From Azospirillum ramasamyi (lineage in GTDB: Bacteria > Pseudomonadota > Alphaproteobacteria > Azospirillales > Azospirillaceae): a stretch of DNA of 64,000 nucleotides. The notes beneath the pieces were generated by a model, which was not told the DNA's origin, searched no databases, and saw only the letters and a list, made by a program, of their open reading frames with translations. The stretch is from the NCBI RefSeq assembly GCF_003233655.1, contig NZ_CP029829.1, positions 1,870,978 to 1,934,977 on the forward strand, in the 5' to 3' direction. The position numbers were made by a program, and so were the translations under genes. Positions 1-64,000 of the stretch are shown in pieces (position 1 is the first letter of the stretch; each line of letters opens with the position of its first letter).

Positions 1-945
1 CATGAACAGGGTCTGGATGTCGATGGGGAAATGCGAGACGACGCGCAGCGCCTCCAGGGGATTGCGCAACGGCCTCTGCACCACCCACGGCCAGAACACG
101 GCCATGATCGCATAGGCGACGGGAATCGCCGGCCACAAGGACAGGAAGGCGCGCCGCGCATCGGCAAGCGCCCAGCGATGCCCCTCCTGCCGGGTCACCA
201 ACGCGAAATGCAGAGCCATGGCGACAGCGAGATAGAAACCGGCCAGCACCCCGCCGACGCGGATCGCCAGCGTCAGGCCCAGCACGAGCCCGAACTTCAG
301 CACCGCGCTGCGGCTGGGCCGCGGCATCTGCTTGAGGATGCGGGTGGCGAAATAGAGCGTCCACACCATGCCGGCCGCGAACGGCACGTCCTTGGTGTTG
401 TTGAACATCGCACCGTAATAGACGCCGGTCAGCGACAGCAGCGCCGCGGCGATGAAACCGGCGCGCGGCCCGGCCAGCAGCCGGGTGTACCGCCATGTCC
501 CGGCAATGCCCAGCACGCCGACCAGCGCGCAGAGCAGATGCCGCGTCTCGTATTCCTCGAAGGGGGAAAAGGGCACGATGACGGCGGTGACGAGGTCGAA
601 CAGGCCGCCGTAATAGGCCAGATCCTTGAAATGGAAGGCGGAGCGGTCCTGGAAGAAGCTGGTGTAGTAGGACAGCAGCTTCTTGCCGTAGATGTGCTGC
701 ACCTCCTCGTCCGTGCTGATGCCGTAGCTGAGGAAGGTCAGGGCGGCGAGGATCAGCAGCCCCAGCAGCAGGGCGCGCGACAGCCCGTCCCACAGCGCCG
801 CCTCGCTGCGGGGCAGCGCGAGGCCGGCGGCAGCGGCGGTGCCGGGGCCGGAGGATGGCGGGGCGGTTCCGGCGGGACGCCGGTCGGCAGGCACCCCGTC
901 ACCGGCGTCTTCGTCGCCGGTGCGCAGGCGGGTCTCGATGCTCAT
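1..945 (-). CDS. Membrane glycosyltransferase, GT39/ArnT-like (C-terminus outside window)
   Basis: An open frame runs on the minus strand from ATG at 945 to the window edge, giving 315 codons without a stop. After a polar N-terminus of about 40 residues come seven or eight hydrophobic segments (for example LLLGLLILAALTFLSYG). The first loop carries acidic residues (STDEEVQH), as in polyprenol-phosphate-sugar transferases of the GT-C fold, where such acids are catalytic. The ATG overlaps the stop of the upstream GT2 gene (ATGA), so the two are co-translated. A polyprenyl-phosphate-sugar synthase followed by a multi-span transferase suggests a pair that loads a sugar on a lipid carrier and transfers it in the periplasm. 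The acceptor cannot be told. Family level is inference from topology and context. Confidence 0.7.
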   Translation of the reverse strand, partial: MSIETRLRTGDEDAGDGVPADRRPAGTAPPSSGPGTAAAAGLALPRSEAALWDGLSRALLLGLLILAALTFLSYGISTDEEVQHIYGKKLLSYYTSFFQDRSAFHFKDLAYYGGLFDLVTAVIVPFSPFEEYETRHLLCALVGVLGIAGTWRYTRLLAGPRAGFIAAALLSLTGVYYGAMFNNTKDVPFAAGMVWTLYFATRILKQMPRPSRSAVLKFGLVLGLTLAIRVGGVLAGFYLAVAMALHFALVTRQEGHRWALADARRAFLSLWPAIPVAYAIMAVFWPWVVQRPLRNPLEALRVVSHFPIDIQTLFM

Positions 946-2063
946 CGCTGCCGCTCCTGCCCAGCCGGGTTGTCGACCGGATCGAACCCGTGCCCGTGCT
1001 GATCGTCCGCCGTGGCGAAGCCGTGGGCGGAGCGCACGATGAACAGCGGCCTGCCCTTCACCTCGGCAAAGACGCGGCCCAGATAATCGCCGATGATGCC
1101 CAGCGTGATCAGCTGGATGCCGCCCAGGAACAGCACCGCGACCAGCAGCGATTCATAGCCGGGCACGTCGATGCCGTAGAACAGCGTGCGGACCAAGCGG
1201 ATCAGGATATAGACGAAGGCCACGCCCGACACGGCCATGCCCACCAGGCTCCAGACCCGCAGGGGGAAGGTAGAGAAGGCGGTCAGTCCGTCGAAGGACA
1301 GGCGCAGCAGCTTGACGAAGCCCCATTTGGTGTCACCGCCGGCGCGCTCCCCCTGTTCATAGGGGATGGCGGCCTGACGGAAGCCGACCCAGGCGAAGAT
1401 GCCCTTCATGAAGCGCGTGCGCTCCGGCATCCGGTTGATCACCTCGACCACGCGGCGGTCCATCAGGCGGAAATCGCCGACCTCGCGCGGAAGCTTGATC
1501 TCCGACAGATGGTCGAAAATCCAGTAGAACAGCTTGGCGAACAGCCGATGCTTCAGGCTCTGCCCGATCCGGGCGTGCCGCACGGCGACGACCACGTCGT
1601 ACCCCTCGCGCCACTTGGCGATGAAGGCCGGCAGCAGTTCCGGCGGATGCTGGAGGTCGGCGTCCATCGGCACCACGGCGTCGCCGGTGGCGTGGCTGAG
1701 CCCGGCTGACAGCGCCAGTTCCTTGCCGAAATTGCGCGACAGGTCGACCACCTTCACCCTGGGGTTGCGGTCATGGACGTCCAGCAGCCGGTCGACGGTG
1801 TCGTCGCGGCTGCCGTCGTTGACGCAGACCACCTCCCAATCCATCTCCAGCCCGTCCAGCACCGGGGTGAGGCGGGCGAACAGGGCGTCGATGTTGGCTC
1901 CTTCGTTATAGAAGGGGATGACGACCGACAATCGTCCGCGCCGCGGGCGGCATAGGCGATCGGCGGATGGTTGGGCTTCGCCGGGACTTGCGCCCGGACG
2001 GCGTGCGGAAGCGGTGCCGGCATCCGAAGAGGCCGCGGAAATGGGCGCGTCGGGAATGGACAT
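942..2063 (-). CDS. Glycosyltransferase family 2, GtrB/DPM1-like polyprenyl-phosphate sugar synthase
   Basis: GT-A fold enzyme of about 373 residues expected to move a nucleotide sugar onto undecaprenyl phosphate at the inner face of the membrane. Visible are the N-terminal strand LSVVIPFYNEG (about residues 46-56), VNDGSRDDT (81-89), the metal/nucleotide motif MDADLQHPPE (133-142), and two C-terminal membrane segments around VWSLVGMAVSGVAFVYIL and LLVAVLFLGGIQLITLGI, the usual GtrB/DPM1 layout. The frame is open to 2147, but the first 28 residues there are arginine-rich and unlike the family, so ATG 2063 is preferred; neither start has a strong Shine-Dalgarno. It overlaps the downstream membrane glycosyltransferase by four bases. 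A terminator-like hairpin lies upstream near 2203-2229. Confidence 0.85.
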   Translation of the reverse strand: MSIPDAPISAASSDAGTASARRPGASPGEAQPSADRLCRPRRGRLSVVIPFYNEGANIDALFARLTPVLDGLEMDWEVVCVNDGSRDDTVDRLLDVHDRNPRVKVVDLSRNFGKELALSAGLSHATGDAVVPMDADLQHPPELLPAFIAKWREGYDVVVAVRHARIGQSLKHRLFAKLFYWIFDHLSEIKLPREVGDFRLMDRRVVEVINRMPERTRFMKGIFAWVGFRQAAIPYEQGERAGGDTKWGFVKLLRLSFDGLTAFSTFPLRVWSLVGMAVSGVAFVYILIRLVRTLFYGIDVPGYESLLVAVLFLGGIQLITLGIIGDYLGRVFAEVKGRPLFIVRSAHGFATADDQHGHGFDPVDNPAGQERQR

Positions 2064-2470
2064 GGCCAGCCGTCGGATCAAAGCGTCAGAGACCGGGAGA
2101 GTATGGGATCGGCGCCGACCCCGGACGGCCGCTGCGCCCTTTGTCATATACCACGATACCAGGGTTGTTCAAAATGCCTCTCCTGTGACCGCCGCGGCAT
2201 AAAAAATCGCCTTTCCGCCCGGGAAAGCGCCCGCGGGACGGCGGCCCGCGTCCCCTCGCACCGGGCAAACATGCATGGCGTCCGTTTATTCCACGCCCCC
2301 GTCCGTTGCTTTCCCCTGCGTCAGCCTGACCCTTTCCGCTGCCGGAATATGCGGTACGGCCATACCGGGGCATGTGGCACGCTTCCTGAAACAGGTCGTG
2401 GAGGCTGACCTTTTCCGGTCGCCCTGACCAAGCGTTGAGCAGCGACCCTGTGCTGACGGAGGCCTCGACC
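2064..2470. other. Divergent intergenic region between GT2 gene and chemoreceptor
   Basis: About 400 bases without a convincing gene. The minus strand holds a GC stem (2208-2216 with 2222-2229, one bulge) followed by six T (complement of 2201-2206). This looks like an intrinsic terminator or attenuator placed before the glycosyltransferase pair. On the plus strand the only clear signal is the Shine-Dalgarno GGAGG at 2458-2462 ahead of the receptor ATG at 2471. No confident -35/-10 pair was found. Confidence 0.5.
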
Positions 2471-4479
2471 ATGAGCCTTTTCAATCGCTTTTCCGTGGGT
2501 TCCAAGATCACAGCGGCCAGCGCCGGCATCCTGGTGTTCCTGGTGCTGATCGGCGGCATCGGCGTGGCGGCCCTGTCCATGCCGGCGGTGCGGTGGAGAC
2601 CTACCGGCGGCTCGGCCAGCAGACCAACGAGGCCGGGCGAATCCAGGCCCTGATGCTGGAGATGCGCCAGCAATCCACCCGCTTCCTGCTGACCGGCGAT
2701 CCGGAGGTCGGCGGCGCCGTCCGCAGCCTTGCCGACGAGGCGGCGCAGACCATCGACAAGGCCCGCAGCCTGTTCGCCGACCCGGCCCTGCTGCAGACCG
2801 TCGACCACATGGCGCAGGAGATCGCCCGGTACCGGGAAGCCTTCGCCGCGACGATGGAGCTGCAGGCCCAGCGCAGTCAGGCCATTGCCGAACTGGACGA
2901 GATCGGCCCCCGGCTGGAAGGCGCGCTGGACAGCATCATGGACAGCGCCGGCGCCGCCGGCGACACCGACGCCGCCTATCTGGCGGGCATGGCCCTGCGC
3001 CACATGCTGTCGGCCCGCATTTCGGCCACGCGCTACAACATCGACGGCTCCCCTGCGCTGGCCAGCCAGACCCGCTCGCAGTTCACCGACGCCGCCAGCC
3101 GCGGCGGGGCGATGATGGCGAAGCTGACCGACCTGGACCGCCGCAAGATGGCGATGTCCTACACCGCGATGCTGCGCGTCTACACCACCGGCTTCAATGC
3201 CGTGGTCAAGGCGACGACCGAGCGCGACCGGCTGGTGGCCGAGGTGCTGACCCCCGTCGGCGACTCCGTTGCCGCCCAGGCGGAGCAACTGACCGTCGCC
3301 AGCATCGGCCATCAGAAGCAGCTGGGCGAGGAGACCGGCGCCCTCATCACCAGGGCGCTGACCGTGATGATCGCCGCCTCTCTGGTCGCGGTGGTCCTGG
3401 GGCTGGTGACCGCGCTGCTGATCGGCCGCGGACTGTCGCGCCCGGTGGTGGCGATCACCGACCGGATGACCCGGCTGGCCGGCGGCGACCGCGGGGTCGA
3501 CATCCCCGGCCTGGACCGCGCCGACGAGATCGGCGGCATGGCCAAGGCTCTGCAGGTCTTCAAGGAAAGCCTGGTCGAGAGCGATCGTCTGGCCGAGGCC
3601 CAACGGGCCGACCATGAGGCGCAGCGCAATCGCGGCGAGCGGATCGACCGTCTGACCCAGGAGTTCGACCGGCTGGTCCTCGCGGCGCTGGGCCGGGTGT
3701 CGGCGGCGGCGACGCAGCTTCAGGCGACGGCCCAGACCATGTCCGCCACCGCCGAGCAGACCACCCGGCAGGCCGACGCGGTCGCCAGCGCCTCTCTCGA
3801 CGCGACCGGCAACGTCGAGACGGTGGCCGACGCGACCGAGGAGCTGACCGCCTCCATCGCCGAGATCGGCCGGCAGGTGGCCGAGAGCACCCGCATCGCC
3901 GGGCAGGCGGTCGCCACCGCCGAGAAGACCGACGGCACCGTCCGGGGGCTGGTCGATGCCGCCCAGCGCATCGGCGAGGTGGTGCAGCTGATCACCGACA
4001 TCGCCAGCCAGACCAATCTGCTCGCGCTGAACGCCACCATCGAGGCGGCACGGGCGGGGGAGGCCGGCAAGGGCTTCGCCGTGGTGGCGCAGGAGGTGAA
4101 GAGCCTCGCCAACCAGACCGCCAAGGCGACGGAGGAGATCGGCAGCCAGATCGCCGGCATCCAGGAGATCAGCCGGCAGGCCGCCGGCGCCATCGCCGAG
4201 ATCGGCCGGGTCATCGCCGAGATCAACCACATCTCCACCACCATCGCCGCCGCGGTGGAGGAGCAGGGTGCGGCCACCAAGGAGATCAGCCGCAACGTCC
4301 AGCAGGCCGCGCGCGGCACCCAGCAGGTGTCCGGCAACATCGCCGGCGTATCGGAGGCCGCGGCATCCACCGGCGGCGCCTCGCGCGAGGTGCTGACCGC
4401 CGCCGACGGGCTGAACCGTGAGGCGGCCGACCTGCGCGGCTTCGTGTCGCGCTTCCTGGCCGATATGCGGGCCGCGTAA
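2471..4479 (+). pseudogene. Methyl-accepting chemotaxis protein with an apparent one-base frameshift
   Basis: Transmembrane chemoreceptor split over two frames. The first frame begins at ATG 2471 after GGAGG, and encodes the cytoplasmic tip and first membrane helix ([20 protein letters not shown]), then goes off at about 2579. The second frame carries the rest: a helical periplasmic sensor region like HBM/four-helix-bundle domains, a second membrane helix ([18 protein letters not shown]), HAMP, and the signalling hairpin [20 protein letters not shown]. Restoring one A near 2578-2580 gives the smooth join [15 protein letters not shown] and a 2010-base, 669-residue gene, so the defect is a single deletion. 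It may be real inactivation or a sequencing error; the rest of the frame is undamaged, which favours a recent event or error. Confidence 0.85.
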
Positions 4480-4517
4480 GAAACGGCACCGAACTTCAGC
4501 ACGGCCGTGACAGTTGT

Positions 4518-4563
4518 GGCGCCGGCACGACCCGAACAGACCGGGTCTTGCCGGCGCCCTTCT
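4518..4563 (+). terminator. Intrinsic terminator after the chemoreceptor
   Basis: A long GC stem: GGCGCCGGCA at 4518-4527 pairs with TGCCGGCGCC at 4549-4558, with an inner stem GACCCG/CGGGTC. It is followed by the short pyrimidine tract CTTCT. It lies 39 bases after the receptor stop and before the next gene. Confidence 0.65.
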
Positions 4564-4639
4564 ACTGCCGGGCAGCCCTGCTCTATTGCCCGGCTACATT
4601 CCCCTTGCGCCGGGACGCCCCCTTGGGCACATAGGCGCC

Positions 4640-5302
4640 ATGATCCTGACCCCCATCGCCATCGACGACATGCCGAAGGCCATCGCGGCCTTCGACGCCC
4701 ATCTGGAAGGCCATGCCCAGGCGCGGGCCGCCTTCCGCCGGATCGCCGCGACCTGGCCCGTTCGGCCGGAGGACGAGCCGGGCGGCGGCGTCGACACGCC
4801 GGCCCACCGGGCCGAGGCGGTGCGGCTGGCCCATGCCCACGGCATCGACACGCTGGACGAGCCGCCCAGCCGCTCCTTCATGTGGGACGGCAAGGTGATC
4901 CGCACCGATGTCGAGGCGACGGTGATCGTGCATGAGGTGGCGCATTGGCTGTGCGCGGCGCCGGAGCGGCGGACGCTGATCGATTACGGCCTTGGCCCGG
5001 GCCCCGAGACCACCGCCCGCAAGGAGGCCCGCGCCGACAAGCGCTTGTGCTTCGAGGACTGCATGCATGAGGAACAGCAGACTTCGCTGCTGGGAGTGCT
5101 GTGGGAGGTGGAGTTGGGCCAGCCGGGGATCCTGGCCTTCCTGGAACAGAACTGGATGGAGCATTGGGAGCGGCCGAGCACCGCCGCCTTCTTCATCCGC
5201 CACGCCGAGGAACTGTTCGCCCGCGGCCTGATCGACGCCGACGGCCGCCCGACGACGGCACGGGACTGGGCGGATGCGCGCAAGGGCGTGCTGGTGGGCT
5301 AA
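4640..5302 (+). CDS. EpmC/YfcM-like HExxH protein (putative elongation factor P hydroxylase family)
   Basis: A soluble protein of 220 residues from ATG 4640. The frame is open back to 4514, but those 42 codons look non-native. The core is IVHEVAHWLCAAPERR (H98, E99, H102), followed by LIDYG and a later acidic block CFEDCMHEEQQ. The order of a histidine-bearing HExxHW motif, a basic ERR, then a D-Y/F-G element resembles EpmC (YfcM), which hydroxylates the modified lysine of EF-P in gamma-proteobacteria. That identification is from remembered motif pattern, and the alternative is an unrelated zinc-binding HExxH protein. No efp or epmA/B gene is in the window. It is convergent with the receptor gene at 5505-7202. 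Confidence 0.6.
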   Translation: MILTPIAIDDMPKAIAAFDAHLEGHAQARAAFRRIAATWPVRPEDEPGGGVDTPAHRAEAVRLAHAHGIDTLDEPPSRSFMWDGKVIRTDVEATVIVHEVAHWLCAAPERRTLIDYGLGPGPETTARKEARADKRLCFEDCMHEEQQTSLLGVLWEVELGQPGILAFLEQNWMEHWERPSTAAFFIRHAEELFARGLIDADGRPTTARDWADARKGVLVG

Positions 5303-5319
5303 GCCTAGGCTTACGATTG

Positions 5320-5464
5320 CCCCCACCTGTCCTCTCCCGCTTCGCAGGGGAGGGACTGCCGTCGAATGCCGACAAAGCTCCGATCCCTCCCCCGCCCAGC
5401 TCTCGCACAAAGCTCTGCTTTGTGCTGACGCGGCAGGCGAACCGTAGGTCCGCTGAGGTGGGGG
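5320..5464. repeat. Palindromic intergenic element with inverted ends
   Basis: The sequence between two convergent genes begins with CCCCCACCT (5320-5328) and ends with its complement AGGTGGGGG (5456-5464). Inside lies the perfect hairpin GCACAAAG-CTCTG-CTTTGTGC (5405-5425), which could also act as a bidirectional terminator. It resembles small non-coding palindromic repeats of alphaproteobacteria. No second copy was recognised in this window, so repeat status is inference. Confidence 0.45.
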
Positions 5465-5504
5465 TCCAACTCCGCAAGAACCCACCACCCTTGCGACCCC
5501 GCCA

Positions 5505-7202
5505 TCACGCCGCGGTGATGCGGGTGATGAAGGCTTCGATCTCGTGGTCCAGACGGTTGAAGCTGCGCGACAGTTCTTCCGTCGTGTTCTGGACCGAACC
5601 GGCGGATTGGCCGGTGGTTTCGGCCGCCTGCTGGACCAGACGCATTTCCTGCATCACCGCCATGGTGTCGACGGCGGCGCGCTGGGACCGGGCGCTGATG
5701 TCGCGGGTGGCAGCGTCCTGCTCCTCCACCGCGGCGGCGACGGTGCCGAGCGATTCGTCGACCTGACGGATGGTGCCGACGATGGCGCGGATGGCGCCGA
5801 CCGCCGCATGGGTCGCCGCCTGGACCGCGGCGATTTCAGCGCCGATCTCTTCCGTCGCCTTGGCGGTCTGGTTGGCGAGGCTCTTCACCTCCTGCGCCAC
5901 CACGGCGAAGCCCTTCCCCGCCTCGCCGGCGCGTGCCGCCTCGATGGTGGCGTTCAGCGCGAGCAGATTGGTCTGGCCGGCGATCGACTGGATCAGGCCG
6001 ACGACCTCCTCGATCTTGCGGCTGGCCTCGCTCAGCCCCTGGACGATGCTGTCGGTGCGGCCGGCCTCCTCCACCGCGCCGCGGGCGAGCTGCGCCGACT
6101 GGCTGATGGAGCGGGTGATCTCGTCGATGGAGGCGCGGAGCTGCTCGGCGCCGGCCGCCACGCTCTCGACCTCGCTGGTCGCCTCCTGCACGGAATGGGC
6201 GACGCTGTCGCTGTGGTGGCTGGTCTGCTTGGCGTTGTCGAGCATCGAGCTGGCTTCGTTGCGCACCGAGGTGGCGGAGCGCACCAGTTCGCCCATCATC
6301 GACTTGACCGACGCCTCCAGGTCGTTGGCGAGCGCCGACATCGCCTGACGCCGTTCCTGGTCGTTGCGGATGCGCATCGCCTCCTGCTCGCGCGACAGTT
6401 CCTGCACCCGCATGGCGTTCTCCTTGAACACCTGGACGGTGCGGGCCATCTGGCCGATCTCGTCGCCGCGGTCCGCGGCGGGAATGTCGGCCTCCAGGTT
6501 GCCGCGCGCCAGCCGTTCCATCACGTCGGTCAGGCGCACGATGGGCCGGGCGATGTTCAAGCCGATGAACAGGGCCACGCCGACCGTCACCAGCAACGCG
6601 CCGCCCGCCACCAGCATGAAGGCCTGTGTCGTGTTGTCGACCGACGCGTTGACCTGGGTGTAGGCGTCCGTGGAGACCTTGCGCTTGTAGGTCAGATAGT
6701 CGCGGCTGGTCGCATGCAGGCGGGTGTAGGCCGACTGCACCTCCTGCAGGAAGTCCAGCGGATCGACGCCCATCTTCAGCAGGTCGAGGAAACTCCCCAC
6801 CTTTGCAAGATAGGTCGCGGCGTCGCTGCCGAACCGCTCGAAATACTTCGCTTCCTCGTCGGTTTCGGCGGTTGCGCCCTTCAATGCTTCCGACTGGCCC
6901 TTCAGCTTTTCGAGCTGGCCGCTGAGGGCCTTCATCTCCTCATCCACCGCCTTGGGCGAGGCGTTCGCGTTGCTGAGGATCACGGTCCGGTACATGCCGG
7001 CGTGGGCCACCGTCAAGGTGTCGGTCAGCCCCTGGATCTCCGCCTCCCGTGTGAAGGAGCGGTTGAACAGGGTGTCGAGCAGCGTCGACTGCTGGGTGAT
7101 CGCCGACCAGCCGAGCAGCGCGATCACCAGCATGCCGATGATCGCCGTCGTCGCCGGAATGGCCATCTTGACGGGGATGTGGAAGTTGTTGAGGAGGGTC
7201 AT
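5505..7202 (-). CDS. Methyl-accepting chemotaxis protein
   Basis: Membrane chemoreceptor of 565 residues. Start ATG 7202 is chosen because it opens [17 protein letters not shown] directly before the first membrane helix ([18 protein letters not shown]) and has AGGTG upstream; the frame runs back to 7412 with an unlikely arginine-rich leader. A periplasmic four-helix-bundle type sensor (about residues 35-190) is followed by a second membrane helix ([20 protein letters not shown]), HAMP with [16 protein letters not shown], and the cytoplasmic hairpin [20 protein letters not shown]. There is no obvious C-terminal CheR-tethering pentapeptide. Its hairpin DNA is almost identical to that of the broken receptor at 2471-4479. 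The ligand is unknown. Confidence 0.9.
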
Positions 7203-7857
7203 GGGGCACCTGCGTCGGCCGCCGGTTCGGGGCGCGAACCATCCGGCATGGCATTGGGGCGAAGGAGCGGAGGGCGGCCGCGCGGCGCGGGCGGCGCCAT
7301 CGGCACCACCCTGCGCTCCGCCATCGCCGCACCGCTCTGCGATACGTGGTTGGAACGAGATCCCTGTCCGGGTCGGCATCCGGGGCGGCCGTCCCGCCGG
7401 CACGGTCGCCACCGCGCCATCTCATCCCGAAAATCTTTTTCAATGATTAACGGCGCACTTTTTGCCTGAATATTTGATCTGTCGCAATCGGCTTCAAATT
7501 TTCCGACATATTCCTGCATGCATATCTGGATCATACTATAATATGCGCAACTGGACGGCATTCTTCTCTTTCCCAAGGCGGACCCGGCCGGACGCCGCCA
7601 CAATCACGGCAATTTCTCCTTTTCCGTGTTTTCACATATCATTATACAGCCTTGAAGCAAGCAATATGCTTCACTCTTCATACCATTAGAGGCTAACAGG
7701 AAACAAATCTCTCATCAATGGTGCGGCCATCAGCCATACCGTCGCATGCGACAGGCATGAGCGCATCGTCCTCCGCCAGCCGGACGGCAGGAGGCTTCAA
7801 GTAGAGTTCAGAACTTTCCAAATATATGCCGAACGACGACGGCATCGGCGCGGACCG
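7203..7857. other. Long intergenic region, partly AT-rich
   Basis: About 650 bases upstream of the minus-strand receptor gene and downstream of the minus-strand AEC permease. The segment 7430-7700 is clearly less GC-rich than its surroundings, which fits promoter and untranslated sequence for the receptor. A TATAAT occurs at 7537-7542 on the plus strand, but there is no suitable -35 box and no plus-strand gene follows. No gene is supported here. Confidence 0.4.
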
Positions 7858-8802
7858 CTAGCCCGCGGCGGACACCATGAAGGCGATCGAAATCGACACC
7901 GGCGACAACAGGGTGGAGATCAGCAGAGACATCGACACCACGTCCCGCCCGGCGTTGTAGCGTTCGGCGAAGACATAGGCGTTGATGCCGATGGGCAGGG
8001 CCGCGGCGGTCACGGCGGGGGCGACCCAAAGCGGCGGCAGGTCGAAGACATGGATGGCCAGCAGCCAGGTCAGCAGCGGATGCAGCCCCGTCTTCAGCAG
8101 CGCCACGACCGTCGCCGGCAGCACCGCACCAGAGGCCGGGCTGAGGGCCAGCGAGGCGCCCAAGGTGAAGCAGGCACAGGGAAGCACCGTCTGGGCCAGC
8201 ATGGTGAAGCTCTTCATCACCATGGGCGGAATCGGCAGATGGATCAGGTTGGCCGCCAGCCCGAGGATGACCGACACCACCAGCGGGCTGGTCAGCGTCG
8301 CCTTGGCCGCTCCCAGCGTCGCCTGCACCGGACGCCCCGACCGGCCGCCGCGCGCCGACCGCTGGGTCTCCGCCAGCATGGTGGCCGAGGTGAACAGCAA
8401 GGGCGACTGGAAGACGATCAGCAGCATCACCGGCACCGCCACCGTCGGCCCGTAGGCCTCCATGATGATGGGCGAGCCGAGAAGCGCGATGTTGGAAAAG
8501 GAACCGGCAAGGCCGATGGGTGCGATCTGCTCCCGCCGGCCCGCCATCCGCATCCACAGCCCGCCCACCAGGAATACCGCCACCGCCGCGATGTAGAAGG
8601 ATCCCAGCACCGCCCATTCCAGAGGGTCGGGGATGTCGGCACGCACCATGTTGGAGAACAGCAGCGCCGGCAGCGCATAGATGCCGAGGAAGCGGGAAAG
8701 CCCCTGAACCATCGCATTGCTGAACCCGCGGTAGCGTGCCGCCCAGTAGCCGAGGGCGATCAGGCCGAACATCGGCAGAACGATCTGGAAAATCAACGAC
8801 AT
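7858..8802 (-). CDS. AEC-family transporter (auxin efflux carrier/malate permease type)
   Basis: Integral membrane protein of 314 residues with about ten hydrophobic segments. The start MSLIFQIVLPMFGLIALGYW and the helix pair around GLSRFLGIYALPALLFSNM are typical of the AEC (YfdV/MleP) family. AEC members export or exchange organic acids such as malonate, malate or lactate, and the auxin link of the family name need not apply. The gene is 71 bases downstream of an RraA-type aldolase gene on the same strand. That suggests uptake or export of a keto or hydroxy acid handled by that enzyme. The substrate is inference only. Confidence 0.85.
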   Translation of the reverse strand: MSLIFQIVLPMFGLIALGYWAARYRGFSNAMVQGLSRFLGIYALPALLFSNMVRADIPDPLEWAVLGSFYIAAVAVFLVGGLWMRMAGRREQIAPIGLAGSFSNIALLGSPIIMEAYGPTVAVPVMLLIVFQSPLLFTSATMLAETQRSARGGRSGRPVQATLGAAKATLTSPLVVSVILGLAANLIHLPIPPMVMKSFTMLAQTVLPCACFTLGASLALSPASGAVLPATVVALLKTGLHPLLTWLLAIHVFDLPPLWVAPAVTAAALPIGINAYVFAERYNAGRDVVSMSLLISTLLSPVSISIAFMVSAAG

Positions 8803-8873
8803 GGACGCGGCACCGTATGGGCGGGGTCGGCCGGGCGGGCCGACGGAGCGGGGCTTTCCTTACACCGATCCGC

Positions 8874-9542
8874 TCATTCGGCGGGAACGATCTCCAGCGG
8901 CGGGACGCCCAGCACATCCACCAGGGTTGCGCCGGCCTCGATCTGCTCGGTCCACTTGCGTTCGCGCTCCAGCAGGGCGAGGCTCTGGGTCAGGGCGGCG
9001 TCGGCGAAGGCCAGCGGCACGACCACCACGCCGTCCTCGTCCCCCAGGATCAGGTCGCCGGGGTTGACCGGCACGCCGCCGATGGCCGCCGTGACGTCCA
9101 TCTTGCCGCCGAAATTCTTGTGCGGGCCACGGGCGACGGCGCCCTTGGCGAACACCGGCAGGCCGAGTCCGCGGATTTCGTGCAGGTCGCGGACGGAGCC
9201 GTCGACCACCAGCCCGCCCAGCGCCCGGCGCTTGCAGCAGCGCACCACCCATTCGCCGGCCAAGGCGACGTCGTCCAGACCGCCGCCGGCCACGACGACG
9301 ACGTCGCCCGGATCGGCCAGGCTGACGGCATGATGAACCATGCTGTTGTCGCCGGGCATGGTGACGACGGTGCGGGCCTGACCGCAGATGCGCATGCCCG
9401 GCACCATCGGCTTGATCCGCGAATCCATGCTCTGGCAGCGGTTCAGCGCATCGGAGGCGACGCTGCTGGGCACCGACGACCATTTGGCGAGAGCGTCGGC
9501 CGACAGCCGGCGATAGTCGACGAGATAGCGTTGCATGGCCAT
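8874..9542 (-). CDS. RraA-family protein, HMG/CHA aldolase-like
   Basis: Protein of 222 residues of the RraA fold, whose members are class II metal-dependent aldolases (4-hydroxy-4-methyl-2-oxoglutarate or 4-carboxy-4-hydroxy-2-oxoadipate aldolase), oxaloacetate decarboxylases, or RNase E inhibitors. The active-site signature GGLVVDGSVRDLHEIRGLGL, with the conserved R-D pair, is intact, and GDLILGDEDGVVVVP is the usual C-terminal element. Start ATG 9542 has AAGAAAGGA upstream; the frame continues to 9686 through a proline/arginine-rich stretch judged non-coding. Length above the 160-residue RraA minimum and the neighbour AEC permease favour a metabolic aldolase or decarboxylase over the RNase E regulator. 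Confidence 0.8.
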   Translation of the reverse strand: MAMQRYLVDYRRLSADALAKWSSVPSSVASDALNRCQSMDSRIKPMVPGMRICGQARTVVTMPGDNSMVHHAVSLADPGDVVVVAGGGLDDVALAGEWVVRCCKRRALGGLVVDGSVRDLHEIRGLGLPVFAKGAVARGPHKNFGGKMDVTAAIGGVPVNPGDLILGDEDGVVVVPLAFADAALTQSLALLERERKWTEQIEAGATLVDVLGVPPLEIVPAE

Positions 9543-10299
9543 GGCGGGGTCCTTTCTTCGGTCTGGTCTTCGGGTCGGAATCGGGTTCGGAGAGGGGTGT
9601 GGGGGCGGTGACGGTTTCCGCGCCGGTCTTTCCCGAAGCCGGCCGACCTGATGAGGCCAACCCGATAAGGCGGACCCGTCCGCCATGCGGCCGGACGACC
9701 GGCAGCGGCGAACGGATCGAGCGATCCGGGCGTCCTTATGCGGGAATGTCCTGGGACTTCAACGCGCTTTTCCGCAAATTATCAGCGAGCGGCACAACCC
9801 CCAGAGATTTGGACGCCATTTATATAGATTTTGAAGTGTACCCGCATAAGCCGTCATACGCAAGGAGGTTGGCAATCTGCAAATATGTCATAGGGAATTT
9901 GATCCCGCATTGCGGGTTTAATGCAAGCATTACGCGCCCTAAGCGTGAAATTGTGGGGAAATCACCGACCCGGCTTCGGCATTCCGCAACTGTCGGAGCA
10001 GGCTGCGGGCATTAGATGAATCCGGCGAAGCGCGCCCCTCACGAGGCGGTGAACCGCCTACAATTGTATGATGCCGAGGGTTCGTCTTGGCACAATCTCT
10101 GGATAGGCCATCAGCCCGCGCAGACGGACCGGCTCCGCCAGGCGCCAAGGCCGGAGGAAAAGGCGGAGGGACCACGGCGCAGGGGCGGTTGGGGCGGAGA
10201 TGACCGGACGGCAGACGCGGGAGCCAAAATGCGAAAGGCCGGCACCCGAAGGTCCGGCCTTTTGAGATCGCATGCTCCGGCAGGAAGGCCGGAGAAAAC
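9543..10299. other. 757-base region without a supported gene, with a low-GC core
   Basis: Between the RraA-type gene and tRNA-Gly, both on the minus strand. The part from about 9770 to 9960 is far lower in GC than the window average. A 90-codon plus-strand frame from ATG 9747 exists but has no clear Shine-Dalgarno, no recognisable motif and an unusual composition. Minus-strand TATA-like sequence around 9818-9830 may belong to a promoter for the RraA-AEC pair. Possibly a gene remnant; nothing firmer can be said. Confidence 0.35.
10234..10262 (-). terminator. Terminator downstream of tRNA-Gly
   Basis: AAAGGCCGG (10234-10242) pairs with CCGGCCTTT (10254-10262) around an 11-base loop. The stem ends in A/T runs on both sides, so it can work in either direction. 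It sits 38 bases beyond the 3' end of the minus-strand tRNA. Confidence 0.65.
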
Positions 10300-10374
10300 T
10301 GGAGCGGGCGAAGGGATTCGAACCCTCGACCCCAACCTTGGCAAGGTTGTGCTCTACCCCTGAGCTACGCCCGC
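10300..10374 (-). tRNA. tRNA-Gly (anticodon GCC)
   Basis: Minus-strand cloverleaf. The acceptor stem is GCGGGCG with CGCCCGC, the D-arm begins TAGCTCAGGGG, the anticodon loop reads CTTGCCA with anticodon GCC, and the T-loop is GGTTCGAATCC. Discriminator T and the CCA end are encoded (CCA at 10302-10300). Confidence 0.95.
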
Positions 10375-10519
10375 GCTCCGCACCGTCATCCGGCAGCTTG
10401 TTTCTGCCGTCCGGCGGTGTGCGGCGGACTATACTCATCGCCCGACGCAATGCAAGCGCCTTGTTTCAGATTTCTTCACCGGCTGGACGATTTTCCGCGC
10501 GCCCGCTACAAGGGCTGTC

Positions 10520-11065
10520 ATGGACACCGCATCGACTCCCCTTCCGGATCAGGCGGCGCCGCTGCCGACCTCGCCGGACCAACTGCTGGCGCGGCTCGAC
10601 GCGCTCGGCATCCAGGCGACCACGCACAGCCACCCGCCGCTGCACACGGTGGAGGAAAGCAAGGCCCTGCGCGGTGCCCTGCCCGGCGGCCATTGCAAGA
10701 ACCTGTTCCTCAAGGACAAGAAGGACCAGCATTGGCTGGTGGTGGCGCTGGAGGATGCGCGGGTCGACCTGAACCGGCTGGACAAGGCGATCGGGTCGGC
10801 GCGGCTGTCCTTCGCCTCGGCCGACCGGCTGTGGCGCATCCTCGGCATCCGGCCGGGATCGGTCACGCCCTTCGCCCTGGTCAACGACACCGACCGCAAG
10901 GTGCGCGTGGTCCTGCAGAAGGCGATGATGGAGCATGACCTGCTGAACTACCACCCGCTGCTGAACGACCGCACCACGGCTATCCGGCGCGACGACCTGC
11001 TGCGCTTCATCCGCGCCTGCGGGCACGAACCGGCGATTGTCGATTTCGGCCGCGCGGAGGATTGA
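10520..11065 (+). CDS. Prolyl-tRNA editing protein (YbaK/ProX-type deacylase)
   Basis: Protein of 181 residues with the YbaK/ProRS-associated editing fold. It matches the PrdX/ProXp group that hydrolyses Ala-tRNA(Pro) made in error by prolyl-tRNA synthetase, a free-standing form of the INS editing domain that many alphaproteobacterial ProRS enzymes lack. Visible signs are HPPLHTVEESKALRG near residues 38-52, HCKNLFLKDKKDQHWLVV with the conserved lysine, GIRPGSVTPFALVND, and the nucleotide-pocket block around LNYHPLLND near the C-terminus. Start ATG 10520 follows closely the tRNA-Gly promoter side. It is transcribed away from the tRNA. Confidence 0.88.
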   Translation: MDTASTPLPDQAAPLPTSPDQLLARLDALGIQATTHSHPPLHTVEESKALRGALPGGHCKNLFLKDKKDQHWLVVALEDARVDLNRLDKAIGSARLSFASADRLWRILGIRPGSVTPFALVNDTDRKVRVVLQKAMMEHDLLNYHPLLNDRTTAIRRDDLLRFIRACGHEPAIVDFGRAED

Positions 11066-11230
11066 CCGGCCGAACGGCGGTTTCCACGCAATGCTTGCTT
11101 GAGCCGCCTTGCGCGCTCACATATGTCGGCAACGATCACGATCCGGGCCGGCAACGGCCGGATCGGCAACTCCATGGCCCACCGGGATGTCCTACTGGGC
11201 CAGGCATCACCAACGGGACCGAAACACGCC

Positions 11231-12190
11231 ATGTTCTCCATGCCCCCCGCCAACGGGTCCAAGCCCGCCGCTCCTGCCGCCGGTGCCGCCTCCGCCGCCG
11301 ACGTCGTCAAGGACAGCAGCGACCGCGCCTTCATGGCCGACGTGATCGAGGCCTCGCGCGACGTTCCGGTGATCGTCGATTTCTGGGCGCCCTGGTGCGG
11401 CCCCTGCAAGCAGCTGGGCCCGATCATCGAGAAGGTGGTTCGCGCCGCCAGGGGCGCGGTGCGCCTGGTGAAGATCGACACCGACGCCAACCCGATGATC
11501 GCCTCGCAGCTGCGCGTGCAGTCGATCCCGGCGGTCTACGCCTTCTTCCAGGGCCGCCCGGTCGACGGCTTCATGGGCGCCCTGCCCGAATCGCAGGTGA
11601 AGGCCTTCGTCGACAAGCTGGTTGCGCTGGCCAAGCAGGCCGGCGTCGGCGGCGGTGCCGACGATATGCTGGAAGAGGCCTTCGCCCAGGCCAAGGAGAT
11701 GATGGAGGGCGGCGACCTGCAGGGCGCGCTCGACCTCTACAGCCAGATCATGCAGGCGGAGCCGGAGAACGCCCAGGCCTATGCCGGCATCGTCCGCTGC
11801 CTGATCGCCGCCGGCGACCTGGAGAACGCCAAGCAGATGCTGGCCCAGGCGCCGGAAGCCATCGCCAAGGACAAGGAGCTGGCCAACGTCCGCGCCTCCC
11901 TCGACGTGGCCGAGCAGGCCGCCAACGCCGGCCCGATCCCGGAACTGATGGAAAAGGTCGCCCGCGACCCGAACGACCACGCCTCGCGCTTCGACCTCGC
12001 CATGGCCCTGTTCGCCGCCGGCAAGCGCGAGGCCGCGGTGGACGAGCTGCTGGAGATCTTCAAGCGCGACCGGACCTGGAACGATGACGGCGCCCGCAAG
12101 CAGCTGGTCAAGTTCTTCGAGGCGTTCGGCCAGACCGACCCGCTGACGGTGAAGACCCGCCGCCGTCTGTCGACCATGATGTTCAGCTGA
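11231..12190 (+). CDS. Thioredoxin-TPR chaperedoxin, CnoX/YbbN-like
   Basis: Protein of 319 residues: a thioredoxin domain (about 25-135) with the redox centre WAPWCGPCK (C56 and C59), then four TPR-like helix pairs (about 150-300, for example LQGALDLYSQIMQAEPENA). This is the layout of CnoX/YbbN, a holdase that protects GroEL and DnaK substrates during oxidative stress. Unlike the E. coli protein, which has SQHC, the CGPC pair here should be redox-active, as in other alphaproteobacteria. ATG 11231 is preferred over the frame-open start at 11099 because the added 44 residues do not resemble the fold; the Shine-Dalgarno is weak (GGGACCG). It heads a run with the Lon-N gene. Confidence 0.85.
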   Translation: MFSMPPANGSKPAAPAAGAASAADVVKDSSDRAFMADVIEASRDVPVIVDFWAPWCGPCKQLGPIIEKVVRAARGAVRLVKIDTDANPMIASQLRVQSIPAVYAFFQGRPVDGFMGALPESQVKAFVDKLVALAKQAGVGGGADDMLEEAFAQAKEMMEGGDLQGALDLYSQIMQAEPENAQAYAGIVRCLIAAGDLENAKQMLAQAPEAIAKDKELANVRASLDVAEQAANAGPIPELMEKVARDPNDHASRFDLAMALFAAGKREAAVDELLEIFKRDRTWNDDGARKQLVKFFEAFGQTDPLTVKTRRRLSTMMFS

Positions 12191-12247
12191 CGCTTTTCCG
12201 GACGCGGGACGGCTGTTCCGACGGCGAAGGGGCTCTATCTCATTGGC

Positions 12248-12928
12248 ATGACCAGGAACCCTACCAGAAACCCCTTCGATCCGGATTTCAGCCGGCTGCC
12301 GGGAATGATGCCCATCTTCCCGCTGGCCGGCGTTCTGCTGCTGCCGCGGGCCAGGTTGCCGCTGAACATCTTCGAGCCGCGCTACCTCGCCATGGTCGAA
12401 GACGCGCTGGGCAGCGGCCGGATGATCGGCATGGTGCAGCCGCTCGACCCCGCCGGGCGGGAGCGCGAGCCGGCGGTCTATCACTGCGGCTGTGCCGGCC
12501 GCATCACCAGCTTCGCCGAGACCGACGACGGCCGCTTCCTCATCACATTGACCGGCGTCGCCCGTTTCGAAATCGGACGGGAGGTGGAGGGCGCGCATGG
12601 CTACCGCCGGGTCGTTCCCGACTGGCGCCCCTTCCGCGCCGATCTGGACCCCGAGTCCTGCGGCGATATCGACCGCAACCGGCTGCTCGGCGCGCTGAAG
12701 AGCTATTTCCGCGTCCAGGGCCTGTCGGTCGACTGGAAGTCCATCGAATCGACGCTGGACGAGCGGCTGGTCAACTCGCTCGCCATGATCTGCCCATTCA
12801 CGCCCGGCGAGAAACAGGCGCTGCTGGAGGCCCCGACCCTGGCGGAGCGTGGGAAGCTCTTGATCGGGCTGGTCGAGATGGCCATTCTCGACAGCCATGA
12901 CGGGGACGGTCCGCCGCCCAAGCATTGA
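12248..12928 (+). CDS. LON peptidase substrate-binding domain protein
   Basis: Stand-alone Lon N-terminal (PUA-like) domain of 226 residues without ATPase or protease parts. The hallmark is MPIFPLAGVLLLPRARLPLN followed by IFEPRYLAMVEDAL (about residues 21-55), and later GCAGRITSFAETDDGRF. Such proteins are common in alphaproteobacteria next to CnoX-like thioredoxin genes, and are presumed to bind unfolded or substrate proteins. The gene follows the thioredoxin-TPR gene by 57 bases on the same strand and precedes a Trm112-like gene by 30, so all may share a transcript with a protein-quality role. The precise function is not known. Confidence 0.85.
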   Translation: MTRNPTRNPFDPDFSRLPGMMPIFPLAGVLLLPRARLPLNIFEPRYLAMVEDALGSGRMIGMVQPLDPAGREREPAVYHCGCAGRITSFAETDDGRFLITLTGVARFEIGREVEGAHGYRRVVPDWRPFRADLDPESCGDIDRNRLLGALKSYFRVQGLSVDWKSIESTLDERLVNSLAMICPFTPGEKQALLEAPTLAERGKLLIGLVEMAILDSHDGDGPPPKH

Positions 12929-12958
12929 TCCTTATCCTTGAACACTGCGAGACACGAC

Positions 12959-13189
12959 ATGGCGACGCCCGAGGACAAGAGCAGCGAATCGAAACCCAGC
13001 GCGCGAGTCGACCCGAAGCTGCTGGAAATCCTGGTCTGTCCGCTGACCAAGGGCCCCCTGCGCTACGACGCCGAACGCGGCGAGCTGGTCAGCGAGCGCG
13101 CCGGACTGGCATACCCGATTCGCGACGGCATCCCGATCATGCTGATCGACGAGGCCCGCAGCCTGGACAAGGCGGGGGCGTCGCGATGA
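12959..13189 (+). CDS. Trm112/UPF0434 (YcaR-like) family small protein
   Basis: Small protein of 76 residues with the family core [17 protein letters not shown] and [19 protein letters not shown]. In this bacterial subgroup the zinc ribbon is degenerate and only one cysteine of the usual CPxC is kept, as in other alphaproteobacterial members. Eukaryotic and archaeal Trm112 activate methyltransferases; the bacterial role is unproven. ATG 12959 is chosen over an in-frame TTG at 12938. Its stop overlaps the ATG of the DUF971 gene (ATGA at 13186-13189), so translation is coupled. Confidence 0.85.
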
Positions 13190-13569
13190 GCGGCGGTGAC
13201 TTCGGCACGGTCCACTGGCCGACCGAGATCCGTCTGAAGAAGGAGGAGAAGCGGCTGGAGGTCGATTTCGACGACGGCCGGACCTTCTCCTACCCGGCGG
13301 AGTTCCTGCGCGTGGTCAGCCCCTCGGCCGAGGTGCAGGGCCACAACCCCAGCCAGAAGCAGACCGTCGCCGGCCGCCGCCATGTCGGCATCATGCGGCT
13401 GGAGCCGGTCGGCAACTATGCCGTCCGCATCGTCTTCGACGACCTGCACGACAGCGGCATCTACAGCTGGAAATACCTCTACGAGATCGGCGCCGGGCAG
13501 GAAGCCCTGTGGACCGAGTATCTTGAAGAGTTGCAGGCGAAGGGCCTGAGCCGGGATCCCCGGCGGTAA
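13186..13569 (+). CDS. DUF971 (gamma-butyrobetaine hydroxylase-like N-terminal) protein
   Basis: Protein of 127 residues made of a single DUF971 domain, the small fold found at the N-terminus of gamma-butyrobetaine hydroxylase and alone in many bacteria near iron-sulfur or ApbC/Mrp genes. Typical pieces are [20 protein letters not shown] (about 11-30), [34 protein letters not shown] and [11 protein letters not shown]. Start ATG 13186 overlaps the preceding stop by four bases. Function is unknown. A convergent terminator hairpin follows. Confidence 0.85.
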
Positions 13570-13580
13570 CGCATCGGATC

Positions 13581-13607
13581 GTCCCTCCCCCCTCGCGGGA
13601 GAGGGAC
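13581..13607. terminator. Hairpin between convergent DUF971 and ubiD genes
   Basis: GTCCCTC at 13581-13587 pairs with GAGGGAC at 13601-13607. The hairpin lies 12 bases after the plus-strand stop and 8 bases beyond the minus-strand stop, and short pyrimidine runs follow on the plus strand (GCTTTCCTC). It probably serves both genes. Confidence 0.55.
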
Positions 13608-13614
13608 GCTTTCC

Positions 13615-15126
13615 TCACTTCCAGATCGGCTTCCCGCTTCCGGGCAGGCCGTACAGGTCCCATTTCCGGCTGACCTTCTCCACGACCTCGTCGGTCATGT
13701 ACAGCTTCTCCCCCCATTCGCGCTTGGTCTCCGGCGGCCATTTGTTGGTGGCGTCCAGGCCGACCTTGCCGCCGAGGCCCGATTCCGGGCTGGCGAAGTC
13801 GAGATAGTCGATCGGCGTGCCCTCGATCACCGTGATGTCGCGGGCCGGGTCCATGCGGGTGGAGATCGCCCACATCACGTCCTTCCAGTTCCGCGCGTCG
13901 ATGTCGTCGTCCACGACGATCACCCATTTCGTGTACATGAACTGGCGCAGGAACGACCAGACGCCCATCATCACGCGCTTGGCGTGGCCGGGATAGGCCT
14001 TCTTCATGCTGACCACCGCGATGCGGTAGGAGCAGCCCTCCGGCGGCAGCCAGAAATCGACGATCTCCGGGAATTGCTGGACCAGCAGCGGGATGAACAC
14101 CTCGTTCAGCGCCTCGCCCAGCACCGACGGCTCGTCGGGCGGGCGGCCGGTGAAGGTGGACAGGTAGATCGGCTTGCGCCGCATCGTCATGGCGGTGACG
14201 GTGAAGACCGGGAAGGGCTCGACCGAATTGTAATAGCCGGTGTGGTCGCCGTAGGGCCCCTCGTCGGCATAGTCGTCCAGGCTGACATGGCCTTCCAGGA
14301 CGATTTCCGCCTGGGCCGGCACCTTCAGCGGCACCGTCTTGCACTCCACCAGCTCCACCTTCTTGCCGCGCAGCAGGCCGGCGAACTGGTACTCGGACAG
14401 GGTGTCGGGCACCGGCGTCACCGCCGCCAGGATGGTGCCGGGATCGGCCCCCAGCACGACGGCGCAGGGCAGCGGCTCGCGCTTTCCACTGGCCGCCCAG
14501 CGGTGATGGTGCTGCGCGCCGCCGCGGTGCTTCAGCCAGCGCATGATGGTCTTGTTCTTCCCCAGCACCTGCATGCGGTAGATGCCGAGGTTGAAGTCGT
14601 CCTCGCGCTTGCCGGTCGGTCCCTTGGTCACCACCAGCGGCCAGGTGATGAGCGGCGCCGGCTCCCCCGGCCAGCAGCCCTGCACCGGCAGGCGGCCGAG
14701 GTCGATGTCGTCGCCGGTCAGCACCACCTCCTGGCAGGGCGCGGAGCCGACCGTCTTCGGCTTCATCGACAGCACGGTCTTGGCGAGCGGGATCAGTTCC
14801 AGCGCCTCGCGGAAGCCGCCCGGCGGCTCCGGCTGCTTGAGGAAGGCCAGCGTCTCGCCGACGGCGCGCAGCTGGTGCGGCTCGCGGTCCATGCCCCAGG
14901 CGACCCGCTCCACCGTGCCGAACAGGTTGACCAGCACCGGCATCTCGGAGCGCGTGCCGTCGGCCTTGATGACGTTCTCGAACAGCACCGCCGGGCCGTT
15001 CTCGGCCAGCAGGCGGGTCTGGATCTCGGTCATCTCCAGCACGGTGGACACCGGCTCCTTCACCACCACCAGCCGCCCCGTCTTCTCCAGCCGGTCGATG
15101 AAGTCACGCAACGAGGTGTAGGGCAT
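13615..15126 (-). CDS. ubiD: UbiD-family decarboxylase
   Basis: Enzyme of 503 residues of the prenylated-FMN decarboxylase family; by length and sequence it fits 3-octaprenyl-4-hydroxybenzoate decarboxylase of ubiquinone synthesis. It starts [20 protein letters not shown], as UbiD does, and contains [39 protein letters not shown], and [14 protein letters not shown] with conserved cofactor and substrate-site residues. The flavin prenyltransferase UbiX that makes its cofactor is not in the window. The gene stands alone, with phaB upstream on the same strand and a terminator between. Other UbiD paralogues act on phenolic acids, so the ubiquinone role is likely but not certain. Confidence 0.85.
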
Positions 15127-15216
15127 CGCAGGGTGTCCAGTGTGTGGGTGGTGCGTTCGAAACGGACGATAACCTTCAACTCGGCGGCCGGTCCGTCAAG
15201 TGCGGTTGCGGTCGAT

Positions 15217-15280
15217 TCAAAAACAAAACCCCTCCCCCACCCCCGGCGGACCAAGGGTCCGGGCGGGGGCGGGAAAGGGG
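15217..15280 (-). terminator. Intrinsic terminator after phaB
   Basis: On the minus strand a GC-rich arm (complement of 15280-15250) folds on its partner down to 15229, with an inner stem CGGACC/GGTCCG. It is followed by the T-rich tract TTTTGTTTTTG (complement of 15228-15218). It closes the phaA-phaB unit before ubiD. Confidence 0.75.
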
Positions 15281-15324
15281 CTTCGTCACAGGTCACGAAC
15301 CGGGGTGCGAGGCCCGGTGCGGGA

Positions 15325-16047
15325 TCAGTACATGTGCTGGCCGCCGTTGACCGACAGGGTCGAGCCGGTCATGAAGCCATTGTCGTCGTCGACAAGGTAC
15401 AGGACGGCCTTGGCGATCTCCGACGCGCGGCCGAGACGGCCGACCGGGATGCGGGCGACGATCTTCTCCAGCACGTTGGCCGGCACCGCGCGCACCATGT
15501 CAGTGTCGATGTAGCCGGGGGCGATGGCGTTGACGGTGATGCCCTTGGCCGCGCTCTCCTGCGCCAGCGCCTTGGTGAAGCCGTGGATGCCCGACTTGGC
15601 GGCGGCGTAGTTGACCTGGCCGTACTGGCCGGCCTGGCCGTTGACGGAGCCGATGTTGACGATGCGGCCGAAACCGCGCTCGCGCATGCCGTCGATCACG
15701 TTGCGGCACATGTTGAAGCAGGAGGACAGGTTGGTGTGGATCACCTTTTCCCACTGCTCGTAGGTCATGCGGTGCATCACGCCGTCACGGGTGATGCCGG
15801 CGTTGTTGACGAGCACGTCGACCGGGCCGAGGTCGGACTCGATCGCGGCGATGCCCTTCTTGCAGGCGTCGAAATCCGCGACGTCGAACTTGTAGGTCGG
15901 GATGCCGGTGCGGGCGGTGAACTCCTCGGCCGCCTGATCGTTGCCGGCATAGTTGGCGGCGACCTTGTAACCGGCATCCTTCAGGGCGACGGCAACCGCC
16001 TCGCCAATGCCGCGGGTGCCGCCGGTGACGACTGCAACACGAGCCAT
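15325..16047 (-). CDS. phaB: Acetoacetyl-CoA reductase
   Basis: NADPH-dependent short-chain dehydrogenase of 240 residues that reduces acetoacetyl-CoA to (R)-3-hydroxybutyryl-CoA, the monomer for polyhydroxybutyrate. It has the Rossmann motif TGGTRGIGEA (about 9-18), NNAGITRDGVMHRM, the serine strand NIGSVNGQAGQYGQVNYAAA with the following lysine (Y-x3-K), and TVNAIAPGYIDTDMV. Start ATG 16047 follows GGGGAGAAG, an excellent Shine-Dalgarno, so the longer open frame to 16269 is rejected. It lies 145 bases downstream of phaA with two hairpins between, which may adjust the relative output of the two enzymes. Confidence 0.95.
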   Translation of the reverse strand: MARVAVVTGGTRGIGEAVAVALKDAGYKVAANYAGNDQAAEEFTARTGIPTYKFDVADFDACKKGIAAIESDLGPVDVLVNNAGITRDGVMHRMTYEQWEKVIHTNLSSCFNMCRNVIDGMRERGFGRIVNIGSVNGQAGQYGQVNYAAAKSGIHGFTKALAQESAAKGITVNAIAPGYIDTDMVRAVPANVLEKIVARIPVGRLGRASEIAKAVLYLVDDDNGFMTGSTLSVNGGQHMY

Positions 16048-16108
16048 AGTTCTTCTCCCCAGATCTAGTGATGGTTGGTTGGTTTCTTTGGTTTTTATTT
16101 TTGGGTAT

Positions 16109-16184
16109 GGGACATCCTCCGCAGGTCCGGCGGATGTCCCAAGCCTTAAGCGAAGCGGGCCGCTTCCGTGCTGGAAAGCGGCCC
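16109..16184 (-). promoter_or_regulatory. Two consecutive hairpins between phaA and phaB
   Basis: GGGACATCC (16109-16117) pairs with GGATGTCCC (16132-16140), and GGGCCGCTT (16157-16165) pairs with AAGCGGCCC (16176-16184). Reading on the minus strand, neither is followed by a T run; the sequence after them is A-rich. They are therefore more likely processing, stability or partial attenuation elements than a full terminator. Confidence 0.55.
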
Positions 16185-16192
16185 GTCCGGTA

Positions 16193-17368
16193 TCAGTCGC
16201 GCTGGACGCAGAGGGCGATGCCCATGCCGCCGCCGATGCACAGGGTGGCGAGGCCCTTCTTCGCGTCACGCTTCTGCATCTCGAACAGCAGCGTGGTCAG
16301 CACGCGGGCGCCGGAAGCGCCGACCGGGTGGCCGAGCGCGATGGCGCCGCCATTGACGTTGACCTTGCTGGTGTCCCAACCGAGGTCCTTGTTGACCGAC
16401 AGCGCCTGGGCGGCGAAGGCCTCGTTCGCCTCGATCAGGTCGAGGTCGTCGATGGTCCAGCCGGCCTTTTCCAGGGCCTTGCGCGAGGCCGGGATCGGGC
16501 CGGTGCCCATGATCGCCGGATCGACGCCGGCGGTCGCCCAGGAGACGATGCGGGCCAGCGGGGTGACGCCGCGCCGGGCCGCGTTCTCCGCCGACATCAG
16601 AACCAGGGCCGCGGCGCCGTCATTGATGCCCGACGCGTTGCCGGCGGTCACCGTGCCGTCCTTCGAGAAGGCCGGGCGCAGCTTGGCCAGCGATTCGGCG
16701 GTGGTGCCGTGCTTGGGGTACTCGTCGTCCGACACGACGACGTCGCCCTTGCGGCCCTTGATGGTGACCGGAACGATCTCGTCCTTGAAGCGGCCGGCCT
16801 TCTGGGCGGCCTCGGCCTTCTGCTGGCTGGCCGCGGCGAAGGCGTCCTGCTCCTCGCGGGTCAGCTGCCACTTCTGGGCGATGTTCTCGGCGGTGTTGCC
16901 CATGTGATAGCCATGGAAGGCGTCGGTCAGGCCGTCGCGCAGCATGGTGTCGAGCAGCTCGGCGGCGCCCATCTTGGTGCCGTTGCGCATGTGCATGACG
17001 TGCGGCGCCAGGCTCATGTTCTCCTGGCCGCCGACGACCATGACGTCGGCGTCGCCGTTCTTGATCGCCTGATAGCCGAGGGCCACGGCGCGCAGGCCGG
17101 AACCGCAGAGCTGGTTGATGCCGATGGCGGTCGCCTCCACCGGGATGCCGGCGTTGACGGCGGCCTGGCGGGCCGGGTTCTGGCCCTGACCGGCGGTCAG
17201 GATCTGGCCCATGATGACCTCGTTCACTTCCGCCGCGTCCGTCTTGGCGCGGGCCAGCGCTTCGCGGATCGCGACCTCGCCCAGAACGTGGGCGGGAACG
17301 GCGCTGAGAGCACCGTTGAAGCTGCCGATGGGCGTGCGCGCGGCACCGGCGATGACGACTTCGGTCAT
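16193..17368 (-). CDS. phaA: Acetyl-CoA acetyltransferase (beta-ketothiolase)
   Basis: Thiolase of 391 residues that condenses two acetyl-CoA into acetoacetyl-CoA, first step of polyhydroxybutyrate synthesis. The nucleophile cysteine is in [15 protein letters not shown] (about residue 89), the catalytic histidine in [16 protein letters not shown] (about 349), and the second cysteine near the end in [30 protein letters not shown] is the usual loop. Start ATG 17368 opens [17 protein letters not shown], as in the family. It is the first gene of the phaA-phaB unit and lies close to the synthase pair, which suggests a single PHB locus. Confidence 0.95.
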
Positions 17369-17481
17369 TGAACGCTCCTCGAAATAGGACAGTTTTATTA
17401 TAGCGCTGGTGGGACGCTCGGAGTGGTTGTTACCTTAAGTCGAGCAATGTGACGGGTGCAAGCTGGCTGAAAGTCGCGGCG

Positions 17482-18564
17482 CTAACCTGTCGCAGCAAGC
17501 CATTCGGCCAGAGGATTCCACACTCCGGTCTCGGCACCTGCACTTACTACCATTCCGATATGGCCAAGCGGCGGGCGCAGAATGTGGGCGTCGGGGATCG
17601 CGGCGGGCAGCGCCAGGGCGGAAGCGGGCGGGACGATGCGGTCGCGCTCCGGTATCAGGGCCAGGGTGGGCACGCGGATGGAGGCCGGGTCGACCGGCAG
17701 CCCCGCGACCATCCAGGCGCCGGCCAGCGTGTCGTTGCGTCCGTACCAGCCCGCCAGCGCATCGCGCGCCACCCCGGCCACCAGCGGCACCCCGTCGTTC
17801 AGCCAATCCTCCAGCGCGACGAAGGCGGCGGCTGCGCGGGAGTCCGGCGCCATGCGGGCGAAGCTGCTGAACTTCTTCAACGCCAGCAGCGGGTCGAGCT
17901 GGGCGAACAGGGCCTGCAGCGCGTCCGTCGGCAATTCGCCCCAGCGCTCCAGCGCCGGCCCCCAGGGCTGGATGAAGGCCGCCACCCGGCGCGCCGTGGC
18001 CGCATCCTCCGCATGGAAATCCCAGGGCGTGGCCATCAGCCCCAGCCCGGCGAGCGAGCGTGGCCGGCGTTGCGCCAGCGCTGCGGCGAGCAGCCCGCCC
18101 ATGCAGTATCCCACCACCGGGACCGGTCGCCCCACCGCCTCCACCACCACGTCCAGCGCGCGTTCCAGCCGGCCGGCGATGTAGTCGGTCAGGGTGAAGC
18201 GGCGCTCCAGCGGCCCCGGCCTGCCCCAGTCCAGCAGCAGCGGCCGGAAGCCGCGCGCCGCCAGCCAGCGCATCAGGCTCTTGTCCCGCGACAGGTCGAG
18301 GATGTAGGCGCGGTTGACCAGCGACGGCACGAACAGCACCGGGCGCCCGCCGGGCTCCCCCCCGTAATCGAGCAGGCGCGATCCGCCTTCGCTCCAGACC
18401 ACCGGCGGGTCGGGCAGATCGCGGACATAGGGGTGGCGGCGGTAGCGCTCGATCCCGGTCAGGACCGCATCGATGCGGCGGCGGATCTCGCGGTCAACCT
18501 CCCGGCCCAGCCGGTCCTCGGCGCTTGGCCCCGCGCCGCCCCGCAGCCGGTCGGCCTGCGACAT
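17482..18564 (-). CDS. phaC: Polyhydroxyalkanoate synthase subunit PhaC, class III-like
   Basis: Alpha/beta-hydrolase-fold polymerase of 360 residues. The lipase-like box is GYCMGG with the nucleophile at C154, and the rest of the triad is D308 (IPERDRIVPP) and H335 (PPLGHIGMV). These lie close to C149, D302 and H331 of class III PhaC, and the length also fits class III (about 355), not class I (about 590). ATG 18564 is preceded by GAGGGA at five bases; the frame is open to 18861 but that part overlaps the upstream gene and is unlike PhaC. It overlaps the 3' end of the PhaE-like gene by about 70 bases, so the two are coupled. Confidence 0.85.
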   Translation of the reverse strand: MSQADRLRGGAGPSAEDRLGREVDREIRRRIDAVLTGIERYRRHPYVRDLPDPPVVWSEGGSRLLDYGGEPGGRPVLFVPSLVNRAYILDLSRDKSLMRWLAARGFRPLLLDWGRPGPLERRFTLTDYIAGRLERALDVVVEAVGRPVPVVGYCMGGLLAAALAQRRPRSLAGLGLMATPWDFHAEDAATARRVAAFIQPWGPALERWGELPTDALQALFAQLDPLLALKKFSSFARMAPDSRAAAAFVALEDWLNDGVPLVAGVARDALAGWYGRNDTLAGAWMVAGLPVDPASIRVPTLALIPERDRIVPPASALALPAAIPDAHILRPPLGHIGMVVSAGAETGVWNPLAEWLAATG

Positions 18565-19087
18565 TTCGTCCCTCAGCGCCGCCGCCCGCTCCCTCAGCGC
18601 CGGTTTCCAGGGCAGCGAGCCGTTCCTCAAGAGCGGCAATGCGGCCGAGGAGCTGAGCAAGCTGCCCAGCGCCGCCGTCAGATGCAGGCCCAGCGGGCGC
18701 GGCCCCATGCGAAGAGGCGTCCCGTCCGCCCGCTTCTCCTTTTCCCCCGTCCTGTCCTGTGGGCGCTCGCTCATCGAAGGGCCGTTCGTTCTGGGGAGAG
18801 ACGTTGTGGGAGAACGGCGCCGGACGGGGATCCCAACCGCCGCCGGGCATGCCGCCCCCACCGAATCCGAACCCGGCAGGCCCGAAGGCGAAGGGCGCCA
18901 CGGCCGCCATGCCCTGCCCCATCATCTGGAACATCCGGGCCATCATGTCGGCCGTCTCCGCGTCGGCGGCGCCCGCCGTCCACTGGTCCTGCCACAGATC
19001 CAGATAGCGACGCGCCAGCGATTCATAAGATGGCGGATCGGAGGACGGCGGATCGGGCGGAGGATGTGGTTGCGACGGGTCGGCCAT
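18494..19087 (-). CDS. PhaE-like synthase partner (short)
   Basis: Protein of 197 residues with a proline-rich start (MADPSQPHPPPDPPSSDPPS), a helical segment SLARRYLDLWQDQWTAGAA and a methionine-rich block MMARMFQMMGQG. A glycine-rich linker follows, then a short coiled coil LAQLLGRIAALEERLAALE and a basic tail. A small helical protein directly before and overlapping a class III-length PhaC is what a PhaE subunit should look like, though PhaE is usually longer and sequence similarity is only in style. ATG 19087 has no Shine-Dalgarno but TATAAT lies at 19099-19094, which would place the transcript start at or next to the ATG (leaderless). Confidence 0.6.
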   Translation of the reverse strand: MADPSQPHPPPDPPSSDPPSYESLARRYLDLWQDQWTAGAADAETADMMARMFQMMGQGMAAVAPFAFGPAGFGFGGGGMPGGGWDPRPAPFSHNVSPQNERPFDERAPTGQDGGKGEAGGRDASSHGAAPAGPASDGGAGQLAQLLGRIAALEERLAALETGAEGAGGGAEGRNVAGRPAAGRRGAKRRGPAGPGG

Positions 19088-19360
19088 GGCCGGATTATAA
19101 GGGCGGCGGGGCCGGATTGACCAGTGCGGCATGGCTTCCCACCTATCCTTTCGGGTTTCGTCGGAGGGTGTCCGGCCAGGTCTTGCCTCGCCGTCTGCGC
19201 GGCGTTTCCCACCGCAACCGCAGTGGTATGCCGCGGCGCAACGCTGGACAAATTGCTATCCCTTCGAGTAGTCCTAAGGACGGAACAATTTCCGCCGCAA
19301 TGTCCCCGTATTCTGGAACAGGATGGTTCCGGAATATGTCCCTTCTTGAAAGAGTCCGCG

Positions 19361-20005
19361 ATGGCCGACAAGGAAGACCAGAAGTCCGCTCCGATCACGA
19401 TCAAGAAGTACGCCAACCGGCGGCTCTACAACACCGCCACCAGCAGCTATGTCACGCTGGACCATCTCTGCCAGATGGTGAAGGACGGGCTGGACTTCGT
19501 GGTCTATGACGCCAAGACGGGGGAGGACATCACCCGCTCCGTCCTGACCCAGATCATCGTGGAGGAGGAGAGCAAGGGCCAGAACCTGCTGCCCATCAGC
19601 TTCCTGCGCCAGCTGATCGGCTTCTACGGCGACAACATGCAGTCGGTCGTGCCGCGCTATCTGGAATATTCGATGCAGGCCTTCTCCCGCAATCAGGAGC
19701 AGATGCGCGACTATTTCCAGAACACGCTGGGCGGCATGTTCCCGTTCGGCCGCCTGGACGAGGTCAGCAAGCAGAACATGGCGATGTTCGAACGGGCCAT
19801 GCGGATGTTCACGCCCTTCGGCGCCGCCGGCGCCCCGGACGACGTCGCCGGCCAGCGTCCGCCCGGACAGCCGGGGACCCCGGCGACGCCTCCGGCCACG
19901 GCCGCGGGCGGCGCCACCTTCGACGAATTGCAGAAGCAGATCGACGAATTGCAGAAGCAGATCGCCAGCATCGCCACGCCGCCCGGCAAGACGGACGCCA
20001 AATAA
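19361..20005 (+). CDS. phaR: Polyhydroxyalkanoate synthesis repressor PhaR
   Basis: Regulator of 214 residues that binds PHB granules and DNA, repressing phasin and pha genes until polymer is present. The N-terminal PHB/PHA accumulation DNA-binding domain is clear: ITIKKYANRRLYNTATSSYV, then LDHLCQMVKDGLDFVVYDAK and DITRSVLTQIIVEEE (residues about 12-70). A helical middle (SFLRQLIGFYGDNMQSVVPR) and a proline/alanine linker end in the heptad-like duplicate FDELQKQIDELQKQIASIA. ATG 19361 is chosen because the open frame before it is not protein-like. It is divergent from the PhaE-like/phaC genes, so autoregulation of the shared intergenic region is likely. Confidence 0.92.
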   Translation: MADKEDQKSAPITIKKYANRRLYNTATSSYVTLDHLCQMVKDGLDFVVYDAKTGEDITRSVLTQIIVEEESKGQNLLPISFLRQLIGFYGDNMQSVVPRYLEYSMQAFSRNQEQMRDYFQNTLGGMFPFGRLDEVSKQNMAMFERAMRMFTPFGAAGAPDDVAGQRPPGQPGTPATPPATAAGGATFDELQKQIDELQKQIASIATPPGKTDAK

Positions 20006-20040
20006 CCGGCCGGAAAGGTTCCAGAGAAGGGTTGGCACGG

Positions 20041-20066
20041 AAGGCGGGGGCATACCCCGCCTTTTT
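20041..20066 (+). terminator. Intrinsic terminator after phaR
   Basis: AGGCGGGG (20042-20049) pairs with CCCCGCCT (20055-20062) over a five-base loop, and is followed at once by TTTTT (20062-20066). This is a textbook rho-independent terminator 35 bases after the phaR stop. Confidence 0.9.
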
Positions 20067-20252
20067 CATTGCGCCGGCCGGATCGGGCGCGCAGGCTTGA
20101 TACCGTGCATGGATCGGATCGCGTGAAACCGTACTTGATTTGAAGCGTGATTCCGATCGCCGAACTCCAGAGGGCACCTTCTCGTCCACGGTGCCGGTCC
20201 GGCGGCTCTGCCGCAGGGTCCGGCCCGTCCAACCGTCAGGAGGGAACCGACC

Positions 20253-20471
20253 ATGACCACCGAACTGACCGTCTCGATCACCCTGGCCAGCGACGATCCG
20301 CGGGAGGTTTCCCGTTTCGAGGACATGCTGCGCGACTGGCTCAGCCATCAGCCGGGCGTGGCCGGGCTCGCCATCGCCGACCGCGGCAACGATCTGGCGA
20401 CCGAGAACATCTGGCGCGCCGCCCGCAAGGCCACCTTCGGCCCGGCGCTGAAGAACCCCTTCGCGCCCTGA
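20253..20471 (+). CDS. Small hypothetical protein
   Basis: A 72-residue protein with a strong Shine-Dalgarno (AGGAGGGA, about eight bases before ATG 20253). It is acidic at the start (MTTELTVSITLASDDPREV) with an amphipathic helix FEDMLRDWLSHQPGVAG and ends ALKNPFAP. No family was recognised. There are no membrane segments or signal peptide. It stands alone between phaR and a convergent gene that ends 30 bases away. Confidence 0.6.
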   Translation: MTTELTVSITLASDDPREVSRFEDMLRDWLSHQPGVAGLAIADRGNDLATENIWRAARKATFGPALKNPFAP

Positions 20472-20501
20472 CCGGCAGTTCCCGAAAAAGAGGTCAGCCC
20501 C

Positions 20502-21677
20502 TCAGCCCCTGAACAGGTGCGGGACCATCGCCCACTCCGGGCCGCCGCCAAGGCCAAGCCGCGGATCGGTCGATTCCCGCACCCCCATGCCCAGGCACTT
20601 GTCGCCGACGATCCAGGCATGCAGGACGGCGCGGCTATCCTCCTCGCGGAAGCAGGGCGGGGTTTCCAGCCATACGGCTCCATGGGCGGCGACATCCCCG
20701 CCGATCTCCGGTCCGTCGTCCGCGACCACCACGCCGTGATCCAGGACGCGGGTCGGCGCGCCGTCCAGCCCGTGGAAGGCCCGCACCGTCACCATCTCCG
20801 CCCCGGCGATGCCGCTGGGGTCCAGCGCGGCGCGGCACAGGTTGGGATGGCGCGGGTACAGGGACGACAGCACCGCCAGCAGGCCGTGGTTCGACCACAG
20901 CCAGCACCACAGCGGCGACAGGACGCTCATGCCGCTGCTGCGCAGCCGCTGCAGGAACCCGTCGTCGGCCAGCCCGTCCCAGGGATAGAGCTTCGCCAGC
21001 CAGGAGATCGCCTGCCCCTCGTCGTCGAGGAAGCGCCGGCCGTCCCAGGCGATGGAATGCAGCGGCAGCAGCCGCGTGTCGATGCCGGCCTCCGCCGCGG
21101 TGGCGGCCAGATAGACCAGTTCGCCCTCGCGCACCGGATCGGGGGTGGCGCAGGTCGCATGCATGCGTCCGCGGCCGGGCACCCCCGCCGCCATCTCCTC
21201 CCACCGCTCGACCAGCGCCTCGTGCAGGCCGTTGAACTGGTTGGCGTCGGAGGCCATCGCCTCGCGCCAGTTGCGCTGGATGATGGAGGCGGCGAACAGC
21301 CCCTCGCCGGTGTCGTAATTGCAGCCCAGCAGCTTGATGCTGTCGCGCCCGTCATAGGCCAGCGTCAGCCGCCCGGCCAGCCCCCCCGCCCGCTCGTTGC
21401 GCCGCCCGCCGGCCCAGTAATCGGTCCAGGACGCCTCCAGCATCCGCGCCAGATCGCCGCGGATGCCGAGCGCGGCGAACAGCTTGTGCTCCACCACATG
21501 GCGCACGGCGACGGCGATCATGCTGTGCAGTTCGTCCGCGACGCTTTCGATCAGATCGATCTGCGAGGAGGTGAACTCATAGACGGTGTCCTCCCGCCAG
21601 CCGGCCCCGGCCGACATGGCGCGCACACCATAGGGATATCTGCGGAGACCCGGGCGCCAATCGGCCCGCGGCTTCAT
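20502..21677 (-). CDS. Glutathionylspermidine synthase-like (ATP-grasp) protein
   Basis: Protein of 391 residues resembling the synthase-domain family of Gsp/YgiC/YjfC, which ligate a carboxylate to an amine with ATP. The N-terminal part has WREDTVYEFTSSQIDLIES, a tryptophan-rich substrate loop, and GRLTLAYDGRDSIKLLGCNY followed by DTGEGLFAASIIQRNW. This matches the family pattern R-x-D-x-x-Y-D ... K-L-L-E-x-N-x-D-T-P-T ... Q-x-x-W. Changes from the usual EYNADTPT (here GCNYDTGE) mean substrate and even activity are uncertain. ATG 21677 has AGGACG upstream; a start five codons earlier at 21692 is possible. It is convergent with the small gene at 20253. Confidence 0.65.
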   Translation of the reverse strand: MKPRADWRPGLRRYPYGVRAMSAGAGWREDTVYEFTSSQIDLIESVADELHSMIAVAVRHVVEHKLFAALGIRGDLARMLEASWTDYWAGGRRNERAGGLAGRLTLAYDGRDSIKLLGCNYDTGEGLFAASIIQRNWREAMASDANQFNGLHEALVERWEEMAAGVPGRGRMHATCATPDPVREGELVYLAATAAEAGIDTRLLPLHSIAWDGRRFLDDEGQAISWLAKLYPWDGLADDGFLQRLRSSGMSVLSPLWCWLWSNHGLLAVLSSLYPRHPNLCRAALDPSGIAGAEMVTVRAFHGLDGAPTRVLDHGVVVADDGPEIGGDVAAHGAVWLETPPCFREEDSRAVLHAWIVGDKCLGMGVRESTDPRLGLGGGPEWAMVPHLFRG

Positions 21678-22066
21678 CGTCGTCCTGCGCATGCCGGTTC
21701 CGATCTCCCGCCTATCAGGACCGGAAGGCCGGGCGGCATGCCGCGGCTGAGGTCCGGCGCATGGATGAGATGACGGGCGGCAGGCTGGTCAACTGTCCAC
21801 TGGGCAACGCTCTACTCCGGGGGAGGCCAATCCGAGGAAGACGCGGATGCTCGCGACACAATCGCTGCGGCGCAAGCACGGCCTTGCGTATGTAGCCTGC
21901 CCCACCGCGGCGCGCCAGCGCGCATCCGCGATAGCCCCCGATCGGGCGGCCAGCCGAAACGGAATAGACCGCCGCGACACCGGGCCGCGGCGGTCCATCA
22001 CCACAATTTTCGAATCCCGGCTTTCAAGATGGCGGCCGGAAAAGAGCGTTCAGGTCAAAGGCGCGC
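21678..22066. other. Intergenic stretch, no gene recognised
   Basis: About 390 bases between two minus-strand genes. Short open frames occur on both strands but none has both a Shine-Dalgarno and a protein-like composition. A C/G-rich inverted stretch near 21960-22000 (GCGGCG/CGCCGC) is not followed by a T run. Nothing firm. Confidence 0.4.
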
Positions 22067-22438
22067 TCAGATCAGGCCCGCCGAGGGACGGTGGCCGAGC
22101 GAGCGCATCGCCCACAGCGCCAGACGGCCGCGCCGCGGCTTCATCACCGCCGCCGGCCGGATCGGCGCCGCAGCCGCAAGCGCGGGCACCAGGGCCGGCA
22201 TGTCGTCCTGCGCGCTGCCGCCCAGGCGCCGGAGCCGGCGGGCGGCCAGGACGACGCGCAGCACCTCTTCTTCGGACAGGGCACGGCGGGCCCGGCCGGT
22301 GGCGAGGCTCGCCGCCTCGCACAGGGCCGCCTGTTCGGCCAAAAGCCCGGTCAGGCCCTTGGCAGCCGCCGTCAATGCAGCTTCATCGTAAAGGGCGAGG
22401 ACAAGCGTCCTCAACCCGTGTTCCATCCGTGTGGACAT
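22067..22438 (-). CDS. Hypothetical protein
   Basis: A 123-residue reading frame from ATG 22438, with GGAG about ten bases upstream. It is alanine/leucine-rich and probably helical: a run around DEAALTAAAKGLTGLLAEQA, a second helix SEEEVLRVVLAARRLRRLGG, and a basic C-terminus (MKPRRGRLALWAMRSLGH). No domain was recognised. The composition is consistent with coding, but plus-strand frames over the same bases are also open, so this is a moderate call. tRNA-Ala lies upstream on the same strand. Confidence 0.45.
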   Translation of the reverse strand: MSTRMEHGLRTLVLALYDEAALTAAAKGLTGLLAEQAALCEAASLATGRARRALSEEEVLRVVLAARRLRRLGGSAQDDMPALVPALAAAAPIRPAAVMKPRRGRLALWAMRSLGHRPSAGLI

Positions 22439-22646
22439 GGCGGGCGCTCCGGAAAAACGGAATGGCGTGCGGATCGGTTGCCGGTGGTTCGGCAGCCGAG
22501 ATTATCCGTGCGCGGCACCCGTTCGGCCATGCGCCCCAAGGAGGTAACACCCTGACTGCGGCTCCGTGATGCTGGAAAGCCACACTCGGCGTACCGAAAA
22601 ACAACTGAAGATGTCGGGCAAATTCCGCCCCGACGGCGTGAAGAAA

Positions 22647-22722
<76 letters not shown>

Positions 22723-22760
22723 ACTATACTTTTCTTCAACTGCACCAACACGAGGGGTGT

Positions 22761-22847
22761 TGGTGCGCTTGGAGGGAGTCGAACCCCCACGGCCTTTCAG
22801 CCACTAGGACCTGAACCTAGCGCGTCTACCAGTTCCGCCACAAGCGC
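22761..22847 (-). tRNA. tRNA-Leu (anticodon CAG)
   Basis: Class II tRNA on the minus strand. The acceptor stem is GCGCTTG/CAAGCGC, the anticodon loop TTCAGGT lies between CTAGG and CCTAG (anticodon CAG), a long variable arm follows (TGGCTGAAAGGCCG), the T-loop is GGGTTCGACTCCC and the CCA end is encoded. A hairpin CACCAACAC/GTGTTGGTG at 22743-22765 overlaps the CCA end and may guide 3' processing before tRNA-Ala, 38 bases further on. Confidence 0.95.
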
Positions 22848-22987
22848 ATCCGCGTTTCTTGGGGTCACGCGGGGCGCTCTATGTACCCAGACCGACCGCC
22901 GCGCTCAAGAGAAAAAATGCAATCGCGCAAAAGTTTTTTCGGCGGGCTGGAAGGGGAAGGCATCGTGAGCCGGCACTCCCCCGCCCC

Positions 22988-23935
22988 CTACTCCGCCGGC
23001 TTGATCGCGTAGAACCGATACACCCGCACGCCGGCCTCGATGGCGGCGACGCGGCGGGCCCAGAGTTCGACCTCCTCCATCACCGCCAGCTTGGTGGGAG
23101 TGTCGAGCTGGAACCGCTCCAGATGCTCGACCAGCCCCTGGATGGCGGTCAGGATCAGGCTGCGGTGGGTGTCGGTGATGTCCTCGGCGATGCGGAGGTC
23201 GAGGTTGCGCTGGGCGAAGGCGTTGGCCATGCGGTCCTTGGGCCACAGGTTCGGCGTCAGCGGTTCCTTGTCGCACCAGGTCTGGACCGCCTTGGCGCCC
23301 ATCACCTCCTGCTCGGCGATATAGTCGGTGATCAGCAGGTGGCCGCGCGGCTTCAGCGCCAGTTCCATCCCGTCGAACATCTGCTCCTTGTCGCGGACGA
23401 AGAACAGGCCTTCCTTGTAGACGATGGCGTCGACGCGCTTGGGATAGCCGAAATGCTCGGGATTGAAGGTCTCGATCGGCGCCTTCTTCTCCAGCCCCAG
23501 CTTGAAGGAACGGACCATCCCTTCCTTCGCCAGCAGGTCCGACGCCTCCAGCCCGGTGACCCAGCAGCCGTATTTGCCGGCCATGGTGCGGCTGGTGCCG
23601 CCCAGCCCCGCGGCGAGATCGAGCACGCTCATCGCCGGGTTCAGGCCCAGCGGCTTGACCAGATAGGGGATGTGATCGGCGCCGCCGGGCGTGTTGAAGC
23701 CCTCGCCCCACATCTTCTCCGCCACTTCTATGCGGGTGGCGGTCCACAGCGGCTTGCCCCAGCGGTTCATGCCGGGACCGGGGCCGGGATTCGACGGCTG
23801 CGGCTCCGCCGAAGCCGGCTGCGAGTCCTCGCCCTTCCGGGTCTTCAGCCCGGACAGGTCATAGCCTTCCCACCAGGCGTAAAGCCGCGTCTTCAGGCTC
23901 GGTCCGTGCCCGGACGATCCGTCCTTGTCCGTCAT
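22988..23935 (-). CDS. SAM-dependent class I methyltransferase
   Basis: Protein of 315 residues with a methyltransferase core in the middle: VLDLAAGLGGTSRTMAGKYG is the SAM-binding glycine loop (about residues 104-123), followed by VTGLEASDLLAKEGM and HLLITDYIAEQEVMG. The N-terminal 70 residues are polar and poorly conserved in style (LYAWWEGYDL, then a proline-rich stretch). The C-terminal helices resemble small-molecule methyltransferases rather than rRNA enzymes. ATG 23935 was preferred to 23953 because of a purine-rich GGTGGACGACGG ahead. The substrate cannot be assigned; phosphoethanolamine/sarcosine-type N-methylation is one option given the fold, but this is weak. Confidence 0.75.
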   Translation of the reverse strand: MTDKDGSSGHGPSLKTRLYAWWEGYDLSGLKTRKGEDSQPASAEPQPSNPGPGPGMNRWGKPLWTATRIEVAEKMWGEGFNTPGGADHIPYLVKPLGLNPAMSVLDLAAGLGGTSRTMAGKYGCWVTGLEASDLLAKEGMVRSFKLGLEKKAPIETFNPEHFGYPKRVDAIVYKEGLFFVRDKEQMFDGMELALKPRGHLLITDYIAEQEVMGAKAVQTWCDKEPLTPNLWPKDRMANAFAQRNLDLRIAEDITDTHRSLILTAIQGLVEHLERFQLDTPTKLAVMEEVELWARRVAAIEAGVRVYRFYAIKPAE

Positions 23936-24144
23936 CGCCGTCGTCCACCCCATCGGCCGATCGACGCCTCCGGCGCCGTCGGCATCCCCCCATTCGGCAC
24001 CGCGCGGCGCTTCATCCCTGCGGTTGTCCGGTGACGCTCAAAAACACCATTCGCAAGAATTCTTCCAGCGTCAGGTTAGACCGACGCTAATTGCATGCAA
24101 GTGGAAAAATTTCCCTGCCGTAACGCCGCCCTCGGGGCGTGGCG

Positions 24145-25116
24145 TCAGCGCGCCGCCTTGGCCGATGCCGGGGTCGATTCCGGCAGCGAGGCCACGCGCG
24201 TTCCGGCCGCGTTCAGCACCGGGGCACAGGCGGCGGGCATCTTGCGGACCACCCGAGGTTCCGGCTTGTAACCCGGCGGACGCTCGATGGCGGGAGAGGC
24301 GCTGTTCAGCCAGGACATCAACTCGTCGTCGCAGCCGTCACCCTCGGGCTGGGCCGTCTGCCGCTCGCACAGCGGGCTGCCGGACGGGCAGCTCAGGCGA
24401 ATGTGCATGTGGCCGTCATGGCCGTGCCAGGGCCGCAGCTTGTTCAGGAAGCTCCGGTCGGCCCAACTGCGCTGGCACATGGCGAGCTTGATCGCCGGGT
24501 TGACGAAGATGCGGGCAACCCGCGGGTCGCTGGCGGCGATCTGGACCATCTTCGCCTGCCGTTCGGACCAATCCGCGGTCACGCGCATCCGGTCGTAATC
24601 GACATACTTGATCTCCTGCAGCCGCTCGCGCCCGGCCCGCCCCATCGGCGGCAGGTCCAACCGCAGCCAGACATCGGCGTCCAGCCCGATCTGGTGGCTG
24701 GCATGGCCCGACGGCATCGGACCGCCGCGCGCCTGCCCCATGTCGCCGATCAGCGCGGTGCCCAACCCCGCGAGCGCCACCCGCTGACCGAAATCACGGA
24801 GCATGGCGACCAGCACCGGATGGCCGTAGTTGCGCTGGCGCGACAGGCGGATGACCTGATAGCCGACTCCTTCCGGCGGCAGGGCGCGGGCGCCGGCGAC
24901 ACATCCCGCGGCATAGCCGCCGATGGACTGCGCCGCCCCCAGCGACGGGCCGGACACCGCCCCCCAGGCGACGCTGGTGGCATAGGCCGGGACTGGCGCC
25001 GGCTTCTTCTTGCGCTGCTCCGCGTCGGCCGCACCAGACGCCGCCAGCAGGGCGACTGCCATCCCGACGCATGCGACAACCCTGAAGGCACGCCCCCCGA
25101 AAGCGTGAAATGCCAT
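24145..25116 (-). CDS. mepA: Penicillin-insensitive murein endopeptidase MepA
   Basis: Periplasmic peptidase of the M74 family, 323 residues, which cuts D-Ala-mDAP cross-links in peptidoglycan. A signal peptide is evident (VVACVGMAVALLAASGAADA, cleavage near AEQ). The zinc-site motifs are SGHASHQIGLDADVWL in the centre and WHGHDGHMHIRL later, and paired cysteines (CVAG, CQRS, CPSGSPLCE, CDDE) match disulfides of MepA. ATG 25116 has GGGGA at seven bases; the frame is open to 25209 but the extra residues precede the signal sequence. The tail after residue 270 is a proline/alanine extension not needed for activity. It is monocistronic by appearance. Confidence 0.9.
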   Translation of the reverse strand: MAFHAFGGRAFRVVACVGMAVALLAASGAADAEQRKKKPAPVPAYATSVAWGAVSGPSLGAAQSIGGYAAGCVAGARALPPEGVGYQVIRLSRQRNYGHPVLVAMLRDFGQRVALAGLGTALIGDMGQARGGPMPSGHASHQIGLDADVWLRLDLPPMGRAGRERLQEIKYVDYDRMRVTADWSERQAKMVQIAASDPRVARIFVNPAIKLAMCQRSWADRSFLNKLRPWHGHDGHMHIRLSCPSGSPLCERQTAQPEGDGCDDELMSWLNSASPAIERPPGYKPEPRVVRKMPAACAPVLNAAGTRVASLPESTPASAKAAR

Positions 25117-25269
25117 ATCCGTTCCCCGCATAACCGCCAGCACCGCCGCCAGCACCGACACTGTTACGGCTATAGCGGAGTCGTGGTTAAGGAATGATGG
25201 AAGGTGCATTCGGGTCGCACAACCGAACGGTCAGGCGCCGTTCCGGTCCATCCGGGGTGCGCCCCCAGG

Positions 25270-25378
25270 GCGAATTTGCATTCGCTTTGGATTCCTATGA
25301 CCCCATTCGCCGGTTGGGCTTCGCCGCACGAGCGGCCGGGACCGCCGTCGCGGACCAAAGCGGATTGCAATCCGCTTT
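25270..25378 (+). repeat. Dispersed palindromic element, copy 1
   Basis: The 109-base stretch begins with a palindrome around GCGAATTTGCATTCGC and ends with the perfect palindrome AAAGCGGATTGCAATCCGCTTT spanning 25357-25378; the middle holds GCGGCCGGGACCGCCGTC. The same order of parts, with only scattered differences, is found reverse-complemented at 59962-60074. It lies between the mepA and ABC-exporter genes and fits a non-autonomous repeat. Confidence 0.85.
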
Positions 25379-25463
25379 ATGGCGAAGCCGTGGCTTGCCG
25401 CGCTCGGTCCAGAGGCCGGCGGTGGCTTTCAGCAGGATGCCGCGGAAGGGAAAGCGTTTCCCC

Positions 25464-27281
25464 CTACGCCACCCCGTCCGCCCGGTCGAACTGCAGCGCC
25501 GCCAGCCTTGCGTAGAGCCCGCCCTGCGCCACCAGTTCGGCATGGGTGCCGGTCTCCACCACGCGGCCCTGGTCCATCACCACGATGCGGTCGGCGTTCA
25601 GCACGGTCGCCAGCCGGTGGGCGACGATCAGGGTCGTGCGGCCGTACATCAGGCGGTCGAGCGCGTCCTGCACCATCCGCTCGCTCTCGGCGTCGAGCGC
25701 GCTGGTCGCCTCGTCCAGCAGCAGGACCGGCGGGTCGCGCAGGATGGCGCGGGCGATGGCGAGGCGCTGGCGCTGGCCGCCCGACAGCCGCACGCCCTTC
25801 TCGCCCAGGAAGGTGCCGAGCCCCTCCGGCAGCGCGTCGAGGAAGTCCAGCGCATGGGCGGCATCGGCGGCGGCGCGCACCTCGGCATCCGAGGCGTCGG
25901 GGCGGCCGTAGCGGATGTTCTCCCAGGCGTTGGCGGAGAAGACCACCGGATCCTGCGCGACGAGGCCCAGCCGGCGCCGCACGGCCGACGGATCGGCGTC
26001 GCGGAGGTCGACCCCGTCGAGCCGCACCGATCCGGCCTGCGGGTCGTAATAGCGCAGCAGAAGCTGGAACACCGTCGACTTCCCGGCCCCCGACGGCCCG
26101 ACCAGCGCCACCCGCTCGCCCGGCTTCACCTCGAGCGAGAAGTCCTGCAACGCCGCCCAGTCCGGGCGCGAGGGGTAGTGGAAGCGGACCGCGTCGAAGG
26201 ACAGCGCCCCCGCCGCCGGGCTGGGCAGCGGCTTGGGCGCGGCCGGCGCGCGGATTTCCGACTCGATGGCGAGCAGGCCGAACAGCCGCTCGGTCGCGCC
26301 GGCGGCGCGCTGCAGGTCGCCGATCACCTCGCTGATGGCGCCGACCGACCCGGCGACGACCACGGAATAGATGACGAAGGCCGACAATTCGCCCGGCGTC
26401 AGCCGGCCGGCCACCACGTCATGGCCGCCGATCCACAGGATGATGCCGACGGCGCCGAACACCAGCACGATGACGATCACCGTCATCAGCGCCCGCACCC
26501 GCACGCGGCGGATGGCGACGTCGAACGCCTCCTCCACCCGCTTGCCGAACAGGGCGCGGTCGATGGCTTCGTGGGTATAGGCCTGGACCGTGCGGATGGC
26601 GGCCAGCGTCTCCTCCACGAAGGAACCGACGTCGGCGATGCGGTCCTGGCTGTCGCGCGACAGCTTGCGCACCCGGCGGCCGAAGAACACGATGGGCGCC
26701 ACCACCAGCGGAACCACCAGCGCCACCAGCCCGGTCAGCTTGGGCGAGGTGATCAGCAGCATGCCGGTGCCGCCCAGGAACAGCAGCGCGTTGCGCAGCG
26801 CGATGGAGGCCGACGAACCGACCACCACCTGCAGAAGCGTGGTGTCGGTGGTCAGGCGCGACAGGATCTCGCCGGTCTTGGTCGTCTCGAAGAAACCCGG
26901 CGACAGGGTCAGCACATGGTCGTAGACGGCGCGCCGGATGTCGGCCACCACCCGCTCGCCGATCCAGCTGACCAGATAGAAGCGGCCATAGGTGGAGGCC
27001 GCCATCAGCGCGATCACCCCCAGCAGCACCAGCAGCGCCCGGTCGAGCAGCGAGGTGTCGCCGCCGGCGAAGCCCTGGTCGATCAGCACCCGCATCCCCT
27101 GCCCCAGCCCCAGCACGGTGCCGGCCGCCACGGTCAGCGCCATCATGGCGCCCAGGATTCGCCATTTGTAGGGAAGCAGGAACGGCACCAGCCGGCGCAA
27201 AGGCCCAAGGTCGCGGCGGCGGGCATCCGCCTCGCCGCGGGCGGAGGCGGCGATCAGGTCGGGGGAGGGTTGGCGAGCCAC
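25464..27281 (-). CDS. ABC exporter with fused membrane and ATPase domains
   Basis: Half-transporter of 605 residues, ABCB/MsbA type. Six membrane helices fill residues about 30-310 (for example ILGAMMALTVAAGTVLGLG and LMTVIVIVLVFGAVGIILW). The ATPase has Walker A GPSGAGKST, Q-loop VAQDPVVFSANAWENIRYG, signature RLSGGQRQRLAIARA, Walker B VLLLDEATSALD and the H-loop IVAHRL. It should act as a homodimer exporting lipid, drug or peptide. Gene order with rpmE and the DUF1465 gene beside it is conserved in alphaproteobacteria, but does not reveal the substrate. GTG or ATG choice is not an issue: ATG 27281 opens a short polar leader. Confidence 0.9.
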   Translation of the reverse strand: MARQPSPDLIAASARGEADARRRDLGPLRRLVPFLLPYKWRILGAMMALTVAAGTVLGLGQGMRVLIDQGFAGGDTSLLDRALLVLLGVIALMAASTYGRFYLVSWIGERVVADIRRAVYDHVLTLSPGFFETTKTGEILSRLTTDTTLLQVVVGSSASIALRNALLFLGGTGMLLITSPKLTGLVALVVPLVVAPIVFFGRRVRKLSRDSQDRIADVGSFVEETLAAIRTVQAYTHEAIDRALFGKRVEEAFDVAIRRVRVRALMTVIVIVLVFGAVGIILWIGGHDVVAGRLTPGELSAFVIYSVVVAGSVGAISEVIGDLQRAAGATERLFGLLAIESEIRAPAAPKPLPSPAAGALSFDAVRFHYPSRPDWAALQDFSLEVKPGERVALVGPSGAGKSTVFQLLLRYYDPQAGSVRLDGVDLRDADPSAVRRRLGLVAQDPVVFSANAWENIRYGRPDASDAEVRAAADAAHALDFLDALPEGLGTFLGEKGVRLSGGQRQRLAIARAILRDPPVLLLDEATSALDAESERMVQDALDRLMYGRTTLIVAHRLATVLNADRIVVMDQGRVVETGTHAELVAQGGLYARLAALQFDRADGVA

Positions 27282-27433
27282 GCTGTTCCGGCTTGTCTGT
27301 TGGGGGTATCGCTGCGGATCGCTGCCATATAGCGTGGTTGAAAGGTGCCAACAAGGCGACCGAGGGGTGAAACCGCCCGGAAACCGCCCGCCGGTACCGG
27401 TATGGACGCCTCGAATGAGGGGCGATTCCAGGG

Positions 27434-27462
27434 TTGCGCCAGGGAAGGTGTTTTGGTATAGA
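27434..27462 (+). promoter_or_regulatory. Candidate sigma-70 promoter of rpmE
   Basis: TTGCGC (27434-27439) and TATAGA (27457-27462) are separated by 17 bases and lie 28 bases before the rpmE ATG. Spacing is ideal and the boxes differ from consensus at few positions. Judged by eye only. Confidence 0.55.
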
Positions 27463-27490
27463 CGCCGCTCGCTTTGCAGGAACCCCGGCC

Positions 27491-27715
27491 ATGAAGACTG
27501 ACATCCATCCCGACTATCACGAGATCACCGTGGTCATGACCGACGGCAGCTCGTTCACGACCCGCTCCACCATGGGCAAGCCGGGCGACACGCTGCGCCT
27601 CGACATCGACCCGAAGTCGCACCCGGCCTGGACCGGCGTGCAGAAGCTGCTGGACACCGGCGGGCAGATCGCCAAGTTCAACAAGCGCTTCGCGAACTTC
27701 GGCCTCAAGAAGTAA
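27491..27715 (+). CDS. rpmE: 50S ribosomal protein L31
   Basis: Large-subunit protein of 74 residues. [20 protein letters not shown] at the start and [20 protein letters not shown] near the end are diagnostic of L31. It lacks the CxxC zinc residues of the C+ form, so it is the C-minus type usual in these bacteria. ATG 27491 is taken because the open frame before it contains the promoter. A strong terminator follows at 27747. Confidence 0.95.
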
Positions 27716-27746
27716 GCGGTTCTCGCGCTTCCATCCTGCCGATGCG

Positions 27747-27779
27747 AAAAGGGCGTCCGACCGGTTCGGACGCCCTTTT
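27747..27779. terminator. Bidirectional terminator between rpmE and the DUF1465 gene
   Basis: A 14-bp stem AAAAGGGCGTCCGA/TCGGACGCCCTTTT (27747-27760 with 27766-27779) with a five-base loop. It carries an A run on one side and a T run on the other, so it can end both convergent transcripts. Confidence 0.9.
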
Positions 27780-27823
27780 CGTATGTGCAATCTTGGTATG
27801 TGCGTATCGCGGCGGCCGGCTTC

Positions 27824-28246
27824 CTACCCCACCGCCGCCGCGGCCTCGCGCTCCACGTCGGCGCGCACCATGGCGTCGAGCCGGTGGACGCGCATGTACA
27901 GGCTGTGGCTGCGCTCCAGCAGGCTGCGCAGGCCGGCCGGCAGATCCTCGTTGTCGGGACCGCTGGGATCGGAACAGATTTCGCCGCCGGACAGCGCGAA
28001 ATCCTCGCCCGCCGCCTGCTCCTTCGACATCTCGCCGGCATGGACCGCCTTCTGCGCCAGCAGCCACGCCATCACCTGGGTCAGGCGGCTGGTCACCCGC
28101 ATGGATTCGTAGGAAATCTGCAAACGGACCTGCGGCGGCAGCTTCCGATGTTCGGAAGCGTCATGATAGGCGATGTAATTCCGCGCCTCGATCAAGAGGG
28201 CCATGGTCTCGTCATAGGGACCGTTGAAGAAGAAGGTGTGCGTCAT
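27824..28246 (-). CDS. rcdA: DUF1465 protein, RcdA-like (regulator of CtrA degradation)
   Basis: Protein of 140 residues that matches the DUF1465 family, whose Caulobacter member RcdA is an adaptor that helps ClpXP degrade CtrA at the G1-S transition. A helical N-terminus (ETMALLIEARNYIAYHDA) is followed by a second helix with SYESMRVTSRLTQVMAWLLA, then a disordered acidic loop, then ERSHSLYMRVHRLDAMVRAD. The three-helix pattern with a flexible tail fits RcdA. Convergent with rpmE, an order often seen in alphaproteobacteria. Whether this organism uses the same CtrA proteolysis is inference. Confidence 0.8.
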   Translation of the reverse strand: MTHTFFFNGPYDETMALLIEARNYIAYHDASEHRKLPPQVRLQISYESMRVTSRLTQVMAWLLAQKAVHAGEMSKEQAAGEDFALSGGEICSDPSGPDNEDLPAGLRSLLERSHSLYMRVHRLDAMVRADVEREAAAAVG

Positions 28247-28373
28247 GGTCGTCGGCCCTCTCCCGCGGACTTACGGCCCTAGCGTGAGCCTTGCCGCAAC
28301 TGATTAACAATTGGTGTCCGGGCGGTACCCGGCAACCCCAGGCGGGGTTCGCCGGACTTTGTGCGGCCACCCT

Positions 28374-28401
28374 CTTGAACGGGGGTGAGCGTCGATTATC
28401 T
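28374..28401 (+). promoter_or_regulatory. Candidate heat-shock (RpoH) promoter of the first hsp20
   Basis: CTTGAA at 28374-28379, then about 15 bases, then ATTATCT (28395-28401). The -35 matches the RpoH consensus exactly and the -10 partly. It lies 110 bases before the Hsp20 ATG, ahead of the structured leader. Confidence 0.5.
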
Positions 28402-28453
28402 CTCGCTCGTCCGGCGGATGCCCATCAGGGGTCCGCCACCAACCCCACCCTTA

Positions 28454-28510
28454 GAGGACCGACCAAGCCGTGGTCCTCGACGGCCGTATCGCTCTTTCGG
28501 AGGATATGTC
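28454..28510 (+). promoter_or_regulatory. ROSE-like RNA thermometer in the hsp20 leader
   Basis: The leader has a stable hairpin GAGGACC/GGTCCTC (28454-28460 with 28472-28478). The last stem buries the Shine-Dalgarno: ATC(G)CTCT at 28488-28495 pairs with GGAGGAT at 28499-28505 through a three-base loop, leaving G28491 bulged. A single bulged G opposite the Shine-Dalgarno, just before an hsp20 start, is the signature of ROSE thermometers in alphaproteobacteria. Confidence 0.75.
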
Positions 28511-28999
28511 ATGCGCAACTACGACCTTTCGCCGCTGTTCCGTTCCACCGTCGGTTTCGACCGCCTGTCGCGTCTGCTGGAGACCGCGACCACCGGTGAC
28601 GATGCTGCGTCCTACCCGCCCTACAACATCGAAAAGATGAACGAGGATTCGTATCGGATCACCATGGCCGTCGCCGGCTTCGGTCTGGACGACCTCAACA
28701 TCACCGCTCACCAGAATTCGTTGACCGTCACGGGTAAAGCTAAGAAGGACGAGCCGACCGGCCAATTCCTCTACCGGGGTATCGCCGGCCGCGCGTTCGA
28801 GCGCCGCTTTCAGTTGGCCGACTTCATCAAAGTGACCGGCGCGTCTCTTCAGAATGGCCTTCTGCACATCGAGCTGGCACGCGAGGTACCCGAAGCGATG
28901 AAGCCGCGGAGCATTCCGATCGTCACCGCCGCCGGCAGCGACACGGTGCAGGTCGAAGGGTCCGGTCCGGCTCCCGCTCTGACCCAGCGGGCCGCCTGA
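28511..28999 (+). CDS. Small heat-shock protein Hsp20 (IbpA-like)
   Basis: ATP-independent holdase of 162 residues. The alpha-crystallin domain spans about residues 35-135: SYPPYNIEKMNEDSYRITMA, LTVTGKAKKDE, FLYRGIAGRAFERRFQLADF, and the C-terminal I-x-I/V-type anchor in PRSIPIV. The start MRNYDLSPLFRSTVGFDRL is typical of alphaproteobacterial IbpA, class A. It is preceded by a ROSE-like thermometer and a candidate RpoH promoter, so it should be induced by heat at two levels. A paralogue with the same leader design is at 62332. A strong bidirectional terminator follows. Confidence 0.92.
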   Translation: MRNYDLSPLFRSTVGFDRLSRLLETATTGDDAASYPPYNIEKMNEDSYRITMAVAGFGLDDLNITAHQNSLTVTGKAKKDEPTGQFLYRGIAGRAFERRFQLADFIKVTGASLQNGLLHIELAREVPEAMKPRSIPIVTAAGSDTVQVEGSGPAPALTQRAA

Positions 29000-29040
29000 C
29001 GCCCTGATGCGCTCCGTCCGCGCATGACGCGGACATGAGA

Positions 29041-29074
29041 ACGGCGCCCCGGACCGAACTCCGGGGCGCCGTTT
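29041..29074. terminator. Bidirectional terminator after hsp20
   Basis: ACGGCGCCCCGGA (29041-29053) pairs perfectly with TCCGGGGCGCCGT (29060-29072), followed by TT. It lies between hsp20 and the convergent gene ending at 29105. Confidence 0.85.
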
Positions 29075-29104
29075 CCTTCGCCGGTCCGCCGCTATGCGCG
29101 GCGG

Positions 29105-29704
29105 CTATCGGGCCAGCTTCGCCGTGTCCAGCACGATCATCGCCACGCCGATCTTCTGCTTTCCGGCCGGGTCCAGCACCGGAACGCTGGCTTCGGTCAG
29201 CATGGCGCCGGTCTTGTCATCCTTCTCCGGGTCGGTCATGTAAAGATCGGCATTGCCGGTGAAGACCTTCTGCCATTTCGGCTCGTCGCCTTGCCAGAAG
29301 TCGGAGGTTCCCGCGGTCTGGCCGACATTCAGCCCGTGGTCGTCCATCAGCAGGATCTCGACGATCTTGCCGCCGCTGCCGGCGACGACCTGCTTCAGCT
29401 GCTTGGACACCGCGTTCGACGACACCTCGTCGAAGGCCGGATTGACGCCGCCCGCCTTGGCCGCCGCCTTCCACCGGTTGTCCATCTCGTCGATCTTCGA
29501 CTGGGCGATGCCGGCATTCCTGGCGTTCTGCGATTTCACCGCCGCGACCACCGCCGGGTCGGCCAGCCAGGTCTGGGCCTGCGGACTGACCGCCATGCGC
29601 ACCGCCCCCTCCAGCGCCGGGTCGGCGGCGGATGCCATGGAAAGCGTTCCGGCACACAGAAGGGAAATCGCGCAGCCGGCAACCCAGTAGCGAGTATGCG
29701 TCAT
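29105..29704 (-). CDS. Periplasmic protein, PDC/Cache-like sensor-domain style
   Basis: Exported protein of 199 residues, with a signal peptide (VAGCAISLLCAGTLSMASAA, cleavage near ADP). After cleavage it has a long N-terminal helix with SQNARNAGIAQSKIDEMDNR, then KIVEILLMDDHGLNVGQTAG, DFWQGDEPKWQKVF, and LDPAGKQKIGVAMIVLDTAK. This succession (MDxxGxNVxQT, then D-W-QGDE-KW, then a closing strand V-P-V-L-D) is the pattern of periplasmic PDC sensor domains, but no kinase or receptor part follows. It may act as a soluble ligand-binding accessory. ATG 29704 follows GGGAGG at a good distance. Family assignment is by pattern only. Confidence 0.7.
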   Translation of the reverse strand: MTHTRYWVAGCAISLLCAGTLSMASAADPALEGAVRMAVSPQAQTWLADPAVVAAVKSQNARNAGIAQSKIDEMDNRWKAAAKAGGVNPAFDEVSSNAVSKQLKQVVAGSGGKIVEILLMDDHGLNVGQTAGTSDFWQGDEPKWQKVFTGNADLYMTDPEKDDKTGAMLTEASVPVLDPAGKQKIGVAMIVLDTAKLAR

Positions 29705-29868
29705 GTGATGTCCTCCCAGTCGTTTGGCCCCGTCTTGGGCGTTGCGATGGTCGGACTCCCGATGCCGGCGCCACAGCACCGGGCCTTGTTTTTCCGTAAC
29801 ACGGAAGATCCGTGATGCGAACCAAATGTCGATTATCGGGCCGGCCATGGGCAGGAACCGGCAGGGCA

Positions 29869-30531
29869 TCATTGCCGCGGAAAGCTGTCCGGCGGCGCCA
29901 GAACCCACTCGGCATAGCCGGCGCGCAGCAACTCGAAGGCGGCGACCAGCCCGGCGGCCCCGGCATAGGCGGTGACCAGCGCCTGCTCCGGCGACACCTG
30001 CGCCCCGAAGACGATCAGCAGAGCCCCCAGGAACGGGCCGCCCAACAGGAATGCCGCCAACCACAGCGGTTCGGCCGACAGCCAGGCGCTGAGCACCGCA
30101 CGCGTCCGCAGCGACAGGCGCAGCAGCCCCCCCGCCTTGGCGTCGAGCGCCTCGAGGCTGCCGGCCCTCAGTTCGGCCAGCCGCCGGCCGTCGGCATCGA
30201 TGAAAACGACCTCCACCCTCATGCCATGGCGCCGAACCGAGGCACGCACCGAGTCGCCGAGCCGCGTCTCCAGCAGGATCCTGTTGCCGCCCAACGCGGG
30301 CAGCGCGTCGCGCACCTCCTCCGGCGGCTCGCCCCACTCGCGCAAGGCCTCCAGGATGACGCGGGGGTCGTCGCAGGGGATCGCATCCATATGAATCACC
30401 CGCCCCCGCGGAGCCTTCACCGTCAGAATCAGCACCTGCTCCACCGGATCATGCGCGCCTTCGACCCGTAAGCCGCCCTCGGCCACATAGGAGAAGCGCA
30501 GACACCCGTCATGGCGGCTGAGCGTGTTCAT
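29869..30531 (-). CDS. Hypothetical protein with two C-terminal membrane segments
   Basis: Protein of 220 residues. The first 150 are soluble and rich in charged strands (VLILTVKAPRGRVIHMD, RVEVVFIDADGRRLAELRAG). Two membrane segments follow around LWLAAFLLGGPFLGALLIVFG and ALVTAYAGAAGLVAAFELL, ending in a short polar tail. No family was recognised. The start MNTLSRHDGCLRFSYVA at ATG 30531 was kept for lack of a better one. It is 164 bases upstream of the PDC-like gene and on the same strand, but the gap suggests a separate unit. A plus-strand frame over the same bases is arginine/glutamine-rich and looks like a shadow. Confidence 0.6.
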   Translation of the reverse strand: MNTLSRHDGCLRFSYVAEGGLRVEGAHDPVEQVLILTVKAPRGRVIHMDAIPCDDPRVILEALREWGEPPEEVRDALPALGGNRILLETRLGDSVRASVRRHGMRVEVVFIDADGRRLAELRAGSLEALDAKAGGLLRLSLRTRAVLSAWLSAEPLWLAAFLLGGPFLGALLIVFGAQVSPEQALVTAYAGAAGLVAAFELLRAGYAEWVLAPPDSFPRQ

Positions 30532-30719
30532 GGCGGCGGCACCCTTCCGGTCGCTGGCGTTGACATGACCAACAATCCAGCCTGGGGAAAGGCCACAGCG
30601 ATCGCGCGGCGAAAAAGGGGAAACTCGACCGGAAGAGGCGGAAATGCGGACAAGAAAAAAGCGCCTAGCCTATCCGGCCGGCGCTTCCCGCTTTCTTCCC
30701 TCTCTCAGAAGAGAGAGAA

Positions 30720-30809
30720 TGGCGGATGGGGGGAGATTCGAACTCCCGATACCCGTGAAGGTATGCCGCATTTCGAGTGCGGTGCATTCAACCGCTCTGC
30801 CACCCATCC
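30720..30809 (-). tRNA. tRNA-Ser (anticodon CGA)
   Basis: Class II tRNA on the minus strand. The acceptor stem is GGATGGG/CCCATCC, T8 follows, the anticodon loop CTCGAAA lies between CCGCA and TGCGG (anticodon CGA), a long variable arm is present (CATACCTTCACGGGTAT), the T-loop is GAGTTCGAATC, discriminator G and CCA are encoded. Confidence 0.95.
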
Positions 30810-30908
30810 GCTGCCCCGTTTGGCGGGGTGGGCGGAACCTATATAAACGCCTGCGGCCGCGCAAGCCTTTTTTGCAGAAAAATGCGACGCTATTGGGCCG
30901 CATCCCTG

Positions 30909-30936
30909 TTGACTCCGGGCCACTCCTGAGTATAGA
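30909..30936 (+). promoter_or_regulatory. Candidate sigma-70 promoter of rplU-rpmA
   Basis: TTGACT (30909-30914), 16 bases, TATAGA (30931-30936). It lies 82 bases before the rplU ATG and leaves room for a leader with a hairpin. Confidence 0.65.
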
Positions 30937-30967
30937 TCGTCGCTCCCATGAACGGGCTTGCGCATCG

Positions 30968-30997
30968 AACGGTGGGCGAGAAGCCCGCCGTTTGTTT
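30968..30997 (+). promoter_or_regulatory. Terminator-like hairpin in the rplU leader
   Basis: AACGGTGGGC (30968-30977) pairs with GCCCGCCGTT (30983-30992) through loop GAGAA, one G-T wobble, followed by TGTTTTG. It sits between the promoter and ATG 31018, so it could be an attenuator or a ribosomal-protein autoregulatory site. Confidence 0.55.
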
Positions 30998-31017
30998 TGA
31001 CATAGGCAGTGACGACA

Positions 31018-31335
31018 ATGTTTGCAGTGATCCGCACCGGCGGCAAGCAGTACAAGGTCGCCAATGGCGACGTGATCCGTGTTGAGAAGCTCGAGGCCGA
31101 TGCTGGCGCCTCCATCACGCTCGATGACGTGCTGATGGTCGGCGACGCAGGCAACACCACCATCGGCACCCCGACCGTGGCCGGCGCCTCGGTCGTCGCC
31201 GAGGTCGTCGCCCAGGATCGCGGCCCGAAGATCATCGTCTTCAAGAAGAAGCGCCGCCAGAACTACCGCCGCAAGAACGGCCACCGCCAGGACCTGACCG
31301 TCCTGCGCATCACCGGCATCAACGGCGCGGCCTGA
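31018..31335 (+). CDS. rplU: 50S ribosomal protein L21
   Basis: Protein of 105 residues of the large subunit. [20 protein letters not shown] is the L21 start, and [20 protein letters not shown] near residues 70-90 is the basic rRNA-binding loop. ATG 31018 is chosen over an upstream in-frame GTG at 31009 because it gives the canonical N-terminus. It is followed by rpmA after 55 bases, and the usual L21-L27-obgE order is kept. Confidence 0.97.
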
Positions 31336-31390
31336 TCCGGGTCCACCGGTCGGGCTTCCAGGCGCATCTTCAGTTTAGGAGCAACACCCC

Positions 31391-31675
31391 ATGGCACACA
31401 AAAAGGCAGGCGGCTCGTCCCGCAACGGCCGTGACTCCGCCGGTCGCCGTCTCGGCGTGAAGCGTTTCGGTGGCGAGAACGTCATCTCCGGCAACATCAT
31501 CGTCCGTCAGCGTGGCACGAAGTTCCACCCGGGCGAGAATGTCGGCATCGGCCGCGACCACACCCTGTTCGCGATGGCCGATGGCCAGGTTTACTTCAAG
31601 CACAGCTCGAACGGCCGCACTTTCGTGAACGTCGTTCCGGCCAACGACCAGGTTCCGGCCGTCGCTGCCGAGTAA
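31391..31675 (+). CDS. rpmA: 50S ribosomal protein L27
   Basis: Protein of 94 residues. [20 protein letters not shown] and the following [20 protein letters not shown] are diagnostic. The N-terminus reaches the peptidyl transferase centre in the ribosome. GAGCAACACCCC precedes the ATG with a weak Shine-Dalgarno (AGGAGC). There is no N-terminal extension for Prp-type cleavage. A terminator follows at 31730. Confidence 0.97.
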
Positions 31676-31728
31676 CCATTAAGGTCGTTGCGCGGCCTGT
31701 GTCTCAGGCCTGCACGCTTGTGGGATAA

Positions 31729-34242
<2,514 letters not shown>

Positions 34243-34246
<4 letters not shown>

Positions 34247-34896
34247 CCGGAATGGTTCGTACCCCGGTTCGCGCCGTCCTGTGGGACATCGACGGCACGC
34301 TGATGGACAGCGAGCCGTGGCACCAGCAGATCACCGTCGAGGTCTGCCGCGGCTATGGCCATGAGTTGAGCGACGAGGATTGCCGGTCGATGCATGGCGT
34401 GGCGTTCCGCGAGATCTACGCCGCCCTGCACGCCCGCCGCCCCTTCCCCATCGACCTGCACGCCTGGGCCGACGAGATCAACGCCCAGTATGTCGCCAGC
34501 ATCCATCGGGTCCGCCCGCGCGAGGGCGCCTTCGCCCTGGTGGAGGCCTTCGCCGCCCGCGGGCTGGCGCAGGCCTGTGTGTCGAACGGCGGTCGCATGA
34601 TCGTCGACGCCAACATGCGCGCCATGTCGATCCCGCATTTCCGTTTCAGCATCGCCCGCGAGGACGTCGCCAACGGCAAGCCCCACCCGGAGCCCTACCT
34701 GCTGGCCGCGAAGATGCTGGGCCTCTCCCCGGAAGCCTGCGCGGTGATCGAGGACAGCCCCACCGGCGCCCGCAGCGCCAAGGCCGCCGGCATGCTGACC
34801 ATCGCCTGGCCCCAGCACCCCGCCGTGGTGTTCGACACCGTCGACCATCTGGTGGAGGATCCGGCGGCGCTGGATTGGGATGCGCTTTGCGGGTGA
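34243..34896 (+). CDS. HAD-superfamily hydrolase, beta-phosphoglucomutase-like
   Basis: Phosphatase/phosphomutase-type HAD enzyme of about 217 residues. Motif I is LWDIDGTLMDSEPWH with both aspartates, a helical cap follows, motif II is CVSNGGRMIV, and motif III/IV is GKPHPEPYLLAAKMLG then VIEDSPTGARSAKAAGM. The IDGTLMDSE form and the small helical cap place it with beta-PGM/phosphatase members; the substrate is unknown. GTG 34243 overlaps the proB stop (GTGA). ATG 34252 three codons on is an equal choice. It ends 125 bases before a convergent gene, with a partial palindromic repeat between them. Confidence 0.85.
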
Positions 34897-34936
34897 GAGT
34901 GCGGGACGCTTGCCGCAATCCTGCAGCGGAACGGCG

Positions 34937-35005
34937 GCAGTTCCTTCTCCCGTGATCGGACCGGCCTTCGGCCGGCCGGGAGCGGGGGAGGGTCAGGGAG
35001 GGGGC
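34937..35005. repeat. Partial copy of the CCTCTCCCG-type palindromic repeat
   Basis: The stretch has CCTTCTCCCG on one side, a core palindrome GGACCGGCCTTCGGCCGGCC, and GGGAGCGGGGGAGGGTCAGGGAGGGG on the other. It shares the CTCTCCCG...GGGAGGGT(G)AGGG ends of the two full elements at 39703-39866 and 43096-43249 but has only one arm. It lies between convergent genes. Confidence 0.6.
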
Positions 35006-35021
35006 AACCTCAGCGCCCTCT

Positions 35022-35600
35022 TCAATCCAATGTCCATTTTGCCATCTGCGGGAACGGCGCCAGCCCGTTGCAGCCCATATGGGCGAACATCCCCGCATAG
35101 CCGGTAAAACCGGCATGCGCCAGATTGATCAGGCCGAAATGGGTTCCCTGCTCGATCCAGGCCTGCATCGGGTGGGTGCCCTGATACTCTGTGCATTTGT
35201 AGGATCCGGGGAAGAACAGGCATTCCTGCGGCAGCCCCAGATGGTGGACGGCGGCATAGGACCAGGCCTGCGCCATGAACTCACCCTGCCGGGCGGCCAT
35301 GGTCAGGACAGGATCGGGCGTTCCCTCCCGCGCGGTCTGTTCGGCGAGGAGGCCGTCGATGTCGGCCTGCAGGTCCCGGTTCATCAGCGGCCAATACCGG
35401 CGCGGCAGGACGATCATGTGTCCCGCCTCGTGCAACAGGTCGCCCGGCCCCAGCAGGGTTTGGGGATCGACATGGATCACGCCGGCATGGATGTTCACGC
35501 CGGGCAGAAAGCCGCCATGCGCGCCCTCGCCATACTCCACCTGCATGCCGATGCCGCGCAGGAACGCGACGATGGGCTCCAGCGCTTCCGGATGGTACAT
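35022..35600 (-). CDS. Hypothetical protein with HEAGH motif
   Basis: Protein of 192 residues. DLLHEAGHMIVLPRRYWPLM (about 54-73) has an HExxH zinc-protease-type motif, and EFMAQAWSYAAVHHLGLP offers a further acidic and histidine pair as possible third ligand. Other pieces (NIHAGVIHVDPQTLLGPG, WIEQGTHFGLINLAHAGFTG) are well defined but unknown to me. There is no signal peptide or membrane segment, so it would act in the cytoplasm. Peptidase activity is not established. It lies 121 bases downstream of the polysaccharide deacetylase-like gene, on the same strand. Confidence 0.7.
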   Translation of the reverse strand: MYHPEALEPIVAFLRGIGMQVEYGEGAHGGFLPGVNIHAGVIHVDPQTLLGPGDLLHEAGHMIVLPRRYWPLMNRDLQADIDGLLAEQTAREGTPDPVLTMAARQGEFMAQAWSYAAVHHLGLPQECLFFPGSYKCTEYQGTHPMQAWIEQGTHFGLINLAHAGFTGYAGMFAHMGCNGLAPFPQMAKWTLD

Positions 35601-35721
35601 CCGCCCTCTCCGTTATCTTGAATTTCGGCGGAGATATTCCCGCAGCAGGAGCGGCGAAGCAAGGCGCACACGCGCAACCGCCCGATGCGCGTTGTCGCAT
35701 CGGGCGGAGTGAGCGGGAACT

Positions 35722-36867
35722 CTATTTCTGGATGTTGACCACCGCCGACGCAGGGGCCAGCGCGATGCCGCGGTCGGCGAGCGCGGTCAGCCACAGATTG
35801 AGGCGCTCGATCGTCGTCGGATAGGGGGATGCGAAGCCGACGGCGGCACCGTTGGTCCTGGCAAGCTCCTCCAACTCGCGCAGCTGGTCGTCGATGGCGC
35901 CACGCGACAGGTCGCGGTCGATGATGCGGTCGCCCAAAGCCCGCGGCACGCCGGCCAGATTGGCGAGCGGTCCGGCGACGCTCTTCGGGTTGGAACGGGC
36001 ATCGACCAGAAGCAGGCCGCGGGCTTTCAGCACGTCGATAATAGGCTGCATCGCCGCCGGGTTGGCGGTGAATTTGCTGCCGGTGGTGCTGGTGATGCCC
36101 ACATAGCCCACCGCCTTGCCCAGCGACCATTCCAGCCGCTCCACATTGCGGTCGGGGCCGAGCATGGTCAGCAGCGCGTTCGGGCCGGGATCGTCGCGCG
36201 GATAGTTCAGCGGCTCCATCGGCACCGACAGCATCACCTCGTGCCCCTTGGTGCGGGCCCGCTCCACCCAGTCGTCCAGCCGCTCCGCATAGGGCAGGAA
36301 GGCCAGCGTGATGCCGGGCGGCAGCTTCGCCAGCGCATTGCCGGTGGTGACGCCGCTGAGCCCGAGGTCGGACATGACGATGGCGACGCGCGGGCGCTTG
36401 TCGGTGGCGGGGAACGGCCGGGCATAGACCTGCCAGGGCTGACGCCCGTCCTGGGCGATGCGCGGCAGCGGGCCGCTGCGGCTGTCCTCCACCAGCCCCG
36501 GCACCGGCGCCGGAACCAGCGTCACCGCCGCCGGGACGCCCGGCAGGGGCAGCGGCGCGGCGTCCGTCGGCAATGGCGCCGCCGGCGCGGCGACCCTCGG
36601 CTCCGGCTTCGGCGGCAGTGGGGCCACCGCCACCGTGGCCGAGGGGATGGACGCCTGCCACGCCTCCCGCGTCGCGCCGGCGTTCAGCGCGAGCCATCCG
36701 CCCAGCCCGGCATAGGCCACAGCCACCAGGGCCACGCCACCCAGAAGCGGCTTGGACAGCGGCTTGCGAGGACCCGCCCCGCCACGAATGCGGCGCAGCC
36801 AGCCGAGTCCGGGGCGCAGGCCCCGGACATCGAACCGCAGACGACCGAGCAGAGCGGGAGCCTTCAC
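35722..36867 (-). CDS. Divergent polysaccharide deacetylase family protein (YibQ/DUF610)
   Basis: Envelope protein of 381 residues. A membrane helix lies at about 42-65 (LLGGVALVAVAYAGLGGWLA), then a proline-rich linker, then the divergent deacetylase domain from about 135: ATDKRPRVAIVMSDLGLSG, ITLAFLPYAERLDDWVERA, GHEVMLSVPMEPLNYPRDDP, and GLLLVDARSNPKSVAGPLA. Metal ligands of classical NodB deacetylases are only partly kept, as in the rest of the family. YibQ genes usually follow envC and ctpA; that order is exact here (15-base gap to ctpA), so a role in cell-wall remodelling is inferred. Confidence 0.88.
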   Translation of the reverse strand: MKAPALLGRLRFDVRGLRPGLGWLRRIRGGAGPRKPLSKPLLGGVALVAVAYAGLGGWLALNAGATREAWQASIPSATVAVAPLPPKPEPRVAAPAAPLPTDAAPLPLPGVPAAVTLVPAPVPGLVEDSRSGPLPRIAQDGRQPWQVYARPFPATDKRPRVAIVMSDLGLSGVTTGNALAKLPPGITLAFLPYAERLDDWVERARTKGHEVMLSVPMEPLNYPRDDPGPNALLTMLGPDRNVERLEWSLGKAVGYVGITSTTGSKFTANPAAMQPIIDVLKARGLLLVDARSNPKSVAGPLANLAGVPRALGDRIIDRDLSRGAIDDQLRELEELARTNGAAVGFASPYPTTIERLNLWLTALADRGIALAPASAVVNIQK

Positions 36868-36882
36868 CGTCTTCAGCCCCGG

Positions 36883-38319
36883 TCAGCGCGTCGCGGCGCG
36901 CTGCTGGAACAGGGCGACGCCGCGCAGCAGATCCAGCGCGCGGGCGAGCTGGAAGTCGAAGGGCGGCTCGGCCCCCTCCGCCGCGGCACCGTCGGTCGGC
37001 ACGGCACCCGGCACGGGAGCGGTGCCGGGAGCAGCCCCCGGAGCGGCCCCGGGAGCGGCCGGAGGCGCACCGGCGCCCGGCGCCGCCGGATTCGGAGCGG
37101 CCGGGGTTCCGGGCGCCGCCGGGTTGGTGGTGGCCGGGCTCGGCGCCTTGTTGGCGGCGTCGGGATTGAGCAGCGAGCCCTTCAGGTCGGCCTCGCGGCG
37201 GCGAACGACGTTCTTGTCCAGATCCTCCACCTTGGCGACATGCACCTCGATGTCCGGGGTGATGCCCAGCTGCTGGATCGACCGGCCCGACGGCGTGTAG
37301 TAGCGCGCCGTGGTCAGCCGCATGGCGCCATGGCCGGGCATCGGGATGATGGTCTGCACCGATCCCTTGCCGAAGGTCTGGGTGCCCATGATGATCGCGC
37401 GCTTGTGGTCCTGCAGCGCGCCGGCGACGATTTCCGAGGCCGAGGCCGAACCGCCGTTGATCAGCACCACGATGGGCAGGCCCTTGGTCAGGTCGCCCGC
37501 CTTGGCGTTGAAGCGGGTGCCTTCCTCCGCGCGCCGGCCGCGGGTCGACACGATCTCGCCCTTGTCCAGGAAGGTATCGGACACCGACACCGCCTGGTCG
37601 AGCAGGCCGCCCGGGTTGTTGCGCAGATCGAGCACGAAGCCCTTCAGCTTGTCGCCCAGCTGCTGCTGGATCGAGGCGATCGCCTTCTCCAGCCCGCTCT
37701 GCGTCTGCTCGTTGAAGCTGGTGATGCGGATGTAGCCGATGTCGCCCTCGGTGCGGTAGCGGACCGACTGCACCTTGATGACGGCGCGGGTCAACGACAC
37801 GGTGAAGGGCTCTCCCGCCTCGCCGCGGCGGACGGTGACCTTCAGCTCGCTGCCCACGGGGCCGCGCATCTTCTCCACCGCCTCGTTCAGGCTGAGGCCC
37901 ATCACCGCCTCGCCGTTCAGCTGGACGATCAGGTCGCCCGGCTGCAGGCCGGCGCGGAAGGCCGGGGTGTCGTCGATGGGCGACACGACCTTCACCAGGC
38001 CGTTCTCCATCGTCACCTCGATGCCCAGCCCGCCGAACTCGCCGCGGGTCTGGACCTGCATGTCCTGGAAGCTTTTCTTGTTCAGATAGCTGGAATGCGG
38101 GTCGAGCGAGGTCAGCATCCCGTTGATCGCCGCTTCGATCAGCTGTTCGTCGGTGACCGTTTCGACATACTCGGCGCGGACGCGCTCGAAGACATCACCG
38201 AACAGGTTCAGCTGCCGGTAGGTGTCCGACGAATTGCTGGACTGAGCGGTGACGGTGGCGACGCCGGCGCCCAGAAACACCAGAGCAGCCGCAGTGGCGG
38301 CTCGCTTGATCATCCTCAT
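36883..38319 (-). CDS. ctpA: C-terminal processing peptidase, S41 family
   Basis: Periplasmic serine protease of 478 residues. A signal peptide is at the start (MIKRAATAAALVFLGAGVAT). A PDZ domain follows (about 95-180, GGLGIEVTMENGLVKVVSP, AGLQPGDLIVQLNGEAV). The catalytic core has NGGSASASEIVAGAL with the nucleophile serine and TQTFGKGSVQT with the lysine base, the S41 dyad. A 90-residue Pro/Ala/Gly-rich low-complexity tail ends in a short helical piece; it probably spans the cell wall. ATG 38319 abuts the envC stop at 38320, so the two are translationally linked. Confidence 0.94.
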   Translation of the reverse strand: MRMIKRAATAAALVFLGAGVATVTAQSSNSSDTYRQLNLFGDVFERVRAEYVETVTDEQLIEAAINGMLTSLDPHSSYLNKKSFQDMQVQTRGEFGGLGIEVTMENGLVKVVSPIDDTPAFRAGLQPGDLIVQLNGEAVMGLSLNEAVEKMRGPVGSELKVTVRRGEAGEPFTVSLTRAVIKVQSVRYRTEGDIGYIRITSFNEQTQSGLEKAIASIQQQLGDKLKGFVLDLRNNPGGLLDQAVSVSDTFLDKGEIVSTRGRRAEEGTRFNAKAGDLTKGLPIVVLINGGSASASEIVAGALQDHKRAIIMGTQTFGKGSVQTIIPMPGHGAMRLTTARYYTPSGRSIQQLGITPDIEVHVAKVEDLDKNVVRRREADLKGSLLNPDAANKAPSPATTNPAAPGTPAAPNPAAPGAGAPPAAPGAAPGAAPGTAPVPGAVPTDGAAAEGAEPPFDFQLARALDLLRGVALFQQRAATR

Positions 38320-39885
38320 CTACCCTTGTCCTTTCCCCTCCGGGGCGCCGAACCCGCGTTGCGGGTTGATCGGCTGGCCGTTTCGTCGCAGCTCGAAATA
38401 GAGATCCGGATTGCCGTCCGGAGGCATGACCGCCAGCGGTTCCCCGCCGGCCACCTTACGCCCGACAGCCGTGTCGATCCGGCCCAAACCCGCAATCAAA
38501 CTATGATATCCGTTGCCGTGTTCCACGATCAAGATGAGGCCATAGCCCTTGAACGGCCCGGCGAACACGATCGTGCCGCCGCGCGGCGCCACCACGGCGG
38601 CCCCGGCCCTGGTTTGAACCGTCACGCCACGGCTGGTGGCGCCATAGCGGTCGGCCTCGCCGAAGCGGGTGGTCAGCTTGCCGGCGGCGGGCAGAACCAT
38701 CCCGGCGACCGCCGGACGGCCCTCCGGCGCCTTCGCGGCCAGTTCACGCTCGCGCGCCGCTTCCCGGGCGGCTTCGTCCCTGGCGCGCTTTTCCTCGGCG
38801 GCCTTCCGTTCGGCGATCTTCTGCTCGGTGGCCCGCAACTCCGCCAGCTTGCGCTCCGCCTCCTTGCGCTCGGCTTCCTTCTGGGCGGCAAGGCGCCGCT
38901 CGGCCTCCCGCTTCTCCGCTTCGCGCCGGGCGGCTTCCCTGCGCTCCGCCTCGCGCCGTTCGGCTTCGCGGCGGGCCGCGGCCTCGATGGCGGCGCGGCG
39001 TTCGGCCTCGATCCGCTCCATCAGCTGGCGCAGGTCGGTGGCCTGACCGGACAGCGCGGCCATGCGCTGGCCGACCTGGACGCGCTCCTCCTCGGTCTGG
39101 CGCGACAGCTCCTCGCGCCGGGCGATCAGCCGGTTCATCTCGCCCTGCTTCTCGGCCAGCGCCACCCGCGCCGCCAGCGCCTTGGAGCGCTGGTCGACCA
39201 GCCTGCCGCGGGTGTCGGCCAGCGCGGTCAACGCCTGGGCCAGCGCATCGGCCCGCGCCTTCAGCGCCGGCACCGCATCGCGCAGCAGCAGGGCCGAGCG
39301 CAGGGTATCGACCGGGCTTTCCGGCCGGGCCAGCGCCGCCTCCGGCGGAATGCGGGCCAACCGCTGCAGGGCGGCCAGCAGGGTGGCGATCTGCTGCCGC
39401 TCGGCGTCGAGTCCGGCCGACCGCTCGCGCTCCTCCACCTCCAGGGCGGTGAGCGACTCTTCCAGCTGGTCGAGCTCCTGTTCCTGCCCGCGCGCCTGAT
39501 CGGCCAGCGCGATCAGCCGGCCGCGCAGGTCGTCGAGCTCGGATTGCAGCGCCTGGGACTGGCGCTCCAACTGCTGCTGGCGCTGCTTATCGGTCTGAAG
39601 CTGCTGCTCGACGCGCTTCAGCGTGTCCTTGGGGGCTTCGCTTTGGGCATTCGCCGGCTGGGCAAAAATCAGGCCGGCGATGACGACGAAGCCGGCCAGC
39701 AACCCCTCACCCGCCCCGGGAGAGGGAAGGGGCCCGCCGCATAGCGGCGGGAAGGGTGAGGGGGAATGCAAGAAACCATGCGGTTCCAGATTCTTGCACT
39801 CCCCCTCACCCTCCCCATGCTTCGCATGGGTCCCCCCCCTCTCCCGGGACGGGAGAGGGTGTGACGGGTCGGGACCCCACGCCAT
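38320..39885 (-). CDS. envC: EnvC-like murein hydrolase activator (degenerate M23) with repeat-derived N-terminus
   Basis: Protein of 521 residues as an open frame. A signal-like helix LLAGFVVIAGLIFAQPANAQ sits only after 61 residues; then a long coiled coil (about 80-380, with a run of AERREAERREAARREAEKR type) and a C-terminal LytM/M23 domain with GLILIVEHGNGYHSLIAGLG and LYFELRRNGQPINP. The zinc ligands (HxxxD, HLHFE) are lost, as in EnvC, which activates amidases instead of cutting itself. ATG 39885 lies three bases after the gpmI stop with GGAG upstream. The first 60 residues are translation of a palindromic repeat. A TTG at 39702 would remove it but has no proper Shine-Dalgarno. Confidence 0.85.
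   Translation of the reverse strand: MAWGPDPSHPLPSRERGGTHAKHGEGEGECKNLEPHGFLHSPSPFPPLCGGPLPSPGAGEGLLAGFVVIAGLIFAQPANAQSEAPKDTLKRVEQQLQTDKQRQQQLERQSQALQSELDDLRGRLIALADQARGQEQELDQLEESLTALEVEERERSAGLDAERQQIATLLAALQRLARIPPEAALARPESPVDTLRSALLLRDAVPALKARADALAQALTALADTRGRLVDQRSKALAARVALAEKQGEMNRLIARREELSRQTEEERVQVGQRMAALSGQATDLRQLMERIEAERRAAIEAAARREAERREAERREAARREAEKREAERRLAAQKEAERKEAERKLAELRATEQKIAERKAAEEKRARDEAAREAARERELAAKAPEGRPAVAGMVLPAAGKLTTRFGEADRYGATSRGVTVQTRAGAAVVAPRGGTIVFAGPFKGYGLILIVEHGNGYHSLIAGLGRIDTAVGRKVAGGEPLAVMPPDGNPDLYFELRRNGQPINPQRGFGAPEGKGQG
39703..39866. repeat. Palindromic repeat element A (CCTCTCCCG type), inside envC
   Basis: Two arms with complementary order flank a 60-base spacer. 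The left arm has CCCGCCCCGGGAGAGGG, AGGGGCCCGCCGC and GAAGGGTGAGGGGG. The right arm has CCCCCTCACCCTCCCC, ATGCTTCGCAT and CTCTCCCGGGACGGGAGAGG. The same plan occurs at 43096-43249. The element occupies the gpmI-envC junction and is read in frame. Confidence 0.8.
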
Positions 39886-39888
39886 CCG

Positions 39889-41451
39889 TTACTCCGCCGC
39901 CGCACGGGCGGCGGTACGGACCAGCAGGCTGCGGCCGGTCATCTCGGCCGGCTTGGGCAGCCCAAGCAGGTCGAGCAGCGTCGGAGCGATGTCGGCCAAA
40001 CGGCCGCTATCGACACGCGCACCGGCCGGGCCGTTGATCAGGATCAGCGGAACCTTGTCCAGCGTGTGGGCGGTGTGCGGGCCGCCGGTCTCCGGATCCT
40101 TCATCAGCTCGCAGTTGCCGTGGTCGGCGGTGACCAGCATGGTGCCGCCGGCGCGGCGCACCGCGGCCTCCACCTTGCCCAGGCTGGTGTCGACCGCCTG
40201 AACCGCCTTGATGGCGGCGTCGAGCATGCCGCTGTGGCCGACCATGTCGGGATTGGCGAAGTTGACGACGACGAGGTCGTATTTGCCGGAATCGATGGCG
40301 CCGACCAGCTTCTCGGTCACCTCGGCGGCGGACATCTCCGGCTGCAGGTCGTAGGTGGCGACCTTCGGCGACGGGACCAGGATGCGGTCCTCGCCCTCAT
40401 ACACCCGCTCCTCGCCGCCGTTGAAGAAGAAGGTGACGTGGGGGTACTTCTCCGTCTCGGCGATGCGCAGCTGCTTCATTCCCGCCTCGGAAACCACCTC
40501 GCCCAGCACCTTGGTCAGGGATTTCGGCGGAAAGATGGTGGTCATCAGCTTCGCCAGCGACGACGAATATTCGACCATGCCGACCACGGCGGCCAGCTTC
40601 GGCGCACCGTCGACGGGGAAGCCGTCGAAAGCCGGATCGACATAGGCGGCAAGGATCTCGCGGGCGCGGTCGGCGCGGAAATTCGCCATCAGGATGGCGT
40701 CGCCGTCCTTCATGCCGGCATAGTCGCCGATCACCGTCGGCAGGATGAACTCGTCATGCTTGTCGGCGGCATAGCTCTGCTCGATCGCCTGGATCGGATC
40801 GGCGGCGCGCTCGCCCTCCGCCCTGGTCATCGCGGCATAGGCCCTGGCGACGCGGTCCCAGCGCTTGTCGCGGTCCATGGCGTAATAGCGGCCGATGACG
40901 GTCGCGACCTCGACGCCCGGCAGCTCATGGACGTCGGCCATGAACTCGGCGACCTGGTCCTTGGCGCTCTGCGGCGGAACGTCGCGGCCGTCGGTGAAGG
41001 CGTGGACGGCCACCGGCACGCCCTCGCGCGACAGCACGCCGGCCAGCGCCGCGATGTGGTCCTGGTGGGAGTGGACGCCGCCCGGCGACAGCAGGCCCAT
41101 CAGGTGGACGCGACCGCCGGTCCGGTGCATGGTCTTCACCAGATCGTTCAGCGCCGGATTGCGCTCAAGCTCGCCCTCGACGATGGCGTGGTCGATCATC
41201 ACGAGATCCTGCATCACCACCCGGCCGGCGCCGAGATTCATGTGCCCGACCTCGGAGTTGCCCATCTGCCCCTTGGGCAGGCCGACCTCCTCCTCGCTGG
41301 CATCGAGGAAGGCCCTCGGCCCGGCCGACCACAGGCGGTCCCAGTTCGGGGTTTCGCCCAGCGCAATCGCGTTGTCGGACCGCTCCTCGCGATATCCCCA
41401 GCCGTCCAGGATGCAAAGGACGACGGGGCGGGGTCGGTTGGTCTCGGTCAT
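39889..41451 (-). CDS. gpmI: 2,3-bisphosphoglycerate-independent phosphoglycerate mutase
   Basis: Glycolytic enzyme of 520 residues, two-manganese type. VVLCILDGWGYREERSDNAI opens the phosphatase domain, and PKGQMGNSEVGHMNLGAGRV carries the phosphoserine at the S of GNSEVGH. HQDHIAALAGVLSREGVPV, and AVHAFTDGRDVPPQSAKDQ are in the transferase domain, and TADHGNCELMKDP near the C-terminus holds metal ligands. ATG 41451 is preferred over GTG 41460 because AAAGGTGAG lies at five to eleven bases upstream. It is 93 bases downstream of rlmH. Confidence 0.95.
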   Translation of the reverse strand: MTETNRPRPVVLCILDGWGYREERSDNAIALGETPNWDRLWSAGPRAFLDASEEEVGLPKGQMGNSEVGHMNLGAGRVVMQDLVMIDHAIVEGELERNPALNDLVKTMHRTGGRVHLMGLLSPGGVHSHQDHIAALAGVLSREGVPVAVHAFTDGRDVPPQSAKDQVAEFMADVHELPGVEVATVIGRYYAMDRDKRWDRVARAYAAMTRAEGERAADPIQAIEQSYAADKHDEFILPTVIGDYAGMKDGDAILMANFRADRAREILAAYVDPAFDGFPVDGAPKLAAVVGMVEYSSSLAKLMTTIFPPKSLTKVLGEVVSEAGMKQLRIAETEKYPHVTFFFNGGEERVYEGEDRILVPSPKVATYDLQPEMSAAEVTEKLVGAIDSGKYDLVVVNFANPDMVGHSGMLDAAIKAVQAVDTSLGKVEAAVRRAGGTMLVTADHGNCELMKDPETGGPHTAHTLDKVPLILINGPAGARVDSGRLADIAPTLLDLLGLPKPAEMTGRSLLVRTAARAAAE

Positions 41452-41544
41452 CGCGCTCACCTTTCTCGAAAGGTTGTGGTCTCGGAATTTCGTGTTTTTC
41501 GGTTCCGGCGCTTTTTCGCGCGCCGGGTTCTTCGACGCTCGGAC

Positions 41545-42003
41545 TCAGGACCTGTGATAGGGGTGACCGGCAAGAATTTGTTGGGCGCGATAGAGTTGCT
41601 CCGCAAGCATCCCGCGCACCAGCATGTGGGGCCAGGTCATCGGCCCAAAGGCGAGCAGGAGGTCGGCCCGCGCCCGCACCGCGTCGCCATGTCCGTCGGC
41701 ACCGCCGATCAGAAAGGCGAGGTCGCCGGCGCCGCGGTCGCGCCAGTCGCCGATCTTGGCGGCGAAGCTCTCGCTGGGCAGAGCCTTGCCGCGTTCGTCC
41801 AGCGCCACGACGATGGCGCCGGCCGGCACGGCGGCGAGCAGCAGCTCGGCCTCCTGCCGTTTCAATTCCTCGGAGGAGAGGCGCTTCTTGACCTCGACCT
41901 CCTTCAGGGTAAAGGGCCAGCTGAGCCGGCCAATATACTCGTCGAACAGGTCACGGGTCGGTCCGCCCCGCGACCGCCCGACGGCGGCGAGCCACAAACG
42001 CAT
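41545..42003 (-). CDS. rlmH: 23S rRNA pseudouridine1915 N3-methyltransferase
   Basis: SPOUT-class methyltransferase of 152 residues acting on helix 69 of mature 70S ribosomes. RLWLAAVGRSRGGPTRDLFD opens the protein, VALDERGKALPSESFAAKI and DLAFLIGGADGHGDAV give the SAM-knot, and WPHMLVRGMLAEQLYRAQQI then LAGHPYHRS make the characteristic C-terminus. Gene order after rsfS is the usual one, with a 25-base gap. Confidence 0.95.
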   Translation of the reverse strand: MRLWLAAVGRSRGGPTRDLFDEYIGRLSWPFTLKEVEVKKRLSSEELKRQEAELLLAAVPAGAIVVALDERGKALPSESFAAKIGDWRDRGAGDLAFLIGGADGHGDAVRARADLLLAFGPMTWPHMLVRGMLAEQLYRAQQILAGHPYHRS

Positions 42004-42028
42004 GATGCGGCCCTCCGCCTCCTGCCCG

Positions 42029-42475
42029 TCAGGCGCTCAGCCGCGCCGTGCCCGACGGCGTCGGCAGGTCCAGGCCCCACATCTTTTCGATGTTGTAGAA
42101 GGTCCGGACTTCCGGCTTGAACAGGTGGACGATCACGTCGCCGGCATCGACCAGCACCCAGTCGCACTGGGTCATGCCTTCCATCTCGACGCCGCGGACG
42201 CCGGCCTGCTTCAGCTTTTCGGCCAGCTTCATGGCCATGGCGGCGATGTGCCGCGTGTTGCGGCCCGACGCCACGATCATGTAATCGGCGAAGGTGGTTT
42301 TCCCGGCGAGATCGATGACGGTCACGTCATCCGCCTGATCGGCGTCCAGCGACGCCTGAATGAGCGCCTTCAGGTCCTGCGGTTCCAGGATCTGGGGAAC
42401 GGCGGCTGGCCGCGGAGCGGTCGCGGCCGTTTCGGTGTGCGTGGTGATGGCTCCAACCTCTTGCAACGGTTTCAC
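42029..42475 (-). CDS. rsfS: Ribosomal silencing factor RsfS
   Basis: Protein of 148 residues that binds L14 and blocks subunit joining in starvation. The RsfS domain is at about 40-140: LIQASLDADQADDVTVIDLA, GKTTFADYMIVASGRNTRHI, and GMTQCDWVLVDAGDVIVHLF followed by EVRTFYNIEKMW. ATG 42475 overlaps the nadD stop by four bases (ATGA), which supports the start. The first 38 residues are a low-complexity extension. Confidence 0.95.
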   Translation of the reverse strand: MKPLQEVGAITTHTETAATAPRPAAVPQILEPQDLKALIQASLDADQADDVTVIDLAGKTTFADYMIVASGRNTRHIAAMAMKLAEKLKQAGVRGVEMEGMTQCDWVLVDAGDVIVHLFKPEVRTFYNIEKMWGLDLPTPSGTARLSA

Positions 42476-43275
42476 GACCCGGCGGCCCGTGCCTGCCGGA
42501 TCGCCGTCGCCGAGGCCGGATGCAAGGGGTTGCGTAAGAACGCCCAGGCCGGCCGCCTGCGGCGCGCCAGCCCTTTTACCCCCGACACGGACACCCGCCG
42601 ACGGGTGAAACGCTGGGCGGCCTTGCCGCTCAGCGCACTAAGAGAATAGGTGGGACGGGCGAAAACCGCAACGGCCACCGAGTCGAAGATTCGCGTCCAA
42701 TGTTTCCAGTGCGGAATTTGCCGCAGATTGTCCGCTCCCATCAGCCAGACGAAGCGCGTTTTCGGGAAGCGGCGCTGAAGCTCGGCCAGCGTATCGGCGG
42801 TGAAGCGGGTGCCGAGCGCGGTTTCGATCGCCGTCACCTCGATGCGCGGATGGGCGGCGACCGCCCGCGCCTCGGCCAGCCGCTCGGGCAGGGAGGCCAT
42901 GCCGGAAGCGGATTTCAGCGGGTTCTGCGGGCTGACCATCCACCACACCCGGTCGAGGCCGAGCGCCTTCAGCGCGAACAGGCTGATGTGCCGGTGTCCG
43001 GCATGGGCCGGGTTGAACGACCCGCCGAGGATGCCGACCGCCAGCCCGGCATAGAGCGGCCCGGAATAGAGGTGGGGAGCACGCTTCAGCCCGGACCGCG
43101 TTCCCTCTCCCGCCCCGGGAGAGGGAGGGGGCCCATGCGCAGCATGGGAAGGGTGAGGGGTGATGCGAGGATCAGGGGCTCCATGTCCGGATCGCCCCTC
43201 ACCCTCCCCGCCTGCGGCGGGAGCCCTCCCTCTCCCGGGGCGGGAGAGGGCCTTCTCAGGCCCGCGTCTGGCCAT
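42472..43275 (-). CDS. nadD: Nicotinate-nucleotide adenylyltransferase with repeat-derived N-terminus
   Basis: NAD-synthesis enzyme. The nucleotidyltransferase core starts [20 protein letters not shown] with the (H/T)xGH motif, followed by [35 protein letters not shown], and a C-terminal PASATAIRQ, which replaces ISxTxIR. From the core back to 43256 there is no ATG, GTG or TTG; the usual start region is replaced by a palindromic repeat. The first ordinary start is ATG 43275, inside the end of proA, which adds about 75 low-complexity residues. A CTG at 43089 near the natural position is an untested alternative. The downstream rsfS start overlaps the stop. Confidence 0.85.
43096..43249. repeat. 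Palindromic repeat element B (CCTCTCCCG type), inside nadD 5' end
   Basis: The left arm has CCTCTCCCGCCCCGGGAGAG, GCCCATGCGCAGCATGGG and AAGGGTGAGGGG. A spacer of about 45 bases follows. The right arm has CCCCTCACCCTCCCC, GCCTGCGGCGGG and CCTCTCCCGGGGCGGGAGAG. It ends seven bases before the proA stop codon. Same plan as element A. Confidence 0.8.
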
Positions 43276-44530
43276 CGCCGCGCACGACATACTTGTAGCT
43301 GGTGAGCTGCTCCGCACCCACCGGGCCGCGGGCGTGGAACTTGTCGGTGGAGATGCCGATCTCGGCGCCCATGCCGAACTCGCCGCCGTCGGCGAACTGG
43401 GTGGAGGCGTTCCACAGCACGATGCCGCTGTCCACCCGCGACAGGAACCGCTCCGCCGCCGCCGGATCCTCGGTCAGGATCGATTCGGTGTGGTGGGAGC
43501 CGTGGGCGTTGATGTGGTCGATCGCCGCATCCACCCCGTCCACCACGCCGCAGGCGATGATGGCGTCGAGATACTCGGTGTCCCAATCCTCCGGCGTCAC
43601 CGGGGTCACGCGCGGATCGACGGCCTGGGCCGCCGCGTCGCCGCGCACGGCGCAGCCGGCATCCAGCAGATCCTTCACCAGAACCGGCAGCGCCCTGTCG
43701 GCGATGGCGCGGTCGACCAGCAGCGTCTCGGCGGCGCCGCAGATGGAGGTGCGGCGCATCTTGGCGTTCAACACCACCTTGCGCGCCTTCTCCAGATCGG
43801 CGGCGGCATCGACATAGACGTGGCAGTTGCCGTCGAGATGCTTGATGACCGGCACCCGGCTCTCGTCGGCGATGCGCTGGATCAGCGACTTGCCGCCGCG
43901 CGGGATGATGACGTCGATGTGGTCGCGCATGGTCAGCATATGGCCGACGGCGGCGCGGTCGGTGGTGGGGACCAGTTGGATCGCCGCCTCCGGCAATCCG
44001 GACTCGCGCAGCCCCTGGACCAGGCAGTCCGCGATGGCGCGGGACGAGCGGATGCTCTCCGACCCGCCGCGCAGGATGGCGGCGTTGCCCGACTTCAGGC
44101 AGATGCCGCCGGCATCCGCGGTCACGTTGGGCCGGCTTTCATAGATGATGCCGACCACGCCCAGCGGCACGCGGACGCGCTGGATGCGCAGGCCGTTGGG
44201 CCGCGTCCATTCGGCCAGCACGCCGCCGATGGGATCGGGGAAGTCGGCGATGTCCTCCAGACCCTTGGCCATCGCCTCGATGCGCTTGTCGTCCAGCATC
44301 AGCCGCTCGCGCATCGGACCGGACAGGTCGCGGGCGTTCGCCATGTCCTCGGCGTTGGCGGCCTTGATCTCGGCGGCGCGGGCGCGGATGGCCGCCGCCG
44401 CCGCCCTCAGCGCCCGGTCCTTCGCCGGTCCTGGCACGGTCGCCAGCTCGGCCGCGGCGGCGCGGGCCTTGCTGCCGAGGGACAGCATCAGGTCGTGCAG
44501 GGAATCGGCGGTGGCGGGCTGGGCGGACAT
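43256..44530 (-). CDS. proA: Gamma-glutamyl phosphate reductase
   Basis: Second enzyme of proline synthesis, 424 residues, aldehyde-dehydrogenase fold. [56 protein letters not shown], and [18 protein letters not shown] with the catalytic cysteine are all present. The C-terminal [15 protein letters not shown] is normal. ATG 44530 has GGAGACC upstream; the frame is open to 45358 across the divergent TSUP gene and is discounted. It heads the minus-strand run proA-nadD-rsfS-rlmH-gpmI-envC-ctpA-yibQ. Confidence 0.95.
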
Positions 44531-44695
44531 GGAGGTCTCCGGACACTCTATCCGTTGAAGGGACGACGACCTTAACGAATTGTTCGGGGTTGCGAAAGCC
44601 GCGCGGTTGTGGGACTTCGGCGTTGCGGTATGGGCGGGCGTGTGCAAAACGCAACGCGACGGCCCGGCCGGGGCAAGGTTTTCGGGCAAGGTTCC

Positions 44696-45439
44696 ATGCT
44701 GACGCTTCTGCTGATCGTTTCCGCCTTCTTCGCCGGCGTGCTGAACGCCGTGGCCGGAGGCGGCAGCTTCCTGACCTTCCCGGCGCTGATCCTGGCCGGG
44801 GTGCCGCCGCTGAACGCCAACGCCACCAGCACGGTCGCGGTGTCGCCCGGCGCGCTGGCCAGCGCCTACGGCTACCGCCGGGAACTGGGGCGCATCCGCG
44901 ACATCCACCTGCCCTCCTTCCTCGGCATCAGCCTGGTGGGCGGGCTGCTGGGCGCGCTGTTGCTGCTGTGGACGCCGCAGAAGACCTTCGAGATCATCGT
45001 GCCGTGGCTTCTGCTGTTCGCGACGGCGCTGTTCGCCATCGGCCCGAAGGCGTCGGCCTGGATCCGCCGCAACTTCACCATCGGCCATGGCACGGTGCTG
45101 GCGGTGCAGTTCCTGATCGCCGTCTATGGCGGCTATTTCGGCGGCGGCATCGGCATCCTGATCCTGGCGACGCTGGGCGTCTTCGGCCTGACCGACCTGC
45201 ATGCGATGAACGGGCTGAAGTCGCTGGTGTCCGGCTGCCTCAACGCGGTGGCGGTGATCGCCTTCGTCGCCGGCGGCGCGGTCTATTGGACGGAGGCGCT
45301 GATCATGCTGGTCGCCGCCATGGCCGGCGGCTATGCCGGCGCCTCGGTCGCCCGCCACATCCCCCCGCCCGTGCTGCGCAAGGTGGTGATCCTGGTGGGC
45401 GCGGCGATGACCGTCTATTTCTTCATCACAAAAGCCTGA
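44696..45439 (+). CDS. TSUP-family (TauE/SafE) membrane transporter
   Basis: Integral membrane protein of 247 residues with about seven to eight helices. [20 protein letters not shown] followed by [20 protein letters not shown] is the first half-signature, and [19 protein letters not shown] then [20 protein letters not shown] is the repeated second half. TSUP proteins move sulfite, sulfonates or other small anions; the substrate is not deducible. ATG 44696 has CAAGG upstream. It is 20 bases before rppH on the same strand and divergent from proA. Confidence 0.88.
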
Positions 45440-45459
45440 TCCGAACGGAGTCCCCCGGC

Positions 45460-45951
45460 ATGACCGCCCCCATCGACCGCAACGCCCTGCCCTACCGCCC
45501 CTGCGTCGGGATCATGCTGCTGAACGACCGCGGCGAGGTGTTCGTCGCCAAGCGCCGCGGGTCGGAGGCCGACTGGCAGATGCCCCAGGGCGGCGTCGAC
45601 GAGGGCGAGGACGCCCGCACCGCCGCCTTCCGCGAGTTGGAGGAGGAGATCGGCACCGCGAAGGCGGAGTTCATCGCCATGACCGCCTCCCCCCACCGCT
45701 ACGACCTGCCCGACGAGTTGCTGGGCAAGGTCTGGAAGGGGCGCTGGCGCGGGCAGGAGCAGATGTGGATGCTGGCCCGCTTCACCGGCGAGGAGGCCGA
45801 CATCCGGCTCGACACCGGCCATCCCGAGTTCGATGCCTGGAGATGGATCGACGCGGAAGAACTGCCGGGCCTGATCGTCGCCTTCAAGCGTCCGGTCTAC
45901 GAATCGGTGCTGGCCGAATTCCGTCCGCTGATCGCGCAGGCGAAGGGCTGA
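45460..45951 (+). CDS. rppH: RNA pyrophosphohydrolase
   Basis: Nudix hydrolase of 163 residues that removes pyrophosphate from 5' ends and starts mRNA decay. The Nudix box [20 protein letters not shown] with following IG is intact. [27 protein letters not shown], and [18 protein letters not shown] match RppH/IalA. ATG 45460 has CGGAG at seven bases upstream. In alphaproteobacteria rppH commonly follows ctpA and yibQ; here it is near that block but on the opposite strand. Confidence 0.93.
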
Positions 45952-46174
45952 CCCGCATCGGCCGGCGCCGCCCCCGTTTCCGGTCGCCTTTTTCGGCCCC
46001 TTTGCCGGCCCTTTCGCCATGTCCCATAAATGATTGCGGTTATCCCCAACTTCCGGAAGCCGCCCCTTGCGTCCGAAACTCCGGGCTTAACGAATCCTTG
46101 AGACGACTTCTGGCAACGTCTGCTGCTGCAACTGCAATGCGCAAGGGTGCGCCTGCTGTGGACGGAGGCTTGGC
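45952..46174 (+). other. Leader region of the chemotaxis operon
   Basis: About 220 bases between rppH and the first che-operon gene. It contains pyrimidine tracts (CCTTTTTCGG, CCTTTCG) after rppH and a less GC-rich part near 46020-46100 that could carry the operon promoter. The inverted pair AGACG/CGTCT near 46100-46120 is a possible site. GGAGG at 46164-46168 is the Shine-Dalgarno for GTG 46175. No promoter can be assigned with confidence. Confidence 0.45.
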
Positions 46175-46489
46175 GTGTCGCTGATCAAGTGGACGGAGGA
46201 GGATGGCGGGCGGATTCGCCTGGGCCTGCCCAGCGATCTGGATTTGCCCATGGCGCAGCCTCTGCTCGACAGCCTGCGCGCCGCCTTCAAGGCGTCGGCG
46301 GCCGTCGTCGTCCAGGCAGACGCGGTGGAGCGGATCAGCGCCGCCTGCATCCAGGCCCTGGTCGTCGCCGCCCGCGACGCGGCCGAGCGCGGGGCGGATT
46401 TCACCCTCGCCGCCCCGTCGGAGGTGCTGTCCGAAGCGTGCGAGGATCTGGGACTCGCCGCCTGGCTGAAGCAATGGAGCCGAGCGTGA
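46175..46489 (+). CDS. STAS-domain protein at the head of the che operon
   Basis: Protein of 104 residues, single STAS domain: RIRLGLPSDLDLPMAQPLLD, then VVVQADAVERISAACIQALV. It has the usual strand-helix order, with SAACIQALVVAAR in place of the DSAG loop. The serine of ISAAC aligns with the phosphorylation serine of SpoIIAA. Start GTG 46175 follows GGAGG. In rhizobial and Azospirillum che operons a STAS gene precedes cheY-cheA, as here. Its role there is unclear; coupling to the anti-sigma-type kinase at the 3' end is a hypothesis. Its stop overlaps the GTG of cheY. Confidence 0.85.
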   Translation: MSLIKWTEEDGGRIRLGLPSDLDLPMAQPLLDSLRAAFKASAAVVVQADAVERISAACIQALVVAARDAAERGADFTLAAPSEVLSEACEDLGLAAWLKQWSRA

Positions 46490-46851
46490 AGAAGAAAGTG
46501 ATGACGGTGGACGATTCGCGGACCATGCGCGACATGGTGTCCTTCACCCTGCGCGGCGCCGGCTATGACGTGGTGGAGGCCGCCGACGGCCAGCAGGCGA
46601 TGAGCGCCATCGCCACCAACAAGGTCGATCTGGTCATCACCGACCTGAACATGCCGGTCATGGACGGGCTGACGCTGATCCGCAAGCTGCGCGCCATCCC
46701 GGCCCACCGCACCCTGCCGATCCTGATGCTGACCACCGAAGCCGACGAGAGCAAGAAGGCGGAGGGCCGGGCCGCCGGAGCCACCGGCTGGATCGTGAAG
46801 CCCTTCAACCCGGACAAGCTGGTGTCGGTGGTGCAGAAGGTCTGCGGCTGA
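46486..46851 (+). CDS. cheY: Chemotaxis response regulator CheY
   Basis: Single receiver domain of 121 residues. Acid pocket D9/D10 (MTVDDSRTMRDM), phospho-acceptor D53 in DLVITDLNMPVMDG, the Thr switch in LPILMLTTEA, and the lysine in GWIVKPFNPDKL are all present. GTG 46486 overlaps the STAS stop (GTGA) and has GGAG seven bases upstream. An ATG 12 bases earlier (46474) would also fit. The phosphoryl donor should be the CheA 35 bases downstream. Confidence 0.93.
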   Translation: MKKKVMTVDDSRTMRDMVSFTLRGAGYDVVEAADGQQAMSAIATNKVDLVITDLNMPVMDGLTLIRKLRAIPAHRTLPILMLTTEADESKKAEGRAAGATGWIVKPFNPDKLVSVVQKVCG

Positions 46852-46885
46852 CCGCAAGCCGTCAGCTCAAGGGAGGGGTACAGCC

Positions 46886-49171
46886 GTGGACGATCTCAGC
46901 CGCTTCAAGCAGACCTACTTCGACGAAAGCGCCGAATTGCTGGCCGTCGCCGAGGCCGGGCTGCTGCGCCTCGCCCCCGGCGAGATCGACATGGACGAGG
47001 TGAACGCGATCTTCCGCGCCGTCCATTCGATCAAGGGCGGCGGCGGCGCCTTCGGCTTCAACGACCTCGTCGCCTTCGCGCACGAGTTCGAGACGGTGAT
47101 GGACGGCGTGCGCAACGCCGAGATCGCCGTCACCACCGGGCTGGTCGATACCCTGATCCGCGCCAACGACGTTCTTGCCCGCCTGCTGGCCCACGCCGCC
47201 GACGAAACCGACGCGCCGGCCGGCACCACCGATGATACCGTCGCGGCGCTGCGCCGTTTCCTGGGCAAGGCGGAGACGCCGGCGGAGGAGCCGCCGCCCG
47301 CCCCCGCCTCCCCTCTTTATCCCGACGACGAGGATGACGAGGCCGGCATCTTCGGCGACGCGCTGGCCGCCATCCAGGCCGCCCGCGACGACCAGCCCGC
47401 CCCTTCGGTTTCGGGCCCGGTGCCGGAGGGAAAGCTCCGCTGGACCATCGTCTTCCGCCCGAAGGCCGAGCTTCTGCTGTCCGGCAACGAGCCGACCTAC
47501 ATGCTGCGCGCCCTGCGCCGTCTGGGCGACGCGGAGGTGGTCTGCCACCTGGACAAGCTGCCCTCCCTGCGCGACCTCGACGCCGAACTGCTGCACCTGT
47601 CCTGGACGGTGACGCTGCTGGCCGATCCGCAGGTGGACCGCGCCCAGATCGACGACGTGTTCGAGTTCGTCGCCGACGACTGCGACATCCGCATCAGCGC
47701 CGAGGCGCCGCCTCCCGCCGTCATTCCCGCAGTCATTCCCGCCGCCGAACCGGCGCCCCCCGCCAACCTGCCGGAACCGTCGGCGCCCGCTTCCCCGCCG
47801 GTCGCCACAGCGCCGGCCGCCACCTCCGGCTCCCCCGGCGCGGCGAAGGCCGCCGATGGCGCGAAGCGCGGGAACGGCGGCGGCGGCGACCATTCCGGGC
47901 CGACCACCCACACCATCCGCGTCGACCTCGACAAGATCGACCGGCTGGTGAACATGGTCGGCGAGATGGTCATCACCCAGGCGATGATCGCGGAGCATCT
48001 GCGCGACCTGCCGCCCGGCCAGTTCCAGGAATTGCTGGAAGGGCTGGAAAGCCTCGCCCAGCACACCCGCGAGCTGCGCGAGAGCGTGATGTCGATCCGC
48101 GCCCAGCCGGTCTCCAGCGTCTTCTCCCGCATGCCCCGGCTGGTGCGCGAATGCGCCGCCTCCACCGGCAAGGAGGTGATGCTGGTCACGTCGGGCGAGA
48201 CGACGGAGGTCGACAAGACGGTGGTGGAGAACCTCGTCGATCCGCTGACCCACATGATCCGCAACTCCATCGACCACGGGCTGGAAGGCCCGGAGGAACG
48301 GGAGCGCATCGGCAAGCCGCGCGCCGGCACCGTGCATCTGTCCGCCGCCCACCGGTCCGGCCGCATCGTGATCGAGGTGACCGACGACGGCCGCGGCATC
48401 AACCGGGCAAAGGTGCTGTCCAAGGCGATCGAGAAGGGGCTGGTCCAGCCCGGAGCCACCCTGTCCGACGAGGAGATCGACCACCTGATCTTCCTGCCCG
48501 GCTTCTCCACCGCGGACCAGGTGTCGAACCTGTCCGGCCGCGGCGTCGGCATGGACGTGGTGCGGCGGAACATCTGCAGCCTGGGCGGGCGCATCGGCAT
48601 CTATTCGACGCCGGGCGAGGGCTCGCGCTTCGTTCTGTCGCTGCCGCTGACGCTGGCGGTGCTCGACGGCATGGTGATCTCGGTGGGGGAGGAGCGCTTC
48701 GTCCTGCCGCTGACCAACATCGTGGAAAGCCTGCGGCCCAAGCCGACGGACCTGCACGGGCTGGTGAACAAGTGCGACGTCATGATGGCGCGCGGCGAAT
48801 ATGTGCGGCTCGTCCACCTGCACCGGCTGTTCGGCATCCCCAAGGCCATCGACGACGCCACCCAGGGGTTGGTCGTGCTGGTTGAGACGGAGGACGGCTC
48901 CCGCCTCGGCCTCGTCGTGGACGAGGTGCTGGGCCAGCAGCAGGTCGTCATCAAGAGCCTGGAGGCCAACTTCCGCCGGCTGGACGGCGTCGCCGCCGCG
49001 ACCATCCTGGGCGACGGCCGGGTCGCCCTGATCCTGGACGTCGCCGGCCTGCGCGAAATGAGCCGCCACGGTGCCGGCAACGGAAACGGCGCCGATGGCG
49101 CAACCCAGACTTCCCCGACCCTGCCCGCCCCGGCGGACAGGATCGACCAGCGTCAACGCCAAACGGTTTGA
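46886..49171 (+). CDS. cheA: Chemotaxis histidine kinase CheA
   Basis: Kinase of 761 residues. The Hpt domain has FRAVHSIKGGGGAFGF with H47 as phosphorylation site. A P2-like ferredoxin fold lies at about 185-275 (LRWTIVFRPKAELLLSGNE), then a Pro/Ala linker. The dimerisation domain is at THTIRVDLDKIDRLVNMVGE; the ATPase has DPLTHMIRNSIDHGLEG (N-box), VIEVTDDGRGINRAKV and GRGVGMDVVRRNI. The CheW-like P5 domain ends the protein (LDGMVISVGEERFVLPL). GTG 46886 has AGGGAGGGG upstream. All kinase motifs look intact, so it should be active. Confidence 0.96.
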   Translation: MDDLSRFKQTYFDESAELLAVAEAGLLRLAPGEIDMDEVNAIFRAVHSIKGGGGAFGFNDLVAFAHEFETVMDGVRNAEIAVTTGLVDTLIRANDVLARLLAHAADETDAPAGTTDDTVAALRRFLGKAETPAEEPPPAPASPLYPDDEDDEAGIFGDALAAIQAARDDQPAPSVSGPVPEGKLRWTIVFRPKAELLLSGNEPTYMLRALRRLGDAEVVCHLDKLPSLRDLDAELLHLSWTVTLLADPQVDRAQIDDVFEFVADDCDIRISAEAPPPAVIPAVIPAAEPAPPANLPEPSAPASPPVATAPAATSGSPGAAKAADGAKRGNGGGGDHSGPTTHTIRVDLDKIDRLVNMVGEMVITQAMIAEHLRDLPPGQFQELLEGLESLAQHTRELRESVMSIRAQPVSSVFSRMPRLVRECAASTGKEVMLVTSGETTEVDKTVVENLVDPLTHMIRNSIDHGLEGPEERERIGKPRAGTVHLSAAHRSGRIVIEVTDDGRGINRAKVLSKAIEKGLVQPGATLSDEEIDHLIFLPGFSTADQVSNLSGRGVGMDVVRRNICSLGGRIGIYSTPGEGSRFVLSLPLTLAVLDGMVISVGEERFVLPLTNIVESLRPKPTDLHGLVNKCDVMMARGEYVRLVHLHRLFGIPKAIDDATQGLVVLVETEDGSRLGLVVDEVLGQQQVVIKSLEANFRRLDGVAAATILGDGRVALILDVAGLREMSRHGAGNGNGADGATQTSPTLPAPADRIDQRQRQTV

Positions 49172-49180
49172 GGCCCAGCG

Positions 49181-49729
49181 ATGAGCAGTTCCACCGCAAT
49201 CGCCACCGTCAATTCGCGCACCGACCTCCAGACCGCCGGCGGCGCCGCCAACGGGACGGAGGAGCAGTACGTCACCTTCACGGTCGGCAGCGAGGAATAT
49301 GGCGTCAACATCCTGGCCGTGCGCGAGATCCGCGGCTGGACGCCGGAAAGCCGCCTGCCCAACCTGCCCGACTATGTCCGCGGCGTGATCAACCTGCGCG
49401 GCATCATCATCCCGATCTTCGATCTGCGCGCCCGCTTCGGCGGCGGCCCCACCCAGGTGACGAAGCGCCATGTCGTGGTGGTGATGCAGGTGGGCGAGCG
49501 CACGCGCGGCATCCTGGTCGACGCCATCTCCGACATCCTGGCGATCGACCACGACGCGATCAAGCCGCCGCCCGACGTCGACAGCGGCCTGATCGACGCC
49601 GAATATCTCAGCGGCCTCTACACCGCCGACGACCGTATGGTGACCCTGCTGAACGTCGAGAAGCTGTTCGCCGGCGAGCATGTCGACCAGGACGCCGCTC
49701 CCCGCGCCCCGGCGCTCGAGATCACCTGA
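49181..49729 (+). CDS. cheW: Chemotaxis coupling protein CheW
   Basis: Coupling protein of 182 residues that joins receptors to CheA. The SH3-like double barrel is visible: EEQYVTFTVGSEEYGVNILA, VREIRGWTPESRLPNLPDYV, RGVINLRGIIIPIFDLRARF and GILVDAISDILAIDHDAIKP. It has a 25-residue polar N-terminal extension. ATG 49181 is nine bases after the cheA stop. Confidence 0.95.
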   Translation: MSSSTAIATVNSRTDLQTAGGAANGTEEQYVTFTVGSEEYGVNILAVREIRGWTPESRLPNLPDYVRGVINLRGIIIPIFDLRARFGGGPTQVTKRHVVVVMQVGERTRGILVDAISDILAIDHDAIKPPPDVDSGLIDAEYLSGLYTADDRMVTLLNVEKLFAGEHVDQDAAPRAPALEIT

Positions 49730-49796
49730 CCGGAAGGAGCGAGGCAACCTTCGGCGCCTCTGCAACGAGAAGCAAGAATAAGAGGGAAGGTCACCG

Positions 49797-52406
49797 ATGG
49801 CCACCGACGGCAAGATCGCCAAAGCCGGCAGCTTCCTCAGCAACATGCGCATCGCCAAGCGGCTGTGGCTGGTCTTCGGCCTGTTGCTGGTCCTGATCGC
49901 CGCCCAGTCCGGCGTGGGCATCCTGGGGCTGGACGGGCTGAACCGCCGCATCGGCGGGGTCTTCGCCTCCGGCGACCTCGCCGTCTTCGCCAAGGATCTG
50001 GAAAGCCGTCTGGCCGCCGAGCGGCTGCAGACCCGCGAATACATCAATCTGGGCACGCCCGAGGCGCTGGACCGGCTGCGCGTGCTGCGCGGCGAGTTCG
50101 AGACGGCGATGTCGCAGCGGCAGGCGATGCTGGCGGCCTCGCCCCAGGCCGCGTCCTTCGCCGAGCTGAACAGCCTGCACACCACTTATCATGAGCGGTT
50201 CGACGCGGTGCGCGCCACGCGGGAACAGGCCGACCGCATCCTGCAGGAGCGGATGGACCCTCTGGGCGCCCAGGTGACGGCGCGGCTGGAGGAGGTGGTG
50301 GCGACGACCGCCGCCTCCGGCAGCCAGGACATCGCCTTCGCCGTCCAGGAGGTGGAAAAGCACTGGCTGCTGATCCGCTTCAACGCCAACCGCGCCATCG
50401 GGCTGCGCGACGCCGCCGCGGTCGCGCAGGTCGAGGCGGAAGGCAAGGCGATGGCCGACGCCGTCGCCCGGCTGTCCGCCATCCTTCGTGCCGGGGGCCG
50501 CGCCGACAACAGCCTGTCGGCGGTCCTGAGCCAGGTCGATGCCCGCGCCGCCGACTACCGCGCCGCCTTCCGCGACGTGATCGCCGCCAACGACGAGGCC
50601 CGGCGACGCGCCGACCATCTCGCCGCCGCCGCCACGTCGGTCAACAGCGCCATCGACGGCATCGTCGGCAGGATCGCCGCCAATGCCAGGGCGACCGAGC
50701 AGGAAGCCGAGAGCGTCGCCGGCTTCACCATCCGCCTGACGCTGGGGCTGGGGCTGCTGTCCCTGGTGATCGGCGTCGTCGCCGCCAACCGCATCGCCGC
50801 CTCCATCACCGCGCCCGTCACCGGCATCCGCCGGGTGATGGCCGACCTGACCGCCGGCAAGCTGTCGGTCAACGTTCCCCACACCGGCCAGCAGGACGAG
50901 CTGGGCGACATGGCCCGCGCCGTCGCCGCCTTCAAGGACGAGGCGGTGGAGGCCCTGCGCTCCCGCATCGCGCTGGAACAGGTGTCGGCAAACATCATGA
51001 TGGCGGACACCGACGGCCGCATCCTCTACGCCAACGACTCGATCATGGCCATGTTCCGCAATGCCGAGTCCGACCTGCGCGCTTCGCTGCCGGGCTTCGA
51101 CGCGAGCAGGCTGGTCGGCCAGAATTTCGACGTCTTCCACCGCGACCCCTCGCACCAGCGCCGCCTGCTGGCCGACCTGAAGCAGACCCACCGCGGCTGG
51201 GCCAAGACCGGCGGCCGGACCTTCCAGATCATCGCCAACCCGGTGGTCAGCCGTCAGGGCGAGAGGCTGGGCACCGTCATCGAATGGCGCGACCTGACGG
51301 AGGAGCTGGCGATCGAGGCGGAGATCGGCGCGATCGTGGAGAACGCCGTGCGCGGCGACTTCAGCCGCCGCATCGCGCTGGACGGCAAGACCGGCTTCTT
51401 CCGGCTGGTCAGCGAGGGCATCAACCGGCTGTCGGAAAACGTCGCGGCGGTGACGGAGGATCTGGCGTCGGTGATGGAGGCGCTGTCGCAGGGCGACCTT
51501 ACCCACCGGATGGACAAGCAGTATGAGGGCGTGTTCCAGCGGCTGAAGGACGACTTCAACGGCTCGGTGTCCCAATTGTCGGAGATCGTCCGGCGCATCG
51601 ACGAAGCCGCCGGCTCCATCGCCGTTGCCAGCCGCGAGGTGGCGGAAGGCAGCATGGATCTGTCCGAACGGACCGAGCAGCAGGCCTCCTCGCTGGAGGA
51701 AACCGCGGCCAGCATGGAGCAGCTCGCCTCGACCGTGCGCTCCAACGCCGAAAACGCCCAGCAGGTCAACGGCTATGCCACCGAGGCGCGCACCGCGGCC
51801 TCCCGCGGCGGCGAGGTGGCGGCCAGCGCGGTGGAGGCGATGCGCCGGATCGAGCAGTCGTCCCAGAAGATCGCCGACATCATCGGCGTCATCGACGAGA
51901 TCGCCTTCCAGACCAACCTGCTGGCGCTGAACGCGGCGGTGGAGGCGGCCCGTGCCGGCGATGCCGGGCGCGGCTTCGCCGTGGTGGCGCAGGAGGTGCG
52001 GCAGCTCGCCCAGCGTTCCGCCCAGGCCTCGAAGGAGATCAAGTCGCTGATCCTCGACAGCGGCGGGCAGGTGCGCGAGGGCGTCGGGCTGGTCCGGTCC
52101 GCCGGCAGCGCCCTGACGGAGATCGTATCGGGCATCAGCCGCGTCGCCGATCTGGTGTCGGAGATCGCGCGGGCGACCACCGAGCAGGCTTCCGGCCTGG
52201 ACGAGGTCAACATCGCCATCACCCAGATGGACGAGATGACGCAGAAGAACGCCGCGCTGGTGGAGGAAAGCACCGCCGCCGCCCGCTCGCTGGAGGATCA
52301 GGCCGACCAACTGCGCCGGCAGATGACCTTCTTCACCCTGGACCGCCAGTCTCGGAACGCCGCTACCGCCACCGGGAAAGTCCGGCGGCAACCCGAACCC
52401 GCCTGA
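49797..52406 (+). CDS. Methyl-accepting chemotaxis protein with PAS domain
   Basis: Receptor of 869 residues encoded inside the che operon. Membrane helix 1 ([20 protein letters not shown], about 22-42), a 260-residue periplasmic helical sensor, membrane helix 2 ([20 protein letters not shown], about 310-330), HAMP with [24 protein letters not shown] domain follows (about 385-500, [39 protein letters not shown]), then a second HAMP-like stretch and the signalling hairpin [20 protein letters not shown]. The tail ends VRRQPEPA with no tethering pentapeptide. A cytoplasmic PAS between HAMP and hairpin suggests redox or energy input besides the periplasmic signal. Confidence 0.93.
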
Positions 52407-52425
52407 CGATGCCGCCGGTGCCGCG

Positions 52426-53337
52426 ATGACCGACCGTTCCCCCACCCTGTCGATCGAATCTCCGGCCGCGCGCCGGGTGCCGGCCGCGGTGTTCGGCGGC
52501 GCGCGCGAGTTCCATTTCGAACGGCATCACTTCGACCTGATCGCCGGACTGCTCTACCAGCTGGCCGGCATCGCACTGGCCCCGCACAAGGCGGAGATGG
52601 TCTATGCCCGGCTGGCGCGCCGCCTGCGCGAACTGCGGCTGCCCGATTTCGATACCTATTGCACCCTGCTGCAAGGCGACGGCGGGGCAGGCGAAATCGG
52701 CTTCCTCGTCAATGCGCTGACCACCAACCTGACCAGCTTCTACCGCGAATCGCATCACTTCGACTTCCTCGCCTCCACCGTCCTGCCGGAGGCGCGGACG
52801 CGCAATGCCGACGCCGCCCGCCCGCGGCTGCGGCTGTGGTCGGCCGGCTGCTCGTCGGGGCCGGAGCCCTACACCATGGCGATGGTGCTGGTCTCGACCA
52901 TGGGCGCGGACCTGCGCCGCTGGGACGCCCGCATCCTCGCCACCGACATCGACACCCACATGGTCGAAACGGCGAGACGGGGCATCTATCCGCTGTCGGG
53001 CGCCACCGGCATTCCGCCCGCCATCCGCCAGCGCTTCACCCACGACACCCGGCTGAACGGTGAGCCGGCGGTGGAGATGGGCGAGGATCTCAAACGGCTC
53101 GTGACCGTCAAACCTCTGAACCTGCTCGAACATTGGCCGATGTCCGGCCCGTTCGATGCGATATTTTGCCGCAACGTCCTGATCTATTTCGACCGCCGCG
53201 GCCGCACGCAGGTGATAGAAAACTTCGGCCGGATGCTCCGTCCCGGCGGGTATCTGTTCCTCGGCCACTCGGAGAGCCTGTATGGCGTGTCGAACCTGTT
53301 CCGGCAGGCCGGCCCAACGATCTACCGGCGGGAGTGA
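52426..53337 (+). CDS. cheR: Chemotaxis protein methyltransferase CheR
   Basis: SAM-dependent methylase of 303 residues that adds methyl groups to receptor glutamates. NALTTNLTSFYRESHHFDFL is the conserved start of the catalytic domain, LRLWSAGCSSGPEPYTMAMV the SAM loop, ILATDIDTHMVETARRGIYP the acidic strand, and FDAIFCRNVLIYFDRRGRTQ the closing motif. ATG 52426 is 19 bases after the receptor stop. A non-standard 40-residue N-terminal segment is present. Confidence 0.95.
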   Translation: MTDRSPTLSIESPAARRVPAAVFGGAREFHFERHHFDLIAGLLYQLAGIALAPHKAEMVYARLARRLRELRLPDFDTYCTLLQGDGGAGEIGFLVNALTTNLTSFYRESHHFDFLASTVLPEARTRNADAARPRLRLWSAGCSSGPEPYTMAMVLVSTMGADLRRWDARILATDIDTHMVETARRGIYPLSGATGIPPAIRQRFTHDTRLNGEPAVEMGEDLKRLVTVKPLNLLEHWPMSGPFDAIFCRNVLIYFDRRGRTQVIENFGRMLRPGGYLFLGHSESLYGVSNLFRQAGPTIYRRE

Positions 53338-53340
53338 GCG

Positions 53341-54003
53341 ATGAGCGCCTCCACCCTCCCCCATCGGGCGTCCGGCCCGGCGGCACCGGCGCGGCGGCTG
53401 GGCAGCGGCCGCTATTTCAATCATGAATTCAAGACGGAGACGATCAAGATCGCGCTGGGCCAGCAGGCGGTGAGCGACCGGGGCGACCTGATGATCGCCA
53501 CCACGCTCGGCTCCTGCGTGGCGGCCTGCATCCACGATCCGGTGCGAGGGATCGGCGGCATGAACCATTTCATGCTGCCCGACCTGCCGGCCAGCGAGCT
53601 GGAGGGGGCCGGGGCCGCCGCGCGCTACGGCTCCGTCGCGATGGAACTGCTGATCAACGCCCTGCTCGCCGCCGGGGCCGACCGCAGGCGGCTGCAGGTC
53701 AAGCTGTTCGGCGGCGCCAGCGTCATCGACTCGAGCTACGACATCGGCGGGCTGAACAGCCGCTTCGCCCTGGACTATGTGCGGGCGGAAGGGCTGACGC
53801 TGGCCGGACATGACCTGGGCGGCGGCTCCGCGCGGCGCCTGCATTACTTCCCGCACAGCGGCCGCGCCCTGCGCCGCCTGCTGCGGCCGGAGGCGGCGGC
53901 CGACACCGTCACCCGCGAACGGTCCTTCATCACCCATCTCGCCCGCACCCCGGTGGAGGGCGAGGTGGAGCTGTTCGGACCCGCCGATGCGGGAGGGAAC
54001 TGA
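53341..54003 (+). CDS. cheD: Chemoreceptor glutamine deamidase CheD
   Basis: Deamidase of 220 residues. The catalytic cysteine and histidine are in [20 protein letters not shown] and MNHFMLPD, followed by [20 protein letters not shown] and [10 protein letters not shown]. It converts specific receptor glutamines to glutamates. The extra C-terminal 40 residues are not catalytic. ATG 53341 is three bases after the cheR stop. Confidence 0.95.
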
Positions 54004-54006
54004 CCC

Positions 54007-55068
54007 ATGCCCAGACCGATCCGCGTCGTCATCGTCGACGACAGCGCCCTGATGCGCGAGATGCTGAAGGACATCCTGACCCGCGAGCCGGGGATGGAGG
54101 TCGCCGGCCTCGCCCGCGACGCCTTCGAGGCCCGCGACGTCATCAAGGCCACCAACCCCGACGTCATCACGCTGGACGTCGAGATGCCGAAGATGGACGG
54201 CCTGTCCTTCCTGGAAAAGATCATGACCCTGCGGCCGACGCCGGTGATCATGGTCTCCTCCCTCACGCGCGAGGGCTCCGACGCCGCCATCCGCGCGCTG
54301 GAACTGGGGGCGGTCGACTGCGTCGCCAAGCCCGGCGGCTCCGAAGGCCACGGATTCGAGGCGACGGCGATGGAGCTTGTCTCGAAGATCCGCATCGCCG
54401 CCACCGCCCGGCTGGCCATGCGCCGGCCGGCTGCCGTCCATGGCGTCCTGCCGACGCCGCGCCGCGCCGGATCGGGCAAGCGGCTGATCGCCGTCGGCGC
54501 CTCGACCGGCGGGGTGGAGCGCATCCGCGACCTTCTGGCCGCCATGCCGGCCGACTGCCCGCCCATCGTCATCACCCAGCATATGGGCCCCAGCTACGTG
54601 CCCAGCTTCGCCGTCCGGCTCGACCGGCTGTCGGCGCCCACGGTGCGGGTGGCCGTCCATGGCGACCGGCCGGCCCAGGGGCTGGTGCTGATCGCCCCCG
54701 GCGACCGCCATCTCGCCGTCGCCCGCGACACCGCAGGCTTCGTCTGCCACATCCAGGACACGCCGCCGGTCAGCGGCCATCGTCCTTCGGTGGACGTTCT
54801 GTTCGCCTCCGTCGCCAAGGCGGCCGGCGCCAATGCGGTCGGCGTGATCCTGTCCGGCATGGGCCGCGACGGCGCCATCGGCATGAAGGCCATGCACGAG
54901 GCCGGCGCCTTCACCATCGGCGAACAGGAATCGAGCTGCGTCGTCTACGGAATGCCGCGCGCCGCCAAGGAGGCCGGTGCGGTCGCGGTCGAACTTCCGC
55001 TCACCCATATTCCCGCCGAAATGCTGCGTGCCTTCGACGCTGTCGGCGAGCGCCCCCGCACCGCCTGA
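54007..55068 (+). CDS. cheB: Chemotaxis methylesterase CheB
   Basis: Response regulator with receptor methylesterase, 353 residues. The receiver has the phospho-acceptor D57 in [20 protein letters not shown]. The catalytic domain (about 158-345) has S166 in [14 protein letters not shown]192 in [13 protein letters not shown], and D288 in [17 protein letters not shown] 54007 is three bases after the cheD stop. With CheR it completes receptor adaptation. Confidence 0.95.
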
Positions 55069-55109
55069 CCACGGCGGACAGCAGGGTCGAGTTTCCAAGG
55101 AGCACCAGC

Positions 55110-56273
55110 ATGTCTATCCCCGCCTCCGTCAGAGATGCCGTCACGTTCGCCGCTGGAGACGCCGCCGCCGGAGACGCCTCCCCCCCGGCCGGCCGGCCGG
55201 CGGAGGGCGAGGCCAAGGTCGCGGTCACGGCAGAGCTTCTGTCGACCTGGCTCGGCTTCGCCGACGTGCAGCGCCGCACGCTGGACATCGTCCAGAGCGA
55301 GCTGACGCGCACGTCTGACCATGTGGAGGCCTCCACCCTCGACCTGTCCGAACGCTTCCGCGAACTGGCCCAGAAGGCTCTGGAGCAGTCGGAGCGGGTG
55401 GAGCAGATCGTCGCCATGGCCGGATCGGTGGACATCGACGGCGAACGGGTGCCGCTCGACACGCTGGTCATCGGCATGCAGGACATGATCACCGACATGG
55501 TGACCAACATCGTCACCCTGTCGCGCCATGCCATGAGCATGGTCTATCTGCTGGACGACGTTCAGAAGGACGTGGCCGAGCTGGAGAAATCGATCGGCGA
55601 CATCGACGGCATCAACCGCCAGACCAACTTCCTGGCGCTGAACGCCACCATCGAGGCCAGCCGCGCCGGCGAGGCCGGGCGCACCTTCGCCGTGGTGGCG
55701 CAGGAGGTGCGGCACCTCTCCCGCACCACCGGCGAACTGGCGGACCGCATGCGCAACAAGGTCGGCGCGGTGGTCAAGGGCGTGCGCGACGGCCACGACA
55801 TCCTGCGCCAGATCGCCAACACCGACATGTCGCCGCAGATGCTGGCGAAGGAGCGCGTCGACAAGACGATGGACAGCCTGGTGTCGCAGACCACCCATTT
55901 CCAGGCGGTGCTGGAAACGGCGGCGTCGGTGTCGACCGACATGTCCGCCACAATCGCCCATGTCATCACCGGCATGCAGTTCCAGGATCTGACCAAGCAG
56001 CGGATCGAGGCGATCAACGACAGCCTCGCCATCATGAGCGCCGGGCTGGGCGAGCTTGAGACCCGCATCCGTGTCCAGGTGCCGCCCGGCATCGGCGCGT
56101 GGGAGCCGGAGGAATGGCTGAACCAGTTGATGGGCCGCTTCACCCTGAGCGAGATGCGCGAGCGTTTCGTACGCAAGCTGCTGCTGGAGGGCACCGCGCT
56201 GGACGAGAACGGCGCGCTCGACCTCGATGTCGGGGGGGGCAGCGATTCCGGTGGCGACATTGAACTTTTCTAG
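55110..56273 (+). CDS. Soluble MCP-hairpin protein with CheZ-like DxxxQ motif
   Basis: Protein of 387 residues with no membrane segment. Residues 168-205 resemble the receptor signalling tip ([20 protein letters not shown], then [18 protein letters not shown]). Helices continue on each side. Residues 287-300 read [14 protein letters not shown], nearly the CheZ active-site helix (FQDLTGQ), with D293 and Q297 as the DxxxQ pair that removes phosphate from CheY. The C-terminus ends in an acidic DIELF. The sequence supports a receptor-like tip plus a CheZ-like motif in one chain. A role as a CheY phosphatase recruited to the array is inference. An alternative is that the resemblance arises from shared long-helix composition. 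Confidence 0.75.
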
Positions 56274-56326
56274 CGCGGGACAACCGGCGCTCCTACAGTG
56301 CATCACCTTTCCTGAAAGACGACATC

Positions 56327-56632
56327 ATGGACTACGGTATCGAACTGCGCGACCAGGAGGCGGTGGTCCGCCTTCGCGGCCGTCTGACCTTCAACGACCA
56401 CGCGAAGCTGCGCACCCTGATCGGCGAGATGGAACAGAACAAGGCCCGGCGCCAGGTGCTTGACCTGTCTTCGCTGGAATTCGTCGACTCCGCCGGCATC
56501 GGCATGCTGCTGATCGCGCGGGAGGAAATGGACCGCGCCGACAAGCAGTTCGTCCTGCGCGCCGCCGCCGGGCAGGTGAAGCGGGTGCTGACCGTGGCGC
56601 AGATCGCCAAGATCGTCCAGATCGAGGACTGA
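56327..56632 (+). CDS. STAS-domain anti-sigma factor antagonist
   Basis: Protein of 101 residues like SpoIIAA/RsbV. RLRGRLTFNDHAKLRTLIGE is the first half and VLDLSSLEFVDSAGIGMLLI holds the phosphorylatable serine of the DSAG loop. The kinase gene follows after five bases, so the usual antagonist-kinase pair is present. Phosphorylation by that kinase would release it from a target, and dephosphorylation by a PP2C would restore it. It is a second, different STAS protein of the operon; the one at 46175 lacks the DSAG form. Confidence 0.88.
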   Translation: MDYGIELRDQEAVVRLRGRLTFNDHAKLRTLIGEMEQNKARRQVLDLSSLEFVDSAGIGMLLIAREEMDRADKQFVLRAAAGQVKRVLTVAQIAKIVQIED

Positions 56633-56637
56633 CCTGC

Positions 56638-57495
56638 TTGACCGACGGGGACACCCTTCCCAGCGGCGCGGACACCGGGCTCCGCACGCGCTTCTCCGGG
56701 CTCGTCGCGCCGGGGCTGCCGCCCGACCGCCGCGACCGGCTGGCGCGGGCGCTGGGCCTGAATCCGGCGGACGAGCTGGCGGACGAACCGGCGGATGGGC
56801 CGGCCGGTTCCGAAGCGCTGGCGCTGCTCCTGACGGACGGCCGCGCGGCTGAGAAGGAATCGCTGTGGCTGCCCCCGGTCGCCGCCTGGGTCGAGCCGGC
56901 ATCCGGCGACGAGAATGGCGACGGCGCGGCCGCATGGCTGGCCGAGGCGTCCCGCACCGACCTGTACGTCAACCTGACCACCGCGACCGCACACGACCTG
57001 CAGCTGGGCGCTCGCCTGCTGGCCGCCATCGGCGCCCGCCACCCGCTTCCCGGGCACCGCCGCGACGATATCGAACTGGCCCTGCATGAGGCGGTCAGCA
57101 ACGCGCTGGTGCACGGCAATCTCGGCATCGGCGGCATGACGGAGCTGAGCGCGCGGGAGCTGGAACGCTTCTCCCGCGACCTGTGCGACGGGCTCGCCGA
57201 CCCGGTGCTCTCCGCCCGTCGGATCGTCATCGCCATACGCATCGATCCGCCGCAAAGCTCCCAGGCAGGGCTTGGAGCCGGGCCGGAACCAGCCGGGGGC
57301 CGGCCGGACGAGGCGCAGGAGCATGGCCGGGCGTTGGCGACGGTCGAGATCACCGACCAGGGCGCCGGCTTCGTACCGTGCAGGCTGGAGCGGGCCGGCG
57401 CCTCCGGCCGCGGCCTCGACCTGATCGGCAGCATCGCCGAAGGTCTGGAGATCGAGGATGGCGGCCGGCGCATCCGCCTGAGGTTCCGGCTGTGA
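56638..57495 (+). CDS. HATPase_c_2 serine kinase, anti-sigma factor (RsbW-type)
   Basis: Protein of 285 residues. A variable 100-residue N-terminal part is followed by a GHKL ATPase: ELALHEAVSNALVHGNLGIG (N-box), VEITDQGAGFVP (G1), GRGLDLIGSIAEGLEIED (G2). Length is twice that of RsbW, because of the N-terminal part and an insertion (about 205-235). TTG 56638, after GAGGA, is the likely start; no ATG exists near it. No sigma factor gene lies in this window, so the target may be elsewhere or may be CheA/CheY-linked. Confidence 0.8.
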   Translation: MTDGDTLPSGADTGLRTRFSGLVAPGLPPDRRDRLARALGLNPADELADEPADGPAGSEALALLLTDGRAAEKESLWLPPVAAWVEPASGDENGDGAAAWLAEASRTDLYVNLTTATAHDLQLGARLLAAIGARHPLPGHRRDDIELALHEAVSNALVHGNLGIGGMTELSARELERFSRDLCDGLADPVLSARRIVIAIRIDPPQSSQAGLGAGPEPAGGRPDEAQEHGRALATVEITDQGAGFVPCRLERAGASGRGLDLIGSIAEGLEIEDGGRRIRLRFRL

Positions 57496-57497
57496 CC

Positions 57498-58721
57498 ATG
57501 ACCGGGCAGGACATCTCCGGCCACGGCCGTCCGCAAAGCCTCGAAGGCCGCTATCCGAACCTTCAGGTCTCCGATACCCAGATCCTGGATTGCCCGATCC
57601 TGGTGGTGGACGACACCGCCTTCAACCGCACCTTGATCGGCGATTTCCTGGCCGTGGCGGGGTTCCGCAAGGTTTCCTTCGCCACCAACGGGATGGAGGC
57701 GCTGGCGATGATCGAGGCCGGCATTCCCGACCTGCTGATCCTCGACATCATGATGCCGGGAATCGACGGCTACGAGGTCTGCCGCCGCCTGCGCGCCGTG
57801 CCGGCAACGGCGGACCTGCCGATCCTGGTGCAGACCGCCCTGTCGTCGGTCGAGGACCGCAACCGGGCCTTCGCCGCCGGCACCACCGACCTCGTGACGA
57901 AGCCGCTCGAACAGACGGAGCTGCTGGCCCGCGTCCGCATCCATCTGGAAGACCGCGTGCTGATCCGCCGGCTGCAAAGCTACCGCGCGCGGGTGGAGGC
58001 GGAACTGTCCATCGCCCGCTCGATGCAGGAGCATCTGCTGCCGACGCCGGCGCAATGCACCGCCGCCGCCGCCGCGGCCGGCTGCACGCTGCGCGCCCAC
58101 AGCGTGATCTCGCCCACTCTCGGCGGCGATCTCTGGGGGCTGCTGCCTCTCCCCGGCCCGCGCTTCGGCGTCTATCTGCTGAACGTCGCCGGCCAGGGCG
58201 TGGCGGCGACGCTGAACGCCTTCCGCCTGCACACCCTTCTGCAGGAGCTGGGCCCCCTCCACGGCGAGGATCCCGCCGCCCTGCTGAGCGCCCTGAACGA
58301 CCGCGCCGCCGGACTGCTGGCAGCGGGGGAGACGGCGACCATGACCTATGGCGTGGTCGATGGCGGGCTCGGGCGCTTCACCCACGCCTCCGCCGAGGGG
58401 GCTCCGCCGATGATCCTGCGCGGCGACGGCGGATCGGATCGCGGCGGTGCGACCGGGCCGGCGATCGGCATCGCTCCCGGCGCCCGCTATCGCGCCGAGG
58501 TCATGGAGTTGCTGCCGGGTGCCGTGCTGGCGCTGTGCTCCGCCGCGATGCTGGAGGCGCCGGGCGCCGGCGGGAGCGGGCTGGGCGGGATGATCGCCCG
58601 CGCGGTGGCGGACGGCGATGGCTTCGAGGCCGTCCTGCGCTCGCTCGGCATTGGCATTGCGCTGGAACAGGCCGGAGGCGACGAGCACACGCTGCTGTGG
58701 ATCGGGCGGGGGGCAAGGTGA
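57498..58721 (+). CDS. Receiver-PP2C protein with degenerate phosphatase domain
   Basis: Protein of 407 residues: receiver (about 30-150, CPILVVDDTAFNRTLIGDF, DLLILDIMMPGIDGYEVCRR, DLVTKPL), short coil, then a SpoIIE/RsbU-type PP2C domain. GGDLWG is kept and so is a late DE pair, but the metal-binding motif of active members (VDFSGHG in the next gene) reads LNVAGQG, and YSD reads CSA. Two metal-ligand aspartates are thus lost, so it is probably a pseudophosphatase that binds but does not hydrolyse. Start ATG 57498; GTG 57492 overlaps the previous stop and is also possible. The receiver keeps its phosphorylatable aspartate. Confidence 0.82.
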   Translation: MTGQDISGHGRPQSLEGRYPNLQVSDTQILDCPILVVDDTAFNRTLIGDFLAVAGFRKVSFATNGMEALAMIEAGIPDLLILDIMMPGIDGYEVCRRLRAVPATADLPILVQTALSSVEDRNRAFAAGTTDLVTKPLEQTELLARVRIHLEDRVLIRRLQSYRARVEAELSIARSMQEHLLPTPAQCTAAAAAAGCTLRAHSVISPTLGGDLWGLLPLPGPRFGVYLLNVAGQGVAATLNAFRLHTLLQELGPLHGEDPAALLSALNDRAAGLLAAGETATMTYGVVDGGLGRFTHASAEGAPPMILRGDGGSDRGGATGPAIGIAPGARYRAEVMELLPGAVLALCSAAMLEAPGAGGSGLGGMIARAVADGDGFEAVLRSLGIGIALEQAGGDEHTLLWIGRGAR

Positions 58722-59950
58722 ATACCGGCATGGTGAATACCGGGAACATGGTGACAGCCGGCCCGCTTGCCGGGGGACGCGACTCCGCGGACGGATTGGC
58801 CGGCGCCCGCGTGCTGGTCGTCGACGACAACCGGATCAACCGCCATCTCCTGCTGGCCCTGCTGGAGCGCGGCGGCATCACCATGGTCGAACAGGCGGAG
58901 GATGGGCAGGAGGCGCTGGCCCTGATGGAGCGCTTCAAGCCGGATCTCGTCCTGCTCGACCTGATGATGCCGCAGTTGGACGGGTTCGAGATGTGCCGGC
59001 TGCTGCGCGCCGACCCGCAATGGAAATCGCTGCCGGTGCTGGTGCAGTCCAGCCTGAACCGGGTCGAGGATCGTGCCCGCGCCTTCCGCGCCGGGGCGAC
59101 CGATTACGTCACCAAGCCGCTCAACGCGGTGGAGCTGCTGGCCCGCGTCCGCATCCACCTGCGCAAACGCGCCATGCTGCGCGACCTGGAGCAGTATCAC
59201 AGCCGGACGGAGAGCGAGCTGGCGCTCGCCCGCGCCATGCAAATCCGGCTGCTGCCCGGTCCCGACCGGCTGGCGGAATTGCAGGAGGCGACCGGCATCG
59301 CCATCGACGCCCATTTCGCCCCCTCGTCCGAGTTGGGCGGCGATTTCTGGGGCATCGACCGGCTGCCTTGCGGCCGGGTCGCCGTCTATATGGTCGATTT
59401 CTCCGGCCATGGCGTGGGGGCGGCGCTGAACACCTTCCGGCTGGACGCCATCTGCCGCCAGATCGGCAGCACGGAGCTGACCCCTGCCGAATTCCTGGCC
59501 GCGATAAACCGCCGGCTGTGCGGCCTGCTTCCCTCCGGCCAGTTCGCCACGATGCTGACCGGCCTGATCGACCCGGTGGCGGGAGTGTTCGATTACGCCT
59601 CGGCCGGATCGACGACGCCGATGATGTGGCTGCCCGGCGACGAGGCGCCGCGGCTGGGCGACGGCAGCGGCCTGCCGCTCGGCCTGCTGGCGTCCGCCAC
59701 CTACGACAGCCGGCAGCTGCCGATGCCGCCGGGGGCACGGCTGTTCCTCTACTCCGACGCGGCGATCGAGATTCCGCTCGGAACGGACGGTCATGAGGTG
59801 CTGGACGAACCGGGTCTCGCCGCCCTGCTTGCCCGCCGCCTGCACGAACCCGACGGCGCCCGCCTGCTCGACGGCCTGCTGAGCGATCTGTACGCCACCG
59901 GTCCCGTCGACGACGACCTGACGGCGCTTCTGGTGTCCCGGCGGAGGTGA
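58718..59950 (+). CDS. Receiver-PP2C phosphatase (RsbU-like), intact
   Basis: Protein of 410 residues, paralogue of the preceding one. Receiver: VLVVDDNRINRHLLLALLER, DLVLLDLMMPQLDGFEMCRL with the phospho-acceptor, DYVTKPL. PP2C: ELGGDFWGIDRLP, VDFSGHGVGAALNTFRLD, LFLYSDAAIEIPLG and VDDDLTALLV, the full set of metal ligands. GTG 58718 overlaps the previous stop (GTGA). It should dephosphorylate the STAS antagonist when the receiver is phosphorylated, in the manner of HsbR/RsbU modules. It is the last gene of the operon, and the repeat element lies 12 bases downstream. Confidence 0.88.
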   Translation: MNTGMVNTGNMVTAGPLAGGRDSADGLAGARVLVVDDNRINRHLLLALLERGGITMVEQAEDGQEALALMERFKPDLVLLDLMMPQLDGFEMCRLLRADPQWKSLPVLVQSSLNRVEDRARAFRAGATDYVTKPLNAVELLARVRIHLRKRAMLRDLEQYHSRTESELALARAMQIRLLPGPDRLAELQEATGIAIDAHFAPSSELGGDFWGIDRLPCGRVAVYMVDFSGHGVGAALNTFRLDAICRQIGSTELTPAEFLAAINRRLCGLLPSGQFATMLTGLIDPVAGVFDYASAGSTTPMMWLPGDEAPRLGDGSGLPLGLLASATYDSRQLPMPPGARLFLYSDAAIEIPLGTDGHEVLDEPGLAALLARRLHEPDGARLLDGLLSDLYATGPVDDDLTALLVSRRR

Positions 59951-59961
59951 TCGCCGGGTCC

Positions 59962-60074
59962 AAAGCGGATTGCAATCCGCTTTGGACCGCGACGGCGGTC
60001 CCGGCCGCTCATGCGGCCGAAGCCCGACCGGCGAATGAGGTCATGTGAATCCAAAGCGAATGCAAATTCGCTTT
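59962..60074 (-). repeat. Dispersed palindromic element, copy 2 (opposite orientation)
   Basis: The 113 bases are the reverse complement of the element at 25270-25378 with few differences. They contain AAAGCGGATTGCAATCCGCT at the start (59962) and AAAGCGAATGCAAATTCGCT at the end (60053-60072), with the shared GCGACGGCGGTCCCGGCCGC core. It lies between the che operon and the rpsD terminator. Confidence 0.85.
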
Positions 60075-60105
60075 AGGGGGCCGACGCCGCATTCGAAAAC
60101 ATCCG

Positions 60106-60143
60106 CCAAAAGCAAAAAGGCCGCCCCCGAGGGAGCGGCCTTT
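60106..60143 (-). terminator. Intrinsic terminator after rpsD
   Basis: On the minus strand, AAAGGCCGC (complement of 60143-60135) pairs with GCGGCCTTT (complement of 60124-60116) around a ten-base loop. The T-rich tract TTTTTGCTTTTGG follows. It lies 24 bases after the rpsD stop. Confidence 0.85.
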
Positions 60144-60166
60144 CGCGTTCGGCGGGAGCCGACCGA

Positions 60167-60781
60167 TCAGCGCGAGTAGAACTCGATGACCAGGTTCGGT
60201 TCCATCTGGACCGGGTACGGAACGTCGGCCAGCAGCGGGGCGCGGACGAAGCGGCCCTTCAGCGCGCTGCTGTCGACTTCCAGATAGTCGGGGATGTCAC
60301 GCTCGCCGGAAGCGGCGGCTTCCAGGATCAGCGCCATCTGCTTGGACTTGGCGCGCACCTCGACGGTGTCGTTGTCCTTGATGCGGGCCGACGCGATGTT
60401 CAGGCGGCGGCCGTTGACCAGGATGTGGCCGTGGTTGATCAGCTGGCGCGCGGCGAACGGGGTCGGCGCGAACTTCATGCGGTAGACCACGGCGTCCAGA
60501 CGGCGCTCCAGCAGGCCGACCAGGTTCTCGCCGGTGTCGCCCTTGCGGCGGACGGCCTCGGCATAGATGCGGCGGAACTGCTTCTCGCCGATGTTGCCGT
60601 AGTAGCCCTTCAGCTTCTGCTTGGCCATCAGCTGCAGACCGTAGTCCGACGGCTTCTTGCGGCGCTGGCCATGCTGGCCCGGGCCATACTCGCGCTTGTT
60701 CAGCGGGCTCTTGGCACGGCCCCACAGGTTGACGCCAAGGCGGCGGTCGATCTTGTACTTGGACTCTTGACGCTTGCTCAT
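60167..60781 (-). CDS. rpsD: 30S ribosomal protein S4
   Basis: Protein of 204 residues. [20 protein letters not shown] begins it; [20 protein letters not shown] and the S4 domain ([40 protein letters not shown]) are diagnostic. ATG 60781 gives the canonical length; the frame continues open to 62065 across the opposite-strand oxidoreductase gene and is a shadow. It also represses its own operon in E. coli. It stands alone here. Confidence 0.97.
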
Positions 60782-61033
60782 AACTCTCAACGCCTCGTTG
60801 GACACGAGTTGATGTTGTCCCGGTAGTTCCGACCGCCTTTTCAGGCGGCGGACGGGGCGCCAAAGATTGCGCGCGCCCGCTTTCCCAGGAGGTGAAGGCG
60901 CGCACAATAGCCATTGGCGTGCTGGAGTCAAGTCCGACGCTCCGGACCCCGCCGCCGATCGGGAGCCCCTTGCGCTTCCCCGCGCTTTGCGCTCCCCTTT
61001 CGCGCACCGCAAGCGGCAGGCAGGAATAGCGCG

Positions 61034-62206
61034 ATGGAACGGGTTGAGTGCGTGGTCGTCGGGGCGGGAGTGGTCGGTCTGGCGGTGGCGCGCCGGCTGG
61101 CGCGGGCCGGACGCGAGGTGATCGTGCTGGAGGCGGCGGACGCAATCGGCACCGGCACCAGTTCGCGCAACTCCGAAGTCATCCATGCCGGCATCTATTA
61201 CCCCACCGGCAGCCTGCGCGCCCGGCTGTGCGTGCCCGGCCGCGACGCTCTCTATGACTACTGCGCCACCCATGGCGTGGAGCATCGCCGCATCGGCAAG
61301 CTGATCGTCGCGACGGAAGAAGGCCAACTGCCGAAGCTGGCGGCGATCCGCGCCCAGGCCGCCGCCAACGGCGTCGCCGACCTGACGGAGATCGACGCCG
61401 CCACGGCGATGCGGTGGGAACCGAACCTGCGCACCGTCGGCGCCCTGCTGTCGCCCTCCACCGGCATCATCGACAGCCATGGGCTGATGCTGGCCCTGCT
61501 GGGCGACGCCGAGGATGCCGGAGCGATGCTGGCCCTGCAGAGTCCGCTGCTGCGCTCCCACCGCAGCGCCGGCGGGTTCGAGCTGGAGGTCGGCGGGGCG
61601 GAGCCGATGCGGCTGGCCTGCTCCACCCTGGTCAACGCCGCCGGGCTGGGCGCCTGGGCGGTCGCCCGCGGGCTGGAGGGGCTCGATGCCGCGCATGTGC
61701 CGCCGCGGGTGCTGGCAAAGGGCAACTACTATGCGCTGGCCGCCGGCCGGTCCCCCTTCTCCCGGCTGGTCTATCCGGTGCCGGTGGAGGGCGGGCTGGG
61801 CGTCCACCTGACGCTGGACCTCGCCGGACAGGCCCGCTTCGGCCCCGACGTGGAGTGGCTGGGCGACGTCGCAAACACCTTGGAGGACCCCATCGACTAC
61901 GCCGTCGATCCGGTCCGCGCCGATTCCTTCTACGGTGCGGTGCGCGCCTATTGGCCGGGGCTGCCCGACCACGCGCTGGTGCCGGCCTATTCGGGCGTGC
62001 GGCCCAAGCTGAGCGGGCCGGGGCAGCCGCAAGCCGACTTCCTGATCCAGGGGCCGGGCAGCCATGGGGTGGAGGGGCTGGTCAACCTGTTCGGCATCGA
62101 ATCGCCGGGCCTGACTTCCTGCCTCGCCATCGCCGACGCGGTGGCGGCGGAGTTCGGCGAGGTTCCCGAGATCATTGGAGGTGGTTGGGGCTCAAAGGGT
62201 TCTTGA
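61034..62206 (+). CDS. FAD-dependent oxidoreductase, L-2-hydroxyglutarate dehydrogenase (LhgO)-like
   Basis: Flavoprotein of 390 residues of the DAO fold. [20 protein letters not shown] is the FAD dinucleotide motif, [20 protein letters not shown] the characteristic [11 protein letters not shown] element of LhgO/L2HGDH, and [39 protein letters not shown] and [19 protein letters not shown] are also typical. L-2-hydroxyglutarate is formed from 2-oxoglutarate by side reactions, and the enzyme returns it with electron transfer to the membrane quinone pool. Length and motifs fit well, but other 2-hydroxyacids are possible. ATG 61034 has no clear Shine-Dalgarno. It is divergent from rpsD. Confidence 0.88.
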
Positions 62207-62232
62207 CCGGGACCTGGGCTCTCCCAATCTAT
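62202..62232 (+). promoter_or_regulatory. Candidate heat-shock (RpoH) promoter of the second hsp20
   Basis: CTTGAC at 62202-62207, 16 bases, CCAATCTAT at 62224-62232. It overlaps the stop codon of the upstream gene and lies 100 bases before the GTG start, like the promoter candidate of the first hsp20 (CTTGAA, 110 bases). Confidence 0.45.
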
Positions 62233-62303
62233 AGGCTTGATGGCGCCGGCATTCGCTGGGCCACCGATCCGCCGGGCGCCGGAAACGGGCCCATGTTCCG
62301 CAA

Positions 62304-62331
62304 CTCGCTCCTGTCGTGAGGAGGATGCGTC
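62304..62331 (+). promoter_or_regulatory. ROSE-like RNA thermometer before the second hsp20
   Basis: The arm TC(G)CTCCT at 62305-62312 pairs with AGGAGGA at 62319-62325 over a six-base loop, leaving G62307 bulged. The whole Shine-Dalgarno is sequestered, and GTG 62332 follows six bases later. The stem has the same bulged-G position as that at 28488-28505. Confidence 0.7.
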
Positions 62332-62808
62332 GTGACGACTCGCCTTTCGCTCTTCAACAGCCCGCTGCTTCTCGGCTTCGATCAGTTCGAGCGGACGCTC
62401 GACCGCATCGCCAAGAATTCGGCCGAAGGCTATCCCCCCTACAACATCGAGCAGATCGGCGACGACGGCCTGCGGATCACCCTTGCCGTGGCCGGCTTCA
62501 CCTCCGACGACCTGTCTGTCCAGATCGAGGACAACCAGCTCGTCATCCGCGGCCGCCAGTCCGACGACAAGTCGCGCGTCTACCTGCATCGCGGCATCGC
62601 CGCCCGGCAGTTCCAGCGCAGCTTCGTCCTGGCCGAAGGGATCGAGGTGGTGGGTTGCTCGCTCGACAACGGGCTGCTCAACATCGACCTGACCCGGCCG
62701 ATGCCGGAACCGAAGGTCCGCACCATCAAGATCGAGCAGCCAAAGAAATCCGCCGGCGCTGCCATGCCGCGCACCATCGACGTGTCCGCCGACGGCAACG
62801 GCGACTGA
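62332..62808 (+). CDS. Small heat-shock protein Hsp20 (second copy)
   Basis: Holdase of 158 residues, class A alphaproteobacterial type. MTTRLSLFNSPLLLGFDQFE starts it, the crystallin core has GYPPYNIEQIGDDGLRITLA and LVIRGRQSDDKSRVYLHRGI, and AARQFQRSFVLAEGIEVVGC. The C-terminal region PRTIDV stands in for the I-x-I anchor. GTG 62332 is read after a buried AGGAGGA. It is followed after 91 bases by the DUF1150 gene, a pair seen widely in alphaproteobacteria. Confidence 0.92.
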   Translation: MTTRLSLFNSPLLLGFDQFERTLDRIAKNSAEGYPPYNIEQIGDDGLRITLAVAGFTSDDLSVQIEDNQLVIRGRQSDDKSRVYLHRGIAARQFQRSFVLAEGIEVVGCSLDNGLLNIDLTRPMPEPKVRTIKIEQPKKSAGAAMPRTIDVSADGNGD

Positions 62809-62899
62809 TCCGGCCGCCTCTCCTGATCCGCCCATCCGCCTTCCCGACACTCTGCACGCGCGGCCGCCCATGACGGGGAGCCGCCGGGAGATCACGATC

Positions 62900-63121
62900 A
62901 TGATGAACGATACGCACAGCCAGCTGCGCCAGCTGTCGACCCGGGATTTCGCCAGCTTCGGCCTGGGCGAAGTCGCCTATGTCCGCCCGGTGGAGCTCAA
63001 TGGCACCGCCGCCTTCGCGATCCACGCCGCCGACGGCACGCCGCTGAGCGTCGTCGGCGACCGCGAACTGGCCTTCGCCGCCATCGTGCAGAACGACATG
63101 GAGCCGGTCAGCGTCCACTGA
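62900..63121 (+). CDS. DUF1150 family protein
   Basis: Small protein of 73 residues. STRDFASFGLGEVAYVRPVE is the DUF1150 core, followed by FAIHAADGTPLSVVGDRELA. Function is not known; it usually follows an hsp20 gene in alphaproteobacteria, as here, so a stress role is plausible. ATG 62900 has GGGAG nine bases upstream; ATG 62903 next to it is equivalent. Confidence 0.88.
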   Translation: MMNDTHSQLRQLSTRDFASFGLGEVAYVRPVELNGTAAFAIHAADGTPLSVVGDRELAFAAIVQNDMEPVSVH

Positions 63122-63169
63122 TTGCCCGCCCTCCCGCGCGCGCAGGCGATCCGGTCGGGCGCGCGCAGG

Positions 63170-63239
63170 CCGGACGTGCCGCGCCGGACCTGCCGCGCCG
63201 GACCTGCCGCGCCGGACCTGCCGCGCCGGACCTGCCGCA
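63170..63239 (+). repeat. Tandem repeat, five 14-base units
   Basis: The unit CCGGACCTGCCGCG is repeated five times in tandem (starts 63170, 63184, 63198, 63212, 63226). The first unit has one change (GTG for CTG) and the last ends CGCA. It is non-coding, between the DUF1150 gene and the last gene, and could vary in copy number. Confidence 0.95.
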
Positions 63240-63341
63240 TCGTGGCGAATCTCGATCCTTGTCAGCCCTGCCTCCTGTTGTAATGTGCGCTCTGCAATAC
63301 TCACGGGCGCAAAACGCAAGAAGGCATCGGGGGACGGTCGG

Positions 63342-64000
63342 TTGGACGGCGGGGCGAGCGATACGGCGGTGGACGCGAAGGCCGCGGCCGATACGGAAAA
63401 GCGGAAGGCGTGGGACGACGAGGCCCGCGATTCCCTGCACATCCTGCCCTTGTCGTCGATCCCGCTGGACACCCCCGGCCTGCAGCATGCCCGGCTGATC
63501 AAGAACGTCCGGCTGCAGACGGTGGTGGAGATGTTCCGCGACGCCCAGACCGGCAGCGGCCAGGTGACCGCCCGCCATCTGCCAGCCTATTTCGAATCCT
63601 ACAAGGACGAGATCGAACGCGATCTGGTGAAGCTGGAGAAGATCGGCGCCGCCTCCAGCTTCGACGTCTATTCCTCGCGCATCGAGCTGCGGCGGCTGAA
63701 CATCGACGTCAACAACGTCGAATCACTGACCCTGTCGGACCGCAAGAAGGCGGAACTGACCAACTACATGCGGGTCTTCACCCGGCCGCTGATGGAATAC
63801 GTCTACGGCACGGAGGAACTCCAGGTCGCGGACGTGACCGACATCATCCAGCTGTTCGCCAATCCCAACCGGGAGGAGGCGCTGCGCAATCTGCGCATGA
63901 TGGCCGACCGGCTGGACATCGGCCTGAACGAGATCCCGCAGTTCCTGGAGGAATACGGCGACATCTTCCTGTCGCTGGCCTATTTCCGCAAATGCCTGGA
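63342..64000 (+). CDS. Unknown protein (cut by the window end)
   Basis: An open frame from TTG 63342 (GGGGGAC upstream) to the window edge, 219 codons with no stop. It is hydrophilic and helical: after a charged N-terminus (AKAAADTEKRKAWDDEARDS) come ILPLSSIPLDTPGLQHARLI, NVRLQTVVEMFRDAQTGSGQ, then ELRRLNIDVNNVESLTLSDR and EEALRNLRMMADRLDIGLNE. No domain was recognised. A GTG at 63285 is an alternative start. The regular helices suggest a structural or regulatory protein. The end of the gene is missing. Confidence 0.7.
   Translation, partial: MDGGASDTAVDAKAAADTEKRKAWDDEARDSLHILPLSSIPLDTPGLQHARLIKNVRLQTVVEMFRDAQTGSGQVTARHLPAYFESYKDEIERDLVKLEKIGAASSFDVYSSRIELRRLNIDVNNVESLTLSDRKKAELTNYMRVFTRPLMEYVYGTEELQVADVTDIIQLFANPNREEALRNLRMMADRLDIGLNEIPQFLEEYGDIFLSLAYFRKCL

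Follow-up and report, generated by a model that had tools for sequence, protein, structure and literature searches.

A putative partner switch attached to the Che4 (F7) chemosensory operon of Azospirillum ramasamyi

The window analyzed is a stretch of 64,000 nucleotides of the Azospirillum ramasamyi contig NZ_CP029829.1. Between positions 46175 and 59950 it contains thirteen genes on the plus strand, in the tight order with short gaps or overlaps that the earlier note had described. All thirteen were confirmed, each with a Pfam match. They are listed here together with a palindrome that follows the last of them.

46175..46489, plus strand: probable CheS-type STAS protein, 104 aa (the head STAS); Pfam STAS_2, 35.4 bits
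46486..46851, plus strand: cheY (CheY4); Pfam Response_reg, 102.2 bits
46886..49171, plus strand: cheA (CheA4), with Hpt, dimerization, ATPase and CheW-like domains; Pfam
49181..49729, plus strand: cheW; Pfam CheW, 135.2 bits
49797..52406, plus strand: chemoreceptor (Tlp4a / Aer2-like), with two predicted membrane spans, HAMP, PAS, HAMP and MCP tip; Pfam
52426..53337, plus strand: cheR; Pfam CheR, 196.4 bits
53341..54003, plus strand: cheD; Pfam CheD, 82.1 bits
54007..55068, plus strand: cheB; Pfam receiver and methylesterase
55110..56273, plus strand: mcpZ, soluble MCP-like protein (Tlp4b / McpA-like) with a QFQDxxxQ motif; Pfam MCPsignal, 89.2 bits
56327..56632, plus strand: STAS2, predicted antagonist (RsbV / CrsA / RbaV type) with Ser55; Pfam STAS and TIGR00377, 55.6 bits
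56638..57495, plus strand: kin, predicted HATPase_c_2 kinase (RsbW / RbaW type), its N-terminal part variable; Pfam HATPase_c_2, 44.5 bits
57498..58721, plus strand: PPa, receiver and degenerate PP2C domain (predicted pseudophosphatase); Pfam; alternative start GTG at 57492
58748..59950, plus strand: PPb, receiver and intact PP2C domain (predicted phosphatase); Pfam; alternative start GTG at 58718
59957..59988, no strand: perfect 16-bp palindrome behind PPb, the last gene; from the sequence

The head STAS gene and cheY overlap by 4 bases, as read from the sequence. The succeeding gaps are 34 (cheY/cheA), 9 (cheA/cheW), 67 (cheW/receptor), 19 (receptor/cheR), 3 (cheR/cheD), 3 (cheD/cheB), 41 (cheB/mcpZ), 53 (mcpZ/STAS2), 5 (STAS2/kin), 2 (kin/PPa) and 26 bases (PPa/PPb), the last two becoming overlaps if the earlier starts are used. 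Simple scans, which provide weak evidence, returned no sigma-70-type promoter (0.7 expected) and six terminator-like sites (4.8 expected), none of them at the mcpZ/STAS2 junction. CheA is the only histidine kinase encoded in the operon. No sigma factor is linked to it among the genes scanned with Pfam, in agreement with the earlier note.

The first nine genes fit the published Azospirillum che4 operon, the head STAS being CheS-like, the receptor corresponding to Tlp4a and mcpZ to Tlp4b. The four tail genes (STAS2, kin, PPa and PPb) appear to lie outside that nine-gene operon. Che4 of A. brasilense has been assigned to F7 (PMC6759762), and Azospirillum is credited with an F7 system (PMC3245306; this paper and PMC7184735, PMC9855816, PMC6482189 and PMC3999984 are cited from excerpts). 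The gene order and the architecture of Tlp4a agree with the F7 assignment. The phosphorylated Asp53 of CheY4 is present in 52/52 aligned rows, and His47 of CheA4 in 50/51, the remaining row having a gap. The chemoreceptor scores 498.9 bits against the NCBIfam Aer2 model, below the cut-off of 1200, and its hydropathy peaks start from about residues 17 and 306. In mcpZ the QFQD...Q motif, which we take to resemble that of CheZ, occurs in 56/56 rows of the family and varies beyond it, and the AlphaFold model (pLDDT 70.4) matches MCP cytoplasmic domains. A CheZ-like role of mcpZ is a possibility.

The head STAS lies before cheY and cheA, and CheS is named in the published che4 gene list. Its Arg53 and Ala57 are found in 52/52 rows and Ser55 in 51/52, while neither the Asp nor the Gly of the usual DSxG motif is kept. 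The replaced motif, together with the match to CheS by domain and position, led us to reject it as an antagonist of the switch; a place for it in the switch is not supported. The gene fits the known CheS type; CheS of S. meliloti, also a STAS protein, binds CheA (PMC12654446).

The properties of STAS2 are different. It scores above the cut-off of TIGR00377 (55.6 compared with 53.45 bits), its closest solved structures are anti-sigma factor antagonists, and D54, S55 and G57 are present in 55/55 rows. The kin profile matches structures of anti-sigma F factor and RsbW, with E146, E151, N155, D240, G242, G244, G257 and G259 each in 55/55 rows. A separate STAS protein with its serine, a HATPase kinase and a REC-PP2C protein, the components of a split switch of the Rba type, are thus all present. 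The sequences support the view that STAS2, kin and PPb constitute a partner switch, one that would belong to the chemotaxis operon through long conservation.

PPb has the four metal-binding Asp residues, at what we take to be the positions of the SpoIIE-type PP2C motifs, and the His in 54/54 rows, with D71 and K123 of the receiver also in 54/54. The four Asp are kept in 13/13 outer alphaproteobacterial che-linked copies examined. PPa has an equally conserved receiver (D38, D39, D83 and K135 in 55/55 rows). Within its PP2C domain the first Asp is found in 51/55 rows, the second in 32/55, the third in 0/54 and the fourth in 51/54, and the His in 3/55; PPa of the window itself also lacks the fourth Asp. 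With the catalytic Asp lost from PPa and PPb intact, the pair comprises one predicted phosphatase and one conserved, predicted receiver-pseudophosphatase. Two active phosphatases are therefore rejected by the missing third Asp. The earlier note had counted two receiver-PP2C phosphatases in a complete partner switch; antagonist, kinase and one receiver-phosphatase do resemble such a switch, but the second PP2C protein is degenerate in every relative read. The full-length sequence of PPb matches 3eq2, titled P. aeruginosa RssB, and the top matches of the PPa model are also P. aeruginosa RssB. RssB, a receiver with a PP2C-like domain, acts on RpoS, but there is no tie from PPa to RpoS.

The association of the tail with the che genes is widely conserved. 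The earlier note would have abandoned the coupling had the tail been missing or elsewhere in close relatives. Instead, antagonist, kinase and PP2C genes follow cheB, the tail being complete behind cheB-mcpZ in 53/55 fetched loci of the host family, and the other two loci run off their contigs. The outer neighbors vary within the fetched stretches (a NUDIX gene in 20/53 loci and an S4 gene in 19/53), and this difference leads us to reject chance adjacency of the tail. A PPb orthologue is present in 57/57 host-family genomes with mcpZ, but in 1/25 without it; in the 12 of these 25 that were searched with this CheA, the best match had 46% identity. Beyond the family, the che-switch association was found in 14/23 other alphaproteobacterial loci (12 families) and in 12/17 loci of other classes, Pfam having been applied to part of them. 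It is absent or incomplete in the other 9/23 and 5/17 loci with mcpZ. The non-alphaproteobacterial loci have one REC-PP2C-HATPase protein in place of the separate genes, fused in 6/6 proteins scanned. Using profiles that included some paralogue rows, this receiver-PP2C protein was single-copy in 10/19 non-family genomes searched, and that copy was che-linked. Genomes not fetched before these counts were G047 (family), G322 (class hits, a sister of G224) and, among phylum hits, G472, G478, G509, G607, G615, G622 and G774. A scan of named genomes by two short patterns drew generic MCPs, and none of these loci (L185-L264) enters any count; viral contigs and plasmids led nowhere.

Some relatives depart from the pattern. 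G057 keeps the four tail genes with no che genes within the 20 kb read, in G035 no CheS-cheY-cheA-cheW was found in the roughly 22 kb upstream, and in G031 (locus L041) a terminator-like repeat lies between mcpZ and STAS2.

The overall layout is already known. The gene order has been published for gamma- and betaproteobacteria (PMC7184735) and for Shewanella (PMC9855816). The 'stage 1' F7 clusters of the former run from antagonist, cheY and cheA to a serine phosphatase, and share with our locus the order antagonist, cheY, cheA, cheW, aer2-like receptor, cheR, cheD, cheB, mcpA-like gene, second antagonist and serine phosphatase. They differ in having two cheW-like genes rather than one, a single phosphatase gene where we find separate kinase, receiver-pseudophosphatase and receiver-phosphatase, and Aer2-like receptors described as having no periplasmic domain, whereas ours has two predicted membrane spans (PMC7184735). 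A second cheW was not found in the window, nor in any family locus. Since the order agrees but the two cheW genes do not, we call the locus a variant and not a stage 1 member. In Shewanella oneidensis the Che1 locus likewise combines six che genes and two receptors with an antagonist and a receiver-PP2C-anti-sigma protein; there CrsR is a single protein holding RpoS, whereas here the parts are split and one PP2C is degenerate (PMC9855816; PMC6482189). In both CrsR-CrsA and HsbR-HsbA the receiver, PP2C and HATPase domains are in one protein, but are encoded by separate genes here. In P. aeruginosa the HsbR receiver gates the control of HsbA (PMC6482189). RbaV-RbaW-RbaY of Rhodobacter capsulatus is similar in construction, being alphaproteobacterial with separate STAS, HATPase and REC-PP2C proteins and no linked sigma factor. 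The excerpted account describes one REC-PP2C and no pseudophosphatase copy, and its main text does not contain the word chemotaxis, whereas our switch sits in a che operon (PMC3999984). What sets our locus apart from the F7 and Shewanella layouts is that the switch kinase is separate, and that the receiver-PP2C protein is doubled with a catalytically dead copy.

We think it reasonably probable that this is an alphaproteobacterial F7 chemosensory operon with an attached partner-switch output. The parts, their order and conservation, and the residues kept or lost are read from the sequence; from these we infer the phosphotransfer from CheA, the direction of the switch, the role of PPa and the target. 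The receptor array would set CheA autophosphorylation, with phosphate passing to CheY (for the motor) and CheB, and presumably to PPb and PPa through their receivers. kin would phosphorylate STAS2 at Ser55, and PPb, gated by its receiver, would remove that phosphate. Unphosphorylated STAS2 would then bind kin and so release whatever partner kin or STAS2 had been keeping bound; a transcription factor, for instance a sigma factor, is the likeliest candidate. PPa should accept phosphate but not dephosphorylate; most likely it would bind the antagonist or drain phosphate from CheA, so setting the threshold. Coupling of the tail to CheA is likely, and the same sensors probably alter more than swimming via the switch. 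The observations that agree are the conserved tail with its varying outer neighbors, the co-occurrence of PPb and mcpZ, the recurrence outside the family, catalytic residues consistent with the roles, CheA as sole histidine kinase, the Shewanella and P. aeruginosa precedents, and the effects of losing CheA4 in A. brasilense. We counted against it G057, G035 and G031, the Hpt kinases considered below, the loci within and outside the alphaproteobacteria where the association is absent or incomplete, the lack of a linked sigma factor and of a FlgM match, and the weaker effects in the cheA1 cheA4 double mutant.

The switch might be real yet have a phosphate donor other than CheA, for example an Hpt hybrid kinase, the che neighborhood being inherited co-expression and not signaling. 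Paralogous switch modules stand beside PAS-HisKA-REC-Hpt kinases: that of G000 adjoins sensor kinases that include an Hpt hybrid, and that of G040 a hybrid kinase with Hpt. In loci L170 and L173 the switch kinase is followed by a hybrid kinase that matches Hpt, though weakly in L170. Such neighbors make another donor possible, and HptB feeds HsbR in P. aeruginosa (PMC6482189); retention of the module away from che genes in G057 points the same way. Yet the operon encodes no such kinase, the tail gaps in family loci (largest 354 bases) are too small for one, and the PPb orthologue tracks mcpZ, so we regard this reading as rather doubtful. We consider it unlikely that the switch leaves gene expression alone and instead feeds back on the array or the motor, in the way that CheS acts on CheA. 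The lack of a linked sigma factor, the S. meliloti CheS precedent (PMC12654446) and the additional binding of a diguanylate cyclase by HsbA (PMC6482189) are in keeping with such feedback, but Ser55 and the kinase/phosphatase pair are conserved, CrsR-CrsA controls RpoS (PMC9855816, PMC6482189), and loss of CheA4 has wide proteome effects (PMC8561660).

It is quite improbable that PPa is a functionless, decaying duplicate. The catalytic Asp is missing throughout, and in three pairs the PP2C half of PPa shows faster evolution, with dN/dS of 0.38-0.53 compared with 0.15-0.30 for PPb. Nevertheless these ratios are below 1, in 54/55 rows the reading frame stays open as far as the final portion of the PP2C domain, the receiver residues are invariant, and the predicted fold is confident (pLDDT 86.4). 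A supported branch of the tree separates PPa from PPb, and PPa is retained in the stand-alone module of G057. A conserved receiver-pseudophosphatase with an active sister is well suited to work on what pseudophosphatases do in bacterial switches.

Returning to the F7 operon with its switch output, loss of CheA4 in A. brasilense changed 271 proteins and the activity of the rpoN, nifA and nifH promoters by a route not yet known (PMC8561660), and the tail is therefore a testable candidate for the route. The cheA1 cheA4 double mutant had weaker effects (45 proteins, and nifA and rpoN promoter activity close to that of the wild type under nitrogen fixation; PMC8561660), which a simple route from CheA4 to the switch does not predict. 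CrsR-CrsA and HsbR-HsbA control RpoS or FlgM-FliA. A search of G000 for FlgM as a target gave no match with E values as high as 1; sigma-70 region 4 gave 30 matches there, of types not told apart. Tentatively, Che4 may have two outputs, the array steering the flagellum via CheY4 and, via the PPb and PPa receivers, a switch controlling transcription, including that of nitrogen genes, with PPa a phosphorylation-gated decoy that makes graded CheA activity a threshold. Che4 also controls swimming reversals in A. brasilense (PMC8100600), and what the ancient F7 system does for the cell has been described as not yet established, some evidence pointing to a stress response (PMC7184735). If the two-output reading is true, this would be a living case of an F7 system taking over the motor yet keeping an ancestral switch output. 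The four tail genes, which can be deleted, offer a concrete candidate for connecting the questions of F7 function and of CheA4 and transcription, in a tractable plant-associated bacterium.

The operon and its four-gene tail form a real and well conserved system. All 13 genes lie where the earlier note placed them in the window, on the plus strand throughout, in a genome of 6.3 Mb. The available text on A. brasilense gives che4 nine predicted proteins, of which six have been detected, i.e. CheA4, CheB4, CheR4, CheS, Tlp4a and Tlp4b (PMC8561660). The remaining three would be CheY, CheW and CheD, and with che4 so read the four tail genes fall outside the published operon. Tlp4a is described with a PAS between its first and second HAMP domains (PMC6759762, in extract), and the PAS of the window receptor is placed alike. 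This receptor (window 49797-52406) has Aer2-like PAS-HAMP parts plus two predicted membrane spans, mixing features of two receptor types kept separate in the accessible part of PMC7184735. CheA4 and CheY4 are reported to govern reversals (PMC8100600, in extract), and the F7 system of Azospirillum is regarded as horizontally acquired (PMC3245306, in extract).

We used the MCP-like protein mcpZ as the query against 82 Azospirillaceae genomes, so that the presence of Che4 was scored via mcpZ rather than CheA; 57 of the 82 have a match at E ≤ 1e-40. Sixty loci were fetched. Of these, 55 contain the che-linked mcpZ orthologue, and the remaining five hold a second paralogue that has no che or tail genes alongside. 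One of the five, L097, shows a single MCP match on the opposite strand. The earlier note raised the question of whether the tail always follows the che genes. In the family antagonist, kinase, PPa and PPb are all present in 53 of the 55 che-linked loci and the other two end at a contig edge; beyond the family the association is seen in part of the loci. An orthologue of PPb scoring >500 bits is present in all 57 family genomes with mcpZ, compared with one of the 25 without (G057), where the four tail genes are grouped together with no che genes within the 20 kb read. cheA was found in 53/55 che-linked loci, being beyond reach in L082 and missing in L052 (genome G035), where CheS-cheY-cheA-cheW were not found in an additional 16 kb upstream. 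The receptor is reduced or missing in several family loci, and L090 has cheD behind PPb. Within the fetched stretches the outer neighbors of the operon differ, with NUDIX in 20/53 and an S4 gene in 19/53. The mcpZ-STAS2 gap of L041 (156 bases) has a terminator-like inverted repeat with a T-rich stretch behind it, the sole case noticed in the 18 gaps printed of 53.

Outside the family, mcpZ was found in 23/385 genomes of the class sample (E ≤ 1e-40) and 30/398 of the phylum sample (E ≤ 1e-30). Forty loci were annotated by profiles (Pfam on part), 23 from other alphaproteobacterial families and 17 from other classes. An antagonist and receiver-PP2C lie inside the che locus in 14 of the 23 (12 families), accompanied by a kinase-like match in 13 (L171 and L176 have it on the opposite strand; none in L169). 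The remaining nine comprise L177 with the antagonist only, L178 with antagonist and kinase but no che genes, and others with neither. In the other classes an antagonist and a single receiver-PP2C-kinase protein are present in 12/17 loci and absent in five. The antagonist serine is conserved in all 28 rows outside the family. L181:11813-13756 and L180:15117-17114 encode HATPase-receiver-PP2C fusions in that order, the HATPase thus lying at the front, whereas it is at the end of the non-alphaproteobacterial proteins. In L301, L303, L310 and L312-L314, mcpZ, antagonist and receiver-PP2C-kinase protein lie within a different che cluster, whose CheA bears a receiver match.

In the receiver-PP2C tree, eight che-linked copies from outside the family form one clade with no unlinked members (support 96/97), and PPb forms a clade that also takes in the active G057 and G048 copies (98/91). 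PPa falls to a single side of a branch with support 99/90. Another five che-linked copies from outside the family are placed elsewhere, and the deeper forks are open. The tree fits an old linkage of che and switch genes with some re-shuffling; a single origin is not proven by it. The pseudophosphatase PPa is an unexpected element of the system.

The gene order was known already, and the Azospirillum version is a variant of the published layout. The same order is given for gamma- and betaproteobacteria as F7 'stage 1' in the available part of PMC7184735, which regards what F7 does in stages 1 and 2 as unclear, reports stress-response evidence, and puts motor take-over by F7 at the transition to stage 3, where the last three genes are lost. 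Shewanella Che1, which contains CrsR-CrsA, 'could be involved' in control of RpoS (PMC9855816, in extract), and split partner switches are known from alphaproteobacteria as Rba (PMC3999984, in extract). Among the titles and abstract openings of the matches listed from the openly available literature we found no report of the four tail genes in Azospirillum, a weak negative as subscription papers are mostly outside it.

Coupling of chemosensory input to the partner switch is plausible from these comparisons, and better founded than before. The strongest argument for CheA as the phosphate donor is that the module accompanies Che4 and the operon encodes no other kinase. The strongest against is that a second, paralogous antagonist-kinase-receiver-PP2C module, located elsewhere in the window's genome (L267:7793-10521), adjoins two sensor kinases, of which one is an Hpt-bearing hybrid. 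A subgroup of the genus carries such a paralogous module on the opposite strand behind the che operon (L059:17043-19495). An additional PPb-like protein of genome G048 (contig C92; L266:5037-6281) has Glu at the phospho-Asp position of its receiver, and is flanked by large receiver-bearing proteins, one a hybrid kinase by Pfam.
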